Assembly: GCA_029568995.1 (NCBI GenBank)
Contig: JAKPYU010000528.1
Location: forward strand, 1 to 38,336
Length of the DNA: 38,336 nt
Direction of reading: 5' to 3'
From: Candidatus Omnitrophota bacterium
GTDB taxonomy: Bacteria; Hinthialibacterota; Hinthialibacteria; Hinthialibacterales; JAKPRU01
Part shown: one piece after another, positions 1 to 38,336 of the stretch
Layout of the letters: the number at the start of each line of letters is the position of its first letter
Numbering within the stretch: the stretch's first letter is position 1
Program-made: the position numbers and the translations under genes
The notes under the pieces: generated by a model
The model's database searches: none
What the model saw: only the letters and a program-made list of their open reading frames with translations
Told to the model about the DNA's origin: nothing

Positions 1-305
1 TCGTGCTGTTTTGGAGCATCTCGCCGATGGCTCTGTTGCTCTCCATGCTGCTGTATGGAGCCGGGAATAGTGTCACCTATTTTTCAAGTTTGTATTACGG
101 GATGGTGTTTCGGACGGTACGCGGGCGGAACACGGCGATTCATGAATCCACAATCGGTGGCGGCTTCTTGTGCGGCGCGTTTGTCGGGGGGCTGGTTGCG
201 GAACGATGGGGATTGTCTGCGCCGTACCCACTGTGCGCAGGGATCACCCTTGTCGCCACCAGTCTGTGGGCAATCGCGGCCCGGCGAGAAAGTCGTGCGG
301 TGTAG
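1..305 (+). CDS. MFS transporter, C-terminal fragment (runs in from outside the window)
   Basis: The reading frame is open from the first base of the window, so the start lies upstream; about 100 residues are visible. They contain two hydrophobic stretches typical of the last helices of a major facilitator superfamily permease. A helix with the pattern YGAGNSVTYFSSLYYGMVF is followed by a loop (RTVRGRNTAIHES), a glycine-rich helix (GGGFLCGAFVGGLVAERWG) and a final helix ending in charged residues (AARRESRAV). The glycine-rich helix followed by a short loop and a last helix is the usual end of a 12-helix MFS protein. The substrate cannot be judged. The gene converges on the minus-strand glycosyltransferase 24 bases away, with no clear terminator between them. 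Confidence 0.7.
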   Translation, partial: VLFWSISPMALLLSMLLYGAGNSVTYFSSLYYGMVFRTVRGRNTAIHESTIGGGFLCGAFVGGLVAERWGLSAPYPLCAGITLVATSLWAIAARRESRAV

Positions 306-329
306 GGTGGGATCGAGCCTTTCTGCGGG

Positions 330-1349
330 CTAGCCCACCAGTGGCTTCGTCCATCGCCTCACGATAAATCCCCGCACCAGGAAATACGGGGCCTTCGGCA
401 GGTTGACCAGGTAGGCCAGGATCAACGGGAAAAACTGGTCCCGCAGGTTCGTCATCCCGTACCAATTCCATTCCTCTTTCAGAAAAGTCCCCAGAATATA
501 GCGAATCCCGCAGTTTTTCAGCAGAAATCGAATCCGGCCCCGGTGGTATTTGTAGTAGTACTTTCGGGAATTCTTCTCGGTTCCGAAGGTCTCAAAATGC
601 AGAACCACGGACGAGGGAATATACATCACCTTGTATCCCAGCCTTCGCGCCGCAACCGCCATGTCCAAATCGTCGAAATACAGTTTGAATCCGCTGTCCA
701 ATAGCCCGATTGCATCCAGCAATTCCCGCCGCACCGCCAAGGAAGCGCCTGTCACATACTCTACCTCTCTCGGCAAGTCGTATTGCGCCTGGTCACGTTC
801 CCCGTACCCGATATGAAATGACATGGCATTTGGCGTAATCACTCCCCCCGCGTGCTGGATCGTGCTCCCGTCCAGGAACAGCAACTTCGACCCCGCCACC
901 CCCACGGTCGGATCCGTCAACATCGCAAAAACCAGCTCTTCGATCCAGCCAGGACGCACACAGGTATCCACATTCAACAGAATGACAATCGATCCGTGGC
1001 TCTGTCGGATGCCGATGTTGCATCCCTTGGCAAATCCGTAATTCTTCCGATTCTGAATAATGTTGATCTGGTACGCGTACAGCTGCGCCAGTTGCACCGA
1101 ATTGTCGCTCGATGCATTATCCACCAGGATGATTTCCTTGTTCGGATAATCGTTCTTGAGGACGGTCTCCAGGCATCGCCGAATGAACATCTGCCCGTTG
1201 TAATTGAGGATAATCACGGAAACGAGCGGAGGATTCTGGAAATGATGGGACCGGCCGGCCGTGATGGGGTCCGGGGGGAGATCTTCACCCAGGACATTTT
1301 GATCCACAATCAGGTCGCCGGGTTTCGCGGGGGATTCCTGGTCTGACAT
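330..1349 (-). CDS. Family 2 glycosyltransferase (rhamnosyltransferase-like)
   Basis: This 339-residue protein has a GT-A fold glycosyltransferase family 2 domain from about residue 43. The start VSVIILNYNG is followed by the nucleotide-binding stretch EIILVDNASSDNS (73-85) and the metal-site variant NVD at 126-128. TGASLAVRRE (200-209) and the FDDLD region (225-229) are acceptor and catalytic parts typical of WbbL-like rhamnosyl transferases. The C-terminus (about 260-339) is basic and amphipathic, which suits attachment to the inner membrane face. The first 40 residues are not part of the domain. It is the last gene of the minus-strand run, 88 bases after the PIN/TRAM gene. Likely role: adding a sugar to an O-antigen, capsule or exopolysaccharide chain. 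Donor and acceptor are unknown. Confidence 0.85.
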   Translation of the reverse strand: MSDQESPAKPGDLIVDQNVLGEDLPPDPITAGRSHHFQNPPLVSVIILNYNGQMFIRRCLETVLKNDYPNKEIILVDNASSDNSVQLAQLYAYQINIIQNRKNYGFAKGCNIGIRQSHGSIVILLNVDTCVRPGWIEELVFAMLTDPTVGVAGSKLLFLDGSTIQHAGGVITPNAMSFHIGYGERDQAQYDLPREVEYVTGASLAVRRELLDAIGLLDSGFKLYFDDLDMAVAARRLGYKVMYIPSSVVLHFETFGTEKNSRKYYYKYHRGRIRFLLKNCGIRYILGTFLKEEWNWYGMTNLRDQFFPLILAYLVNLPKAPYFLVRGFIVRRWTKPLVG

Positions 1350-1437
1350 GAACGATACTCTTGCGGTTCAGATTTGCCTCGCGCTTGGTTGGCTGCCTAG
1401 TTTGACAGACAGGGAAGGGAAATGGTAGTGCTCAGCC

Positions 1438-2520
1438 TTACGATGAAGCTTCGATCTCGCGACTCTGCCGTCTTGTCGTTCCCGGTTTGCCCGAATCCAC
1501 CGCCTTGTATTCGATCAGGACGCTTGGACGCGCGAACACCATCTGCCCGGAAGCCGTCTGGATAATCGAGGATACTTCCGCCTCGATCGTCTGGCCGATC
1601 AACCCACGCCCCTTCTCCACAACAACCATCGTTCCGTCCTCAAGGTACCCGATCCCCTGGTTCTCTTCTTTCCCTTCGCGCACCAGGGCAACATCCAGAC
1701 GTTCTCCCGGCAGAATTGCCCGCTTGAGAGACAGGGACAACTGATTAATGTTAACTGTCTTAACTTGCTCGATTTCCGCAACTTTGCTTAAGTTGAAATC
1801 TACGGTATAAACAACGCCGACGTGCTGCTTTGCCAAGGCCAGAAGCTTGCGGTCCACTGTATCCTCGCCGGGAGAATCGACCGAGAGAATCTCCAGCTCG
1901 ATGCGCGGATTGCTGCGGAGATTCTCCAGGATCTCCAACCCCCGTCGCCCTTTGCTGCGCTTCTGATGATTGGTGGAATCGGACAGTGCCTGAAGTTCCT
2001 CCGTCACGAACTTCGGTACGACATACAGTCCGTCCAGGAATCCGGTTCTTGCCATATCGGCAATTCGCCCGTCAATGAGAACGGACGTGTCGACAAACCT
2101 CGCTCCCAACAGGCGTCGCTCGTCCGGAGTGACGAACTTCGATGCTGTAAAGTCCAGACGATGTGCTGACCGTAGACCGACAACCCCTCCGAAATATCCC
2201 ATCAAAAGGTGCAATCCAATCTGCAGCGGCGCTCGGATGTCATCCGGAATGACATCCGACAACGGCATCAAAATCAACGCCGATATCGACAAGCCGCACA
2301 CCAGTCCGAACAATCCCATAATCAACTGTTGGGTGAAAAGGACCTTGATGCGGCTCTCGATATAGACCAGAAGGACAGGCAATACGAATGCGAAGGGAAG
2401 GATCAGGATATAATCCCCCGGCAAGAAATATTCGAAGAATTGCTGCAGATAGACATAAGTCAAGTAACAGCCCAGGAGAATGAAGATCGTACGAAGGATG
2501 CGTAAATACGGATCTCTCAT
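1438..2520 (-). CDS. PIN/TRAM domain membrane protein (YacL-like putative RNase)
   Basis: The 360-residue protein begins with about four membrane helices (residues 8-120), a GLRSAHRLDF linker, then a PIN nuclease domain (about 140-250). Acidic residues stand at the expected places: D144 in FVDTSVLIDGR, E174/E175, D220/D223 and D241 in VYTVDFN. A TRAM-type beta-barrel, which binds RNA, follows at about 265-330, then a polar tail. This architecture matches YacL of Bacillus and its relatives, thought to be membrane-tethered ribonucleases, although the substrate is poorly known. It starts only 24 bases after radA ends, and radA/yacL proximity is also seen in Firmicutes. Co-transcription with radA is likely. 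The identification is firm; the cellular role is not. Confidence 0.9.
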   Translation of the reverse strand: MRDPYLRILRTIFILLGCYLTYVYLQQFFEYFLPGDYILILPFAFVLPVLLVYIESRIKVLFTQQLIMGLFGLVCGLSISALILMPLSDVIPDDIRAPLQIGLHLLMGYFGGVVGLRSAHRLDFTASKFVTPDERRLLGARFVDTSVLIDGRIADMARTGFLDGLYVVPKFVTEELQALSDSTNHQKRSKGRRGLEILENLRSNPRIELEILSVDSPGEDTVDRKLLALAKQHVGVVYTVDFNLSKVAEIEQVKTVNINQLSLSLKRAILPGERLDVALVREGKEENQGIGYLEDGTMVVVEKGRGLIGQTIEAEVSSIIQTASGQMVFARPSVLIEYKAVDSGKPGTTRRQSREIEASS

Positions 2521-2544
2521 GATCGCAACAACCGTCTGACCAAT

Positions 2545-3942
2545 TCAGGTGGTACCACCCTCCTGGTGAAATATCCGGTCAATCGCTTCTATCACAGATT
2601 CTACCCCCGTGCAACGCGCCTGTGCAATCTGAGCCAATTGAATCTCTCGCAGATTGGGGGATGGCACAATCTGGTGGATAAATCCCAGTTGACAGGCTTC
2701 TGCCACACGCTGTTCCGCACCCTTCACACCGCGAATCTCCCCACTCAGTCCCATTTCCCCGAACACCACTGTCTGGGCAGGCAGCGCCTGGTCTCGGTCA
2801 CTGGAGACGATGGCCATGGCCACTGCCAGGTCCGAGGACGGTTCATCCAAATGAATACCCCCGGTGACATTCAAAAAAACATCCTTGGTTCCAAACGGGA
2901 TTCCCAGGCGCTTTTCGAGCACCGCCAGGACCATTGCCAACCGAAGCGGGTCTGCGCCGGAACAGGTACGTCTCGGAATGCCGTACCCGTGAAAGGGGGT
3001 CACCAGCGCCTGGACTTCAATCAGCAGGGGCCGATTTCCCTGCAGCGTCACAGTCACAAGCGAACCGGGCGGTTTATTAAATCCCTCGCCGAGAAACGCG
3101 GCGGAAGCGTTGCTCACCTCCTGGAGTCCTCGTCCGGTCATCTCGAACACGCCGATCTCGTGCGTGGAACCGAAACGATTCTTGGTCACACGTAAAATCC
3201 GGTAGGTGTAGTGCTGGTCCCCCTCGAAATAGAGCACAGCATCCACCAGGTGCTCCATCACTTTCGGTCCTGCGATACTCCCGTCCTTGGTGACCTGCCC
3301 AACCAGGATGATCGGAATCCCGGTCTCTTTTGCCATGCGGATCAATAACGCCGAGCAGTCTCGAACCTGCCCCACACTTCCCGGCGCGGCGCTCAGTTCG
3401 CTCCAATAGGTCGTCTGAATGGAATCCACAACAGCCAGATACGGGCGAATTTCGCGGATTGTTGCGAGAATATCTTCAACTCGTGTCTCCGCCTTTACCA
3501 GCAGATTCTCCGAACGCGCACCGATCCGGTCCGCGCGAAGTCTGATTTGCGAAAGCGATTCCTCGCCGGTCGTATATAGCACAGGCCCGCTGCTCCGCGC
3601 GATTCCCTCGCAGATCTGAAGAAGCAAGGTGGATTTACCGATCCCCGGTTCCCCGCCCAGGAGCAGAGTTGCTCCGGGCAGAATCCCCCCGCTGAGCGCA
3701 CGGTCCACTTCCTTCAGCCCAGTGGGCAGATGGCCGGTTTGATCGTCGCTGATATGGGCCAGGGGTATAGGTGAAGCGCCCATCCGACCCGATGATGACA
3801 GAACCGCCCCGCGAGCATCCGGGCGTTCGTCCACGATCTCTTCCGAGGCGGTGTTCCATTCACCGCATTGCGGGCAGCGACCGAACCACTTGGGCTGGGT
3901 ATTCCCGCAGGAGGCACAGGCATAAACGGTTCGACGTTTCAT
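2545..3942 (-). CDS. radA: DNA repair protein RadA
   Basis: RadA is a RecA-like, DnaB-type branch-migration helicase that acts in recombination and repair. In the 465-residue form starting MKRRTVYACASCG, all landmarks are present. There is an N-terminal zinc finger (C9, C12, C23, C26), Walker A GGEPGIGKS at 96-104, and the diagnostic KNRFG motif at 254-258. A C-terminal Lon-protease-like domain follows (about 290-465, with PSSDLAVAMAI) but should lack protease activity. The frame continues upstream to another ATG at 3975, which would add 11 residues (MLPGKCLPCSN). That ATG has GGAG close in front of it, whereas homology favours the start at 3942, so the start is unsure. The next gene downstream is the PIN/TRAM gene. 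Confidence 0.96.
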   Translation of the reverse strand: MKRRTVYACASCGNTQPKWFGRCPQCGEWNTASEEIVDERPDARGAVLSSSGRMGASPIPLAHISDDQTGHLPTGLKEVDRALSGGILPGATLLLGGEPGIGKSTLLLQICEGIARSSGPVLYTTGEESLSQIRLRADRIGARSENLLVKAETRVEDILATIREIRPYLAVVDSIQTTYWSELSAAPGSVGQVRDCSALLIRMAKETGIPIILVGQVTKDGSIAGPKVMEHLVDAVLYFEGDQHYTYRILRVTKNRFGSTHEIGVFEMTGRGLQEVSNASAAFLGEGFNKPPGSLVTVTLQGNRPLLIEVQALVTPFHGYGIPRRTCSGADPLRLAMVLAVLEKRLGIPFGTKDVFLNVTGGIHLDEPSSDLAVAMAIVSSDRDQALPAQTVVFGEMGLSGEIRGVKGAEQRVAEACQLGFIHQIVPSPNLREIQLAQIAQARCTGVESVIEAIDRIFHQEGGTT

Positions 3943-4102
3943 ATTCGAGCAGGGCAGACATTTTCCGGGGAGCATTCTCTCCGGGATGGAAGCCGCCCCC
4001 CAGTTCTTTCTCTTCCTCCATGATCTTCCATTGGTCTTATATGTCCCATTCGTCCCATCCTTTTCTTCAATTCATCATTCATCCTTCATCATTCATAATT
4101 TC
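3943..4102. repeat. Gap with short-word direct repeats between the GH57 gene and radA
   Basis: Between the GH57 stop and radA lies simple sequence built from short words. Bases about 4036-4058 repeat GTCCCAT/GTCCCAT-like words, and about 4064-4096 alternate TTCATCATTCAT and CCTTCATCATTCAT words. Similar words occur at 7948-7982. No coding potential or clear terminator is seen, apart from the possible 11-codon RadA extension to 3975. Confidence 0.5.
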
Positions 4103-6217
4103 TCACACGAACCACCGCCGAAGGTGCAGGTGAGGTCCCGGCAACGGAATCGACAGCACTCCTTCTTCCGGACAACGTTCGATAATCTCCCCATTCTCCA
4201 ACAGTTCCAGCGCGAATTCGAATGTGGTTGTTCGGACCGCACGGTCCGGCGAGGTCAATATGCTTGTGAGATCGACAAACACCTGGAGCGTCTTGTCCAT
4301 TCGGTGCAGTTGCACGTCGTATCGATCCTCAGTCAGATCGACATCGCATTCCACCGGAGAGGCGCAGATCAGACGCATGGAACACCGTCCGAGTGAGAAC
4401 GCATGGGCCAGGCGGGAACTGATGCACAGACGCATGGCCAAGCCGTCCTCCGTGGCCCCGTATAGACATTCGGACATCTCGTAGCTGGTGCGGTGCATGG
4501 TTCCGCCGGATTTCCCCGGCAGGTATTCGCTGGTCCCGGCCCATTCGAAAAAGCTCGTTCCCTTTGGATTCGGACGACGGAACAGACGGCCTCCAAGAGA
4601 GGGCGTCGCCAAGCCCTTTACGCGAATCGGTTTCTGCAGGCGGCTGGGAGGGTCCTGGCCAAGCAATTGGTAGACCGCTTGCAGACGATTTCGGAAGATC
4701 CGGTCGAAAATATGCGCGTGAATGCAGGGATGATCGTCCCCATACCACCAGAACCAATCGCTGGCCTCCGCGCGATAAATGTGTTCCCAGGCTTCGGCGC
4801 GACAATTCTCGTCCAGACGTCCCTGCTCGCGCACCAGTGTTTCTCGTGTCTGTCGGAGACAATCCCAGGCGATATTGTCTTCATCCCCACCGATCCAGAC
4901 CCGAAAATTCCGATTGATCCATGAGGCAGGGAACAAGTCCGCAATTGTGTTCTCCGGCGGAAGAAGTTCCAGTGCCTCGCTCACCGTGCAGCACTGGATT
5001 TCGGGATCGGATGTCAGGCGGGAGTACAGTGCATCCAGAAACGCAAGACCGTCGTCAGGGTAGTATTCCCAACAATTCTCTCCGTCCAAAATCACCGGGA
5101 TCAGACTGGGACTCTGCTGCCGATCCGCGATGGCGTGGAGACGCGAAAGGAAATCATCCACCGCGCGTTCTGCTGGAAATCGCGAATACTCGAATCCGAT
5201 CAGGTCGGATAATTTGTGGTCTCGAAAAATCAGGGTAATCGGCCCGGAGGGCGTCTCCACGGCATAAGGTTGATAAAGATTCTGTGGGCGCTTCCCGCCT
5301 TTCAATTTCGAGGCGAACAATACCGCCTCATCCGTGGCTGCCCACCGGATACCTGCTTCTACCAGGATGGCCAGCGCTTCTTGCGACACCGAGCCTTCCG
5401 CAGGCCACATCCCCCGTGGAGGCTGTCCGAATTCCTGTTCGTATTGACGCACGGCACGAGCCACATGTTCCCGCGCATCTTCCGGCGCGCGAAATGGCGG
5501 GCCGGGTAGACGGTCTTCCGGCTGGCTGAATCGGGCTATGTTGGAATCGCACAACAGCGGCAAAATCGGGTGGCAGAATGGAGTTGTAGTTACCTCCAGC
5601 ATCCCCGACTCTTGAAACCGGCGATGCGTGGGGATCACTTCAGCCATCAGGCGCTGATGTTCTGTCAGCACAATCCTCTTTTCTTCCTCAGTGAAATTCC
5701 TTCCTTTCTCGATGAGTACTGTCACGGGATTCTCGGGATGCATGCGGAAAATCGGGTCGATCCAAACCAGGTTGAACCAGACCTGCAAATCCCGGTAATC
5801 CTGTGCCGTGAATTCTGCCAGGCATCGCTCCAGGGAGTTCTTGCGTCTTTGCCACAGATTCTTGTACGGGCGGTGGGGACGAATCATCCACTGCTCGTTC
5901 GCATCGAAGAAATTCGTCAGGAGATAGCGTTTCTCGCTGTCAGTCAGGTCTTCGGCGGGTTTCCAGGACAGCCGCCAAGCCGTATCGGTCTGGCTTCCGT
6001 TCTCATACCCGTGAATCTGCTCAATCAGGCTGGGAACCAGGTTGATTGTCTGATGGACTTTCGGATATCGGCCTCCAAGCATCGCCATATCCACATAGTC
6101 CTTGGTGCAATGAAGGCGCACCCAGGGCAGAACCAGCTCTCCGGCCTCCGGGTCAAAATACGGCGGCTGATGCTGATGCCAGAATAAACAGAGGAGAATG
6201 CGTGGATTTGAAACCAT
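4103..6217 (-). CDS. Glycoside hydrolase family 57 (alpha-amylase/amylopullulanase type)
   Basis: This 704-residue protein has the GH57 seven-bladed catalytic fold with all expected motifs: HQHQPPY at 14-20, TTPFCHPILPLL at 211-222, and GMWPAEGS at 269-276 with nucleophile E274. ILDGEN at 376-381 carries acid/base D378, and SDWFWWYGDDHP lies near 486-497. A beta-sandwich-like C-terminal part (about 530-704) follows. No signal peptide is present, so it should act in the cytoplasm on alpha-1,4 (or alpha-1,6) glucan. The length and the VPSLIEQ segment resemble amylase/amylopullulanase members more than the short branching-enzyme members. It lies just downstream of glycogen synthase, which suggests turnover or shaping of a glycogen-like store. 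Exact specificity cannot be read from sequence. Confidence 0.9.
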   Translation of the reverse strand: MVSNPRILLCLFWHQHQPPYFDPEAGELVLPWVRLHCTKDYVDMAMLGGRYPKVHQTINLVPSLIEQIHGYENGSQTDTAWRLSWKPAEDLTDSEKRYLLTNFFDANEQWMIRPHRPYKNLWQRRKNSLERCLAEFTAQDYRDLQVWFNLVWIDPIFRMHPENPVTVLIEKGRNFTEEEKRIVLTEHQRLMAEVIPTHRRFQESGMLEVTTTPFCHPILPLLCDSNIARFSQPEDRLPGPPFRAPEDAREHVARAVRQYEQEFGQPPRGMWPAEGSVSQEALAILVEAGIRWAATDEAVLFASKLKGGKRPQNLYQPYAVETPSGPITLIFRDHKLSDLIGFEYSRFPAERAVDDFLSRLHAIADRQQSPSLIPVILDGENCWEYYPDDGLAFLDALYSRLTSDPEIQCCTVSEALELLPPENTIADLFPASWINRNFRVWIGGDEDNIAWDCLRQTRETLVREQGRLDENCRAEAWEHIYRAEASDWFWWYGDDHPCIHAHIFDRIFRNRLQAVYQLLGQDPPSRLQKPIRVKGLATPSLGGRLFRRPNPKGTSFFEWAGTSEYLPGKSGGTMHRTSYEMSECLYGATEDGLAMRLCISSRLAHAFSLGRCSMRLICASPVECDVDLTEDRYDVQLHRMDKTLQVFVDLTSILTSPDRAVRTTTFEFALELLENGEIIERCPEEGVLSIPLPGPHLHLRRWFV

Positions 6218-6411
6218 ACTTCACCTGCTATGCCTTGTTTCCGGAGGGTAGTGGGGGTGACGCAAAAAGATTGTCTCGGAACAAAGACATATCCGCCTAA
6301 CCCTCTCCCCCAAGTTTGGGGGAGATACAGAGGGGGTTGAACTCATTAGACTTACCAACCCCACCGCGCACCCTCCCTAACTTAACCACATTGCCTTTGG
6401 GAACAGGCGAA
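6218..6411. repeat. Intergenic gap with a CTCCCCC/GGGGGAG palindrome
   Basis: Between glgA and the GH57 gene is a perfect hairpin at 6305-6324: stem CTCCCCCAA, two-base centre, stem TTGGGGGAG. An AGAGGGGGTTGA tail follows. No T-run follows on the minus strand, so it is a poor intrinsic terminator. The hairpin and tail match the copy at 27521-27543 (stem CCTCCCCCGA, tail GGGGGTTGACT), so it is read as a dispersed palindromic repeat. Confidence 0.65.
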
Positions 6412-7872
6412 TCACACCCCAGCCTCTCGCAAAATCTTGCGATACAGCTTCTCATACGCACGGGCTGCCGTGGACCAGGAGAAATCCTGCGCCATCGCGC
6501 GCCGCACAATTTCGTTCCATCGTTGGGCCGTCCGGAATGCAACAATGGCACGGTCGACTGTATCTTTGAGCGCGGCTGCGGAGGATTCTTCAAAAACAAA
6601 TCCGTTTCCTTCCGGATCCTCATCGGCGTCCCGGATCGTGTCTGCCAGACCACCCGTACTTCGCACAATCGGGATGGTCCCGTATTTCAGACTATACAGC
6701 TGGCTTAATCCACAAGGCTCGTACCGTGACGGCATCAGGAACATGTCCGCGCCGGCTTCGATCAAGTGTGCCATCCGTTCATCATAGGCAATTCGCACAC
6801 CACAAGATCCCGAATACTCATTCCCAAGACGGCTCAGGGCTTCCTCCAGATTCAATTCCCCGGTCCCCAGGATCGTCAACGCCACATCGCTTTTCAATAG
6901 ATCCGGCAGAGCCTCGACCAGCAGATCGATCCCTTTCTGGTACGCCAATCTCGTGACAATGCCGATCAACGGCCTGGAAAGACATTCGGGACTCAACCCG
7001 AACTGTCGAATCAGCTCCTTCTTATTGGCGGCTTTGCCCTGGCTTACCGTTTCGGCACTGTAATTCCGTTCGATGAACGTGTCCGTTGCCGGGTCCCATG
7101 TGCTGTAATCCGCGCCGTTGAGGATTCCGCACAAACGCGCAGCGCGTTTGCGCAAGATCCCATTCAAACCGCAACCGAATTCCTCGGTCTGAATCTCTTC
7201 ACTGTATGCCTGGCTGACCGTCGAAAGGTAATCGGCATGAACCAGGCCGCCTTTCAGCAGGCTGATCTGTCCCCAGAATTCCACTCCGTCAATATGGAAC
7301 TGATCCCAGCCGATCCCGGCTATGGCAATCTGCTCCGCAGGAAATAATCCCTGGTAGGCCAAATTATGAATGGTGAATAGCGTTTTTAGATTGGATAATT
7401 CGGGATACAAATTGAATTCCGTTTTGATGAGCAGCGGAATCAGCGCGGTCTGCCAATCGTTGCAATGAATAATATCCGGAATCCAGGAAGACTTCTCCAG
7501 CCACTGAAGGACTCCCCGACAGAAAAACGAGAAACGAGCAAGGTTGTCCGGGTATCCGCGCCCCTCGACATCGTATAACCCTTCTCGATTAAAATAGGCA
7601 TCCTGCGCGATCAAATATACCGGTACTCTGCTGCCCGGCAGAATGGTCTTTTCAATAGCCCCGTCGACCGGCTCCGAGCCGATCAGGATCGATATCGGCC
7701 CCACCGGTTCGGTCGCAAATCCGCCTTCGGTAACCGCCCGATATTTGGGCATGCAGACAGCCATTTCATGCCCGAACTGCTCCAGGATCGGGGGCAGAGA
7801 TCCTGCTACATCCGCCAAACCTCCGGTCTTCGCAAGTGGCGCAACTTCAGAAGATACAATCAGAATCCTCAT
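6412..7872 (-). CDS. glgA: Glycogen (starch) synthase, GT5
   Basis: GlgA extends alpha-1,4-glucan chains from a nucleotide-sugar donor, usually ADP-glucose in bacteria. The 486-residue length is normal. The N-terminus carries the donor-binding loop KTGGLADV (15-22) right after the first strand (MRILIVSSEVAPLA). HCNDWQTALIP (136-146) is the acceptor-side motif. The C-terminal GT-B domain has R308/K313 in the TRLAYQKGID stretch and PSRYEPCGLSQ at 381-391, with the conserved acidic residue and Cys. It lies upstream of the GH57 amylase in the same direction with a 194-base gap. No glgC or glgB is in the window. The ATG at 7872 fits the family start exactly. Confidence 0.96.
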   Translation of the reverse strand: MRILIVSSEVAPLAKTGGLADVAGSLPPILEQFGHEMAVCMPKYRAVTEGGFATEPVGPISILIGSEPVDGAIEKTILPGSRVPVYLIAQDAYFNREGLYDVEGRGYPDNLARFSFFCRGVLQWLEKSSWIPDIIHCNDWQTALIPLLIKTEFNLYPELSNLKTLFTIHNLAYQGLFPAEQIAIAGIGWDQFHIDGVEFWGQISLLKGGLVHADYLSTVSQAYSEEIQTEEFGCGLNGILRKRAARLCGILNGADYSTWDPATDTFIERNYSAETVSQGKAANKKELIRQFGLSPECLSRPLIGIVTRLAYQKGIDLLVEALPDLLKSDVALTILGTGELNLEEALSRLGNEYSGSCGVRIAYDERMAHLIEAGADMFLMPSRYEPCGLSQLYSLKYGTIPIVRSTGGLADTIRDADEDPEGNGFVFEESSAAALKDTVDRAIVAFRTAQRWNEIVRRAMAQDFSWSTAARAYEKLYRKILREAGV

Positions 7873-7990
7873 TCGGTTCCATTCCTCCCGCTTCGATCAG
7901 AATGATGTCGCCTTAATTTAACCTCTGCAAATTCAAAAACAAAGTCGGTCTTATTTGTCCTGTTCGTTTTATTTGTCCCATTCCCTTCCG
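7873..7990. repeat. Short gap with GTCC-word repeats
   Basis: The 118-base gap between glgA and the secreted hydrolase gene carries repeated words of the form TTATTTGTCC at about 7948-7982 (ATTTGTCCTG, TTATTTGTCC), echoing the words at 4036-4058. No promoter or terminator could be defended. Confidence 0.4.
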
Positions 7991-10900
7991 CTACAACCGC
8001 AACTGTGCTGTCAGCTTCCTGATGACTTCTGCCTCTTTTCCATCTTCGCAGAGAACCAAAAGACAGCTGGCACGGTCCACATCAATCGGTATACTCAATC
8101 CGCTTTCAGTCCGCTGCGGCTCGAATCTCTCATACGTTTTCCAGCGCCTGTCCTCATATTCTCCGACCACAACCACCGGCTGCTGAAATCCGTGCTCGTA
8201 CAGCTCAAGATCGCCCTGGTCCACAGGAAAAACGACCAATTCCGATGTCTCAAAGATCGGTTTCACGCCCAAGGAACAAAGCATAATCCCGCCGGCGGAT
8301 CGCAGTATCCGCTTTCCGTCAATCCGCAACTCCCCGCCACCCTCATACACAAGCAACTTCTCGCTGAGTGTCCGGAAGAACAGCGCCCCTCGTCGCCCCG
8401 ACAACGTAAAAGACACGTTCGATGTTCCCAGATTTGTTGTGTACTCAACAGGCGTTTTGTCATCCGCCATCCGGAAGAATACGTAGGACTCACCGCGTCG
8501 ATCTTTCACTCGAAATGCATGAACCTGTGGATCGTCCGGCGTGATAATATTCCGTTCGATAGAGGCCCCTGATATCGCGGCCCGATACGGCAAGGGGCCT
8601 TGGAGTCGGCTCGGATAAATCTCTGCGGGCCAGGGCAGAAAATGAACCGTGCCCGATCCGACCGATGCCGTCACTGCAGAGGGAGTTCCCGCACTTTCCG
8701 GATACTCCAGCGGCAGATGCTCCGGCGGCGGATCAAGCCCCAGCCGTTGATGGCGCTCGAGGCGAGTCCGCTGACGATTCCGATCATAAGCAATATCTCC
8801 GGAAAAATAGACAGTCCCACCCTTCTCAATGAACTGACAAACTTTCTCGAACGTCTCGTCCAGCGGGCAATAGGGAATGGGCCACACAAGCAGCTTCACT
8901 TCTTTCGGCAGCTTCGCGAGATCCCATTCATTGATTGTTCCGAAATCCACGTGCTCCGAAAAGATCCACCGTGCCGCATTCATCACGCCATCGGTGACCT
9001 GGCGTGCCTGGCCTCCCATTCGGTGTGAATCGGGAACCAGCAGAAAGACTTCCGGCTGCCGGTCGAACGGTCTTAGAAAGGATGTGAACAAAGCCATGTT
9101 CCGATAAATCTTTGCCCAGTCTTTATCCACGCCGTCCTGGCGATAAGTCAATCCCCATGGAAACTCGGAGCCGGGCATATCCTTCAGGCACCAATTCAGC
9201 ATAAATCCGGCCCCCATTCCAAACGCTTCGTGTGCCACTGTCATAAATCGATTTACCGACGGCTCAGTGAACAATCCCTCCTGGCCCTTCACACGACCGT
9301 CATGCGCTTCCTGAGCGCCGAGTTCTCCCAGCGTGAACGACTTTCCCTCAAATCGCCGGTCGGACAGTTTCAACGACGCCGGGAAACGGTCCACCGGGCC
9401 GTAATAGTGCATATTCGCAAAATCCTGGTGTTCCAGTGAAAGAAGCTTCTCCGCACTCTGGTAGTCCGCCAGGAATCCCACAGTAGCCAGAGCCTCCGGA
9501 TTCCCTTCCTTGATTCCCGCTGCATTCTCCGCAATCCACCGCTTCAGTAGCTCCGTGCGGAACAGGTTCACATCCAACCGCCGCACATTGCTCCAGGAAT
9601 CGGGCGTATCGCTCAGCGGAACTGCGCCCAGAGGGGCCTCCGGTGGTGATTCCTTCCATGCTGCTTTTAGAGCCTCGTCCGTGCCGTATGTCTTACGGAG
9701 ATATTCGTTCCAGAGTACCTGCATTTCGGGAGTCTGGGGAATACCGATATTCGGTTCATTCTGAATATCGAATAGGATCCCCGGTTCCTTCGCATAACGG
9801 CTTACCCAGAATCGATTCCATTCCCGCTGTGCCTTCAGCTCCTCGTCGGTCAGCTCCTCTTCCAGCCAGTCATGAAGAGAAAGAAACAACACGATTCCCT
9901 CGTTCTGGCAGGCGTGCAACAGCGCATCGGTCTCATCCACCAGCAGCGGTGGCGGCGGGACCTTCAAATCCAGCGAACTGTGGTTTGCGACTCCCTCATA
10001 TCCGCGTGCCCCGAAAGGTGAGAAATGCAGCACACGCAAGACTCTCAATCCATGGTCCCGCATCCATCGCAGGTCATGCCTCCACACCGCAGGATTCTCC
10101 AGCGGAGAAAACCAAACCTCTCCCGTATGATTGGTTCCGAACAGGAAAGACGGCCGTCCTTCCATCACAAAGCGGTTTGCACGGAAGTCCACAACGGATG
10201 CGGTGGGGCTTTCATCCCTCGGAGCGACAACCACGCCGCCATAAATGGAGTCAACCACTTTCTCGTTCTGCACAAGATCCACATGGAACACGCCGTTGGT
10301 TTGAGCCAGGCGGTTGGAGTTGACCGCATCCCACGCGAATCCCTGCACACCACCGGGTGCCAGCGTGATGTCCTTCTGCTCGATTCTCCGTCTCGATAGC
10401 ATCAGGCGTAGTTGGCCTGCAAATGGCTGTGAACCGAAATTCGCCGCGGTGACATTGACTGTCGTAGTTGTTCCCGTGGCGCAATACACCGGATTGCACG
10501 CGGTGTGTACAAGAAACGCCCGCCGCCGGAGTATCTGAACCGTATCCACCAGCACATCGCGCAGCGGACTGTCTTTCTGAGTGAAATAATCCTGGTTCGT
10601 GATTCCCGAAAAGGCCCATGCCGAGCCTTTGAACGGCCCCTCATGATGAAACATGACCGCCAGCGCGCTCCCGCGTGACCGGCCATACCGATCCTGCGCA
10701 TCCAACAGTGAAATCCACCGGGCGTAATTGACCGGAAAAACGGGATTGTTGCTGCCTGTCATGGCGGTAGCCGCGAACCCTTCCAGGCTGGTTTCCAGCT
10801 CGATTTTCCTTTCCATCTGGAACTGATCCCGCCGCGTCACAACCCTCTGGACCCGTTGAAATAGGTAGGTCGGATCGAAAATCGGGATCTGATCGGGGCG

Positions 10901-11383
10901 CAACGCCATGGTATCTCCGGGCGTCCCATACCGGCCCGAAAGCCGCTCCTCCGGCAGGATTTCCTTTTTCTCGACCCATTTGTCTCCCTCACGCACACAG
11001 AGGCGATCGAACGCATATCCGCCCAGGCTGATGAAACATCCGCCCGACTTCAGGTAGTTCAGAAATGACTCGCATGCAGCTAAGGGGAAGAAAGAACCAT
11101 TCGGCAAAATGAGAATATCGAAACGGGCCGAAGTAAAACTCTTGGGGTCCTGGATTTGAAATCCGTCCACCATCACGGATTGGATTCCCTGGTCCTTCAA
11201 GAACGGCGACAGGTCCAGCGGCTCGCCTTTCGATGGTGTCTCCGGGAAACTCCCCGTCAGAATTCCCACCACAGGTTCCGCCCCGACTGGCAAGACCGCC
11301 ACCATCCCCAGCATCAAGACACACAACCAAACCAACAAGGCCGCAGGGCAACCACTGGGGATTGCCCCTGCAATATCCGCCAT
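7991..11383 (-). CDS. Large secreted glycoside hydrolase-like protein with GATase-like domains
   Basis: With the start at the ATG at 11383 the protein has 1130 residues. It begins with a signal peptide (hydrophobic core AALLVWLCVLMLGMVAVL, likely cleavage after VGA near residue 35). Residues about 37-125 look like a class-I glutamine-amidotransferase-type fold (DILILPNGSFFP, GGCFISLGGYAF). A beta-rich segment follows, then a TIM-barrel glycosidase region (about 395-740). Two clan GH-A-style catalytic glutamates stand at E543 (DIQNEPN) and E687 (TLGELGAQ). A second GATase/trimerisation-like part (VKLLVWPIPYCP, GGTVYFSGDIA) and beta-rich domains end it. The combination resembles GH5/GH42-type enzymes; the substrate is unknown. 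The frame is open to 11707, but those codons are translated palindromic repeats, so the longer start is rejected. An alternative ATG lies at 11455. Confidence 0.75.
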   Translation of the reverse strand: MADIAGAIPSGCPAALLVWLCVLMLGMVAVLPVGAEPVVGILTGSFPETPSKGEPLDLSPFLKDQGIQSVMVDGFQIQDPKSFTSARFDILILPNGSFFPLAACESFLNYLKSGGCFISLGGYAFDRLCVREGDKWVEKKEILPEERLSGRYGTPGDTMALRPDQIPIFDPTYLFQRVQRVVTRRDQFQMERKIELETSLEGFAATAMTGSNNPVFPVNYARWISLLDAQDRYGRSRGSALAVMFHHEGPFKGSAWAFSGITNQDYFTQKDSPLRDVLVDTVQILRRRAFLVHTACNPVYCATGTTTTVNVTAANFGSQPFAGQLRLMLSRRRIEQKDITLAPGGVQGFAWDAVNSNRLAQTNGVFHVDLVQNEKVVDSIYGGVVVAPRDESPTASVVDFRANRFVMEGRPSFLFGTNHTGEVWFSPLENPAVWRHDLRWMRDHGLRVLRVLHFSPFGARGYEGVANHSSLDLKVPPPPLLVDETDALLHACQNEGIVLFLSLHDWLEEELTDEELKAQREWNRFWVSRYAKEPGILFDIQNEPNIGIPQTPEMQVLWNEYLRKTYGTDEALKAAWKESPPEAPLGAVPLSDTPDSWSNVRRLDVNLFRTELLKRWIAENAAGIKEGNPEALATVGFLADYQSAEKLLSLEHQDFANMHYYGPVDRFPASLKLSDRRFEGKSFTLGELGAQEAHDGRVKGQEGLFTEPSVNRFMTVAHEAFGMGAGFMLNWCLKDMPGSEFPWGLTYRQDGVDKDWAKIYRNMALFTSFLRPFDRQPEVFLLVPDSHRMGGQARQVTDGVMNAARWIFSEHVDFGTINEWDLAKLPKEVKLLVWPIPYCPLDETFEKVCQFIEKGGTVYFSGDIAYDRNRQRTRLERHQRLGLDPPPEHLPLEYPESAGTPSAVTASVGSGTVHFLPWPAEIYPSRLQGPLPYRAAISGASIERNIITPDDPQVHAFRVKDRRGESYVFFRMADDKTPVEYTTNLGTSNVSFTLSGRRGALFFRTLSEKLLVYEGGGELRIDGKRILRSAGGIMLCSLGVKPIFETSELVVFPVDQGDLELYEHGFQQPVVVVGEYEDRRWKTYERFEPQRTESGLSIPIDVDRASCLLVLCEDGKEAEVIRKLTAQLRL

Positions 11384-11703
11384 TGTCTCTGCGATGTTCT
11401 TTGTTGCCGCTGTGATGCAGGCCGTAGGGGCAGGCCCCCGTGCCTGCCCGGCCATCGTGCCGTTCACCCTCTCCCTCCTGTCTTTTCTCCCTCTCCCTCC
11501 AGGAGAGGGTTGGGGTGAGGGATTTCTCGGGTGGCACCAACATTCTGCCGGTGAACCTGCAAACATGTGTGGCTGCGCACCTGGATTCCAGTTTTCGCCA
11601 GAATGACGGATTGACATTCCCTCTCCATCAGGGAGAACCGCTCTTCTCCCCCTCTCCATACTTGGAGAGGGGGCCGGGGGGTGAGGAAGGCAATAGCGTC
11701 TCA
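11384..11703. repeat. 320-bp intergenic cluster of palindromic repeats
   Basis: Three perfect hairpins lie between aspS and the hydrolase gene. At 11428-11449 the stem is GGGCAGGC with a six-base loop. At 11489-11509 the stem is CCCTCTCC, followed by TTGGGGTGAGG. At 11648-11673 the stem is a ten-base CCCCCTCTCC with a six-base loop, followed by CGGGGGGTGAGG. A degenerate copy lies at about 11618-11637, and a GGATTCCAG-TTTTCGC-CAGAATGACGG type repeat at 11583-11611. None is followed by a T-run. The region is open in the hydrolase frame only because the repeats happen to lack stops. Confidence 0.75.
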
Positions 11704-13524
11704 TCATTCTTCCTTCGGTAGATTCAACTGGATATAAAGTTCATCCAGCTGCCGTTGGCTGACCGCACTGGGCGCTCCGGAACAGAGATCCTGGGCGCGC
11801 TGGTTCTTGGGGAACGCGGTAATCTCCCGCAGATTGTTTTCATCGGCGTAAATCATCACAATTCGGTCGACCCCCGGCGCAATCCCACCGTGCGGCGGCG
11901 CGCCGTACGAAAAGGCGCGAATCATGTGCCCGAACTTCGCGTCCACTTCTTCTTTGCTGTATCCCGCAATGGAAAATGCCTTGTACATGATGTCGGGACG
12001 ATGATTTCGGATCGCACCGGAAGAAAGCTCGATCCCGTTGCAGACAATATCGTACTGAAAGGCCAGGATGTCCAGCGGATCTTTTGTTTCCAGTGCCTCC
12101 AATCCTCCCTGGGGCATTGAGAACGGATTATGCGAAAAGTCGATTTTCTTCTCTTCTTCGTTGTACTCGAACATCGGGAAATCGACAATCCAACAGAAAG
12201 CCAGCGTATTCTCTTTCCCCTTCAGAAGATCGAGATGTTTCCCAAGACGGGTGCGGACTTCGCCCATCAAGGCGCAGGTTTCCGACCACTTTCCGGCGCT
12301 GAAGAAAACCGAATCGCCTGTCTTCACGCCCAATCGTTCGATCAGTCCCTCGCGTTCCTTATCGGAGAGAAACTTGGCAATCGGACCGTCGATGCGATCC
12401 CCGCGAAACAGTAGATAGGCAAGCCCTTTCGCCCCTTTGCTTCGCGCGAAATCCTCCATGCCGTCATACCAGGACCGGCTTTCCTTAACTCCACCGGGGA
12501 ATCGGATCGCCTTGATCGCGCCCCCGCTCTGGACCGTCTTCGCAAAGATATTCAACTGGCATTCGCGAAAGATGTCCGAAACATCCTGGATTTCCAGATC
12601 GAACCGGATATCCGGCTTATCCGATCCGTATCGATCCATCACCTCGCGATAGGTGAACCGGGGGAATGGACTCTCCTGGATCTTCTTCTCGGAGATCGCC
12701 GGAGTCATGTCGGTAAACAGTCCCTCTACCACGTCGAAGACGTCTTCCTGGGTACAGAACGACATCTCCAGATCCAACTGGTAGAACTCACCGGGAGACC
12801 GATCCGCGCGGGCATCCTCATCCCGAAAACACGGGGCAATTTGAAAGTATCGGTCGAATCCGGACACCATCAACAATTGTTTGAACTGCTGGGGAGCTTG
12901 CGGCAGCGCATAGAATGTGCCGGGATTCAGGCGACTGGGTACCAGGAAGTCCCTCGCGCCCTCCGGGGAGCTGTTCGCCAGAATCGGGGTTTGGATTTCC
13001 AGGAATCCCCGACGGTGCATATAGTCCCGGATATACCGAATCACCTTGTCCCGGTACACGATATTCTGATGCAGATGCTCCCGTCGGAGATCCAGGAATC
13101 GCCAGATCAGGCGAAGCTCTTCATTGGTTTTCTCTTCATCGGCGATGGAGAAGGGAACCTGTTGCGCGGCAGACTCTACCTGGACAAACTCCACCCAGAC
13201 CTCCACTTCCCCCGTCGGCAGCGTCGGATTGACCGTCTCATCGCTTCGACGCATCGCCATGCCTTTAACGGTAAGGACGCTCTCAACTCGAACCTCCTGG
13301 GCAATGTGGAAATTCTCCCGATTCCGGTCGAAGTGAAACACAATCTGCGTGATCCCGAAATGATCCCGCAAGTCGATGAAAATTAACTGGCCGTGATCTC
13401 GTTTCCGGTGGACCCAACCGGAAAGGGTTACATTCTGATTCTCGTGTTTCAGCCGAAGCACTCCGCATGTATGGGTTCGATAAGGGTGTGCAGGATCTCC
13501 CTGTTTGGGTATGGAATGACTCAT
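11704..13524 (-). CDS. aspS: Aspartate--tRNA ligase
   Basis: This is a 606-residue class II aminoacyl-tRNA synthetase that loads Asp on tRNA. It has an N-terminal OB-fold anticodon-binding domain ([19 protein letters not shown]) and motif 2 as [19 protein letters not shown]. The bacterial-type GAD insertion domain lies in the middle. The C-terminal motif 3 region is [12 protein letters not shown]. The length is normal for the bacterial type. The frame starts with a TTG two codons before the ATG at 13524; the ATG ([10 protein letters not shown]) is preferred. Whether it is discriminating or also charges tRNA-Asn cannot be decided here. It is divergent from the small plus-strand genes that follow. 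Confidence 0.97.
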
Positions 13525-13566
13525 TTTCAACCGTGTCCTCGATTCATTTTCGAATACTCATTTTAC

Positions 13567-13707
13567 ATGGGAAATTACAAACTTATATTATCGCATGATA
13601 TCCCTCAAGAATCGCGGGAGGTGGAGATTTTCGCCATCTTCACGGAAAAATACGGGCAATCTATCCGCATTCCTCTTCAGATCGGACGGTTTCTTGACGA
13701 TACCTGA
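13567..13707 (+). CDS. Possible small ORF of 46 residues, unknown
   Basis: An ATG at 13567 opens a 46-codon frame ending at 13707. The product starts MGNYKLILSHDIP and contains an alternating hydrophobic/charged stretch (REVEIFAIFTEKYG, IRIPLQIGRFL) that looks protein-like rather than random. No Shine-Dalgarno sequence precedes the ATG (the upstream bases are TCATTTTAC), and the region also has to hold the divergent aspS and zinc-ribbon promoters. It could be a real small protein, a gene remnant or chance. I do not recognise it. Confidence 0.2.
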   Translation: MGNYKLILSHDIPQESREVEIFAIFTEKYGQSIRIPLQIGRFLDDT

Positions 13708-13751
13708 TTCATGAACCTATTCGTTCCACACGATGTGAGGGAGGTTGAACG

Positions 13752-13934
13752 ATGACGACTCAATGCTGCAAATGCCACAAGGTGAAAAACGGCAACAAAT
13801 GGCTCAAGCCGGATGCGCGAACCCTCCGGAGGGAGCTGGTCACACATACATACTGTCCCTCATGCTTCGATGAAACTCTCTATGAGATTCGTTTCGTTTC
13901 ACAACACGAAGGGAAGGCGGTGGCGATTGCATAA
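13752..13934 (+). CDS. Small zinc-ribbon-like protein
   Basis: A 60-residue protein with two CxxC knuckles: C5-x2-C8 (with an extra C6) and C35-x2-C38, separated by 26 residues. This is the usual spacing of a small single zinc ribbon. A basic stretch (KWLKPDARTLRREL) lies between the knuckles, and the tail after C38 is short. A good ribosome site (GGGAGG, seven bases before the ATG) supports the start and argues that the gene is real although it is too small for a family call. The function is unknown; such proteins often bind nucleic acid or a partner protein. It is transcribed away from aspS, and the candidate structured RNA at 13962 begins 27 bases after its stop. Confidence 0.7.
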   Translation: MTTQCCKCHKVKNGNKWLKPDARTLRRELVTHTYCPSCFDETLYEIRFVSQHEGKAVAIA

Positions 13935-13961
13935 ACCATTTTGCCTGCATGAATTAAACGA

Positions 13962-14102
13962 ACTGGCCTCATACTCACTGTGAAAGAGTGGCCGGTGCCC
14001 GCCCTAAGCGGACATCGACCTCTCTTTCCTGTTTCCGCACCAGGCTTGAGGCTAGGGATACCATAGGAAGCGCCGGGGCAGCAATGCTCCGGCGCTTTCC
14101 AC
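13962..14102 (+). ncRNA. Candidate structured RNA
   Basis: The stretch folds by eye into nested helices. The closing stem CTGGCCTCA (13963-13971) pairs with TGAGGCTAG (14047-14055) over nine positions with one G-U. Inside it, GAAAGAG (13982-13988) pairs with CTCTTTC (14022-14028). The helix continues past a mismatch through GG-CC and CGGTG/CATCG to a tip hairpin CCGC-CCTAA-GCGG (13999-14011). A second strong hairpin (14066-14100, GCGCCGG/CCGGCGC stem) follows the closing stem. A possible promoter, TTGCAT (13927) with a 17-base gap to TGAATT (13950), lies just upstream. The long rod with side bubbles is reminiscent of a 6S-like RNA, but I see no diagnostic family sequence. The 3'-UTR of the zinc-ribbon gene is the main alternative. 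Confidence 0.35.
14066..14100. terminator. Strong GC hairpin between convergent genes
   Basis: GGAAGCGCCGG and CCGGCGCTTTCC form an 11-bp stem with one bulged A and an inner loop (GGCAGCAATGCT trimmed by pairing). It lies between the plus-strand zinc-ribbon/RNA unit and the minus-strand glycosyltransferase. It lacks a long T-run on either strand, so a terminator role is plausible but not certain. Confidence 0.4.
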
Positions 14103-14188
14103 ATTCAGGCGAGAGATGTTCCTCTCAGCGTTGAAGTCCAATAGGCCGAATGGGTTCTATGAGGCTTATACGGCCTATCTCTTGTTCT

Positions 14189-15304
14189 TTATTGCTTCCC
14201 AATCCTCCGATATACCTCCAGCGTCTGCTCCGCAGTCCTCTGCCAGGAGAAACTTCTGGCGCGAGCCAGCGCCTTCTCTCGCCATTCCGTCAAGTTTCCT
14301 TGGTTCCACCATTCGGTCATTCGATTCTCCCAAACCGATGAATCGGACGGATCCAGCAATAATCCGCCGTCTCCTACAACCTCCGGCAATGAACCGCGAT
14401 TTGAGCAGATTACCGGTATCCCGCAGCTCATTGCCTCCAACGGCGGAAATCCGAATCCCTCAAACAGGGAAGGGAACACAAAGAACCGACTTCCGCAATA
14501 GTAACGACGCAGTTCCTCATCGCTCTGCACATAGCCGATAAACCGGATGCGGTCTCCTAAATCCAGTTCCTTTTCTGTCGCGAAAATACTCTCATATAGC
14601 CATCCCTTCTTGCCGATCAGCACGAAATCCCCGTCAATGCTCCCTTTTCTCACACAATTCGCGTATGCCCTCAAAAGGAAGGGGATATTCTTTCTTGGCT
14701 CCAGCGTTCCCACACAGAGGATATAGTCTCGTTCCAGGTTCCTCTGTTTGCGGAATTGAGCAATCTCGTCCGGATTTTCGACAGGCGCAAATACAGGATC
14801 TGCGGCCAACAATGTGGCCGTGATCTTCGACGCTTCAATACCTAGATTCCGTATAAGATCGGCCTTTGTAAATTCAGAATTTGCAAGGATATGTGTCGAT
14901 TTCCGGATTAACTTGGGAACGGTGTAATTCCAGATCAGCCGGGTTGCCCAATCCTTATGTTCCGGGAAATGAGCAAACGCCAGATCGTGGACTGTGATGA
15001 TGCCTTTTCCGCCATGCCATAGCGGCATCCCGATGGATGCCGTGTGAAACAGATCGACAGGTCGATTGCGCAATTGCAGCCGTAAAAGAGTCTGTGCCCA
15101 GAATGTAGTGCTGGGAATCGGGATCACGTCCGAAGAGAACCGATCCGACAGACCCAGGTCAGGCAGGATCTTGTTGGAATAAATGGTGTACCGTTCGTTG
15201 CCGGACAGTGAATCAAGAGCCTTCAACAGGCGGGAGAGGTAGAATCCGATTCCCGCTCGCTTCGCGGTCAAACACGATCCGTCGATTCCGATGTGCAGGC
15301 CCAT
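14189..15304 (-). CDS. GT4 family glycosyltransferase
   Basis: This 371-residue GT-B fold glycosyltransferase starts MGLHIGIDGSCL. The N-terminal domain has the usual glycine-containing turn (RAGIGFYLSRLL) and an ITVHDLAF strand. The C-terminal donor domain has LCVGTLEPRKNIPFLLRAY (196-214). The conserved E-x7-E pair is E282 and E290 in FEGFGFPPLEAMSCGIPVI. This pattern fits GT4 mannosyl- or glucosyl-transferases of polysaccharide synthesis. The frame extends to a GTG at 15319, five codons upstream and next to a tandem repeat; the ATG at 15304 is preferred. It follows the methyltransferase/ATP-grasp gene by about 160 bases on the same strand, so it may share its pathway. The donor sugar is unknown. 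Confidence 0.9.
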   Translation of the reverse strand: MGLHIGIDGSCLTAKRAGIGFYLSRLLKALDSLSGNERYTIYSNKILPDLGLSDRFSSDVIPIPSTTFWAQTLLRLQLRNRPVDLFHTASIGMPLWHGGKGIITVHDLAFAHFPEHKDWATRLIWNYTVPKLIRKSTHILANSEFTKADLIRNLGIEASKITATLLAADPVFAPVENPDEIAQFRKQRNLERDYILCVGTLEPRKNIPFLLRAYANCVRKGSIDGDFVLIGKKGWLYESIFATEKELDLGDRIRFIGYVQSDEELRRYYCGSRFFVFPSLFEGFGFPPLEAMSCGIPVICSNRGSLPEVVGDGGLLLDPSDSSVWENRMTEWWNQGNLTEWREKALARARSFSWQRTAEQTLEVYRRIGKQ

Positions 15305-15463
15305 GAATCGTTGTCCCACGGGGTCGGAAATACCGTGCAGAGGCGGTCCCGTTGAACCGACGGCATTGGGGCCACGCCGTAGGGGCGGTCCCGTTGAACC
15401 GACAGCATTGGGGCCACTCCGTAGGGGCGGGTCTCAGACCCGCCCCTGCATTCGTATAATCAC
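15305..15463. repeat. 42-bp tandem repeat ending in a perfect palindrome
   Basis: Two and a partial third copy of a 42-bp unit start at 15337, 15379 and 15421. Copies 1 and 2 share GGCGGTCCCGTTGAACCGAC and GCATTGGGGCCAC with few changes. The third copy keeps GTAGGGGCGG and then runs into an 11-bp perfect palindrome arm GGGGCGGGTCT (15424-15434) with its complement at 15436-15446. The gap lies between the ATP-grasp fusion stop and the GT4 start. It holds no gene. There are too few copies, and no unique spacers, for a CRISPR. Confidence 0.8.
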
Positions 15464-17470
15464 TCACAACGGCTGCAAACCAAGGCGCTGCTCGGCAGCG
15501 TGCAGAACCGCGCCCAGCGTCTCTTTGTAAGACATCCCGATCAATTTGGCCATTTTCGCCAGGTGTCCGTCCCAGCACCATCCCGGATTCGGGTTCACTT
15601 CCAGCAATTTCGGAATTCCTTCCGCATTCAAACGCCAATCCAGCCGGGCATAATCCCGGCACTCCAATCGCTCAAACAAACGCAACGACGATGCGATCAG
15701 GAATTTCTCCGTCTCTTCCGAAAGACTCGCCGGGATGGACTGAAGACGCGCGTAAGGCGAATTCGGGTCCCATTTTGCCTCATAACCGCAGATCCTCGGT
15801 AATTCCGGCGGTAAAGATGAATAATCTTCCTCGATGATCGGCAACACAATGTAAGAATCCGGGGGATTCCCGATGATTCCCACACTCAGGTCTTTGCCGG
15901 TCAGGAACTCCTCCACGAGAACCGGCTTGTCGTAACCGAATTTCTCCCGAATGTCCGTGATGGCGTTCACCAGGTCTTCCGCGTTGTTGGCGATACTCTT
16001 CTGGGTAATCCCGAAGCTGGAATCCCCGAAATTGGGCTTTACAATCGCAGGAAATCCAAAGGAGATCTCCGAACTGGTATCCTCCGGTTTTACCAGCCAG
16101 GCTTCCGGAACGGGGATATCCATTTCCTTTGCCAATCCACGTGTCAACGACTTGTCATAGCAGATCCCCAGGCATTGCGGCCCGGCACCCGAATAGGGAA
16201 TTCCAAGAATCTCGAGCAGGGAAGGCACGTGCAGCTCATACCGCGCATTGTTGCAGAATCCCTCATCGCACAAATTCATAACAAAATCCGCTTTCCCTTT
16301 CAGATTCCTCATCTCGTTCAGAAGCGTATCGTGGTTATCCAGGTAGTGAAACCGATAGTCGGTCAATTCCCGCAACGCCCCTTTCATCTGGTCCAGAGTG
16401 TAAAAGTCATCGTCATCGAATACATTCTGTGGCTTGAGCGTGTCGATCTTGCGAGGATCGCCTGTAATCACGGCCACATTCCGAATGGCCTTCTTGGACC
16501 GCTTTTTGGGAGTCCATTCTTTCTTGACGACGGCGGTCAGAATGATTCGCCGCTTCATCATGCCGAGGTCCTGATTTCGGCGTGAGTCCGGCGAATAGGA
16601 CCCATGCAAAGCAAAATCCGAGAATCCCACCGTCTTCAACAATTCTTCCAGGGATCCCGGTGTGTAAAGTCGCTCTGCGTAGAAATGATCCGCAATCACT
16701 CCCTTCTTGATGTGGGTAACCACCTCTCGCGAAATGATCCGTTGCCCATCCAGGGAGAGCGAGCGCTCTCGACAGACAAACAGATCTTTGTCAATCCATT
16801 CCCAGGATCGCGGATCGAAATTCTCCTTGAGATATTCCCCGTCGGCCACATCCATTAAAAGGCGCCCCCAGGGTTTCAACACGCGAAACACCTCGCTCAG
16901 GACTTTCAGGTCTTCCTGGACGGTTTCAAAAAAACCGAAACTATTCCCCAGGATCATCACGACATCGAACGTGTCTGAAGGATACGGCAACTTGCGTGCA
17001 TCGCCCTCCCGAAAACGGGTTGTCAGGCCGATTTTTCTCGCATCCTGCCGCGCTTTCCGGATCAAATAATGCGAACGGTCCAACCCTTCCACGTTGATGA
17101 ATCCACGCCGGGCCATCTCCAGGGAATGACGACCCTGGCCGCAGCAGAGATCCAGAACCCGGTCCTCCGATGACAAGTCCAGAATGCCGGTGAAGAATCC
17201 GATCTCGGTGCTGGTGATCTGGCTGTCATCTACCAGGTCTGCGTCCGTCTTGATGTACAGTGAATTGAAAATGCGCCGCCACCAGTCGGGCTGCACATAC
17301 TCCTCTATATTGGCAACGGACCCCAGGCATTTTGAGGAGCCGTTGCCGTTCCCATTGCCGCCTCTCTTGCGAAGAGCAGATTCAGCGAGGGTATTGCCTG
17401 TATTCTGCATCTGTCCAATGTTCCTTTCCGATTTGATCGATCTGTCGCCTCTTTCGGCTAAGACATTCAT
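15464..17470 (-). CDS. SAM methyltransferase fused to a D-Ala-D-Ala-ligase-like ATP-grasp enzyme
   Basis: A 668-residue two-domain protein. Residues about 55-315 form a class I SAM-dependent methyltransferase: motif I VLDLCCGQGRHS at 105-116, EGLDRS at 128-133, EGDARKLPY at 155-163, VLKPWGRLLMDVADG at 197-211. Residues about 330-668 form a D-alanine-D-alanine ligase-like ATP-grasp enzyme: PYSGAGPQCLGICYDKSLT at 425-443, IVKPNFG with K478, VEEFLTGKDLSVGI at 519-532, YARLDWR at 607-613, and the metal site LLEVNPNPGW at 622-631. The ligase joins a carboxylate to an amine with ATP; the fused methyltransferase may modify the substrate or product. The first 50 residues are low-complexity (GGNGNGNGSS). 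The frame stays open without a normal start codon to 17584, so the true start is uncertain. The neighbouring GT4 hints at envelope or small-molecule work. The pathway is unknown. Confidence 0.85.
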   Translation of the reverse strand: MNVLAERGDRSIKSERNIGQMQNTGNTLAESALRKRGGNGNGNGSSKCLGSVANIEEYVQPDWWRRIFNSLYIKTDADLVDDSQITSTEIGFFTGILDLSSEDRVLDLCCGQGRHSLEMARRGFINVEGLDRSHYLIRKARQDARKIGLTTRFREGDARKLPYPSDTFDVVMILGNSFGFFETVQEDLKVLSEVFRVLKPWGRLLMDVADGEYLKENFDPRSWEWIDKDLFVCRERSLSLDGQRIISREVVTHIKKGVIADHFYAERLYTPGSLEELLKTVGFSDFALHGSYSPDSRRNQDLGMMKRRIILTAVVKKEWTPKKRSKKAIRNVAVITGDPRKIDTLKPQNVFDDDDFYTLDQMKGALRELTDYRFHYLDNHDTLLNEMRNLKGKADFVMNLCDEGFCNNARYELHVPSLLEILGIPYSGAGPQCLGICYDKSLTRGLAKEMDIPVPEAWLVKPEDTSSEISFGFPAIVKPNFGDSSFGITQKSIANNAEDLVNAITDIREKFGYDKPVLVEEFLTGKDLSVGIIGNPPDSYIVLPIIEEDYSSLPPELPRICGYEAKWDPNSPYARLQSIPASLSEETEKFLIASSLRLFERLECRDYARLDWRLNAEGIPKLLEVNPNPGWCWDGHLAKMAKLIGMSYKETLGAVLHAAEQRLGLQPL

Positions 17471-17700
17471 GAATTTCTGGTTTGTTGCCGATAGACCCGA
17501 TTCCTTGCCGAGGGGGCTGAATTTCCCGCCGGCCTCCTCCAGCCACAGAATGATCTTGACGATCTCCTGTCGGGCTTCTTCGAACTATCCTTGTTGTAAG
17601 AATCTCTCCGAATTTGACCTCACCTCCTGGTCAGCACCCTCGCGTCGCTTATTCGTGCTGGAGGTTGCCCTCAACCGATTTACGCCAAGCCGAGCGATCA
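17471..17700. other. 230-bp gap with an open, coding-like frame and a strong SD
   Basis: On the minus strand the frame of the fusion protein is open from just after a TAG (17585-17587) down to its ATG at 17470. It would encode FEEARQEIVKIILWLEEAGG and onward, which is coding-like but has no ATG, GTG or TTG. Further upstream lies a perfect AGGAGGTGA at about 17620-17628, with no start codon at a normal distance. This could mean a frameshift or truncation at the 5' end of the fusion gene, a rare start codon, or remnants of an older gene. Confidence 0.35.
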
Positions 17701-19305
17701 TCACGAAGCAACTTGATGTTGAATGGCATGATGTTCCTCGTGATTCCGATTATCAATCTCCAATTCTCTCTTCCGAGGGACCCGAATGAAACTTCTACCG
17801 ACCTGTCCATGCCGTTCACGAAATCGACTCGCTTTTTGTGCTTGAGGGCATTCCGACTCAGGTCGGTTCCTTTCGCCTGTATTCCCCCGGACTTTCCCCG
17901 CTCCAAGCGGCTGTGATATCCCGGGTGTCCAACCCCATCGTTCTAACCATCTCCGTGGCGTTTCCCATGGAAATTCGTCCGCAATGGCTCCCACGGTGTC
18001 CCGTAGGCATTCCGCGATAGAACGAGTGCTCCGGTCAAAGGTTAACGACCAATGTGCCACCAGGATGATCGCAGCCAACCGTCCCAGCGAAGAAAGCGCA
18101 AATGTCGCATGGTAATGCAGAACCTCGAAGGATCCAATCTGAAAGAAGACTTGCGGCAGAAAAGTTGTGATCAGACCACCCGTCATCGAGCCGAGTACAA
18201 AAGACGGACCGGAGAAAAATCCCAGCAATCCGTAGGCATATTGACGTTCGCTTTGTCCGCACAAACGCTGAGGCCAGCTGAACACGGCCATATTGAATCC
18301 CGACCAACCGATTCCCCCGAGCACGGACGCTATCCACACCGGCCATACGAATCCCGGATGACTGGGTATCCAAACCCAGACATGCAAGGCGACTAATGTC
18401 CCGCTTGTGATCAGAACAGCTCGATCTCCGACACGGTCCAGTGCCCGTCCCCACAAACGACTCGCCGTCAGGGCCGTCATACTGGCCAATAGCGCCTGGT
18501 ATCCCATCTCCGCCGGCGACATGTGCAACACACGCACCATGTGGACTCCAAACAACGCCGACGCTACTCCCAGGGAATACTGCCAGAACGAATAGAACAT
18601 GATGAACTTCCGTAACGCCGGTTTCGTCTTCAACGGCGCAATCAACTGCCGCGCGGAAATTCGAGGTAACGGCATCATTTTCGGCTCGTACTGACGCAGC
18701 AGCATCCATGCCGCAAATGCCGCCGAGGCAATCGCCACACCGAAACAGATCGTGTATCCCAATGGGGCCATCCCGTTCGAGCGAAACTGTGTCAAAAGCT
18801 GGGACCCCACAAACAATGCCACCAGCGAGGTCAGCCCCAGGTACGTGTTCCGCAAACCATAGTAAGAACCTCGAATCGTGGTCGGAACCAAGTCTGTCAT
18901 CCAGGAAAACCACGCATTTGCCGCGATCACGGCGCACACATTCGCGCCAAACAACACGAACACCATCAGGGCGTGTCGTATGGCAGGAGGCCACTCAACG
19001 TACATAAGACCGATCAAGGCCAGCCAGGAAATTCGATGCAGAATGGAAAAAACTGCCGTCACCGGTTTCCGTGCCTGAAGACGACGAACCAGAATCGGCG
19101 ACAGGAAATACCCGAACTGTGTTAAAAATGGCAGGGATTCGACCACGCAACACAGCAGATTCGATGCACCCTGGTCAATGACATAATTGGTCAGAAAAAT
19201 GCCCTGAGTCAGCACCATGTGAATGGTGGCAAACACTGCTTCAATCGTGGAGCACTTCAGCCCCGACCGGATAGACTCCATTTCACTTCGGAGATCTCGT
19301 CTCAT
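17701..19305 (-). CDS. MFS transporter (putative efflux permease)
   Basis: The protein (534 residues from the ATG at 19305) has about 12 hydrophobic helices between residues 20 and 440. It has MFS-type loops, for example YFLSPILVRRLQARKP after helix 2 and RLWGRALDRVGDRAVLITSG in the second half. The rest, about 90 residues, is polar, rich in Arg, Glu and His and unlike a permease tail. Another frame over the same bases (17649-17906) reads equally well, so the 3' end may be frameshifted. The gene begins about 20 bases after the tetR stop, so the two form one transcript. A TTG at 19329 overlapping that stop is an alternative start. TetR-MFS pairs often export drugs or toxic metabolites; the substrate is unknown. 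Confidence 0.8.
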   Translation of the reverse strand: MRRDLRSEMESIRSGLKCSTIEAVFATIHMVLTQGIFLTNYVIDQGASNLLCCVVESLPFLTQFGYFLSPILVRRLQARKPVTAVFSILHRISWLALIGLMYVEWPPAIRHALMVFVLFGANVCAVIAANAWFSWMTDLVPTTIRGSYYGLRNTYLGLTSLVALFVGSQLLTQFRSNGMAPLGYTICFGVAIASAAFAAWMLLRQYEPKMMPLPRISARQLIAPLKTKPALRKFIMFYSFWQYSLGVASALFGVHMVRVLHMSPAEMGYQALLASMTALTASRLWGRALDRVGDRAVLITSGTLVALHVWVWIPSHPGFVWPVWIASVLGGIGWSGFNMAVFSWPQRLCGQSERQYAYGLLGFFSGPSFVLGSMTGGLITTFLPQVFFQIGSFEVLHYHATFALSSLGRLAAIILVAHWSLTFDRSTRSIAECLRDTVGAIADEFPWETPRRWLERWGWTPGISQPLGAGKVRGNTGERNRPESECPQAQKASRFRERHGQVGRSFIRVPRKRELEIDNRNHEEHHAIQHQVAS

Positions 19306-19325
19306 GTCAATAAAACCAAATACAA

Positions 19326-20030
19326 TCAATCTCCATTAAGATTCAGTATTTCCTCAATTTCACCCTCCAGGAGAAACGCCGATGAGGTTGCCACAAACGC
19401 TCGACGAAGCGGCTCCCCACTCTTTTCCACTTCCTCCGGGGCCATCCCATTCACGGCGAAGGAGAAGAGTCCCGACACAAATCCGGCAATCGCACACGCA
19501 AGCCGACGTATCCGAAGAGGGGCCACCGGCCTCGGTATGAACCGCGCGACCTCACGGCGGATTCCTTCGAGATAATTCAGATAGGACGCATCCGGCTCCT
19601 CCGAACTGTCTCGCTGCAGTTGAGGAAAAACACGCTCCTGAAACAGCAACAAAAACTCATTCGGATATTTCTGGAAAAATTCCGAATGCGCCTGAATCAG
19701 ACGCTCTATCGCCTCATCCAGGCTTCGACATTCCTTCTCCGCCTCCGACATCCGCTCCAACAAGTGGTCCACGGCATCTTCCACCAGTGCCGCTGCAAGC
19801 GCTTCCTTATTCGTGAAATGTCGATAAAAAGTCCCTTTGCCGACATCGGCGCGTTCCGTAATCTCTTCAATCGCCGTATTCCCAACTCCCGACTCGATGA
19901 ACAGAGCAAGCGAGGCCTCTTTCAGGCGCTGACGAGTCTGCAAGGCACGTCGTGTTGCCCGACCGAGTGATGCATTCTCTGCCATCTTGCCTTGGTCTCT
20001 CTTTCGAATCATTGAGTCAGATATGACCAT
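19326..20030 (-). CDS. TetR family transcriptional regulator
   Basis: A 234-residue regulator. The N-terminal helix-turn-helix is clear (LALFIESGVGNTAIEEITERADVGKGTFYRHFTNKEAL in pieces across residues 41-78). TIGTFY-type recognition appears as VGKGTFYRHF. The helical C-terminal ligand domain carries no recognisable signature. ATG candidates lie at 20030, 20012 and 19985. The first has an AGGTGA ribosome site five bases upstream and fits the promoter at 20046-20074, although the leader would be short. A perfect inverted repeat sits between its -35 and -10 boxes, the classic layout for self-repression. It is expected to control itself and the downstream MFS permease, and possibly the divergent unit. 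Confidence 0.9.
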   Translation of the reverse strand: MVISDSMIRKRDQGKMAENASLGRATRRALQTRQRLKEASLALFIESGVGNTAIEEITERADVGKGTFYRHFTNKEALAAALVEDAVDHLLERMSEAEKECRSLDEAIERLIQAHSEFFQKYPNEFLLLFQERVFPQLQRDSSEEPDASYLNYLEGIRREVARFIPRPVAPLRIRRLACAIAGFVSGLFSFAVNGMAPEEVEKSGEPLRRAFVATSSAFLLEGEIEEILNLNGD

Positions 20031-20045
20031 AAAGTCACCTTGGAA

Positions 20046-20074
20046 ATTATAGTCAGGACTGACTTTGAGTTCAA
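20046..20074 (-). promoter_or_regulatory. tetR promoter
   Basis: On the minus strand a -35 box TTGAAC (20074-20069) and a perfect -10 box TATAAT (20051-20046) are 17 bases apart. Transcription would begin near 20040, about ten bases before the first tetR ATG. Confidence 0.75.
20051..20064. promoter_or_regulatory. Operator palindrome for the TetR regulator
   Basis: AGTCAG-GA-CTGACT is a perfect inverted repeat that fills the spacer and touches the -10 box of the tetR promoter. Binding there would block RNA polymerase. Related half-sites occur at about 20014-20019 (GAGTCAG) and 20142-20149 (TGACTGAC), the latter just after the divergent promoter. Confidence 0.7.
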
Positions 20075-20112
20075 CGTAAAGCCGCCTCCTTCGTAACGGT
20101 CATCACCGGCTG

Positions 20113-20140
20113 TTGACAGGAATCTGTATCCGTATATAAA
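20113..20140 (+). promoter_or_regulatory. Divergent plus-strand promoter
   Basis: TTGACA (20113-20118), a 16-base spacer and TATAAA (20135-20140) make a near-consensus sigma-70 promoter reading toward the Rrf2 remnant and the hox operon. A TTGACTGACC sequence like the TetR half-site follows at 20141. A 5-3-5 inverted repeat CGCAA-GTG-TTGCG lies at 20197-20209 in its leader. Confidence 0.6.
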
Positions 20141-20259
20141 TTGACTGACCTATCTGGACCAGTTTCCACGATAAGGTTACAATATGATGTAGATTACGCA
20201 AGTGTTGCGACACAAAATATGGAGAAAAGAAGTATCGATCGGGAATTCCCCTCTTTCTG

Positions 20260-20312
20260 TTGACAGCCCGTTCTGGGATCTAATATAGTATATAAACCTA
20301 TATAAGGTTATT
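20260..20312 (+). promoter_or_regulatory. Promoter and inverted repeat before the Rrf2 gene
   Basis: TTGACA (20260-20265) is followed at 18 bases by TATAGT (20284-20289), or at 15 bases by TAATAT. Next comes AACCT-ATATA-AGGTT (20295-20309), an inverted repeat in an AT-rich stretch just before the ATG at 20322. Rrf2 proteins often repress their own promoters, so this is a candidate site for the (now damaged) regulator. Confidence 0.5.
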
Positions 20313-20321
20313 GGCATAACG

Positions 20322-20716
20322 ATGCTCTCAAAAAAATCGGTATATGCCCTTCGTGCTCTTCTGGCTCTCCCCAGGAATATGGCCAAGGCCCTTTTTTGAT
20401 TTCAGTTTTGGCAGAAAAAGAGAGAATCCCCAGGAAATTCCTTGAATTAATTCTTCTCGAATTGAGAAATGGGGGGGGCCTGCTTGGAAAAAAAGGAAAA
20501 GACGGTCCACTTGCCCCTGTCCTGTGTGTAAGCGAGACCTCATATCATAAATATGATCGATGCCAGAATGAGAGGACCCGTGGAATCAAGATCGGGATGA
20601 AAGAGGTCCGGGATGCCATTGCCGGGATTCTCGATCATAAGACTTTGGCGGATCTTCTCGGTTTGGTCGATCTCGCCACAAAGATGGACATCGAACGAAC
20701 CAGGCAGCTGATGTGA
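20322..20716 (+). pseudogene. Rrf2-family Fe-S regulator, broken by frameshift and internal deletion
   Basis: The ATG at 20322 opens MLSKKSVYALRALLALPRN, a clear Rrf2 N-terminus, but the frame ends in TGA at 20398-20400 right after a run of six T. The next frame (from about 20396) continues the family: ISVLAEKERIPRKFLELILL. At GLLGKKGK it jumps directly to DGPLAPVLCVSET, so the usual GGGY...PEEI-type wing of some 20 residues is missing. Of the three Cys normally holding the Fe-S cluster, two remain (in LCVSET and DRCQN); the third position is R in ERTRGIK. The conserved KEVRDAIAGILDHKTLADLL end is intact. The gene lies directly upstream of hoxE in the same direction, so the functional ancestor probably sensed redox or Fe-S status for the hydrogenase. 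A homopolymer sequencing error could explain the frameshift, but not the deletion or the lost Cys. Confidence 0.75.
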
Positions 20717-20852
20717 TTGATTTTTGTGTAATCTATAAGATGCATTCAAAAATATTCTGTTTCGGTCAAGACCATCGATCTCAACTCCAATCCCAACAAG
20801 AACAGAAATCTGCGTTTCTTCCATTTCACCGCAGTAGACAGGGAGTTTCGTG
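20717..20852 (+). other. Leader of the hox operon
   Basis: The 136 bases between the Rrf2 remnant and hoxE hold a ribosome site (AGGGAG about eight bases before the hoxE ATG). No convincing promoter with correct spacing is seen: TTGATT and TATAAG are only 11 bases apart. The operon may therefore be read from the promoters upstream of the Rrf2 remnant. Confidence 0.35.
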
Positions 20853-21398
20853 ATGCCCGAATCCGCAATAGATCCCAAAGTGGATCGCGCTTTTCTCGAT
20901 AACCTGATTACCCAGTGCCGTCACAAACCTGGAGCACTCCTGGCCATCCTGGAAAGCGCCCAGGATCACCACCCGCGCAAGTATCTTACGAAAGAGGCTC
21001 TGGAGTATATCGGCAAGGAGATCGGGGTCTCCCGATCCCAAATCTACAATGTCGTAACCTTTTACTCTTTCTTTAACCTGACCCCCCAGGGTGAACACTG
21101 CATCACGATCTGCCGGGGAACCGCCTGTCACGCCAGGGGATCGAAAAAGATACTCGATTTCGTGAAGGACATGCTCCAGCTCCAGGAAACCAATTCCGGC
21201 TATGCGGATAAATTGTGCCTTACCACTCCGGACAACCGATTCACCGTCCGAACGGTGGCCTGTTTCGGCCAGTGCGCCTTGGCGCCCGTCGTTTCCGTGG
21301 ATGAACGTATTTATGGCTATATGACTTGCCAGAGAATGCGAGAGATCGTCGAAAAGTTGGACCACGAAGCAGTGGAGCCGGTCCCGTTGTTTATCTGA
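20853..21398 (+). CDS. hoxE: NiFe-hydrogenase diaphorase subunit HoxE (NuoE-like)
   Basis: A 181-residue NuoE/HydC-type protein that carries one [2Fe-2S] cluster in a thioredoxin-like fold. The ligands are C87 and C92 (CRGTAC) and C137 and C141 (CFGQC). The helical N-terminus (YIGKEIGVSRSQIYNVVTFYSFF) is conserved in the family. A GTG one codon upstream is possible; the ATG at 20853 has the better ribosome site distance. It is the first gene of a five-gene run hoxE-F-U-Y-H in the order known from cyanobacterial bidirectional hydrogenases. It passes electrons between the flavin subunit and the Fe-S chain in the cytoplasm. Confidence 0.92.
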   Translation: MPESAIDPKVDRAFLDNLITQCRHKPGALLAILESAQDHHPRKYLTKEALEYIGKEIGVSRSQIYNVVTFYSFFNLTPQGEHCITICRGTACHARGSKKILDFVKDMLQLQETNSGYADKLCLTTPDNRFTVRTVACFGQCALAPVVSVDERIYGYMTCQRMREIVEKLDHEAVEPVPLFI

Positions 21399-21460
21399 AT
21401 GCCGGGTTTCGAGTAAACCGCCAGGAGCGCCACAAGAACGGACGAATTTGAGGAACCGCA

Positions 21461-24400
21461 ATGAGCGATATGCGAATCAATGATCTGAATATGCTCCATG
21501 TTGTTCAGGAAGCGGGGATGAGTAAACTCCTGCCCGGTAAACCCCGCATCGCCGTCGGGATGGGCACGTGCGGTATCGGCAACGGTGCACAGGAGGTCTA
21601 CGATCTCTTCTATCACGAACTGCACGATCAGGGAGTTGATGCCTATCTGACAAAGGTGGGTTGTTTCGGATTCTGCGCGGAGGAGCCGCTGGTCAATGTA
21701 TTCGTACAGGGCTATCCCCTGCTGATTCTCCACCGGATTAATACCGATGATGTCAAAGGCATTGTTGACCTGGTCGCGGAGAGAAGACCACCGGTCAACA
21801 AGATCCTTTGCAAAATTGAGGAATGGAATCACCTGACCGAACGCGTTACCTACGGGCATGGAATCCCCGACGTTCCGACATGGGATGAAATCCCGTTCTA
21901 TAAGTATCAAAAGAAAATCGTCCTTCGAAACTGCGGGCTGACCAATCCCGAGGAAATTGATGAATACATCGGGATCGGTGGATACCAGGCACTCTACAAA
22001 GCCCTGTATGAGATGTCCCCAGATCAAGTCCTGGATGAAATCAAAAAGTCCAAGTTGCGGGGCCGAGGTGGGGCTGGGTATCCCACGGGGATCAAATGGG
22101 AACTCCTGAAACGTGCAAAAGGCGACCGGAAATATCTGGTCTGCAACGCGGACGAGGGGGATCCAGGCGCCTACATGAATCGTAATGAAATCGAGGGCGA
22201 TCCGCACATGATGCTGGAGGGGATGATCATCGGCGCGTATGCCACCGGCGCAACCGAGGGGGTGATCTACATGCGGGCGGAATATCCCCTTGCGGTGGAA
22301 CGGCTGAAACGCGCGATCGCTCAGGCACGCAACCATGGTCTTCTCGGCGAGGGGATCATGGGAACCCCGCTCTCCTTTGAGGTACACGTGGTGGAAGGCG
22401 CAGGGGCTTTTGTCTGCGGGGAAGAGACCGCCCTGATGGCCTCCATCGAGGGAAACGCCGGCAGGCCGCGACCCCGACCGCCATTCCCTGCCGACAAGGG
22501 GCTTTGGGGTTGCCCGACCAATATCAACAATGTCGAAACCTGGTTCAATATCCCTATCATCATTGCCAAAGGTGCCTGGTGGTTCGCTCAAACGGGCAAT
22601 GCCACCAGCCCCGGCACGAAAGTCTTTTCCCTAGTCGGCAAGATCAAGAATACCGGCCTGGTGGAACTTCCCCTGGGATCGCCTCTTCATACCATTGTCT
22701 ACTCAATCGGCGAGGGAACCGGCACAAACCACAAGGTGAAAGCCGTCCAGACCGGCGGCCCCTCCGGAGGATGTATCCCCGCTGAACTATTCAACACTCC
22801 CGTGGATTACGAATCTCTCGCCTCTCTCCGCTCCATCATGGGATCCGGTGGGATGGTCGTATTGGACGATGAAAACTGCATGGTGGACGTCGCTCGGTAC
22901 TTCCTGGAGTTCACTCATTCCGAATCATGCGGCAAGTGCATTCCCTGTCGAGTCGGTTTAGATCACGCCTTGCGCATCCTGACGGATGTCACGGAAGGCA
23001 AGGCTGGCATCAATGATCTCGAAGAACTGGGCAATCTTGGCCGGGTCATTCGCGATACCGCTCTTTGCGGTCTCGGACAAACCGGTCCCAATCCGGTTCT
23101 GACCACATTGAGACATTTCCGTCAGGAATACGAAGAACACATCCTGCAGGGCCGATGCCGGGCCGGGATCTGCGAGCATCTGTTTCTCTCTCCCTGTGAG
23201 AACAGCTGCCCGCTCCACATGAACATTCCGGTATTCCTTCAGCTGTTGAAAGAAAACCGCCTGGAGGAGGCCTGCGAACTGATCCAACTCGATAATCCCT
23301 TGCCTGCTTCCACAGGCCGAGTCTGCGAACACCCCTGCGAGGTCCGATGCAGGCGCAAGGATATCGACAACCCGGTCTCGATTCGGGAAGTTCACCGCTT
23401 TCTGGCTGACCTGATGTTCCGCAATGGGATGCGGAACATCGTGCTCGACAGGCTCCTGGCGCGGAAATTCCCTCCCACCGGAAAGTCGATCGCCGTGGTC
23501 GGTGCCGGACCCGCCGGATTGACGGTGGCCTTCTATCTCTGCCTTCTCGGACATGACGTAACGGTCTACGAAGCCTTTCCTGAAGCGGGCGGGATGTTGA
23601 AATACGCCTTGCCCGAATATCGATTGCCGAATTCCGTTGTGGACCGGGAAATTCAATTCATCGAAAACTTGGGCGTTCGCTTCGTTTTCAACACACGGAT
23701 CGGCGCAGACAAAAAACTCCTTGAACTCGACCAGGAATACGACATCACCTTTCTCTCGATTGGAACCTGGATCGGTATAACAACCGGCTTGCCCGGCGAG
23801 CATCTGGAGGGTGTGGTTCATGGCCTCACTTGCCTGGAAGACGTCTCTACCGAAAGGAAATTCGATCTGGGGAATAACGTTGTTGTGATCGGCGGCGGGA
23901 ACGTGGCCATCGACGCGGCTCGTACCTCCATCCGCAGAGGAGCCGATGTCACCGTGGTCTATCGGCGGGAAGAAGCGGATATGCCTGCAATTCACGAAGA
24001 GGTGGAGGAAGCTAAGGCGGAGGGTGTCAAGTTTGTCTTTTTGGCCGTACCGAAAAGCATCATCGAAGGTACCCCCGGAAAAGTGAAAGGCATTGAACTG
24101 ATCAAAACCCGGATTGAGGGATATGAACCGTCCGGACGCCGCAAGCAGGTTCCGACAGGCGAGGCATTTGCCATCCCCTGCGATACCGTCATTCTGGCCA
24201 TCGGCGAGCGAGTGGATTCCCAGTTCATTCGAGAATCCAAAATCGAAGTCTCGGAGGGGGGGACTGTCAATGCCAATCCATTCGGTTTCGAGACGAGTTC
24301 ACAAAATATATTCGCTGGTGGAGATGCCGTTACCGGGGCCTCGAATGTCTCGGATGCCATGGCAACCGGCAAAAGAGCCGCGGCCTTCATTGACGAACGG

Positions 24401-24619
24401 CTTACAGGACAGAAACGATTCAAACAACTCTGGCCCTCCTATCCCATCCATAACGATGTTCCACTCGAGCCGCAGGGAGGCGAACGGAACGCCGTTCGGA
24501 TTATTCCGGTTTCAGAACGGCAGGCCAACTTCAATGAGGTCTCTCTGGGACTGGTGGAGGAGCAGGCACAAAAAGAAGCCATTCGCTGTCTGCGATGCGA
24601 TGTCAAGGAGGCCTCCTGA
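21461..24619 (+). CDS. hoxF: HoxF/NuoF-type NADH-flavin subunit fused to a GltD/NfnB-like FAD module
   Basis: At 1052 residues this is roughly double a normal HoxF or NuoF. Residues 25-120 are a thioredoxin-like Fe-S domain with C37, C68 and C72 (the usual fourth Cys is absent). Residues 130-560 are the NADH/FMN subunit: GRGGAGYPTGIKWE (201-214), CNADEGDPGAYMNR (228-241), an SLBB part, and the [4Fe-4S] ligands C490, C493, C496 and C536. Residues about 565-1052 are a glutamate-synthase small-subunit-like module. It has two Cys-rich motifs (C566, C571, C579, C583; C622, C626, C630), FAD site GAGPAG (681-686), a second dinucleotide site GGGNVA (811-816) with arginines (RRG, VYRREEADMP) typical of NADPH binding, and FAGGDA (951-956). 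The end has another CxxC (C1043, C1046). GAGGA precedes the ATG. No stop or frameshift interrupts the join, so it is a true fusion as sequenced. Expected role: exchange electrons with NAD(H), and perhaps NADP(H), for the hydrogenase. Confidence 0.93.
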   Translation: MSDMRINDLNMLHVVQEAGMSKLLPGKPRIAVGMGTCGIGNGAQEVYDLFYHELHDQGVDAYLTKVGCFGFCAEEPLVNVFVQGYPLLILHRINTDDVKGIVDLVAERRPPVNKILCKIEEWNHLTERVTYGHGIPDVPTWDEIPFYKYQKKIVLRNCGLTNPEEIDEYIGIGGYQALYKALYEMSPDQVLDEIKKSKLRGRGGAGYPTGIKWELLKRAKGDRKYLVCNADEGDPGAYMNRNEIEGDPHMMLEGMIIGAYATGATEGVIYMRAEYPLAVERLKRAIAQARNHGLLGEGIMGTPLSFEVHVVEGAGAFVCGEETALMASIEGNAGRPRPRPPFPADKGLWGCPTNINNVETWFNIPIIIAKGAWWFAQTGNATSPGTKVFSLVGKIKNTGLVELPLGSPLHTIVYSIGEGTGTNHKVKAVQTGGPSGGCIPAELFNTPVDYESLASLRSIMGSGGMVVLDDENCMVDVARYFLEFTHSESCGKCIPCRVGLDHALRILTDVTEGKAGINDLEELGNLGRVIRDTALCGLGQTGPNPVLTTLRHFRQEYEEHILQGRCRAGICEHLFLSPCENSCPLHMNIPVFLQLLKENRLEEACELIQLDNPLPASTGRVCEHPCEVRCRRKDIDNPVSIREVHRFLADLMFRNGMRNIVLDRLLARKFPPTGKSIAVVGAGPAGLTVAFYLCLLGHDVTVYEAFPEAGGMLKYALPEYRLPNSVVDREIQFIENLGVRFVFNTRIGADKKLLELDQEYDITFLSIGTWIGITTGLPGEHLEGVVHGLTCLEDVSTERKFDLGNNVVVIGGGNVAIDAARTSIRRGADVTVVYRREEADMPAIHEEVEEAKAEGVKFVFLAVPKSIIEGTPGKVKGIELIKTRIEGYEPSGRRKQVPTGEAFAIPCDTVILAIGERVDSQFIRESKIEVSEGGTVNANPFGFETSSQNIFAGGDAVTGASNVSDAMATGKRAAAFIDERLTGQKRFKQLWPSYPIHNDVPLEPQGGERNAVRIIPVSERQANFNEVSLGLVEEQAQKEAIRCLRCDVKEAS

Positions 24620-24757
24620 CAGGCGGTGAAATGAAAAGAAAAAAAGAGGGTGGCACAGGCAGCTGGTCGGGGAAATGGAGGGTGGAACAGGCTTCCAGCC
24701 TGTGATGAAGAGAACCCGTAGTGAGGCAGTCCACAGACAAGAAGATTGGACGACACG
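24620..24757. repeat. Gap between hoxF and hoxU with a short palindrome
   Basis: The 138-base gap is unusually long for this tight operon. It contains a hairpin ACAGGCT-TCC-AGCCTGT (24687-24703) within a GGTGGAACAGGC type repeat, plus a purine-rich start. It may have arisen by repeat insertion. Only a weak GAAG ribosome-site candidate precedes hoxU. Confidence 0.55.
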
Positions 24758-25468
24758 ATGAGCAAAGAATTCACAATCAGAATCAATGGCAGGGATCTTT
24801 CGGCCCAGGAAGGAGAAACAGTTCTCGATGTGGCGCGGAGATCCGACATCTATATTCCCTCACTGTGCCATTTAAAGGGACTATCGCCGGTCGGTGCCTG
24901 CCGTCTCTGTCTGGTCGAGGTGAAAGGTGTGTCTCGCCTGGTTCCTTCCTGCACAACCTATGTGCATGAGGGGCTGGACGTGATTACCGATTCGGAGCGC
25001 ATACAGAAATGCAGAATGGTGATTCTCCAACTCCTGTTCTCGGAGCGGAACCACACCTGTTCGGTCTGTGTCTCCAACGGCCATTGCGAGCTGCAGGCCA
25101 TCGCCGAAAACCTCGGAATGAACTATGTCCGGTATCCCTATCGTTTCCCGGCGCTGGCGGTTGATGCGTCTCATGAAAAATACGCCATCGACCACAACCG
25201 CTGCATTCTTTGCACCCGCTGTGTTCGGGCCTGCCAGGAGGTGGAAGGCGCACACACGCTGGAGATCATCGGACGCGGTGTTCATTCGCTTGTCCTGGCC
25301 GATCTCGATGGGCTGTGGGGGGAATCCCAAACCTGTACCAGCTGCGGCAAATGCGTTCAGGTTTGCCCTACAGGCGCACTATTCGAAAAAGGAAAAGCGG
25401 TAGGCCAGATGAAAAAACGTGATGAGTTTCTGCCCTACCTGATGTCCATGCGGAGTCTGAACCGATGA
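24758..25468 (+). CDS. hoxU: NiFe-hydrogenase diaphorase Fe-S subunit HoxU
   Basis: A 236-residue Fe-S protein, a short relative of NuoG and HydA. The N-terminal [2Fe-2S] ferredoxin fold uses C37, C48, C51 and C65. A His-Cys3 [4Fe-4S] site follows (H98, C101, C104, C110). Two classical [4Fe-4S] motifs close the protein: C149, C152, C155, C159 and C193, C196, C199, C203. These wire the flavin subunit to the hydrogenase. The length is that of HoxU, without the extra domains of bifurcating HydA. A TTG four codons upstream is less likely than the ATG. Its stop overlaps the hoxY start (ATGA), indicating coupled translation. Confidence 0.94.
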   Translation: MSKEFTIRINGRDLSAQEGETVLDVARRSDIYIPSLCHLKGLSPVGACRLCLVEVKGVSRLVPSCTTYVHEGLDVITDSERIQKCRMVILQLLFSERNHTCSVCVSNGHCELQAIAENLGMNYVRYPYRFPALAVDASHEKYAIDHNRCILCTRCVRACQEVEGAHTLEIIGRGVHSLVLADLDGLWGESQTCTSCGKCVQVCPTGALFEKGKAVGQMKKRDEFLPYLMSMRSLNR

Positions 25469-25992
25469 GAAAAATACGACTGGCCACTGTTTGGCTCGAT
25501 GGGTGTTCAGGATGTCACATGTCGCTCCTGGACGTGGATGAGCGAATTATTGAGTTCGCCAACCGGATCGAGATTCTCTGCAGCCCCCTGGTCGACCGGA
25601 AGGAATTCCCGGATGCCGTAGATTTGACACTGGTGGAGGGGGCCATCGCCAGTGAGGAAGATCTGCAGAAAATTCGCCTCATCCGAGAACGGTCAAAAGT
25701 CTTGGTTGCGTTGGGGGATTGTGCTGTCACCGGCAACATCTCCGGTATGCGCAACTCGTACCCGGTGAACGCAATCCTCCAGCGCGCCTATGTTGAAAAT
25801 GCAAAAACACGCAACGGATTCCCACAGCAAGGCCTTCCCGTGCTGCTTCAACGATGCCGACCGCTCCATGAAGTCGTTCCCGTCGATCTCCACGTGCCGG
25901 GATGTCCTCCGAGAGCCGACCTGATCTACGCGGTTCTGAAGGCCATCCTGGAGGGACATCTTCCCCAGAACATCCATACCCGTTTCGGATGA
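25465..25992 (+). CDS. hoxY: NiFe-hydrogenase small subunit HoxY
   Basis: A 175-residue small subunit of a cytoplasmic group 3 NiFe hydrogenase. It holds the proximal [4Fe-4S] cluster through C14 and C17 (DGCSGCHMS), C86 (LGDCAVTGN) and C147 (VPGCPPRAD). It has no twin-arginine signal and no C-terminal ferredoxin-like domain, as in other Hox enzymes. The start overlaps the hoxU stop and its stop lies 12 bases before hoxH, so translation is coupled. Confidence 0.95.
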   Translation: MRKIRLATVWLDGCSGCHMSLLDVDERIIEFANRIEILCSPLVDRKEFPDAVDLTLVEGAIASEEDLQKIRLIRERSKVLVALGDCAVTGNISGMRNSYPVNAILQRAYVENAKTRNGFPQQGLPVLLQRCRPLHEVVPVDLHVPGCPPRADLIYAVLKAILEGHLPQNIHTRFG

Positions 25993-26004
25993 TAGGAATG
26001 AACC

Positions 26005-27426
26005 ATGACCAGACAGATTGTCATTGATCCCATAACCCGCGTCGAAGGACACGGCAAAGTGACCCTGCATCTTGACGATTCCGGTGAGGTCCGGGATGCC
26101 CGGTTTCACGTTACCCAATTTCGTGGATTCGAGAAGTTCTGCGAAGGGCGGCCTTTTTCCGAGATGCCATCATTGACTGCCCGCATTTGCGGCATTTGCC
26201 CGGTCAGTCACATGCTGGCTTCCGCCAAAACCTGCGATGCTCTTCTGGCCGTTCAAGTCCCCAGGGCTGCACAAAGCCTGCGGAAGATCCTCAACCTGGC
26301 CCAATTACTTCAGTCCCATGCGCTGAGCTTTTTCCATCTCTCTTCCCCGGATCTTCTCCTGGGTATGGATTCCGATGTGGCGGAACGCAACGTATTCGGC
26401 GTGATTCGATCTCATCCGAGTCTGGCACGAAACGGTATCCGTTTGCGCCAGATCGGTCAGCAAATGATTGAGACTCTCGGCGCAAAGCGAATCCATTCCC
26501 CCTGGGTCATTCCGGGCGGCGTTGCCGGACCGCTTACCTCCGAGGATCGAGAAGCCCTTCTGGTTCTGATCCCGGAAGCCCTTTCCATCATTCAGGAAAC
26601 CATCGAGTGGTTCCATTCCGTTCTGAACCAATACACGGAGGAAATCCGCACATTCGGGAATTTCCCGACGCTGTTCCTGGCTCTCGTGGGCAACGATGGT
26701 AGCCTGGATCATTACGACGGTCAAATGCGGATGATTGATTCCGACGGCAATCGCCTTCTCGACCAGGTGGACCCGGCCCAATATGCGGATTACATCGAGG
26801 AATGGGTGGAGCCGGATTCCTATTTGAAATCTCCGTGCTATAAGCCCATGGGGTATCCCGACGGGATCTATCGCGTGGGAGCGCTGGCTCGCTTGAATGC
26901 GATTGATCGCTGCGGAACGCCTCGCGCGGATAAAGCCTGGAAAGAATTGCGCAAACTGGGCCAGGGGCCTCTGTTGAACTCGTTTCACTATCATTGCGCA
27001 CGGCTCGTGGAATCGCTGTACGCCATTGAACGGATCGAGGAAATTCTTCATGATCCCGCAATTCTCGACGACCGTGTCTGTGCCAAGGCTCAACCGAATA
27101 CCCTGGAGGGGATCGGTGCTATCGAAGCGCCACGTGGCACGCTCATCCACCACTACCGGATCGATAAAAACGGCCTGATGGTCTGGGCGAACCTGATTGT
27201 CGCCACCGGCCACAATAACCTCGCCATGAATCGCGGAATCCTGCAGGTAGCCAAAGAATACATCAAAGGCGACAAAATCTCCGAAGGGATGTTGAATCGC
27301 GTGGAAGCGGTCATTCGAAGTTTCGATCCCTGCCTGAGCTGTTCAACCCATGCACTTGGCCGGATGGGCCTGCGGATTCAACTGTTTGCACCGACCGGAG
27401 AATGCCTGGACGAGACGGTACGCTAG
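26005..27426 (+). CDS. hoxH: NiFe-hydrogenase large subunit HoxH
   Basis: This 473-residue catalytic subunit binds the NiFe(CN)2CO centre. The N-terminal motif [10 protein letters not shown] gives C62 and C65; the C-terminal motif DPCLSCSTH (441-449) gives C443 and C446. E14 in the RVEGH segment is the conserved acid. The 24 residues after H449 ([10 protein letters not shown]... to DETVR) form the peptide that a HoxW-type protease should remove on maturation. No such protease or hyp gene is in the window. The motifs and gene order fit group 3d (bidirectional NAD-linked) enzymes. The TAG stop is also the first three bases of a MITE-like terminal repeat, yet the protein has its normal length. 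Confidence 0.96.
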
Positions 27427-27740
27427 TGTCCTGTAACTGAATTACCTTTACAGCGTCACGTCATCGCGATCCGCCCTCCGACGGAGCCGGTGATTAGGCA
27501 AAGAAAGTGGAGGAGATGTTCCTCCCCCGAAGATCGGGGGAGGTCAGGTGGGGGTTGACTGGATACCACAAAATTCCCCCGGCCTGCCTATCGAAGCGCG
27601 TGCTTTCTTAGGAGAAGCGGTCCGGAGTCTGCGTAGGGCCGCGACGTGGCGATCTCAGGCTTTGCTCGTTCGAACAGCCAGATTGCCACGCTTCGCTCGC
27701 AATGATGATATGGTAAAGACTATTCGGTTACACAACACTA
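27424..27740. mobile_element. MITE-like element with 18-bp terminal inverted repeats
   Basis: The left end TAGTGTCCTGTAACTGAA (27424-27441) and the right end TTCGGTTACACAACACTA (27723-27740) are inverted copies matching at 15 of 18 positions. Both ends are flanked to give CTAG, as in a TA-targeting (IS630/Tc1-mariner-like) insertion. The 317-bp interior has no ORF of note and holds the palindrome at 27521-27543 and a TCGAACAGCCAGATTGCCA stretch. The left end coincides with the hoxH stop. A shorter relative lies at 36125-36204. Confidence 0.65.
27521..27543. repeat. CCTCCCCCGA palindromic repeat
   Basis: Perfect ten-base arms CCTCCCCCGA and TCGGGGGAGG with a three-base loop, followed by GGTGGGGGTTGACT. 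Same family as 6305-6324. It lies inside the MITE-like element. Confidence 0.75.
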
Positions 27741-27786
27741 GATTTTCACTCAACCTCCCCCTATATTCGTTTCCCACCACGATCAG

Positions 27787-27814
27787 TTGACAGAACCTGC
27801 GGAATCAAGATAAT
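27787..27814 (+). promoter_or_regulatory. Promoter of the Thr/Pro-VCBS protein gene
   Basis: TTGACA (27787-27792), 16 bases, then GATAAT (27809-27814) form a near-consensus promoter 35 bases before the gene. A seven-base inverted repeat, CAGTTGA (27784-27790) and TCAACTG (27823-27829), flanks the -10 box and may be a regulator site. A GGGGAG ribosome site at 27833-27838 supports the GTG start at 27849. Confidence 0.6.
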
Positions 27815-27848
27815 TCCTGCCATCAACTGACAGGGGAGATCCTGAGCG

Positions 27849-29945
27849 GTGGCATCCCAGACTTTCCTGGTTCTCTCAACGTCTCCAAGGGGTGAATGCC
27901 CTCCCAAATTCCTTTTCATTATCGGCTTGAGTGTTCTCTGGATTGTCTCATCGGAGCAAAATCTGTTCGCAGATTTCCCGTCACCCACGCCCACAGCAAC
28001 TCCAAGTCCTTCCCTCATAACCCCCTCACCGACCTCTTCCTGGACTGCGACAGCAACATGGAGCCATACGCCCTCTCGGACTCCGACTCCAACCGCCACC
28101 GTGACACAAACACGAACTCCCAGCCCTACGCTTTCATTTACACCAACTTCGACTTCCACCCCGACTCTGACACCGACTTTAACCCATACGCCGACCGGCA
28201 CTTATATACCAACTACCACCCCGACACCCAGCGCAACTCCATCGCACACCCCAACTCTCACTTTCACACCGACTGTGTCTCCAACGTCCACCCCGTCCAC
28301 TACATTTACGCCAACCATGACCCCGTCGCACACCCCAACCCCCACTTTCACGCCGACTGTGACCCCAACGTCCACTCCGTCAACTACTTCCACTCCAACC
28401 ATGACTCCATCGCATACCCCAACCCCCACTCTCACACCGACAGTGACCCCAACGTCCACCCCGTCCACGACGTCCACTCCGACGGTGACTCCATCACACA
28501 CATCAACTCCCACTGTCACCCCGACTCTGTCCCCAACATCCACCCCGTCCACTCTGTCCACACCAACACCCATCCCAACTCGGATTCCCCTCCAATTCGA
28601 ACCGGGACCACCCATTCCTGCATATTCCAGTTCCAGCGCCATGGCTATCGGAAGCCTGTCATTTGCACAGGAACCGGCCTTGGTTGTTGTCTCGGAAAGA
28701 TACCCCGGAGCGGCCTCCTACCTTGGAAAAGGAGATGGGTCCTTTCAGCAGATTCCGGTTCCGGAACCTTCGGGAAGATACGCGGACATCGCTTTTCTTG
28801 CCTCTGACTGGATCGCTTTAGCCGATGCAAATGCGGATCGAGTTCTCTTGTCTCACCACGACAAATCGAAGGGGTGGGGCATGGAAAACCGTCAAATCGC
28901 AGTCGATTTCCCCACATGGGTCTTCGGTGGTGATCTGGAGCCGGACGGGAAACCGGATCTGATCGTAGTAAGCCAGATCACCTGGATTATGACGGCCATT
29001 CCAGATGTTCTTGGAGATTCTCCGCGACAGATTGATTTTGAATTGCCGTATCGTCCCGTATGTGTGACCGTTGCAGGTTCCGATTCCCACCCCGGTGATG
29101 AGGTTCTTGTGAGCTTCGGAGTCCCCGCTGAGATACGGATCTACTCTCTTGGAGAATCAGGCTTTCTGGAAAAGAACCGTGTCGATCCCACTTCCGGTCT
29201 CGGACCGGGCGCTCATGTCACCGACTTTATTGTTGCCGATACGGATGGCGATCCTTATACCGACATCGCCGCGGTCAATTTCTTCGGTTGTGTGCAGATC
29301 TTCCACGGTTCCGGGGATGGGGCTTTCCAGCGGATGGAGCAGGCAAGCGTCCCTGCGCTTCCAAGGCAGATCGGAGTCGGCGATATGGATGGGGATGGAA
29401 TCGAGGATCTTGTAGTTACCAGTATTGGAATCGGCGCAACCGGTCGTGATGAAATTCTTATTCTGAGGCAGGATCCATGGACGGGCCTTCTCCCGCCGGA
29501 ACAGGTCGGAGAGGTTCCCGATCCCGCAGCCTTGGAGGTTCTGGACCTGGATCACGACAAGCGACCGGATCTGGTGGCCTTGAGCCGAGAGTCGGGTGAA
29601 ATCCGAGTCTTTCTGAATCGAACCCTGCCTCCCACGACTCATCCGCCAATCGTCGGCAAGATCCCGGATCTGCGACTCCTGAAAGGCGAATCTCTGATAA
29701 ATGCTTTCGATTTGGACAACTATGTTGTGGACCCGGACACGCCGCGAAACCGCCTCCATTGGTCTGTCCGGTCCTGGGGGAATTGCCCGAAGATCACGAT
29801 TCATCCTGACGAGGTCGTAAACTTGGATGCCCCTGTGGAGAGCGGAAAAACCGGCTACGCGCAGTTCATCGTGACCGATGGTCGCCACCGGGTCGCTCGA
29901 ACCATCCGAATCCACGTCTTTGACTCGGTTTCGGGGCGAGAATAG
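27849..29945 (+). CDS. Secreted Thr/Pro-repeat protein with VCBS/FG-GAP-like domain
   Basis: A 698-residue exported protein starting with GTG. A hydrophobic stretch (PPKFLFIIGLSVLWIVSS, residues about 18-35) serves as signal peptide. Residues about 43-247 are almost only Thr, Pro and Ser. Within them four 28-residue units begin at H133, H161, H189 and H217 (HTPTPTFTPTVTPTSTPSTT type). Residues about 255-640 form beta-propeller-like VCBS/FG-GAP repeats with calcium-type D-x-D-G motifs (DTDGDPYTDIAAV, GDMDGDGIEDLVV, DLDHDKRPDLVAL). The last 70 residues may be a small beta-sandwich (Ig/cadherin-like). The Thr/Pro region is probably a stiff, possibly glycosylated stalk carrying the propeller. Surface adhesion or binding is an inference. 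No anchor motif is visible. Confidence 0.8.
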   Translation: MASQTFLVLSTSPRGECPPKFLFIIGLSVLWIVSSEQNLFADFPSPTPTATPSPSLITPSPTSSWTATATWSHTPSRTPTPTATVTQTRTPSPTLSFTPTSTSTPTLTPTLTHTPTGTYIPTTTPTPSATPSHTPTLTFTPTVSPTSTPSTTFTPTMTPSHTPTPTFTPTVTPTSTPSTTSTPTMTPSHTPTPTLTPTVTPTSTPSTTSTPTVTPSHTSTPTVTPTLSPTSTPSTLSTPTPIPTRIPLQFEPGPPIPAYSSSSAMAIGSLSFAQEPALVVVSERYPGAASYLGKGDGSFQQIPVPEPSGRYADIAFLASDWIALADANADRVLLSHHDKSKGWGMENRQIAVDFPTWVFGGDLEPDGKPDLIVVSQITWIMTAIPDVLGDSPRQIDFELPYRPVCVTVAGSDSHPGDEVLVSFGVPAEIRIYSLGESGFLEKNRVDPTSGLGPGAHVTDFIVADTDGDPYTDIAAVNFFGCVQIFHGSGDGAFQRMEQASVPALPRQIGVGDMDGDGIEDLVVTSIGIGATGRDEILILRQDPWTGLLPPEQVGEVPDPAALEVLDLDHDKRPDLVALSRESGEIRVFLNRTLPPTTHPPIVGKIPDLRLLKGESLINAFDLDNYVVDPDTPRNRLHWSVRSWGNCPKITIHPDEVVNLDAPVESGKTGYAQFIVTDGRHRVARTIRIHVFDSVSGRE
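28245..28580 (+). repeat. Four 84-bp tandem repeats coding for the Thr/Pro stalk
   Basis: Four consecutive 84-bp units encode 28-residue Thr/Pro blocks within the VCBS-type protein gene. All three forward frames and parts of the reverse strand stay open through the repeats because the codons are nearly all ACx, CCx and TCx. The copy number is likely to vary between strains through slippage or recombination. Confidence 0.8.
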
Positions 29946-29955
29946 AGAGTGGTCT

Positions 29956-29976
29956 CCCTCTCCCGCCGGGAGAGGG
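29956..29976. repeat. CCCTCTCCC palindromic repeat
   Basis: Nine-base arms CCCTCTCCC and GGGAGAGGG around a three-base loop, followed by TCGGGGTGAGGG. Same family as 11489-11509 and 11648-11673. It lies between the convergent ends of the VCBS-type gene and the rhomboid gene, where it could also stop transcription. Confidence 0.75.
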
Positions 29977-30010
29977 TCGGGGTGAGGGAAAATCACTTCT
30001 ATATCACGCT

Positions 30011-30865
30011 CTACGGTTGGTCCACAAACAAGTGGTACATCATCAGGGCAAAGCAAACCGCCATCAGTGCCAAACACGCCCATTCCATCATTTGCCAGAA
30101 CCGGCTGTGGTAGGTCCTCACGGCATGGGGACGCACAAACTGGGCGAACAATCCCCCGCTGATCGCCCCGCCTGCATGGGCCAGGTTGTCTCCCAGTACC
30201 ATGAAGGAATACAGAACCCCGATCACAATCCAGGTCATCATGAACTTGAAAATCTCCTGCCCGTGTGGTCCACCCATCCGAAGCCCGTAGATCGCTCCCG
30301 CACCCAGTAATCCAAAAATGGAACCGGACGCCCCCACCAGTAGAATCGGCATTCCATAGAGCGCGTGAAGAAATATTGACATTGAATTGCCCCCAAAACC
30401 GGTCAGCAGGTAGAGAGCGAGAAACCGTTGGCGGCCATAAACCATCTCGATTCTCGGCGCGATGACATAGATCGCCACACAATTGAACAGCAGGTGCATG
30501 AAATCCCCGTGCAGGAATATCGCGGTAATCAGCCGCCAGAATTGCCCCGCAAAGATCGACGGCGTAAACGCCGCGCCGAACCGGAAAAGATCCACGCTGC
30601 TCGCGCTGCCCAATCTGCCTGTACCATCCGGGCGCGAAACGCTGAAAACCAGCACCAGCAGCATCATGAACACGTTCAGGCCGATCAGAACGTGGGGATA
30701 ATTGACCTGCGATAGGCTGATCTCGCCGAATCCGCGTTCCTCGAACCTTCGGACCCGCCATCGAAGGCGTTCCGTTGCCAGGTTGCGGGCGATCAACCAT
30801 TCGGAAACGGATCGAAAAATGCGGACCGCAACGCGATGCACCGGGCTGCCGAGGAATCCTCGCAT
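30011..30865 (-). CDS. Rhomboid family intramembrane serine protease
   Basis: A 284-residue membrane protein starting MRGFLGSPVH. It has about 55 cytoplasmic residues, then six or seven helices. The catalytic Ser is S180 in VGASGSIFG and the catalytic His is H230 in LGDNLAHAGGAISG. The helix-2 signature FLHGDFMHLLFN (117-128) is also present. Rhomboids cut other membrane proteins within or near the bilayer. The ATG at 30865 is chosen because AGGAG stands upstream at a usable distance. The frame opens further up to 31024, but those 53 residues are Arg/Ser-rich and unlike the family. The substrate is unknown. Confidence 0.92.
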   Translation of the reverse strand: MRGFLGSPVHRVAVRIFRSVSEWLIARNLATERLRWRVRRFEERGFGEISLSQVNYPHVLIGLNVFMMLLVLVFSVSRPDGTGRLGSASSVDLFRFGAAFTPSIFAGQFWRLITAIFLHGDFMHLLFNCVAIYVIAPRIEMVYGRQRFLALYLLTGFGGNSMSIFLHALYGMPILLVGASGSIFGLLGAGAIYGLRMGGPHGQEIFKFMMTWIVIGVLYSFMVLGDNLAHAGGAISGGLFAQFVRPHAVRTYHSRFWQMMEWACLALMAVCFALMMYHLFVDQP

Positions 30866-31093
30866 AGAAACCTGTCTCCTTCGTGTCGAATACCTCCGTG
30901 AGCCGGTGGACTCACGGAATGAAAAATTCAATTTAGTTTGCTTCACGCCAAATGTCTTGTGTGATCGCTCTTCCACGGAACCGCTGCCGGACAAGATCTG
31001 TCCCGCGGACCGGACAAAGAACAACCGGTTCCCGGATTGCTTCGGCCATCTTTTCGTGTAATCAGTGTCTGCTCCGTGAAATCGGTGGTTCGT
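30866..31093. other. 228-bp gap upstream of the rhomboid gene
   Basis: This gap between the rhomboid start and the stop of the GT-C-like gene is open in the rhomboid frame, but the translation is not protein-like. I see no convincing promoter, terminator or repeat. Confidence 0.3.
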
Positions 31094-32920
31094 TCATGGA
31101 AGACAGGAAAGCTGGTAGAGAATCCGCTCTCCAGACCGCCTGACCTCAGTCAGATAGGACGGCAGCAGAATCGACAAATCAACGTCCTCCCGCAGTTTCG
31201 GCCACGGTGTTGCAATGTGCGTGACTCCCGCCTTGCGCAGTATCTCCGCAAGGTGTTCCGCATTATCCAGCCCGGTCTCTTCTTCCAGCCAGGGAATATA
31301 TCCATATTTGTTCTTGGAGATATAACAGCGCCGTAATGGATACCCCAGTCCAAGGACCAGCGCATCCTCCAGTAGGTACTCATTCCCCCAGACGACTAGA
31401 TCGAATCCCGGAAACCGTTCGCGAAGTACCTGCTCTCGCGCGGATACGCTGAGACGCGGAGTGATCTGCTGATCGAAAACCTCAACCTGGGTGATACGAT
31501 GGGAAATCCAGAACAGCGACAGAACACCCGCCAGCAGATACCCTCCAATAAAAAGGAGTCTTCGATGTCTTTCTTCGGAGACTCGTTCCGTTACAGTGAG
31601 CCATGCCCACGCTGTCCACACCGCGCACAGAGCTAATGTCGGAAACACGAAGCGGCCGTCATGGTTGTCCGTCGCTGTCAAAAAAATCACACCGGATAGA
31701 AAGGTCATGATCCCCAGGAACCGGGGAAGGGAATCGCCCTTTCTGAATAGAGCGAACAGCGACGCGGCTAATCCGGTGAAAAATACAACAATCCCATCCC
31801 CCGCCAATTTCGAAAGCCTCATTCCCAGGTAGGCTCCATACCCGGACAGAGTCAACGCCTCATCGGGTGGACAATGGGATCGGAAAAACATCTCGGCTTC
31901 GGGGCAGGGCGGAATATGACGTCCAAACACTCCCGGCAGCATGGGATAAATCGGATTGCCGGTCCAGCACAGGTTATAGAGAAGCCACGGCGATGCGATC
32001 AGCAATGCCGTCACAGCCAAAACCGCTGTCCGCGCGAGAGCCTTGTGAACTCCGCATTCCTTGGCACGGCACACCAGGCAGGCGAATACAACCGGCGGAA
32101 CAATGACACCCCATGCGACGTATTTTGTCCCCAGCACCATCCCCAGGAAAAATCCTCCCGCCAACAGGGATTTCCGATTGTCGAAGCAAGTCAGGCACAG
32201 AACCGCCGCCAGCGCCCACAGGCCGACAAACAGATCCACATAACACGTTGTCATAATGAATGAGAGGAGCGGGATCAGCGTCGCCAGGAAAACCGCCAGA
32301 ACCGCTGTGCCACGATCCCCCATTCTGCGTGCCAAAGCGTAGGTCAGTGCCAGAACCCCGACACCCGCCAACCAGTGAAGCAGTTTGCCCAGAATGTCCG
32401 GACCGAGCAGCAGGACGAACGCATACAGCATCTCGCCGTATTTCGGCATGTAGGTGAACACATGCCACGGAATCTCCACAATTCCCCCGGAAACTCCGTA
32501 CAAATTGGCGACGGTCAGATGATAGTCGTATGGATCGTGGCGTATCTCCGGCGAGAGACAGAACCAGGCATTGACCGCACAGATCCCCATCACAACACAG
32601 ATCCCCAGGCGACTTTGCCGACTCCAATTCAGCCAGGCTGTTTGCGCCATGCTGCCGATATCCCGGCCATTCCGTCGAATCCACAGCACGCCATCAAGGC
32701 ACAGAACTGCGAACAACAGCCATGCAGACACCCGGTTCAGAACATGAAAAGTACCCAGCAAGGTCAGCATGACCGCGACCAGCGCCATTCCGGCGGCGAG
32801 AGAAACAGCCGGCCTTTCGCCTGCTTCGACCATGCAAAACCGACGGACAAAGCGATCCCCCACCGCCAGGAAACCAATGGCAAGTATTGGAGAAATAAGG
32901 AGATAAAGACAACTAACCAT
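31094..32920 (-). CDS. Polytopic membrane protein, GT-C/ArnT-like glycosyltransferase candidate
   Basis: A 608-residue protein with about 11-13 hydrophobic helices in residues 1-490 and a soluble C-terminus (about 490-608). An extended loop contains RHDPYDYHLTVANLYG (127-142), with D129 and D132 in the place where GT39/ArnT-like enzymes have acidic catalytic residues. LTYALARRMGDRGTAVLAVFLATLIPLL and LLAGGFFLGMVLGTKYVAWGV resemble dolichyl-phosphate-mannose-type transferases. Such enzymes move a sugar from a lipid carrier to an acceptor outside the membrane. The family match is by pattern only and the substrate is unknown. It is divergent from the radical SAM gene. Confidence 0.65.
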   Translation of the reverse strand: MVSCLYLLISPILAIGFLAVGDRFVRRFCMVEAGERPAVSLAAGMALVAVMLTLLGTFHVLNRVSAWLLFAVLCLDGVLWIRRNGRDIGSMAQTAWLNWSRQSRLGICVVMGICAVNAWFCLSPEIRHDPYDYHLTVANLYGVSGGIVEIPWHVFTYMPKYGEMLYAFVLLLGPDILGKLLHWLAGVGVLALTYALARRMGDRGTAVLAVFLATLIPLLSFIMTTCYVDLFVGLWALAAVLCLTCFDNRKSLLAGGFFLGMVLGTKYVAWGVIVPPVVFACLVCRAKECGVHKALARTAVLAVTALLIASPWLLYNLCWTGNPIYPMLPGVFGRHIPPCPEAEMFFRSHCPPDEALTLSGYGAYLGMRLSKLAGDGIVVFFTGLAASLFALFRKGDSLPRFLGIMTFLSGVIFLTATDNHDGRFVFPTLALCAVWTAWAWLTVTERVSEERHRRLLFIGGYLLAGVLSLFWISHRITQVEVFDQQITPRLSVSAREQVLRERFPGFDLVVWGNEYLLEDALVLGLGYPLRRCYISKNKYGYIPWLEEETGLDNAEHLAEILRKAGVTHIATPWPKLREDVDLSILLPSYLTEVRRSGERILYQLSCLP

Positions 32921-32934
32921 TCGGAATCAGTCCC

Positions 32935-32962
32935 TTGCGGGGGTATCCAATCAAGTTATACT
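32935..32962 (+). promoter_or_regulatory. Candidate promoter of the radical SAM gene
   Basis: TTGCGG (32935-32940), 16 bases, then TATACT (32957-32962). Transcription would start near 32969, giving a 44-base leader before the ATG at 33013. The spacing is good and the boxes are moderate. Confidence 0.5.
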
Positions 32963-33012
32963 GAGCGCACAATCGGTTGCCGCATCCTATCTCGATATCC
33001 GGTAATCTCAAT

Positions 33013-34473
33013 ATGCATATCTGTTTTCTGCTGGACCATATTCTGCTCCAACATCAACCGCTGGGTGTTTCTTATATTTCCGCTTTGCTGAAGAGGCACG
33101 GCCACAAAGTCTCTGCGCTCAATGTGGACTCGGTTTCCGATCCTGTGCAATCTGTCCGCACGTTGGCTCCCGATGTTGTGGCCTATTCTACCTCCAGCAG
33201 TTCGGCTGCACGATACCAGGAAATCAATCGCATTTTGCGGGATGCCATCCCCGGACTGTTCTCGCTGTTCGGCGGTCCTCACCCGTCTTTTTTTCCCCGG
33301 ATGATCGACGAGGACCCCGGTGTTGATGCCATTTGCATCGGAGAAGGGGAATACGCCACCCTTGAATTATGCGACCGACTTCAGAAACAGGAAGACATAT
33401 CGGATATCCACAGCCTGTATGTCCGCACACCCAATGGAATCCGAACAAATCCCGTACGCCCGTTTCTGACGCCGGAACAAATGGACAATCTCCCGTTTCC
33501 TGACCGGGAGGTTGTGGACGGCATGGGGACGTTTCATGGACAGACCGCTTTTGTCATCACTGGTCGCGGATGTCCGTTCGATTGTTCCTATTGTTTCAAT
33601 CACGTGTCGCGGGACTTGCAGGAGGGAAAATGGGTTCGCAGGCGCAGTGTGGAGAACGTCCTTGAAGAGATTCGATGGCTGAAAGACCGGTATGGCGTGG
33701 TCTATGTGGCCTTTCAGGACGATACGTTCATCTTGAACCGCAACTGGCTCAGAGAGTTCTGCCCGAAATACGCCCGGGAAATCGGTCTTCCGTTTATCTG
33801 CAATGTTCGAGCCGATTTAACGGATAAGGAACTCGTTGACCTTCTCGCGGAGGCCGGGTGCATCCGGGTGGCCACGGGGATCGAAAACGGGGATGACAAC
33901 ATCCGGCGGAATATCCTGGCTAAGAACGTGACGTCAGATCAGTACAGACACGCCTGCGATCTTTTCAATTCGCGGAAAATCCGGGTTGTAGGCCAGAATA
34001 TGATCGGTGTTCCGGGAGAAACGGTCGAAAGCGCGCTCTCCACAATCGAGTTGAACATTCAATGCCGATGCCATATTGCAATCTACTCCTTCTTTGCCCC
34101 TTTCCCCGGCACAAAATTGGGAGAAATGGCAAAAGAATACGGATTCACCGGCGATATGCGCGAAATCCCAAGAGAATTCCAGAATGGCCTTGCGCCATCC
34201 ATGCGCCTCGAACGCAAAGAACTGATCGAACTGATCGGCCATTGCGCACACCTGTTCACCAGCTACCCTGCACTGTTTTCTCTTTCAAAGATATTGCTGA
34301 CGGTTCTCCCCGGCGATACGCTTCGCGCATCCTATCTTCGCCTGATGACACGCCTCAGTAATTGGATGATTCGTCGAAATGGCGGGCGATTGCCGACCCA
34401 CTGGCATCAGCCGCGATTCATTGAGGATCTCATCCGACATAGTCACCGCGAATATCCCAAGACGACCGAATGA
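33013..34473 (+). CDS. B12-binding-type radical SAM protein
   Basis: A 486-residue protein. The N-terminus (about 1-130) is a B12-binding-like Rossmann domain (LLQHQPLGVSYISALLKRHGH, FGGPHPSFFP, CIGEGEYATLEL). The radical SAM core starts at VITGRGCPFDCSYC with Cys ligands C187, C191 and C194 for the [4Fe-4S] cluster that cleaves SAM. Later elements (VRADLTDKEL, GIENGDDNIRRNI, IGVPGETVESAL) are typical of the BchE/Elp3-like set. The ATG at 33013 begins the domain directly; a start 12 codons upstream adds nothing conserved. Family members methylate, cyclise or rearrange lipids, cofactors and natural products. The substrate is not predictable here. Confidence 0.88.
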   Translation: MHICFLLDHILLQHQPLGVSYISALLKRHGHKVSALNVDSVSDPVQSVRTLAPDVVAYSTSSSSAARYQEINRILRDAIPGLFSLFGGPHPSFFPRMIDEDPGVDAICIGEGEYATLELCDRLQKQEDISDIHSLYVRTPNGIRTNPVRPFLTPEQMDNLPFPDREVVDGMGTFHGQTAFVITGRGCPFDCSYCFNHVSRDLQEGKWVRRRSVENVLEEIRWLKDRYGVVYVAFQDDTFILNRNWLREFCPKYAREIGLPFICNVRADLTDKELVDLLAEAGCIRVATGIENGDDNIRRNILAKNVTSDQYRHACDLFNSRKIRVVGQNMIGVPGETVESALSTIELNIQCRCHIAIYSFFAPFPGTKLGEMAKEYGFTGDMREIPREFQNGLAPSMRLERKELIELIGHCAHLFTSYPALFSLSKILLTVLPGDTLRASYLRLMTRLSNWMIRRNGGRLPTHWHQPRFIEDLIRHSHREYPKTTE

Positions 34474-34549
34474 CCTTCGATCTTTCTCACATCAGAAATC
34501 TCAACCATCCAGTAGGCCAGGCGTCCCTGCCTGGCGACAGGCTGATTGC
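34474..34549. repeat. Short GCCAGGC hairpin in a convergent gap
   Basis: GCCAGGC (34516-34522) and GCCTGGC (34529-34535) form a seven-base stem with a GTCCCT loop, preceded by GTAG. It resembles the GTAGGGGCAGGC family at 11428-11449. It could act as a bidirectional terminator between the radical SAM and prepilin genes. Confidence 0.5.
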
Positions 34550-35140
34550 CTACAACTTCGGCTTCCCGGGAACATAACGCCGGATGATCCCCAGACTGGT
34601 CAGCCCGTTGGAGGGTTCGTACGCAATGAACGCCACTCCAAACGTGAAACCGGTTCCCGCTGCCCCGGTATATTTGAGCGAAGGCCCCATCCCGAAAAGA
34701 AGACCGATTGCTTGGTTCCAGAACTTAAACTCGGGATCCTTTGCCGGATCGATCATATCATAGGTCAGACTTCCCCAGTATCGCTTGTCCAGCGGATCCC
34801 AGTGATGCTGCTTCTTGTGATAAGTCAGGTCGGAAGAAAATAACTCCTTAACTTGGGGAACTTCCTGGAAAGGGTCGTATAAAAACCCGGGCAAATAGGC
34901 GATCGGCGTTGTCAGCCACCAGTTCTGATTGGTTTCGTGAGAGTGCGGGGGATTGTCGTTGCACTCTATCATGTATTGAAGGATGGCCGTTTCCATCGTC
35001 TTTTGATCGGCCATCGAACGGGAAACCTTGGCACGGATTCGGGCGTTGAGAAAATTCGGAACGGCAATTGCCGCTAGAATGCCAATGATCGCCACGACAA
35101 TCAACAATTCGATCAATGTAAAACTTCGCCTGTTTTTCAT
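34550..35140 (-). CDS. Type IV prepilin/pseudopilin-like protein
   Basis: A 196-residue protein with a class III signal: MKNRRS before FTLIELLIVVAIIGILA, with F at +1 and E at +5 of the mature form. The -1 residue is Ser instead of the usual Gly. A long hydrophobic helix is followed by PNFLNARIRAKVSRS and a globular domain (about 60-196) with no family-specific motif. Such proteins are cut by a prepilin peptidase and assembled into pili or type II secretion pseudopili. The N-terminus is almost the same as that of the gene at 37672, whereas the C-terminal domains differ. An AT-rich region with a strong palindrome lies upstream. Confidence 0.9.
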   Translation of the reverse strand: MKNRRSFTLIELLIVVAIIGILAAIAVPNFLNARIRAKVSRSMADQKTMETAILQYMIECNDNPPHSHETNQNWWLTTPIAYLPGFLYDPFQEVPQVKELFSSDLTYHKKQHHWDPLDKRYWGSLTYDMIDPAKDPEFKFWNQAIGLLFGMGPSLKYTGAAGTGFTFGVAFIAYEPSNGLTSLGIIRRYVPGKPKL

Positions 35141-35507
35141 ATCATACCTTCAGATTATTTTTATTTTGCTGCGTATCTGATCCAAAAGGAAGGGAATTAA
35201 GTATATTGTAATGTAAGTACTTACTATACAAGTATTAAGACGATTCTAAAATATATATATTGTAATACCCTTATTTCTAATGATTTATGTAATGTGACTG
35301 AATCTTATTTCTTAAGATCGATAAAAGGGTTGATGTGATTTATTAACAAGGATCATGTTGACCTCAAAATGACGATACCTGCCCTGAAATCCCGTAAAGC
35401 CGGTTTGCGTCTGTCCACTCTGTCCACCCCGTCCACCTCTTCAGGTTCTTTCTGCAATCCGCAATCCCCAATCTGCAATCCGCAATCTCTTTTTCCACCC
35501 TGTCCAC
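35141..35507. promoter_or_regulatory. AT-rich upstream region of the prepilin gene with a palindrome and short-word repeats
   Basis: Bases about 35150-35360 are much richer in A and T than the neighbouring genes. A perfect 12-base palindrome GTAAGTACTTAC lies at 35213-35224, inside an imperfect 26-base one (35206-35231, arms beginning TTGTA and ending TACAA, 22 of 26 symmetric). This may be a regulator site or part of the promoter. Bases 35411-35520 hold short repeats of CTGTCCAC-type and TGCAATCCGCAATC-type words, just after the nadD stop. No gene is seen. Confidence 0.5.
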
Positions 35508-36116
35508 TCAGTCCACTTTGTCCCGGGAAAACGCTGCGTCTTCATAGAGCCGGTGTGTATGGATATACTCAAAGACCGACTCGGGAACCAGGTATCGGAT
35601 GCTCTTCCCCGCGCGAATGTGCTCACGAATCATCGAAGAAGACAGATCCATCATGGGCATGTCGATACAGGTGTGGGAGTCAGGTTGGGAATTCCCGTTT
35701 CCCCGTCCTGCCGTGGCGATCGAATATCGACTGAGGATCTTGTCCCCCTGATACCAGTGTCGGATCTGGCCTGCCCAGTCTCCGCCCACCAGCAGAATCA
35801 GCTCGGTTTCCGGCCCAAGGTCCCGTTCGAGTGCCTCCAGGGTGTGGATGGTATAGCAGGGACCCGGAAAGTCAATTTCGAATCGGGAGACCGTGAATTG
35901 GGGATTGTCGGCTATCGCCAGCTGGACCATCCGGTGGCGGTGTTCCGCAGGGGCCAGGTCGGTTTGAGATCGCTTGTGGGGTGGCTGCCCGGCGGGCATG
36001 AAAATCACTTGGCGCAATTCCAATGTCTCCAACGCGGCTTGTGCCAGCACCAGGTGCGCCACGTGGATGGGATTGAATGTTCCCCCGAATACCCCGACCC
36101 GATCTTTCTCAGCCAT
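35508..36116 (-). CDS. nadD: Nicotinate-nucleotide adenylyltransferase
   Basis: NadD joins nicotinate mononucleotide and ATP in NAD synthesis. The 202-residue protein has the nucleotidyl-transferase start GVFGGTFNPIHVAHL, with H18 and H21 as the HxxH pair. It also has MPAGQPPHK (40-48) and the C-terminal SSSMIREHIRAGKSIRYLVP (159-178), which matches the ISST-x-IR family motif. The 30-residue stretch around TAGRGNGNSQPDSHT replaces a usual loop and is slightly unusual. The 92-base gap from proA holds a MITE-like copy. Confidence 0.94.
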   Translation of the reverse strand: MAEKDRVGVFGGTFNPIHVAHLVLAQAALETLELRQVIFMPAGQPPHKRSQTDLAPAEHRHRMVQLAIADNPQFTVSRFEIDFPGPCYTIHTLEALERDLGPETELILLVGGDWAGQIRHWYQGDKILSRYSIATAGRGNGNSQPDSHTCIDMPMMDLSSSMIREHIRAGKSIRYLVPESVFEYIHTHRLYEDAAFSRDKVD

Positions 36117-36124
36117 GGTACATC

Positions 36125-36204
36125 TGGTGTCCTGTAACCGAAATGCCTTTGCAGAGATTCCTCACATTCGTTCGGAATGACAGTATATGTTCGTTACACT
36201 ACAT
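36125..36204. mobile_element. Short MITE-like copy between nadD and proA
   Basis: The left end TGGTGTCCTGTAACCGAA (36125-36142), followed by ATGCCTTTGCAG, matches the left end of the element at 27424 at most positions over about 29 bases. The right end TTCGTTACACTACA (36190-36203) is its diverged inverted partner. The element is about 80 bp and has no coding content. Confidence 0.55.
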
Positions 36205-36208
36205 CAGG

Positions 36209-37465
36209 TCATTCCCGGATTTGTCCATCGCCAAACACGATGAATTTCTGTGTGGTCAGACCTTCGAGGCCGACCGGCCCACGCGCGTGAAGTTTGTTTG
36301 TGGAAATGCCGATCTCCGCGCCAAGCCCGTACTCTCCGCCATCCGAAAACCGCGTGGAGGCGTTCACCATGACACTGGAGGAATCCACCTCGCGCAGGAA
36401 CCGCATGGCGCGGGTATGGTTCTCGGTCACAATGGCCTCTGTGTGACTTGAGGAATGCCGGGCGATATGATCCAGGGCTTCGTCAAAACTTGCCACAACC
36501 CGAATGGCCACAATTAAGTCCAGGTATTCCTCATCCCAATCCTGGTCTGTGGCTGGTTTTGCCTCGGGGATCAACTGGCAAGTTGTCGGGCATCCACGAA
36601 TTTCCACGCCTTTTTCCAGCAAGGCTTTTCCCAGACGGGGAAGGAGCGATTCCGCCACTGACTCGTGAATCAGGAAGGTTTCTGCGGCGTTACAGACTCC
36701 CGGGCGTTGCACCTTTGCATTCATGCAGATCCGCAGCGCCTTCTCGAAATCGGCATCTTCGTCTACGTACACGTGGCAGTTGCCGTCATAATGCTTCAGG
36801 ACCGGCATTTTTGCGGTCTCGGAAACCAGCTTGACCAGCGGCTTTCCGCCGCGCGGAACAACCATGTCGACTGAATCATCCATCGTGAGCAACAGGCGCA
36901 CGGCCTCACGATCCGTCGTATCCACAAATCCGATTGCATCGGGTGGCACATCCGTACCTTTACAGGCCGCTCGAAGCGTTTCCGCCAGGGCGCGATTACT
37001 GTGAAAGGCTTCCGAACCGCCCCGAAGCACCACGGCATTACCTGCCTTGAGGCACAGGGCCGCCGCGTCCACCGTCACATTCGGGCGCGACTCGTAAATC
37101 ACCCCAATGACCCCAATCGGGACACGCATCTTGCCGACAAAAATCCCGCTCGGACGGGGGACCACTCCGGTAATCTCTGCTACCGGGTCGGGAAGGGCAG
37201 CGATCTCACGCAATGCCACGGTCATCTCCACAATCCGCTTGTCGGTGAGCGCAAGACGGTCCAGCATGGCCGATGAAAGTCCTCTTTCCTTTCCCTCCTT
37301 CAGATCCCGCTGGTTCGCCTCACAAATACTCTCCCGTTCATTTGTAATGAGATCGGCGGAGTGCAAAAGCCAATCGTTCTTAGCCGCCGTGGAAAGACGT
37401 CCCATCACTCGGGCCGCCGCCTTGGCCTGCCTGGCGATCTCTGTTGTCAGCGTATGAATATCCAT
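36209..37465 (-). CDS. proA: Gamma-glutamyl phosphate reductase
   Basis: ProA reduces gamma-glutamyl phosphate with NADPH, the second step of proline synthesis. The 418-residue length is normal. Landmarks are IGVIGVIYESRPNVTVDAA (117-135), VVLRGGSEAFHSN (145-157), catalytic C258 in VQRPGVCNAAETFLIH, and the end DGGEYGLGAEIGISTNKLHARGPVGLEGL (in pieces near 375-404). No proB partner is in the window. The 5' leader on the minus strand carries a GCATCCC/GGGATGC hairpin (37484-37507). Confidence 0.97.
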   Translation of the reverse strand: MDIHTLTTEIARQAKAAARVMGRLSTAAKNDWLLHSADLITNERESICEANQRDLKEGKERGLSSAMLDRLALTDKRIVEMTVALREIAALPDPVAEITGVVPRPSGIFVGKMRVPIGVIGVIYESRPNVTVDAAALCLKAGNAVVLRGGSEAFHSNRALAETLRAACKGTDVPPDAIGFVDTTDREAVRLLLTMDDSVDMVVPRGGKPLVKLVSETAKMPVLKHYDGNCHVYVDEDADFEKALRICMNAKVQRPGVCNAAETFLIHESVAESLLPRLGKALLEKGVEIRGCPTTCQLIPEAKPATDQDWDEEYLDLIVAIRVVASFDEALDHIARHSSSHTEAIVTENHTRAMRFLREVDSSSVMVNASTRFSDGGEYGLGAEIGISTNKLHARGPVGLEGLTTQKFIVFGDGQIRE

Positions 37466-37671
37466 TATCCAACCTGCTCCGGTGCATCCCCGATCACGCC
37501 GGGATGCAGAAAGATGGTCTCGTGTGCATCATCCTACAGGAATTGATCGATGATTCAATCTTATCCGGCCTTTGAGGCGGAGTGCGTTTTGTGTCCGGTC
37601 AGGCTGCGAGAACAGGAATGCCTCCGAACAAGGAATGGATGTTGGGGATAAGATCTTCGGGAGTATCCCTC
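37466..37671. other. 206-bp gap between proA and the second prepilin gene
   Basis: It contains a seven-base-pair hairpin (GCATCCC 37484-37490, GGGATGC 37501-37507) in the proA leader. There is no T-run to make it a clear terminator, and no other feature could be supported. Confidence 0.4.
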
Positions 37672-38322
37672 TCATTCTGCCGGCCCGCAGGCAGAGAGAA
37701 AGACAATATCGCCAAAGCTACCGACTCCATTGGATACGTCAAACGGCATGGCACGGAACGTGCTCTCCCATTTTCCATCGGGTCCGATGCCCATAAGCGC
37801 CCACTCATTCGCGCCTAACGGGCGCAATCCCGATGTCTTGCTGCCCGATTTCGTCAGTCCGTTCAAGGAGTGATTTTCACCGCCATAATAGGGTTCATTG
37901 TCGCCATAAATATAAGTGCCGTTCGCGTAATGCACATACTCCACGCTGTCTTTCGCTGCCATCTTATCGTTGAAAGGATCCCTGGGAATCGACGACATGT
38001 AAGATACCGGCGTGGTCAGCGGCCCCAAAATCTGGATCATGGTGCGATCGTATCCGTTATTGAAGGGCTGAATCCCCAGCAGGGTGATTCGCTTAATCCC
38101 CTTGTCTGTATCGTCATCCCAGAAATCCACCAGCAGGTATCCATGGTCGAGCCGGAATGATTCGATGGCCGTACCGAGATTCTTCATGTCGGCGTAATTC
38201 CGGGCCAGTTTTGACCGAGCTTGTGCGTTCAGAAAATTCGGGACCGCAATGGCGGCCAGGATCCCGATAATCGCGACGACGATCAACAATTCGATGAGCG
38301 TAAAGGCGTTCCGGTTCTTCAT
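37672..38322 (-). CDS. Type IV prepilin/pseudopilin-like protein
   Basis: A 216-residue protein starting MKNRNA, then FTLIELLIVVAIIGILA. The mature N-terminus (F+1, E+5) is that of type IV pilins and GspG/H-type pseudopilins, with Ala rather than Gly at -1. The helix is followed by AIAVPNFLNAQARSKLARNYADMKNL. The C-terminal domain contains ANEWALMGIGPDGKWE, a pattern seen in pseudopilin-like proteins of environmental lineages. AGGAA stands in front of the ATG. It is a paralogue of the gene at 34550 in the N-terminus only. Assembly factors (GspE/F or PilB/C) are not in the window. Confidence 0.9.
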   Translation of the reverse strand: MKNRNAFTLIELLIVVAIIGILAAIAVPNFLNAQARSKLARNYADMKNLGTAIESFRLDHGYLLVDFWDDDTDKGIKRITLLGIQPFNNGYDRTMIQILGPLTTPVSYMSSIPRDPFNDKMAAKDSVEYVHYANGTYIYGDNEPYYGGENHSLNGLTKSGSKTSGLRPLGANEWALMGIGPDGKWESTFRAMPFDVSNGVGSFGDIVFLSACGPAE

Positions 38323-38336
38323 GCTCTATTCCTCGA

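Follow-up and report, generated by a model that had tools for sequence, protein, structure and literature searches.

Bacterial N-acetylglutaminylglutamine amide (NAGGN) is a capped dipeptide osmolyte formed by an N-modifying domain acting together with an ATP-grasp ligase, and the mycosporine pathway employs the O-methyltransferase MysB and MysD, an ATP-grasp enzyme resembling d-Ala-d-Ala ligase (Ddl). Two papers on mycosporine-like amino acids (PMC9918943, PMC11983340) place a methyltransferase (MT) and a Ddl-like ligase on one small metabolite. In belactosin and cystargolide assembly, the carboxyl methyltransferase CysG and the ATP-grasp enzyme CysD serve one peptide pathway (PMC11427300). 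These known MT and Ddl-like ATP-grasp pathways (mycosporines and cystargolides) use separate genes, located behind a valiolone-type synthase in the first case and within a multigene cluster in the second. Here we describe a gene of a Candidatus Omnitrophota bacterium in which the two domains form one protein; unlike the systems above, it has no cluster, and no valiolone-type synthase gene is conserved near it. Its likeness to NAGGN synthesis, which uses an acetyltransferase instead of a methyltransferase and a different ATP-grasp branch, is one of analogy only. The preliminary description of the locus had no assigned function to offer for this pairing; we likewise found none, and our literature search returned no paper describing the combination of an MT with a Ddl-like ATP-grasp domain.

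The window (the whole 38,336-nt stretch of contig JAKPYU010000528.1 analyzed here) contains a 668-codon frame without stops at 15464-17470 on the minus strand, which encodes one protein with both domains. Translation probably starts at Met21 (window position 17410), giving a protein of 648 amino acids, because the region upstream of this codon carries an in-frame stop in two same-genus relatives (entries L007/L008/G001/G002) and frame-breaking indels in the DNA alignment. The gene and its surroundings are as follows.

14189-15319, minus strand: GT4 glycosyltransferase, a neighbor only, whose adjacency to the fusion is not kept outside the genus
15464-17410, minus strand: coding sequence of the fusion, taking Met21 as its probable start (open reading frame extendable to 17470)
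15485-16483, minus strand: ATP-grasp domain of d-Ala-d-Ala-ligase fold, residues about 330-662 (PF07478; Foldseek matches to Ddl structures)
16526-17338, minus strand: class-I SAM-dependent MT domain, residues about 45-315 (Pfam Methyltransf_25/31/11; structure 9ri2)
17701-19329, minus strand: MFS transporter, same-strand neighbor of the fusion
19326-20030, minus strand: TetR-family regulator, overlapping the MFS gene

The fusion claimed in the preliminary description proved to be genuine. Both halves were recognized by Pfam within the single frame (Methyltransf_25 at residues 105-202, E 2e-20; Dala_Dala_lig_C at residues 448-652, E 1e-25), and the conserved two-domain frame was present in more than 150 genomes, so the fusion is not a product of chance or an accident of the source genome. 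In genome_contigs the protein recurred at 80 further loci with 57-96% identity, spanning about 20 bacterial and archaeal phyla, and additional genomes carried it down to 51% identity. A separately encoded version was considered for a single genome of a Bacteroidota class (G323), in which the linker divides the protein into two overlapping frames; this may reflect a frameshift or an assembly error. Within the window's phylum, 6 of 14 genomes had the fusion, as did 51 of 150 in Methanomicrobiales (the order of a Methanomicrobiaceae carrier), 23 of 119 in an Asgard phylum and 4 of 196 in a Bacteroidota class, and carriers were mostly of anoxic or subsurface origin. Additional copies were observed at two archaeal loci: a Lokiarchaeia contig (L042, 4655-5647) has an extra, divergent ATP-grasp half with degenerate motifs directly upstream of the fusion, and one Methanomicrobiales genome (G108:C1) has three fusion copies, including one that is truncated C-terminally.

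Both halves are under strong purifying selection. Between the window gene and its same-genus counterpart L008, dN/dS was 0.011 for the MT and 0.031 for the ATP-grasp half, and other pairs were mostly below 0.15 with a maximum of 0.23; because synonymous changes far outnumber amino-acid changes in each half, both appear to be kept for function. AlphaFold2 modeled each of the two domains with confidence (mean pLDDT 82.5), but the pTM of 0.55 leaves their relative placement uncertain, so direct channeling between the domains would go beyond what the model supports.

The N-terminal half displays the Rossmann core and SAM motif I of class-I SAM-dependent MTs and belongs to a common, uncharacterized family, an unfused copy of which is 34% identical. 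Its best solved relative is 9ri2 ("Methyltransferase, putative"), and among the NCBIfam models listed no MT model of a known-substrate subfamily came near its cut-off (best 60 of 158 bits). Three motifs stand out in the alignment of 52 relatives.

17126-17152, minus strand: SAM motif I DLCCGQGRH, residues 107-115, invariant or nearly so
16925-16948, minus strand: GNSFGFFE, residues 175-182, mostly invariant
16556-16579, minus strand: fusion-specific RNQDLGMM, residues 298-305, with D301-M305 invariant in the 52 fused proteins

Part of the second motif recurs as SFGYF in an unfused MT from this family. WEW and RNQDLGMM are motifs of the MT half's own, and RNQDLGMM is not found in the nearest unfused MT.

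The C-terminal half matched d-Ala-d-Ala ligases in Foldseek with a target-normalized TM score of about 0.8. It was compared with the canonical Ddl encoded elsewhere in the same genome (G000:C489, E 1e-70), the separate ddl whose presence the preliminary description had left to be checked. The corresponding segments of the fused domain are listed here.

16403-16420, minus strand: FDDDDF, residues 351-356, where Ddl has EREVS (first-substrate amino-group site)
16007-16039, minus strand: ATP-binding KPNFGDSSFGI, K478-I488, from alignments of relatives and the genome's own Ddl
15770-15787, minus strand: GYEAKW, residues 562-567, corresponding to the loop YDYHSKY/YDYEAKY of Ddl
15635-15652, minus strand: YARLDW, with the Ddl-type Arg R609 and Mg ligand D611
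15563-15601, minus strand: EVNPNPGWCWDGH, the conserved Mg site EVN followed by an altered acceptor end, with WDGH replacing TSHS

The fused domain has the Ddl-type fold and the ATP and Mg residues. K478, S485, K566, R609, D611, E624 and N626, which in Ddl serve ATP and the acyl phosphate, are retained and invariant or nearly so across 52 aligned sequences, as are D611/R613 and the segment E624-x-N626-P-N-P-G. The motifs originally singled out (SAM motif I, K478, DWR and EVNPNPG) are therefore real and nearly or fully invariant, and intact motifs together with low dN/dS make it probable that, as suggested, both halves are active. The substrate ends differ from those of the genome's own Ddl, which reads EREVS, GSSVGI, YDYHSKY and NTIPGFTSHS: FDDDD takes the place of EREVS, W567 that of Tyr and WDGH that of SHS (the acceptor end reading WCWDGH), D354 and D355 are invariant in the 52 relatives, and the canonical series EREVS...YDY-x-x-KY...TSHS is absent from the fused domain. 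The altered ends align with the regions that, in established Ddl structures, contact the first d-Ala at its amino group and the second at its carboxylate, and substrates other than d-Ala are therefore expected. The fused domain scored well under every curated Ddl/Van cut-off (PRK01372, 122 of 243 bits; TIGR01205, 116 of 246 bits), and in the tree the genome's own Ddl falls outside the single clade formed by the fused ATP-grasps (support 99/96). Thus, the fusion shares the ATP-grasp fold and most catalytic residues with Ddl and VanA-type d-Ala-d-Lac/Ser ligases but differs from them in its first-substrate and acceptor motifs, its fused MT, its separate clade and its occurrence in wall-less archaea.

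The nearest unfused relatives found for the ATP-grasp half are about 30% identical to the fusion and lie in operons with a KamA-family gene, whereas the fusion stands alone and they lack the MT. Among the top matches from relatives and plasmids, the unfused ATP-grasps L098-L102, L087 and L089 adjoin a KamA-family gene, and a Sinorhizobium homolog (L088) lies near a diaminobutyrate aminotransferase; the KamA of L102, at 492 bits, falls short of the 525-bit cut-off set for the lysine 2,3-aminomutase model. KamA-linked and fused ATP-grasps both fall outside Ddl (support 99/98), the exact sister of the fused clade being unsettled, and the second ligase of the KamA-linked pairs has a GY-x-AKW motif and an NP...D ending like those of the fusion. 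That these relatives mostly adjoin KamA-like or diamino-acid genes points to the fused half as a ligase for amino acids other than d-Ala, and suggests unusual amino acids as substrates of the wider clade. The hint of a β-amino acid need not extend to the fused clade, because KamA had no match in 6 of 20 fusion-bearing genomes. A dependence on KamA and β-lysine was dropped on this ground and on the weak difference in AblA, the acetyl-β-lysine enzyme, within Methanomicrobiales (29 of 51 carriers, 39 of 99 non-carriers); kamA lies within a few kilobases of the fusion in a few methanogen genomes only.

The KamA loci are of interest in themselves. A conserved cassette of a lysine-2,3-aminomutase-like KamA and two tandem Ddl-like ATP-grasps occurs in L099 (7957-11883), L102 (6101-11162), L098 (7366-10662), L100 and L101, and is present in order-mates of the window without the fusion (G005, G007). 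In places it includes a cysteine-rich YkgJ-like protein and a GNAT protein; in L099 and L102 the tandem ATP-grasps lie between the two. The cassette looks like an undescribed β-amino-acid peptide pathway. On conjugative plasmids, a KamA-type gene adjoins a Ddl-like ATP-grasp together with a gamma-glutamyltransferase and a 7TM protein in Bradyrhizobium (L087, 2423-7188) and together with diamino-acid synthesis genes in Thioflavicoccus (L089, 2479-7960).

On balance, we judge it probable that the fusion is a stand-alone bifunctional biosynthetic enzyme that turns amino-acid-type substrates into a small soluble metabolite, a methylated amide or dipeptide. Most likely, by analogy with the mechanism of the families, the C-terminal half would, like Ddl, use ATP to convert an amino-acid-like carboxylate to an acyl phosphate and would couple it to an amine acceptor other than d-Ala, while the N-terminal half would methylate substrate or product from SAM on N or O; together the two steps could convert common metabolites to the final compound. 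In this scheme we infer the amide bond, the non-d-Ala amino-acid substrate, that both halves act on one molecule and that the product serves as a small metabolite, and an osmolyte, a protectant or an exported compound would so far be indistinguishable as its product.

Such a self-contained two-step enzyme would explain how a single gene moves between bacteria and archaea without a partner operon. In a tree of 83 fused proteins, phyla and domains were interleaved, with seven changes involving archaea, at least two of them forced by well-supported branches, a pattern that fits repeated horizontal transfer. The closest relative of the window protein outside its genus came from a Brocadiia bin, bin taxonomy being taken from record titles, which can be wrong. 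No full-length copy was present in the phage, plasmid and viral-contig collections. We propose, more tentatively, that this gene, spread horizontally across domains, is by itself the pathway to a methylated, dipeptide-like metabolite not described before (a protectant, cofactor or signal) and common to bacteria, methanogens and Asgard archaea.

The genomic neighborhood is consistent with a gene that works without a fixed partner, since no neighbor is conserved: clustering of all open reading frames around the loci revealed no gene family recurring beside the fusion across phyla. The order TetR-MFS-fusion-GT4-AspRS is kept within the genus, and GT4 and MFS adjoin the fusion only there (L008); the link to the GT4 gene drawn in the preliminary description consequently did not survive the neighbor check, which showed no cross-phylum partner. 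The 106 same-strand neighbors annotated with Pfam were dispersed over different families, among which MFS (5), AAA (4), CorA (3) and CitMHS (3) were the most frequent. Two candidate associations were rejected: GshB/RimK-like ATP-grasps near four loci were of mixed kinds, with a LysX-like form within a lysine operon and a RimK-like form beside a desuccinylase-like gene, and the sole match to a defense system was a generic MT match to mad2.

In one specific version of the preferred reading, the single enzyme would produce an N-methylated dipeptide, comparable to NAGGN, that serves as a compatible solute or protects against stress. A single, horizontally spread gene without an operon would suit this role, and ion-transport genes (CorA, MgtE, SLC13-like, Kef, Trk and MscS) recur as neighbors in unrelated lineages. 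The transporter enrichment is marginal, however: polytopic membrane proteins made up 14% of direct neighbors and 7% of farther genes (p = 0.10), reaching p = 0.04 for membrane transport among same-strand neighbors only, and a membrane-transporter link was not retained. Carriers also come from many habitats that are not obviously saline, and the fusion does not clearly track AblA, so we consider this version unlikely. Separately, an EmrB-like MFS gene lies 3' of the fusion, at most 30 bases away or overlapping, in three unrelated lineages (L012, L015 and L064) and is a candidate exporter of the product; an MgtE gene precedes the fusion by 50 bases in L012 and L015.

Counting against a small-molecule product, both the MT and the ATP-grasp family also have proteins, RNA and lipids among their targets. 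The ATP-grasp enzyme RimK and the KamA relative EpmB both act on translation proteins. The fusion could similarly add an amino acid to the end of a protein, RNA or lipid that the MT then caps or methylates, as in RimK action or EF-P aminoacylation, and a single-copy, highly constrained, partnerless gene in both domains of life would be in keeping with this. Its ATP-grasp half, however, belongs to the Ddl branch, whose characterized members use free small substrates, and its patchiness within even one order, Methanomicrobiales, is unlike a core translation modification; we regard modification of a macromolecule as rather unlikely. Improbable, too, is the use of carboxyl methylation as protecting or activating chemistry, in which the MT would make a methyl ester so that the ATP-grasp couples the right carboxylate: cryptic carboxyl methylation has a precedent in an ATP-grasp-ligase pathway (PMC11427300), but the loci share no esterase, lactone synthetase or other partner gene around the fusion. 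The earlier proposal of a variant Ddl for an unusual envelope unit or cell-wall precursor, for which the Ddl fold and the adjoining GT4 gene of this genus speak, is very improbable and largely refuted by the separate canonical ddl, the altered substrate motifs, the absence of conserved linkage to glycosyltransferase or Mur genes around the loci and the wide occurrence in Methanomicrobiales and Asgard archaea, which have no peptidoglycan, pseudomurein being confined to Methanopyrales and Methanobacteriales (PMC11915815).

Annotation from one half alone, as "d-alanine ligase" or "methyltransferase", would wrongly assign cell-wall chemistry to archaea. One strongly constrained enzyme with two intact active sites is common to a third of the sampled Methanomicrobiales genomes, a fifth of the sampled genomes of one Asgard phylum and scattered bacteria of about 20 phyla, and the product of this stand-alone gene could be a metabolite common to many uncultured anaerobes.

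Elsewhere in the window, translations on the strand opposite to the fusion (20850-25992) resemble NuoE/NuoF, NuoG and the small subunit of NiFe hydrogenase, and were judged to form a bidirectional hydrogenase-type operon. A 1,238-aa open reading frame at 7991-11707 looks, from inspection of its translation, like a secreted glycoside-hydrolase-type (β-galactosidase-like) enzyme.

Follow-up and report, generated by a model that had tools for sequence, protein, structure and literature searches.

Several described enzymes share parts with the hydrogenase operon reported here. NiFe-HydABCSL (NiFe-Bfu) of Acetomicrobium mobile has an FMN-B1-B2-C1 core, and its HydB subunit ends in a ferredoxin-like B3/B4 domain (PMC8880783). 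StnABC/Nfn-Bfu of Sporomusa ovata and Thermococcus sibiricus combines a HydBC core with a circularly permuted GltD of the nonbifurcating type and uses NADPH, NAD, and FMN (PMC10482914, PMC9304861); this GltD lies within the A subunit (StnC) as the mid-potential input, and the B subunit retains its ferredoxin domain. NfnAB (NfnI) has the GltD fold with an NADP site, and the FAD of NfnB bifurcates with a Glu-ligated cluster and NfnA. Group 3d Hox hydrogenases have five subunits, HoxEFUYH. According to the passages drawn on here of a 2024 paper (PMC11406978), an [FeFe] sub-type I BfuB of Hydrogenedentota has its C-terminal B3/B4 replaced by DPD_II and FAD/NAD(P) domains and possibly a second bifurcation center at FAD; junction spacing and circular permutation are undiscussed in those passages.

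We analyzed a 38,336-nucleotide stretch of DNA (the window) from a Candidatus Omnitrophota bacterium. Its operon has the subunit set and gene order of group 3d Hox, E-F-U-Y-H, but its F subunit is built on a bifurcating-type HydB core that has the B2 ligands, and GltD stands in the place of the A. mobile B3/B4 end (Table 1). In contrast to StnABC, the B subunit carries GltD, placed at the low-potential exit; HoxU lacks GltD, and H2 would be the mid-potential couple. The sequence-only reading could not place this architecture; a published precedent places it, since the [FeFe] BfuB shows the same replacement of domains, as the cited passages describe it. Unlike that protein, the present one has a NiFe head (U-Y-H) and no [FeFe] subunit, and its clade has His at the proximal-ligand position. 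Our literature search found no description of a NiFe version, and co-mentions of HoxF and GltD came from Stn papers and unrelated papers. We estimate a probability of roughly 60% that the operon encodes a cytoplasmic [NiFe]-hydrogenase of the HydABCSL/Bfu kind, in which a StnC-type GltD has taken the place of the HydB ferredoxin exit and H2 feeds an NAD branch and an NADP branch.

Table 1. Genes and protein features of the operon, in window coordinates
Feature	Position	Strand	Basis
hoxE / hydC (bfuC)	20850..21398	+	PF01257, 1.5e-40; NCBIfam HoxE top but under cut-off
hoxF::gltD (bfuB::gltD)	21461..24619	+	Single-frame fusion, 1052 aa; AlphaFold2 mean pLDDT 92.4, pTM 0.87
HydB/BfuB half, residues 29-575	21545..23185	+	Alignments to PDB 9n5u_B, 7t2r_B, and 8oh5_B stop at residues 575-576
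B2 ligand region: C473, T511, H560, C566, C571	22877..23173	+	Alignment with A. mobile ligands
Junction, 7 residues from C571 (B2) to C579 (first GltD Fe-S ligand)	23174..23194	+	CxxxxC-x7-CxxxCP
GltD half, residues 576-1047	23186..24601	+	StnC/NfnA matches; Foldseek 5jca_L
H645, fourth-ligand position of FAD-proximal cluster	23393..23395	+	Alignment to StnC numbering
Second nucleotide-binding fold, residues 804-880, YRR 834-836	23870..24100	+	PF00070
C-terminal segment ER..NF.EV..G...EQA..EA.RCLRC, residues 1020-1047	24518..24601	+	StnC/NfnI alignment
hoxU (truncated HydA)	24758..25468	+	NCBIfam HoxU over cut-off; top PDB match 7t2r_A
hoxY / hydS, NiFe small subunit	25465..25992	+	PF01058; NCBIfam VhuG top, under cut-off
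hoxH / hydL, NiFe large subunit	26005..27426	+	PF00374; top PDB match 7t2r_D

A HydB-type core with GltD at the ferredoxin position

The fusion gene is a single ATG-started, stop-free ORF, and four Pfam domains lie far over cut-off in its one chain: Complex1_51K (residues 194 to 365), NADH_4Fe-4S (476 to 560), Fer4_20/DPD domain II (571 to 655), and Pyr_redox_2 (676 to 970). The chain thus has the uninterrupted frame that the sequence-only reading described, and it consists of a NuoF/HydB half and a complete GltD half. Folds were taken from an AlphaFold2 model based on a 67-sequence alignment (pTM 0.87), which superseded a 14-sequence model (pTM 0.53) whose HydB half was wrong by Foldseek.

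The predicted HydB half superimposes closely on 7t2r_B and 9bov_B (Foldseek TMt, 0.96 to 0.97). An N-terminal Trx-like domain is followed by the FMN/NADH domain, SLBB, the B1 [4Fe-4S] cluster, and the B2 site. Its closest solved structures are bifurcating HydB/StnB proteins, with A. mobile second best; these alignments point to HydB/BfuB and not to the Hox-type F half assumed earlier. The B2 ligands align with C438, C476, H525, C531, and C536 of A. mobile (ligand list, PMC8880783), and C473, H560, C566, and C571 are conserved in all 49 fusions. The residues diagnostic of the bifurcating type (A/M, F, and GGPSG; PMC7311640, PMC9304861) are present as A237, M239, F317, and GGPSG 432-436. An unfused HydB-like protein of the same set differs at every one of these positions, so the residue test is able to fail. 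Three F proteins that lack both GltD and a ferredoxin domain (L153, L066, and L154) nevertheless keep the signature and the B2 ligands; therefore, such residues are no proof of a working low-potential branch.

Since the B3/B4 tail of HydB is missing, the operon does not encode the six-cluster BfuBC core, and GltD begins exactly after B2. The junction spacing is invariant in all fusions matched; among the HydB proteins listed, 11 to 12 residues lead to the first tail Cys.

A proposed route from H2 to NAD and NADP

Since an NADP(H)-handling part sits exactly where the ferredoxin part was lost, H2 probably has two coupling partners, NAD(H) at FMN and NADP(H) via C1-B2-GltD-FAD, in a bifurcation free of ferredoxin. 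H2 would be oxidized at HoxYH, and electrons would reach FMN by way of the clusters in HoxY and HoxU and then B1. From FMN, one pair would depart as a hydride to NAD+ in the high-potential branch, and single electrons would take the low-potential branch to NADP+, crossing the HoxE [2Fe-2S] cluster (C1), the His/Cys-ligated B2, both [4Fe-4S] clusters of GltD, and FAD. The net reversible reaction would be 2 H2 + NAD+ + NADP+ -> NADH + NADPH + 2 H+. NADP specificity, the electron path, and strict coupling of the branches, as opposed to their mere connection, are what we infer here. That H2 connects with NADH as well as NADPH, as suggested before, is plausible; the second nucleotide site has the YRR motif of the NADPH-binding StnC and NfnI, and NADP is a predicted substrate. 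We propose only tentatively, at slightly less than even odds, that soil Acidobacteriota and relatives possess a ferredoxin-free bifurcating [NiFe]-hydrogenase that uses H2 to form NADPH and pays for this by reducing NAD+ at the same time.

The standard potentials of NAD and NADP are nearly equal, and therefore the gain would be set by in vivo ratios. At in vivo potentials of -280 mV for NAD, -380 mV for NADP, and -414 mV for H2 at 1 atm (PMC9304861), coupling would cut the H2 needed for NADPH from about 7 kPa to about 0.15 kPa (our arithmetic, pH 7, 25°C). If so, a compact NiFe operon of five genes would allow the Acidobacteriota that have it to convert H2 into biosynthetic NADPH. A PntB transhydrogenase is also encoded in the genus, so NADPH could arise by another route.

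The same parts could instead make a dual-nucleotide, nonbifurcating hydrogenase, with the GltD arm as a second port through which H2, NADH, and NADPH equilibrate uncoupled (a hydrogenase plus a transhydrogenase). All the redox parts are there and the ferredoxin domain is absent, the GltD of StnC is nonbifurcating (PMC10482914), and an F core without an exit exists in the tail-less siblings. However, letting NADH and NADPH equilibrate without coupling would squander the NADPH/NADP+ ratio of the cell, and the strict conservation of B2 ligands, bifurcating-type residues, and the x7 junction also argues against this explanation, which we consider unlikely, if serious. Against the coupled route stands an S. 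wolfei enzyme without B3/B4, which does not bifurcate, as cited in the passages of PMC11406978 drawn on here.

If the coupled route holds, the bifurcating HydBC core is not bound to ferredoxin: an NADP(H) module can stand in for the usual low-potential exit, with B2 marking the one place after which the swap occurs. The proposed C1-B2 low-potential route could then be tested directly with NADP+ (340 nm), a soluble acceptor that is simple to follow by spectroscopy, in place of ferredoxin.

A GltD half resembling StnC

The predicted GltD half matches 5jca_L (NADP(H)-bound NfnI) with an rmsd of 1.7 Å and a TMt of 0.83 in Foldseek. It is predicted to carry two [4Fe-4S] clusters and FAD and NADP(H) Rossmann folds. 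C579, C583, C622, C626, and C630 are found in all 49 fusions, and C1043, C1046, and YRR in 47 of them. C1043 and C1046 likely complete the distal cluster. The segment at residues 1020 to 1047 is N-terminal in NfnI (residues 16 to 48) and lies at about residues 540 to 568 in StnC, a circular permutation. The second nucleotide site noticed in the sequence-only reading is supported by PF00070 and by YRR, which is also present in StnC and NfnI. The fourth ligand of the FAD-proximal cluster is Lys170 in StnC and Glu in NfnB (roles, PMC10482914); this position is His in 24 and Lys in 25 of the 49 fusions, and Glu in none. On a quick LG+G4 tree, the GltD half falls outside the stand-alone GltD/NfnB clade (support, 98). 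By its permutation, YRR, and His at the proximal fourth-ligand position, the half is assigned to the StnC type. A full GltD module had thus been recognized correctly, but its likeness is to StnC rather than to NfnB, given the absent Glu position and the tree placement.

These features also bear on whether the GltD FAD could be a second bifurcation center like that of NfnB, as put forward for the [FeFe] sub-type I BfuB in the cited passages of PMC11406978. The fold is near NfnI, and R721 aligns with NfnB R201. Nevertheless, NfnB has a Glu-ligated cluster where this protein has His645, and all fusions have His or Lys; the GltD half is outside the NfnB clade, the operon has neither an NfnA subunit nor a ferredoxin site, and GltD of a like kind is nonbifurcating in StnC (PMC10482914). 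An NfnB-type bifurcating FAD is therefore disfavored and, in our judgment, improbable; we favor an NADP exit over the extra center suggested for the [FeFe] protein.

A hydrogenase head of the NiFe-HydABCSL kind

Among solved structures, A. mobile NiFe-HydABCSL is the best or near-best match for every hydrogenase part searched, and it is the nearest relative of HoxH and HoxU. HoxH, with a 10-residue motif and DPCLSCSTH, scores 549 bits against A. mobile HydL (7t2r_D) versus 431 bits against Hox (5xf9_D), and HoxU scores 225 bits against HydA versus 133 bits against Hox. HoxU also exceeds the HoxU profile NF005745 (361 bits; cut-off, 333). At 240 aa, compared with 692 aa for A. mobile HydA (PMC8880783), it would supply the [2Fe-2S] and [4Fe-4S] relay that connects the hydrogenase with B1; its start is possibly TTG 24746, but ATG 24758 is likelier. 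HoxE (182 aa), with four Cys visible besides PF01257, is predicted to be the thioredoxin-like [2Fe-2S] subunit that carries C1. HypD was found in the genome. PF01750 (maturation protease) had no match there, a result that carries no weight because the profile likewise fails on one control genome, that of Synechococcus elongatus.

By these protein comparisons the enzyme groups with bifurcating NiFe-HydABCSL/Bfu proteins, outside ordinary Hox, and a classic group 3d enzyme is disfavored. An ordinary NAD-linked bidirectional Hox hydrogenase carrying GltD as a degenerate or structural passenger would suit the HoxU profile score and the nested relative without GltD (L153), but every GltD cofactor and nucleotide motif is retained across phyla, and HoxH and F group with HydABCSL rather than Hox in solved structures; we give this view very little credence.

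Conservation and evolution of the fusion

Two other genomes of the genus have the same 1052-aa frame, 95% identical, in the same operon. In Terriglobia (Acidobacteriota), the operon is intact in about 20 genomes (at least 18 loci with the full operon), with fusions ∼57 to 61% identical. Although the source assembly is fragmented (807 contigs), an assembly or gene-calling artefact that fused two genes is refuted, with a negligible residual chance, because the frame and a matching operon recur in 3 genomes of the genus and in ∼20 from Acidobacteriota. Separate genes in related genomes, which would have spoken against the fusion, were looked for, and the relatives carry the gene fused. A genuine HoxF/HydB::GltD fusion in an E-F-U-Y-H operon of plus-strand genes is thus supported.

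In one Terriglobia genome, the tail-less F of L153 is nested amid fused relatives and thus represents an apparent loss of GltD. Within Omnitrophota, the E-F::GltD unit is also joined to an [FeFe] head, and it therefore seems to act as a module that is not tied to one hydrogenase head. One core with three kinds of tail (ferredoxin, GltD, or none) would be a natural experiment on the requirements of bifurcation. The HydB and GltD trees were quick LG+G4 trees with many open forks, of which we used the starred branches alone; they imply at least nine changes on the HydB tree and at least one on the GltD tree. The scattered fusions may reflect a single ancient fusion with later swaps and losses, or several events.

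The fusion gene and its operon

The operon is compact, lies entirely on the + strand, and reads hoxE, hoxF::gltD, hoxU, hoxY, hoxH. As the sequence-only reading had claimed, the second gene is a single stop-free frame for a 1052-aa protein, with four Pfam domains in one chain. An assembly join is contradicted by two more genomes of the genus (G001 and G002), which have the same operon with a fusion 95% identical; thus, the frame is no assembly accident. The parts, ligands, spacing, and folds of the fusion enzyme rest on sequence and model evidence.

Coordinates of the operon genes, Pfam domains of the fusion, and related loci
Feature	Position	Remark
hoxE	20850-21398	+
hoxF::gltD	21461-24619	+
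hoxU	end at 25468	+
hoxY	25465-25992	+
hoxH	26005-27426	+
Complex1_51K	res 194-365 of fusion	Pfam
NADH_4Fe-4S	res 476-560 of fusion	Pfam
Fer4_20	res 571-655 of fusion	Pfam
Pyr_redox_2	res 676-970 of fusion	Pfam
tail-less F	L153:4781-6517	ends shortly after B2 cysteines
tail-less F	L066:818-2485	ends shortly after B2 cysteines
tail-less F	L154:8691-10340	ends shortly after B2 cysteines
second HydE-HydF::GltD pair in genus	L014:8282-14754 (G000:C180)	also L015

Upstream of hoxE (20322-20716) is the remnant of an Rrf2/IscR-type regulator, whose second part matches PF02082; its frame is broken in the window and in both genus relatives, and it is therefore a long-standing pseudogene and not an error. 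By eye, we also noted, directly after hoxH (27849-29945, +), a protein in which a long Pro/Thr/Ser repeat tract is followed by a repeat-rich C-terminal part and a 668-aa protein with methyltransferase-like and D-Ala-D-Ala-ligase-like ATP-grasp domains (15464-17470, −).

A bifurcating-type F half

The N-terminal half had been called HoxF type, but residues 29 to 575 best match HydB/StnB of electron-bifurcating complexes (the Thermococcus sibiricus NfnABC B subunit, Acetomicrobium mobile NiFe-HydB, and StnB). Published tests separate bifurcating from nonbifurcating beta subunits (PMC7311640), and the fusion has the bifurcating-type residues throughout: A237, M239, F317, and GGPSG 432-436. These tests can fail, because 1 of 60 unfused proteins compared departs at every equivalent position; judged by its aberrant, tail-less C terminus, this is most likely L019:3794-5374. 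The unusual B2 site ligands of A. mobile (C438, C476 or Thr, H525, C531, and C536; PMC8880783) are kept in the alignment as C473, T511, H560, C566, and C571. Among solved structures, HoxH is nearest A. mobile HydL (549 bits versus 431 for Hox) and HoxU nearest HydA (225 versus 133). NCBIfam assigns HoxU as such, above the cutoff; its best models for HoxH and HoxY, VhuA and VhuG, both score below theirs. Thus, "Hox" is a handy gene name and a poor family assignment.

A StnC-like GltD half

The GltD half matches the GltD domain found in StnC and in the A subunit of Nfn-Bfu. The segment ER..F.EV..G...A..EA.RCLQC, which opens NfnI, is C-terminal in the fusion (residues 1020 to 1047), as in StnC; judged by sequence, this half is circularly permuted relative to NfnI. 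Because of this permutation, C1043 and C1046 probably complete the distal cluster together with C579 and C583. C579, C583, C622, C626, and C630 are present in 49/49 fusions; C1043, C1046, and YRR 834-836, in 47/49. At the position of the FAD-proximal cluster's unusual fourth ligand, StnC has Lys170 and bifurcating NfnB has Glu (PMC10482914); the window clade has His645 (24/49), and the other fusions have Lys (25/49). In a quick tree, fused GltDs stand apart from a stand-alone GltD/NfnB-like clade (98 SH-aLRT). Both the His/Lys position and this split argue against an NfnB-type bifurcating FAD. Of the GltD/NfnB-like module proposed earlier, the GltD module with its second nucleotide site stands; the NfnB likeness gives way to StnC.

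An AlphaFold2 model of the fusion, built from 67 sequences, has a mean pLDDT of 92.4 and a pTM of 0.87. In Foldseek, its F half matches 9bov_B (rmsd, 1.6 Å; TMt, 0.97) and 7t2r_B (1.5 Å; 0.96), and its GltD half matches NADP(H)-bound NfnI, 5jca_L (1.7 Å; 0.83).

GltD in place of the ferredoxin tail

Past the B2 motif CxAGxC, most of the 60 unfused HydB proteins have a tail of ∼57 residues that carries a pair of [4Fe-4S] motifs (B3/B4) and is the proposed exit to ferredoxin; in the HydB listed, 11 to 12 residues precede the first tail Cys. Fusions lack this tail, and GltD begins at once (C566-RAGI-C571-x7-C579-xxx-C583-P), with a spacing of 7 residues in every fusion matched. All fusions keep B2 and the length of the junction, which suggests that electron transfer between the two halves is under selection.

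In the scheme for A. mobile, the low-potential branch runs FMN-C1-B2-(B3/B4)-Fd (PMC8880783). In the fusion, the two GltD clusters, FAD, and an NADP site would occupy the place of B3/B4. The most economical reading is that H2 is coupled to NAD+ and NADP+, with NADP taking the role of ferredoxin; we infer nucleotide specificity, direction, and strict coupling. The main doubt comes from a third state of F: in L153, L066, and L154, it ends 6 to 12 residues past B2. These genes accompany NiFe hydrogenase genes (U-Y-H operons for L153 and L154; for L066, a related HoxH gene on its contig) and keep the bifurcating-type residues, so this signature is no proof by itself that the low-potential branch works.

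The Bfu family was described with a constant, ferredoxin-using BfuBC core and with NiFe-Bfu in Synergistetes and Halorhabdus; the main text of that paper mentions neither GltD nor Acidobacteria (PMC9304861). A study of Hydrogenedentota [FeFe]-hydrogenases reports DPD_II and an FAD/NAD(P) domain in place of BfuB B3/B4 and suggests a second, FAD-based bifurcation center there (PMC11406978). HydDB group A2 comprises GltD-linked [FeFe] enzymes without NuoF (PMC5037454). In the open-access literature searched, we found no description of a NiFe version of the HydB::GltD hydrogenase.

Distribution and evolution

At E ≤ 1e-245, full-length fusions occur in ∼20 of 299 sampled Terriglobia genomes (22 pass, including the unfused G195), 56 of 396 Acidobacteriota (all partners counted), and 25 of 285 Omnitrophota. 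The Terriglobia fusions examined (∼57 to 61% identical) lie within E-F::GltD-U-Y-H operons; in those of Omnitrophota (∼56 to 59%; L018 and L185 to L192), E-F::GltD is followed by HydA with [FeFe] motifs. NiFe and FeFe heads are swapped on one NAD/NADP unit, E-F::GltD.

The window clade (Omnitrophota, the window genus, and Terriglobia) has a support of 100 in the HydB-core tree, and GltD would have been lost once within this clade, in L153. Fused and unfused proteins are scattered over this tree, with 13 changes, at least 9 of them on starred branches; on the GltD tree, a single change can suffice. Window HoxH clusters with the HoxH proteins of operons whose F is tail-less and unfused (98/97), apart from those of fused Terriglobia operons; thus, the F::GltD and Y-H modules have recombined. 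L135:2843-12685 (G215) has tandem NiFe operons, with F::GltD in one; HoxH of the neighboring operon is more like window HoxH than that of the fused operon is.

Distant fusions (∼45%) have varied partners. [FeFe] HydA accompanies those of L019 to L022 and L026, with Clostridiales bacterium 1_7_47_FAA (L022) as one named host. At L012:505-6268 (G034), HydB::GltD adjoins complex I genes (PF00507 and PF00346 matches, with a NuoB-like ORF between), giving complex I an additional arm of the NADP type. In the window's own genome, the second HydE-HydF::GltD pair precedes a 551-aa protein with a glutamate-synthase domain (PF01645), possibly forming an NAD/NADP-coupled glutamate-synthase-like enzyme; upstream of the pair, a histidine kinase and a sigma-54 response regulator are encoded.

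Two further HydB::GltD loci stand out. In Balneolales, L028:3802-16822 has two adjacent NiFe sets. HydB::GltD belongs to one of them, along with a small subunit fused to a ferredoxin and a short large subunit of 431 aa; the second set is HoxFUYH-like. At L011:14952-16700 (G014), HydB::GltD is followed by a 582-aa protein joining, by eye, a HoxU-like N terminus to an HdrA-like flavoprotein, a possible further electron partner.
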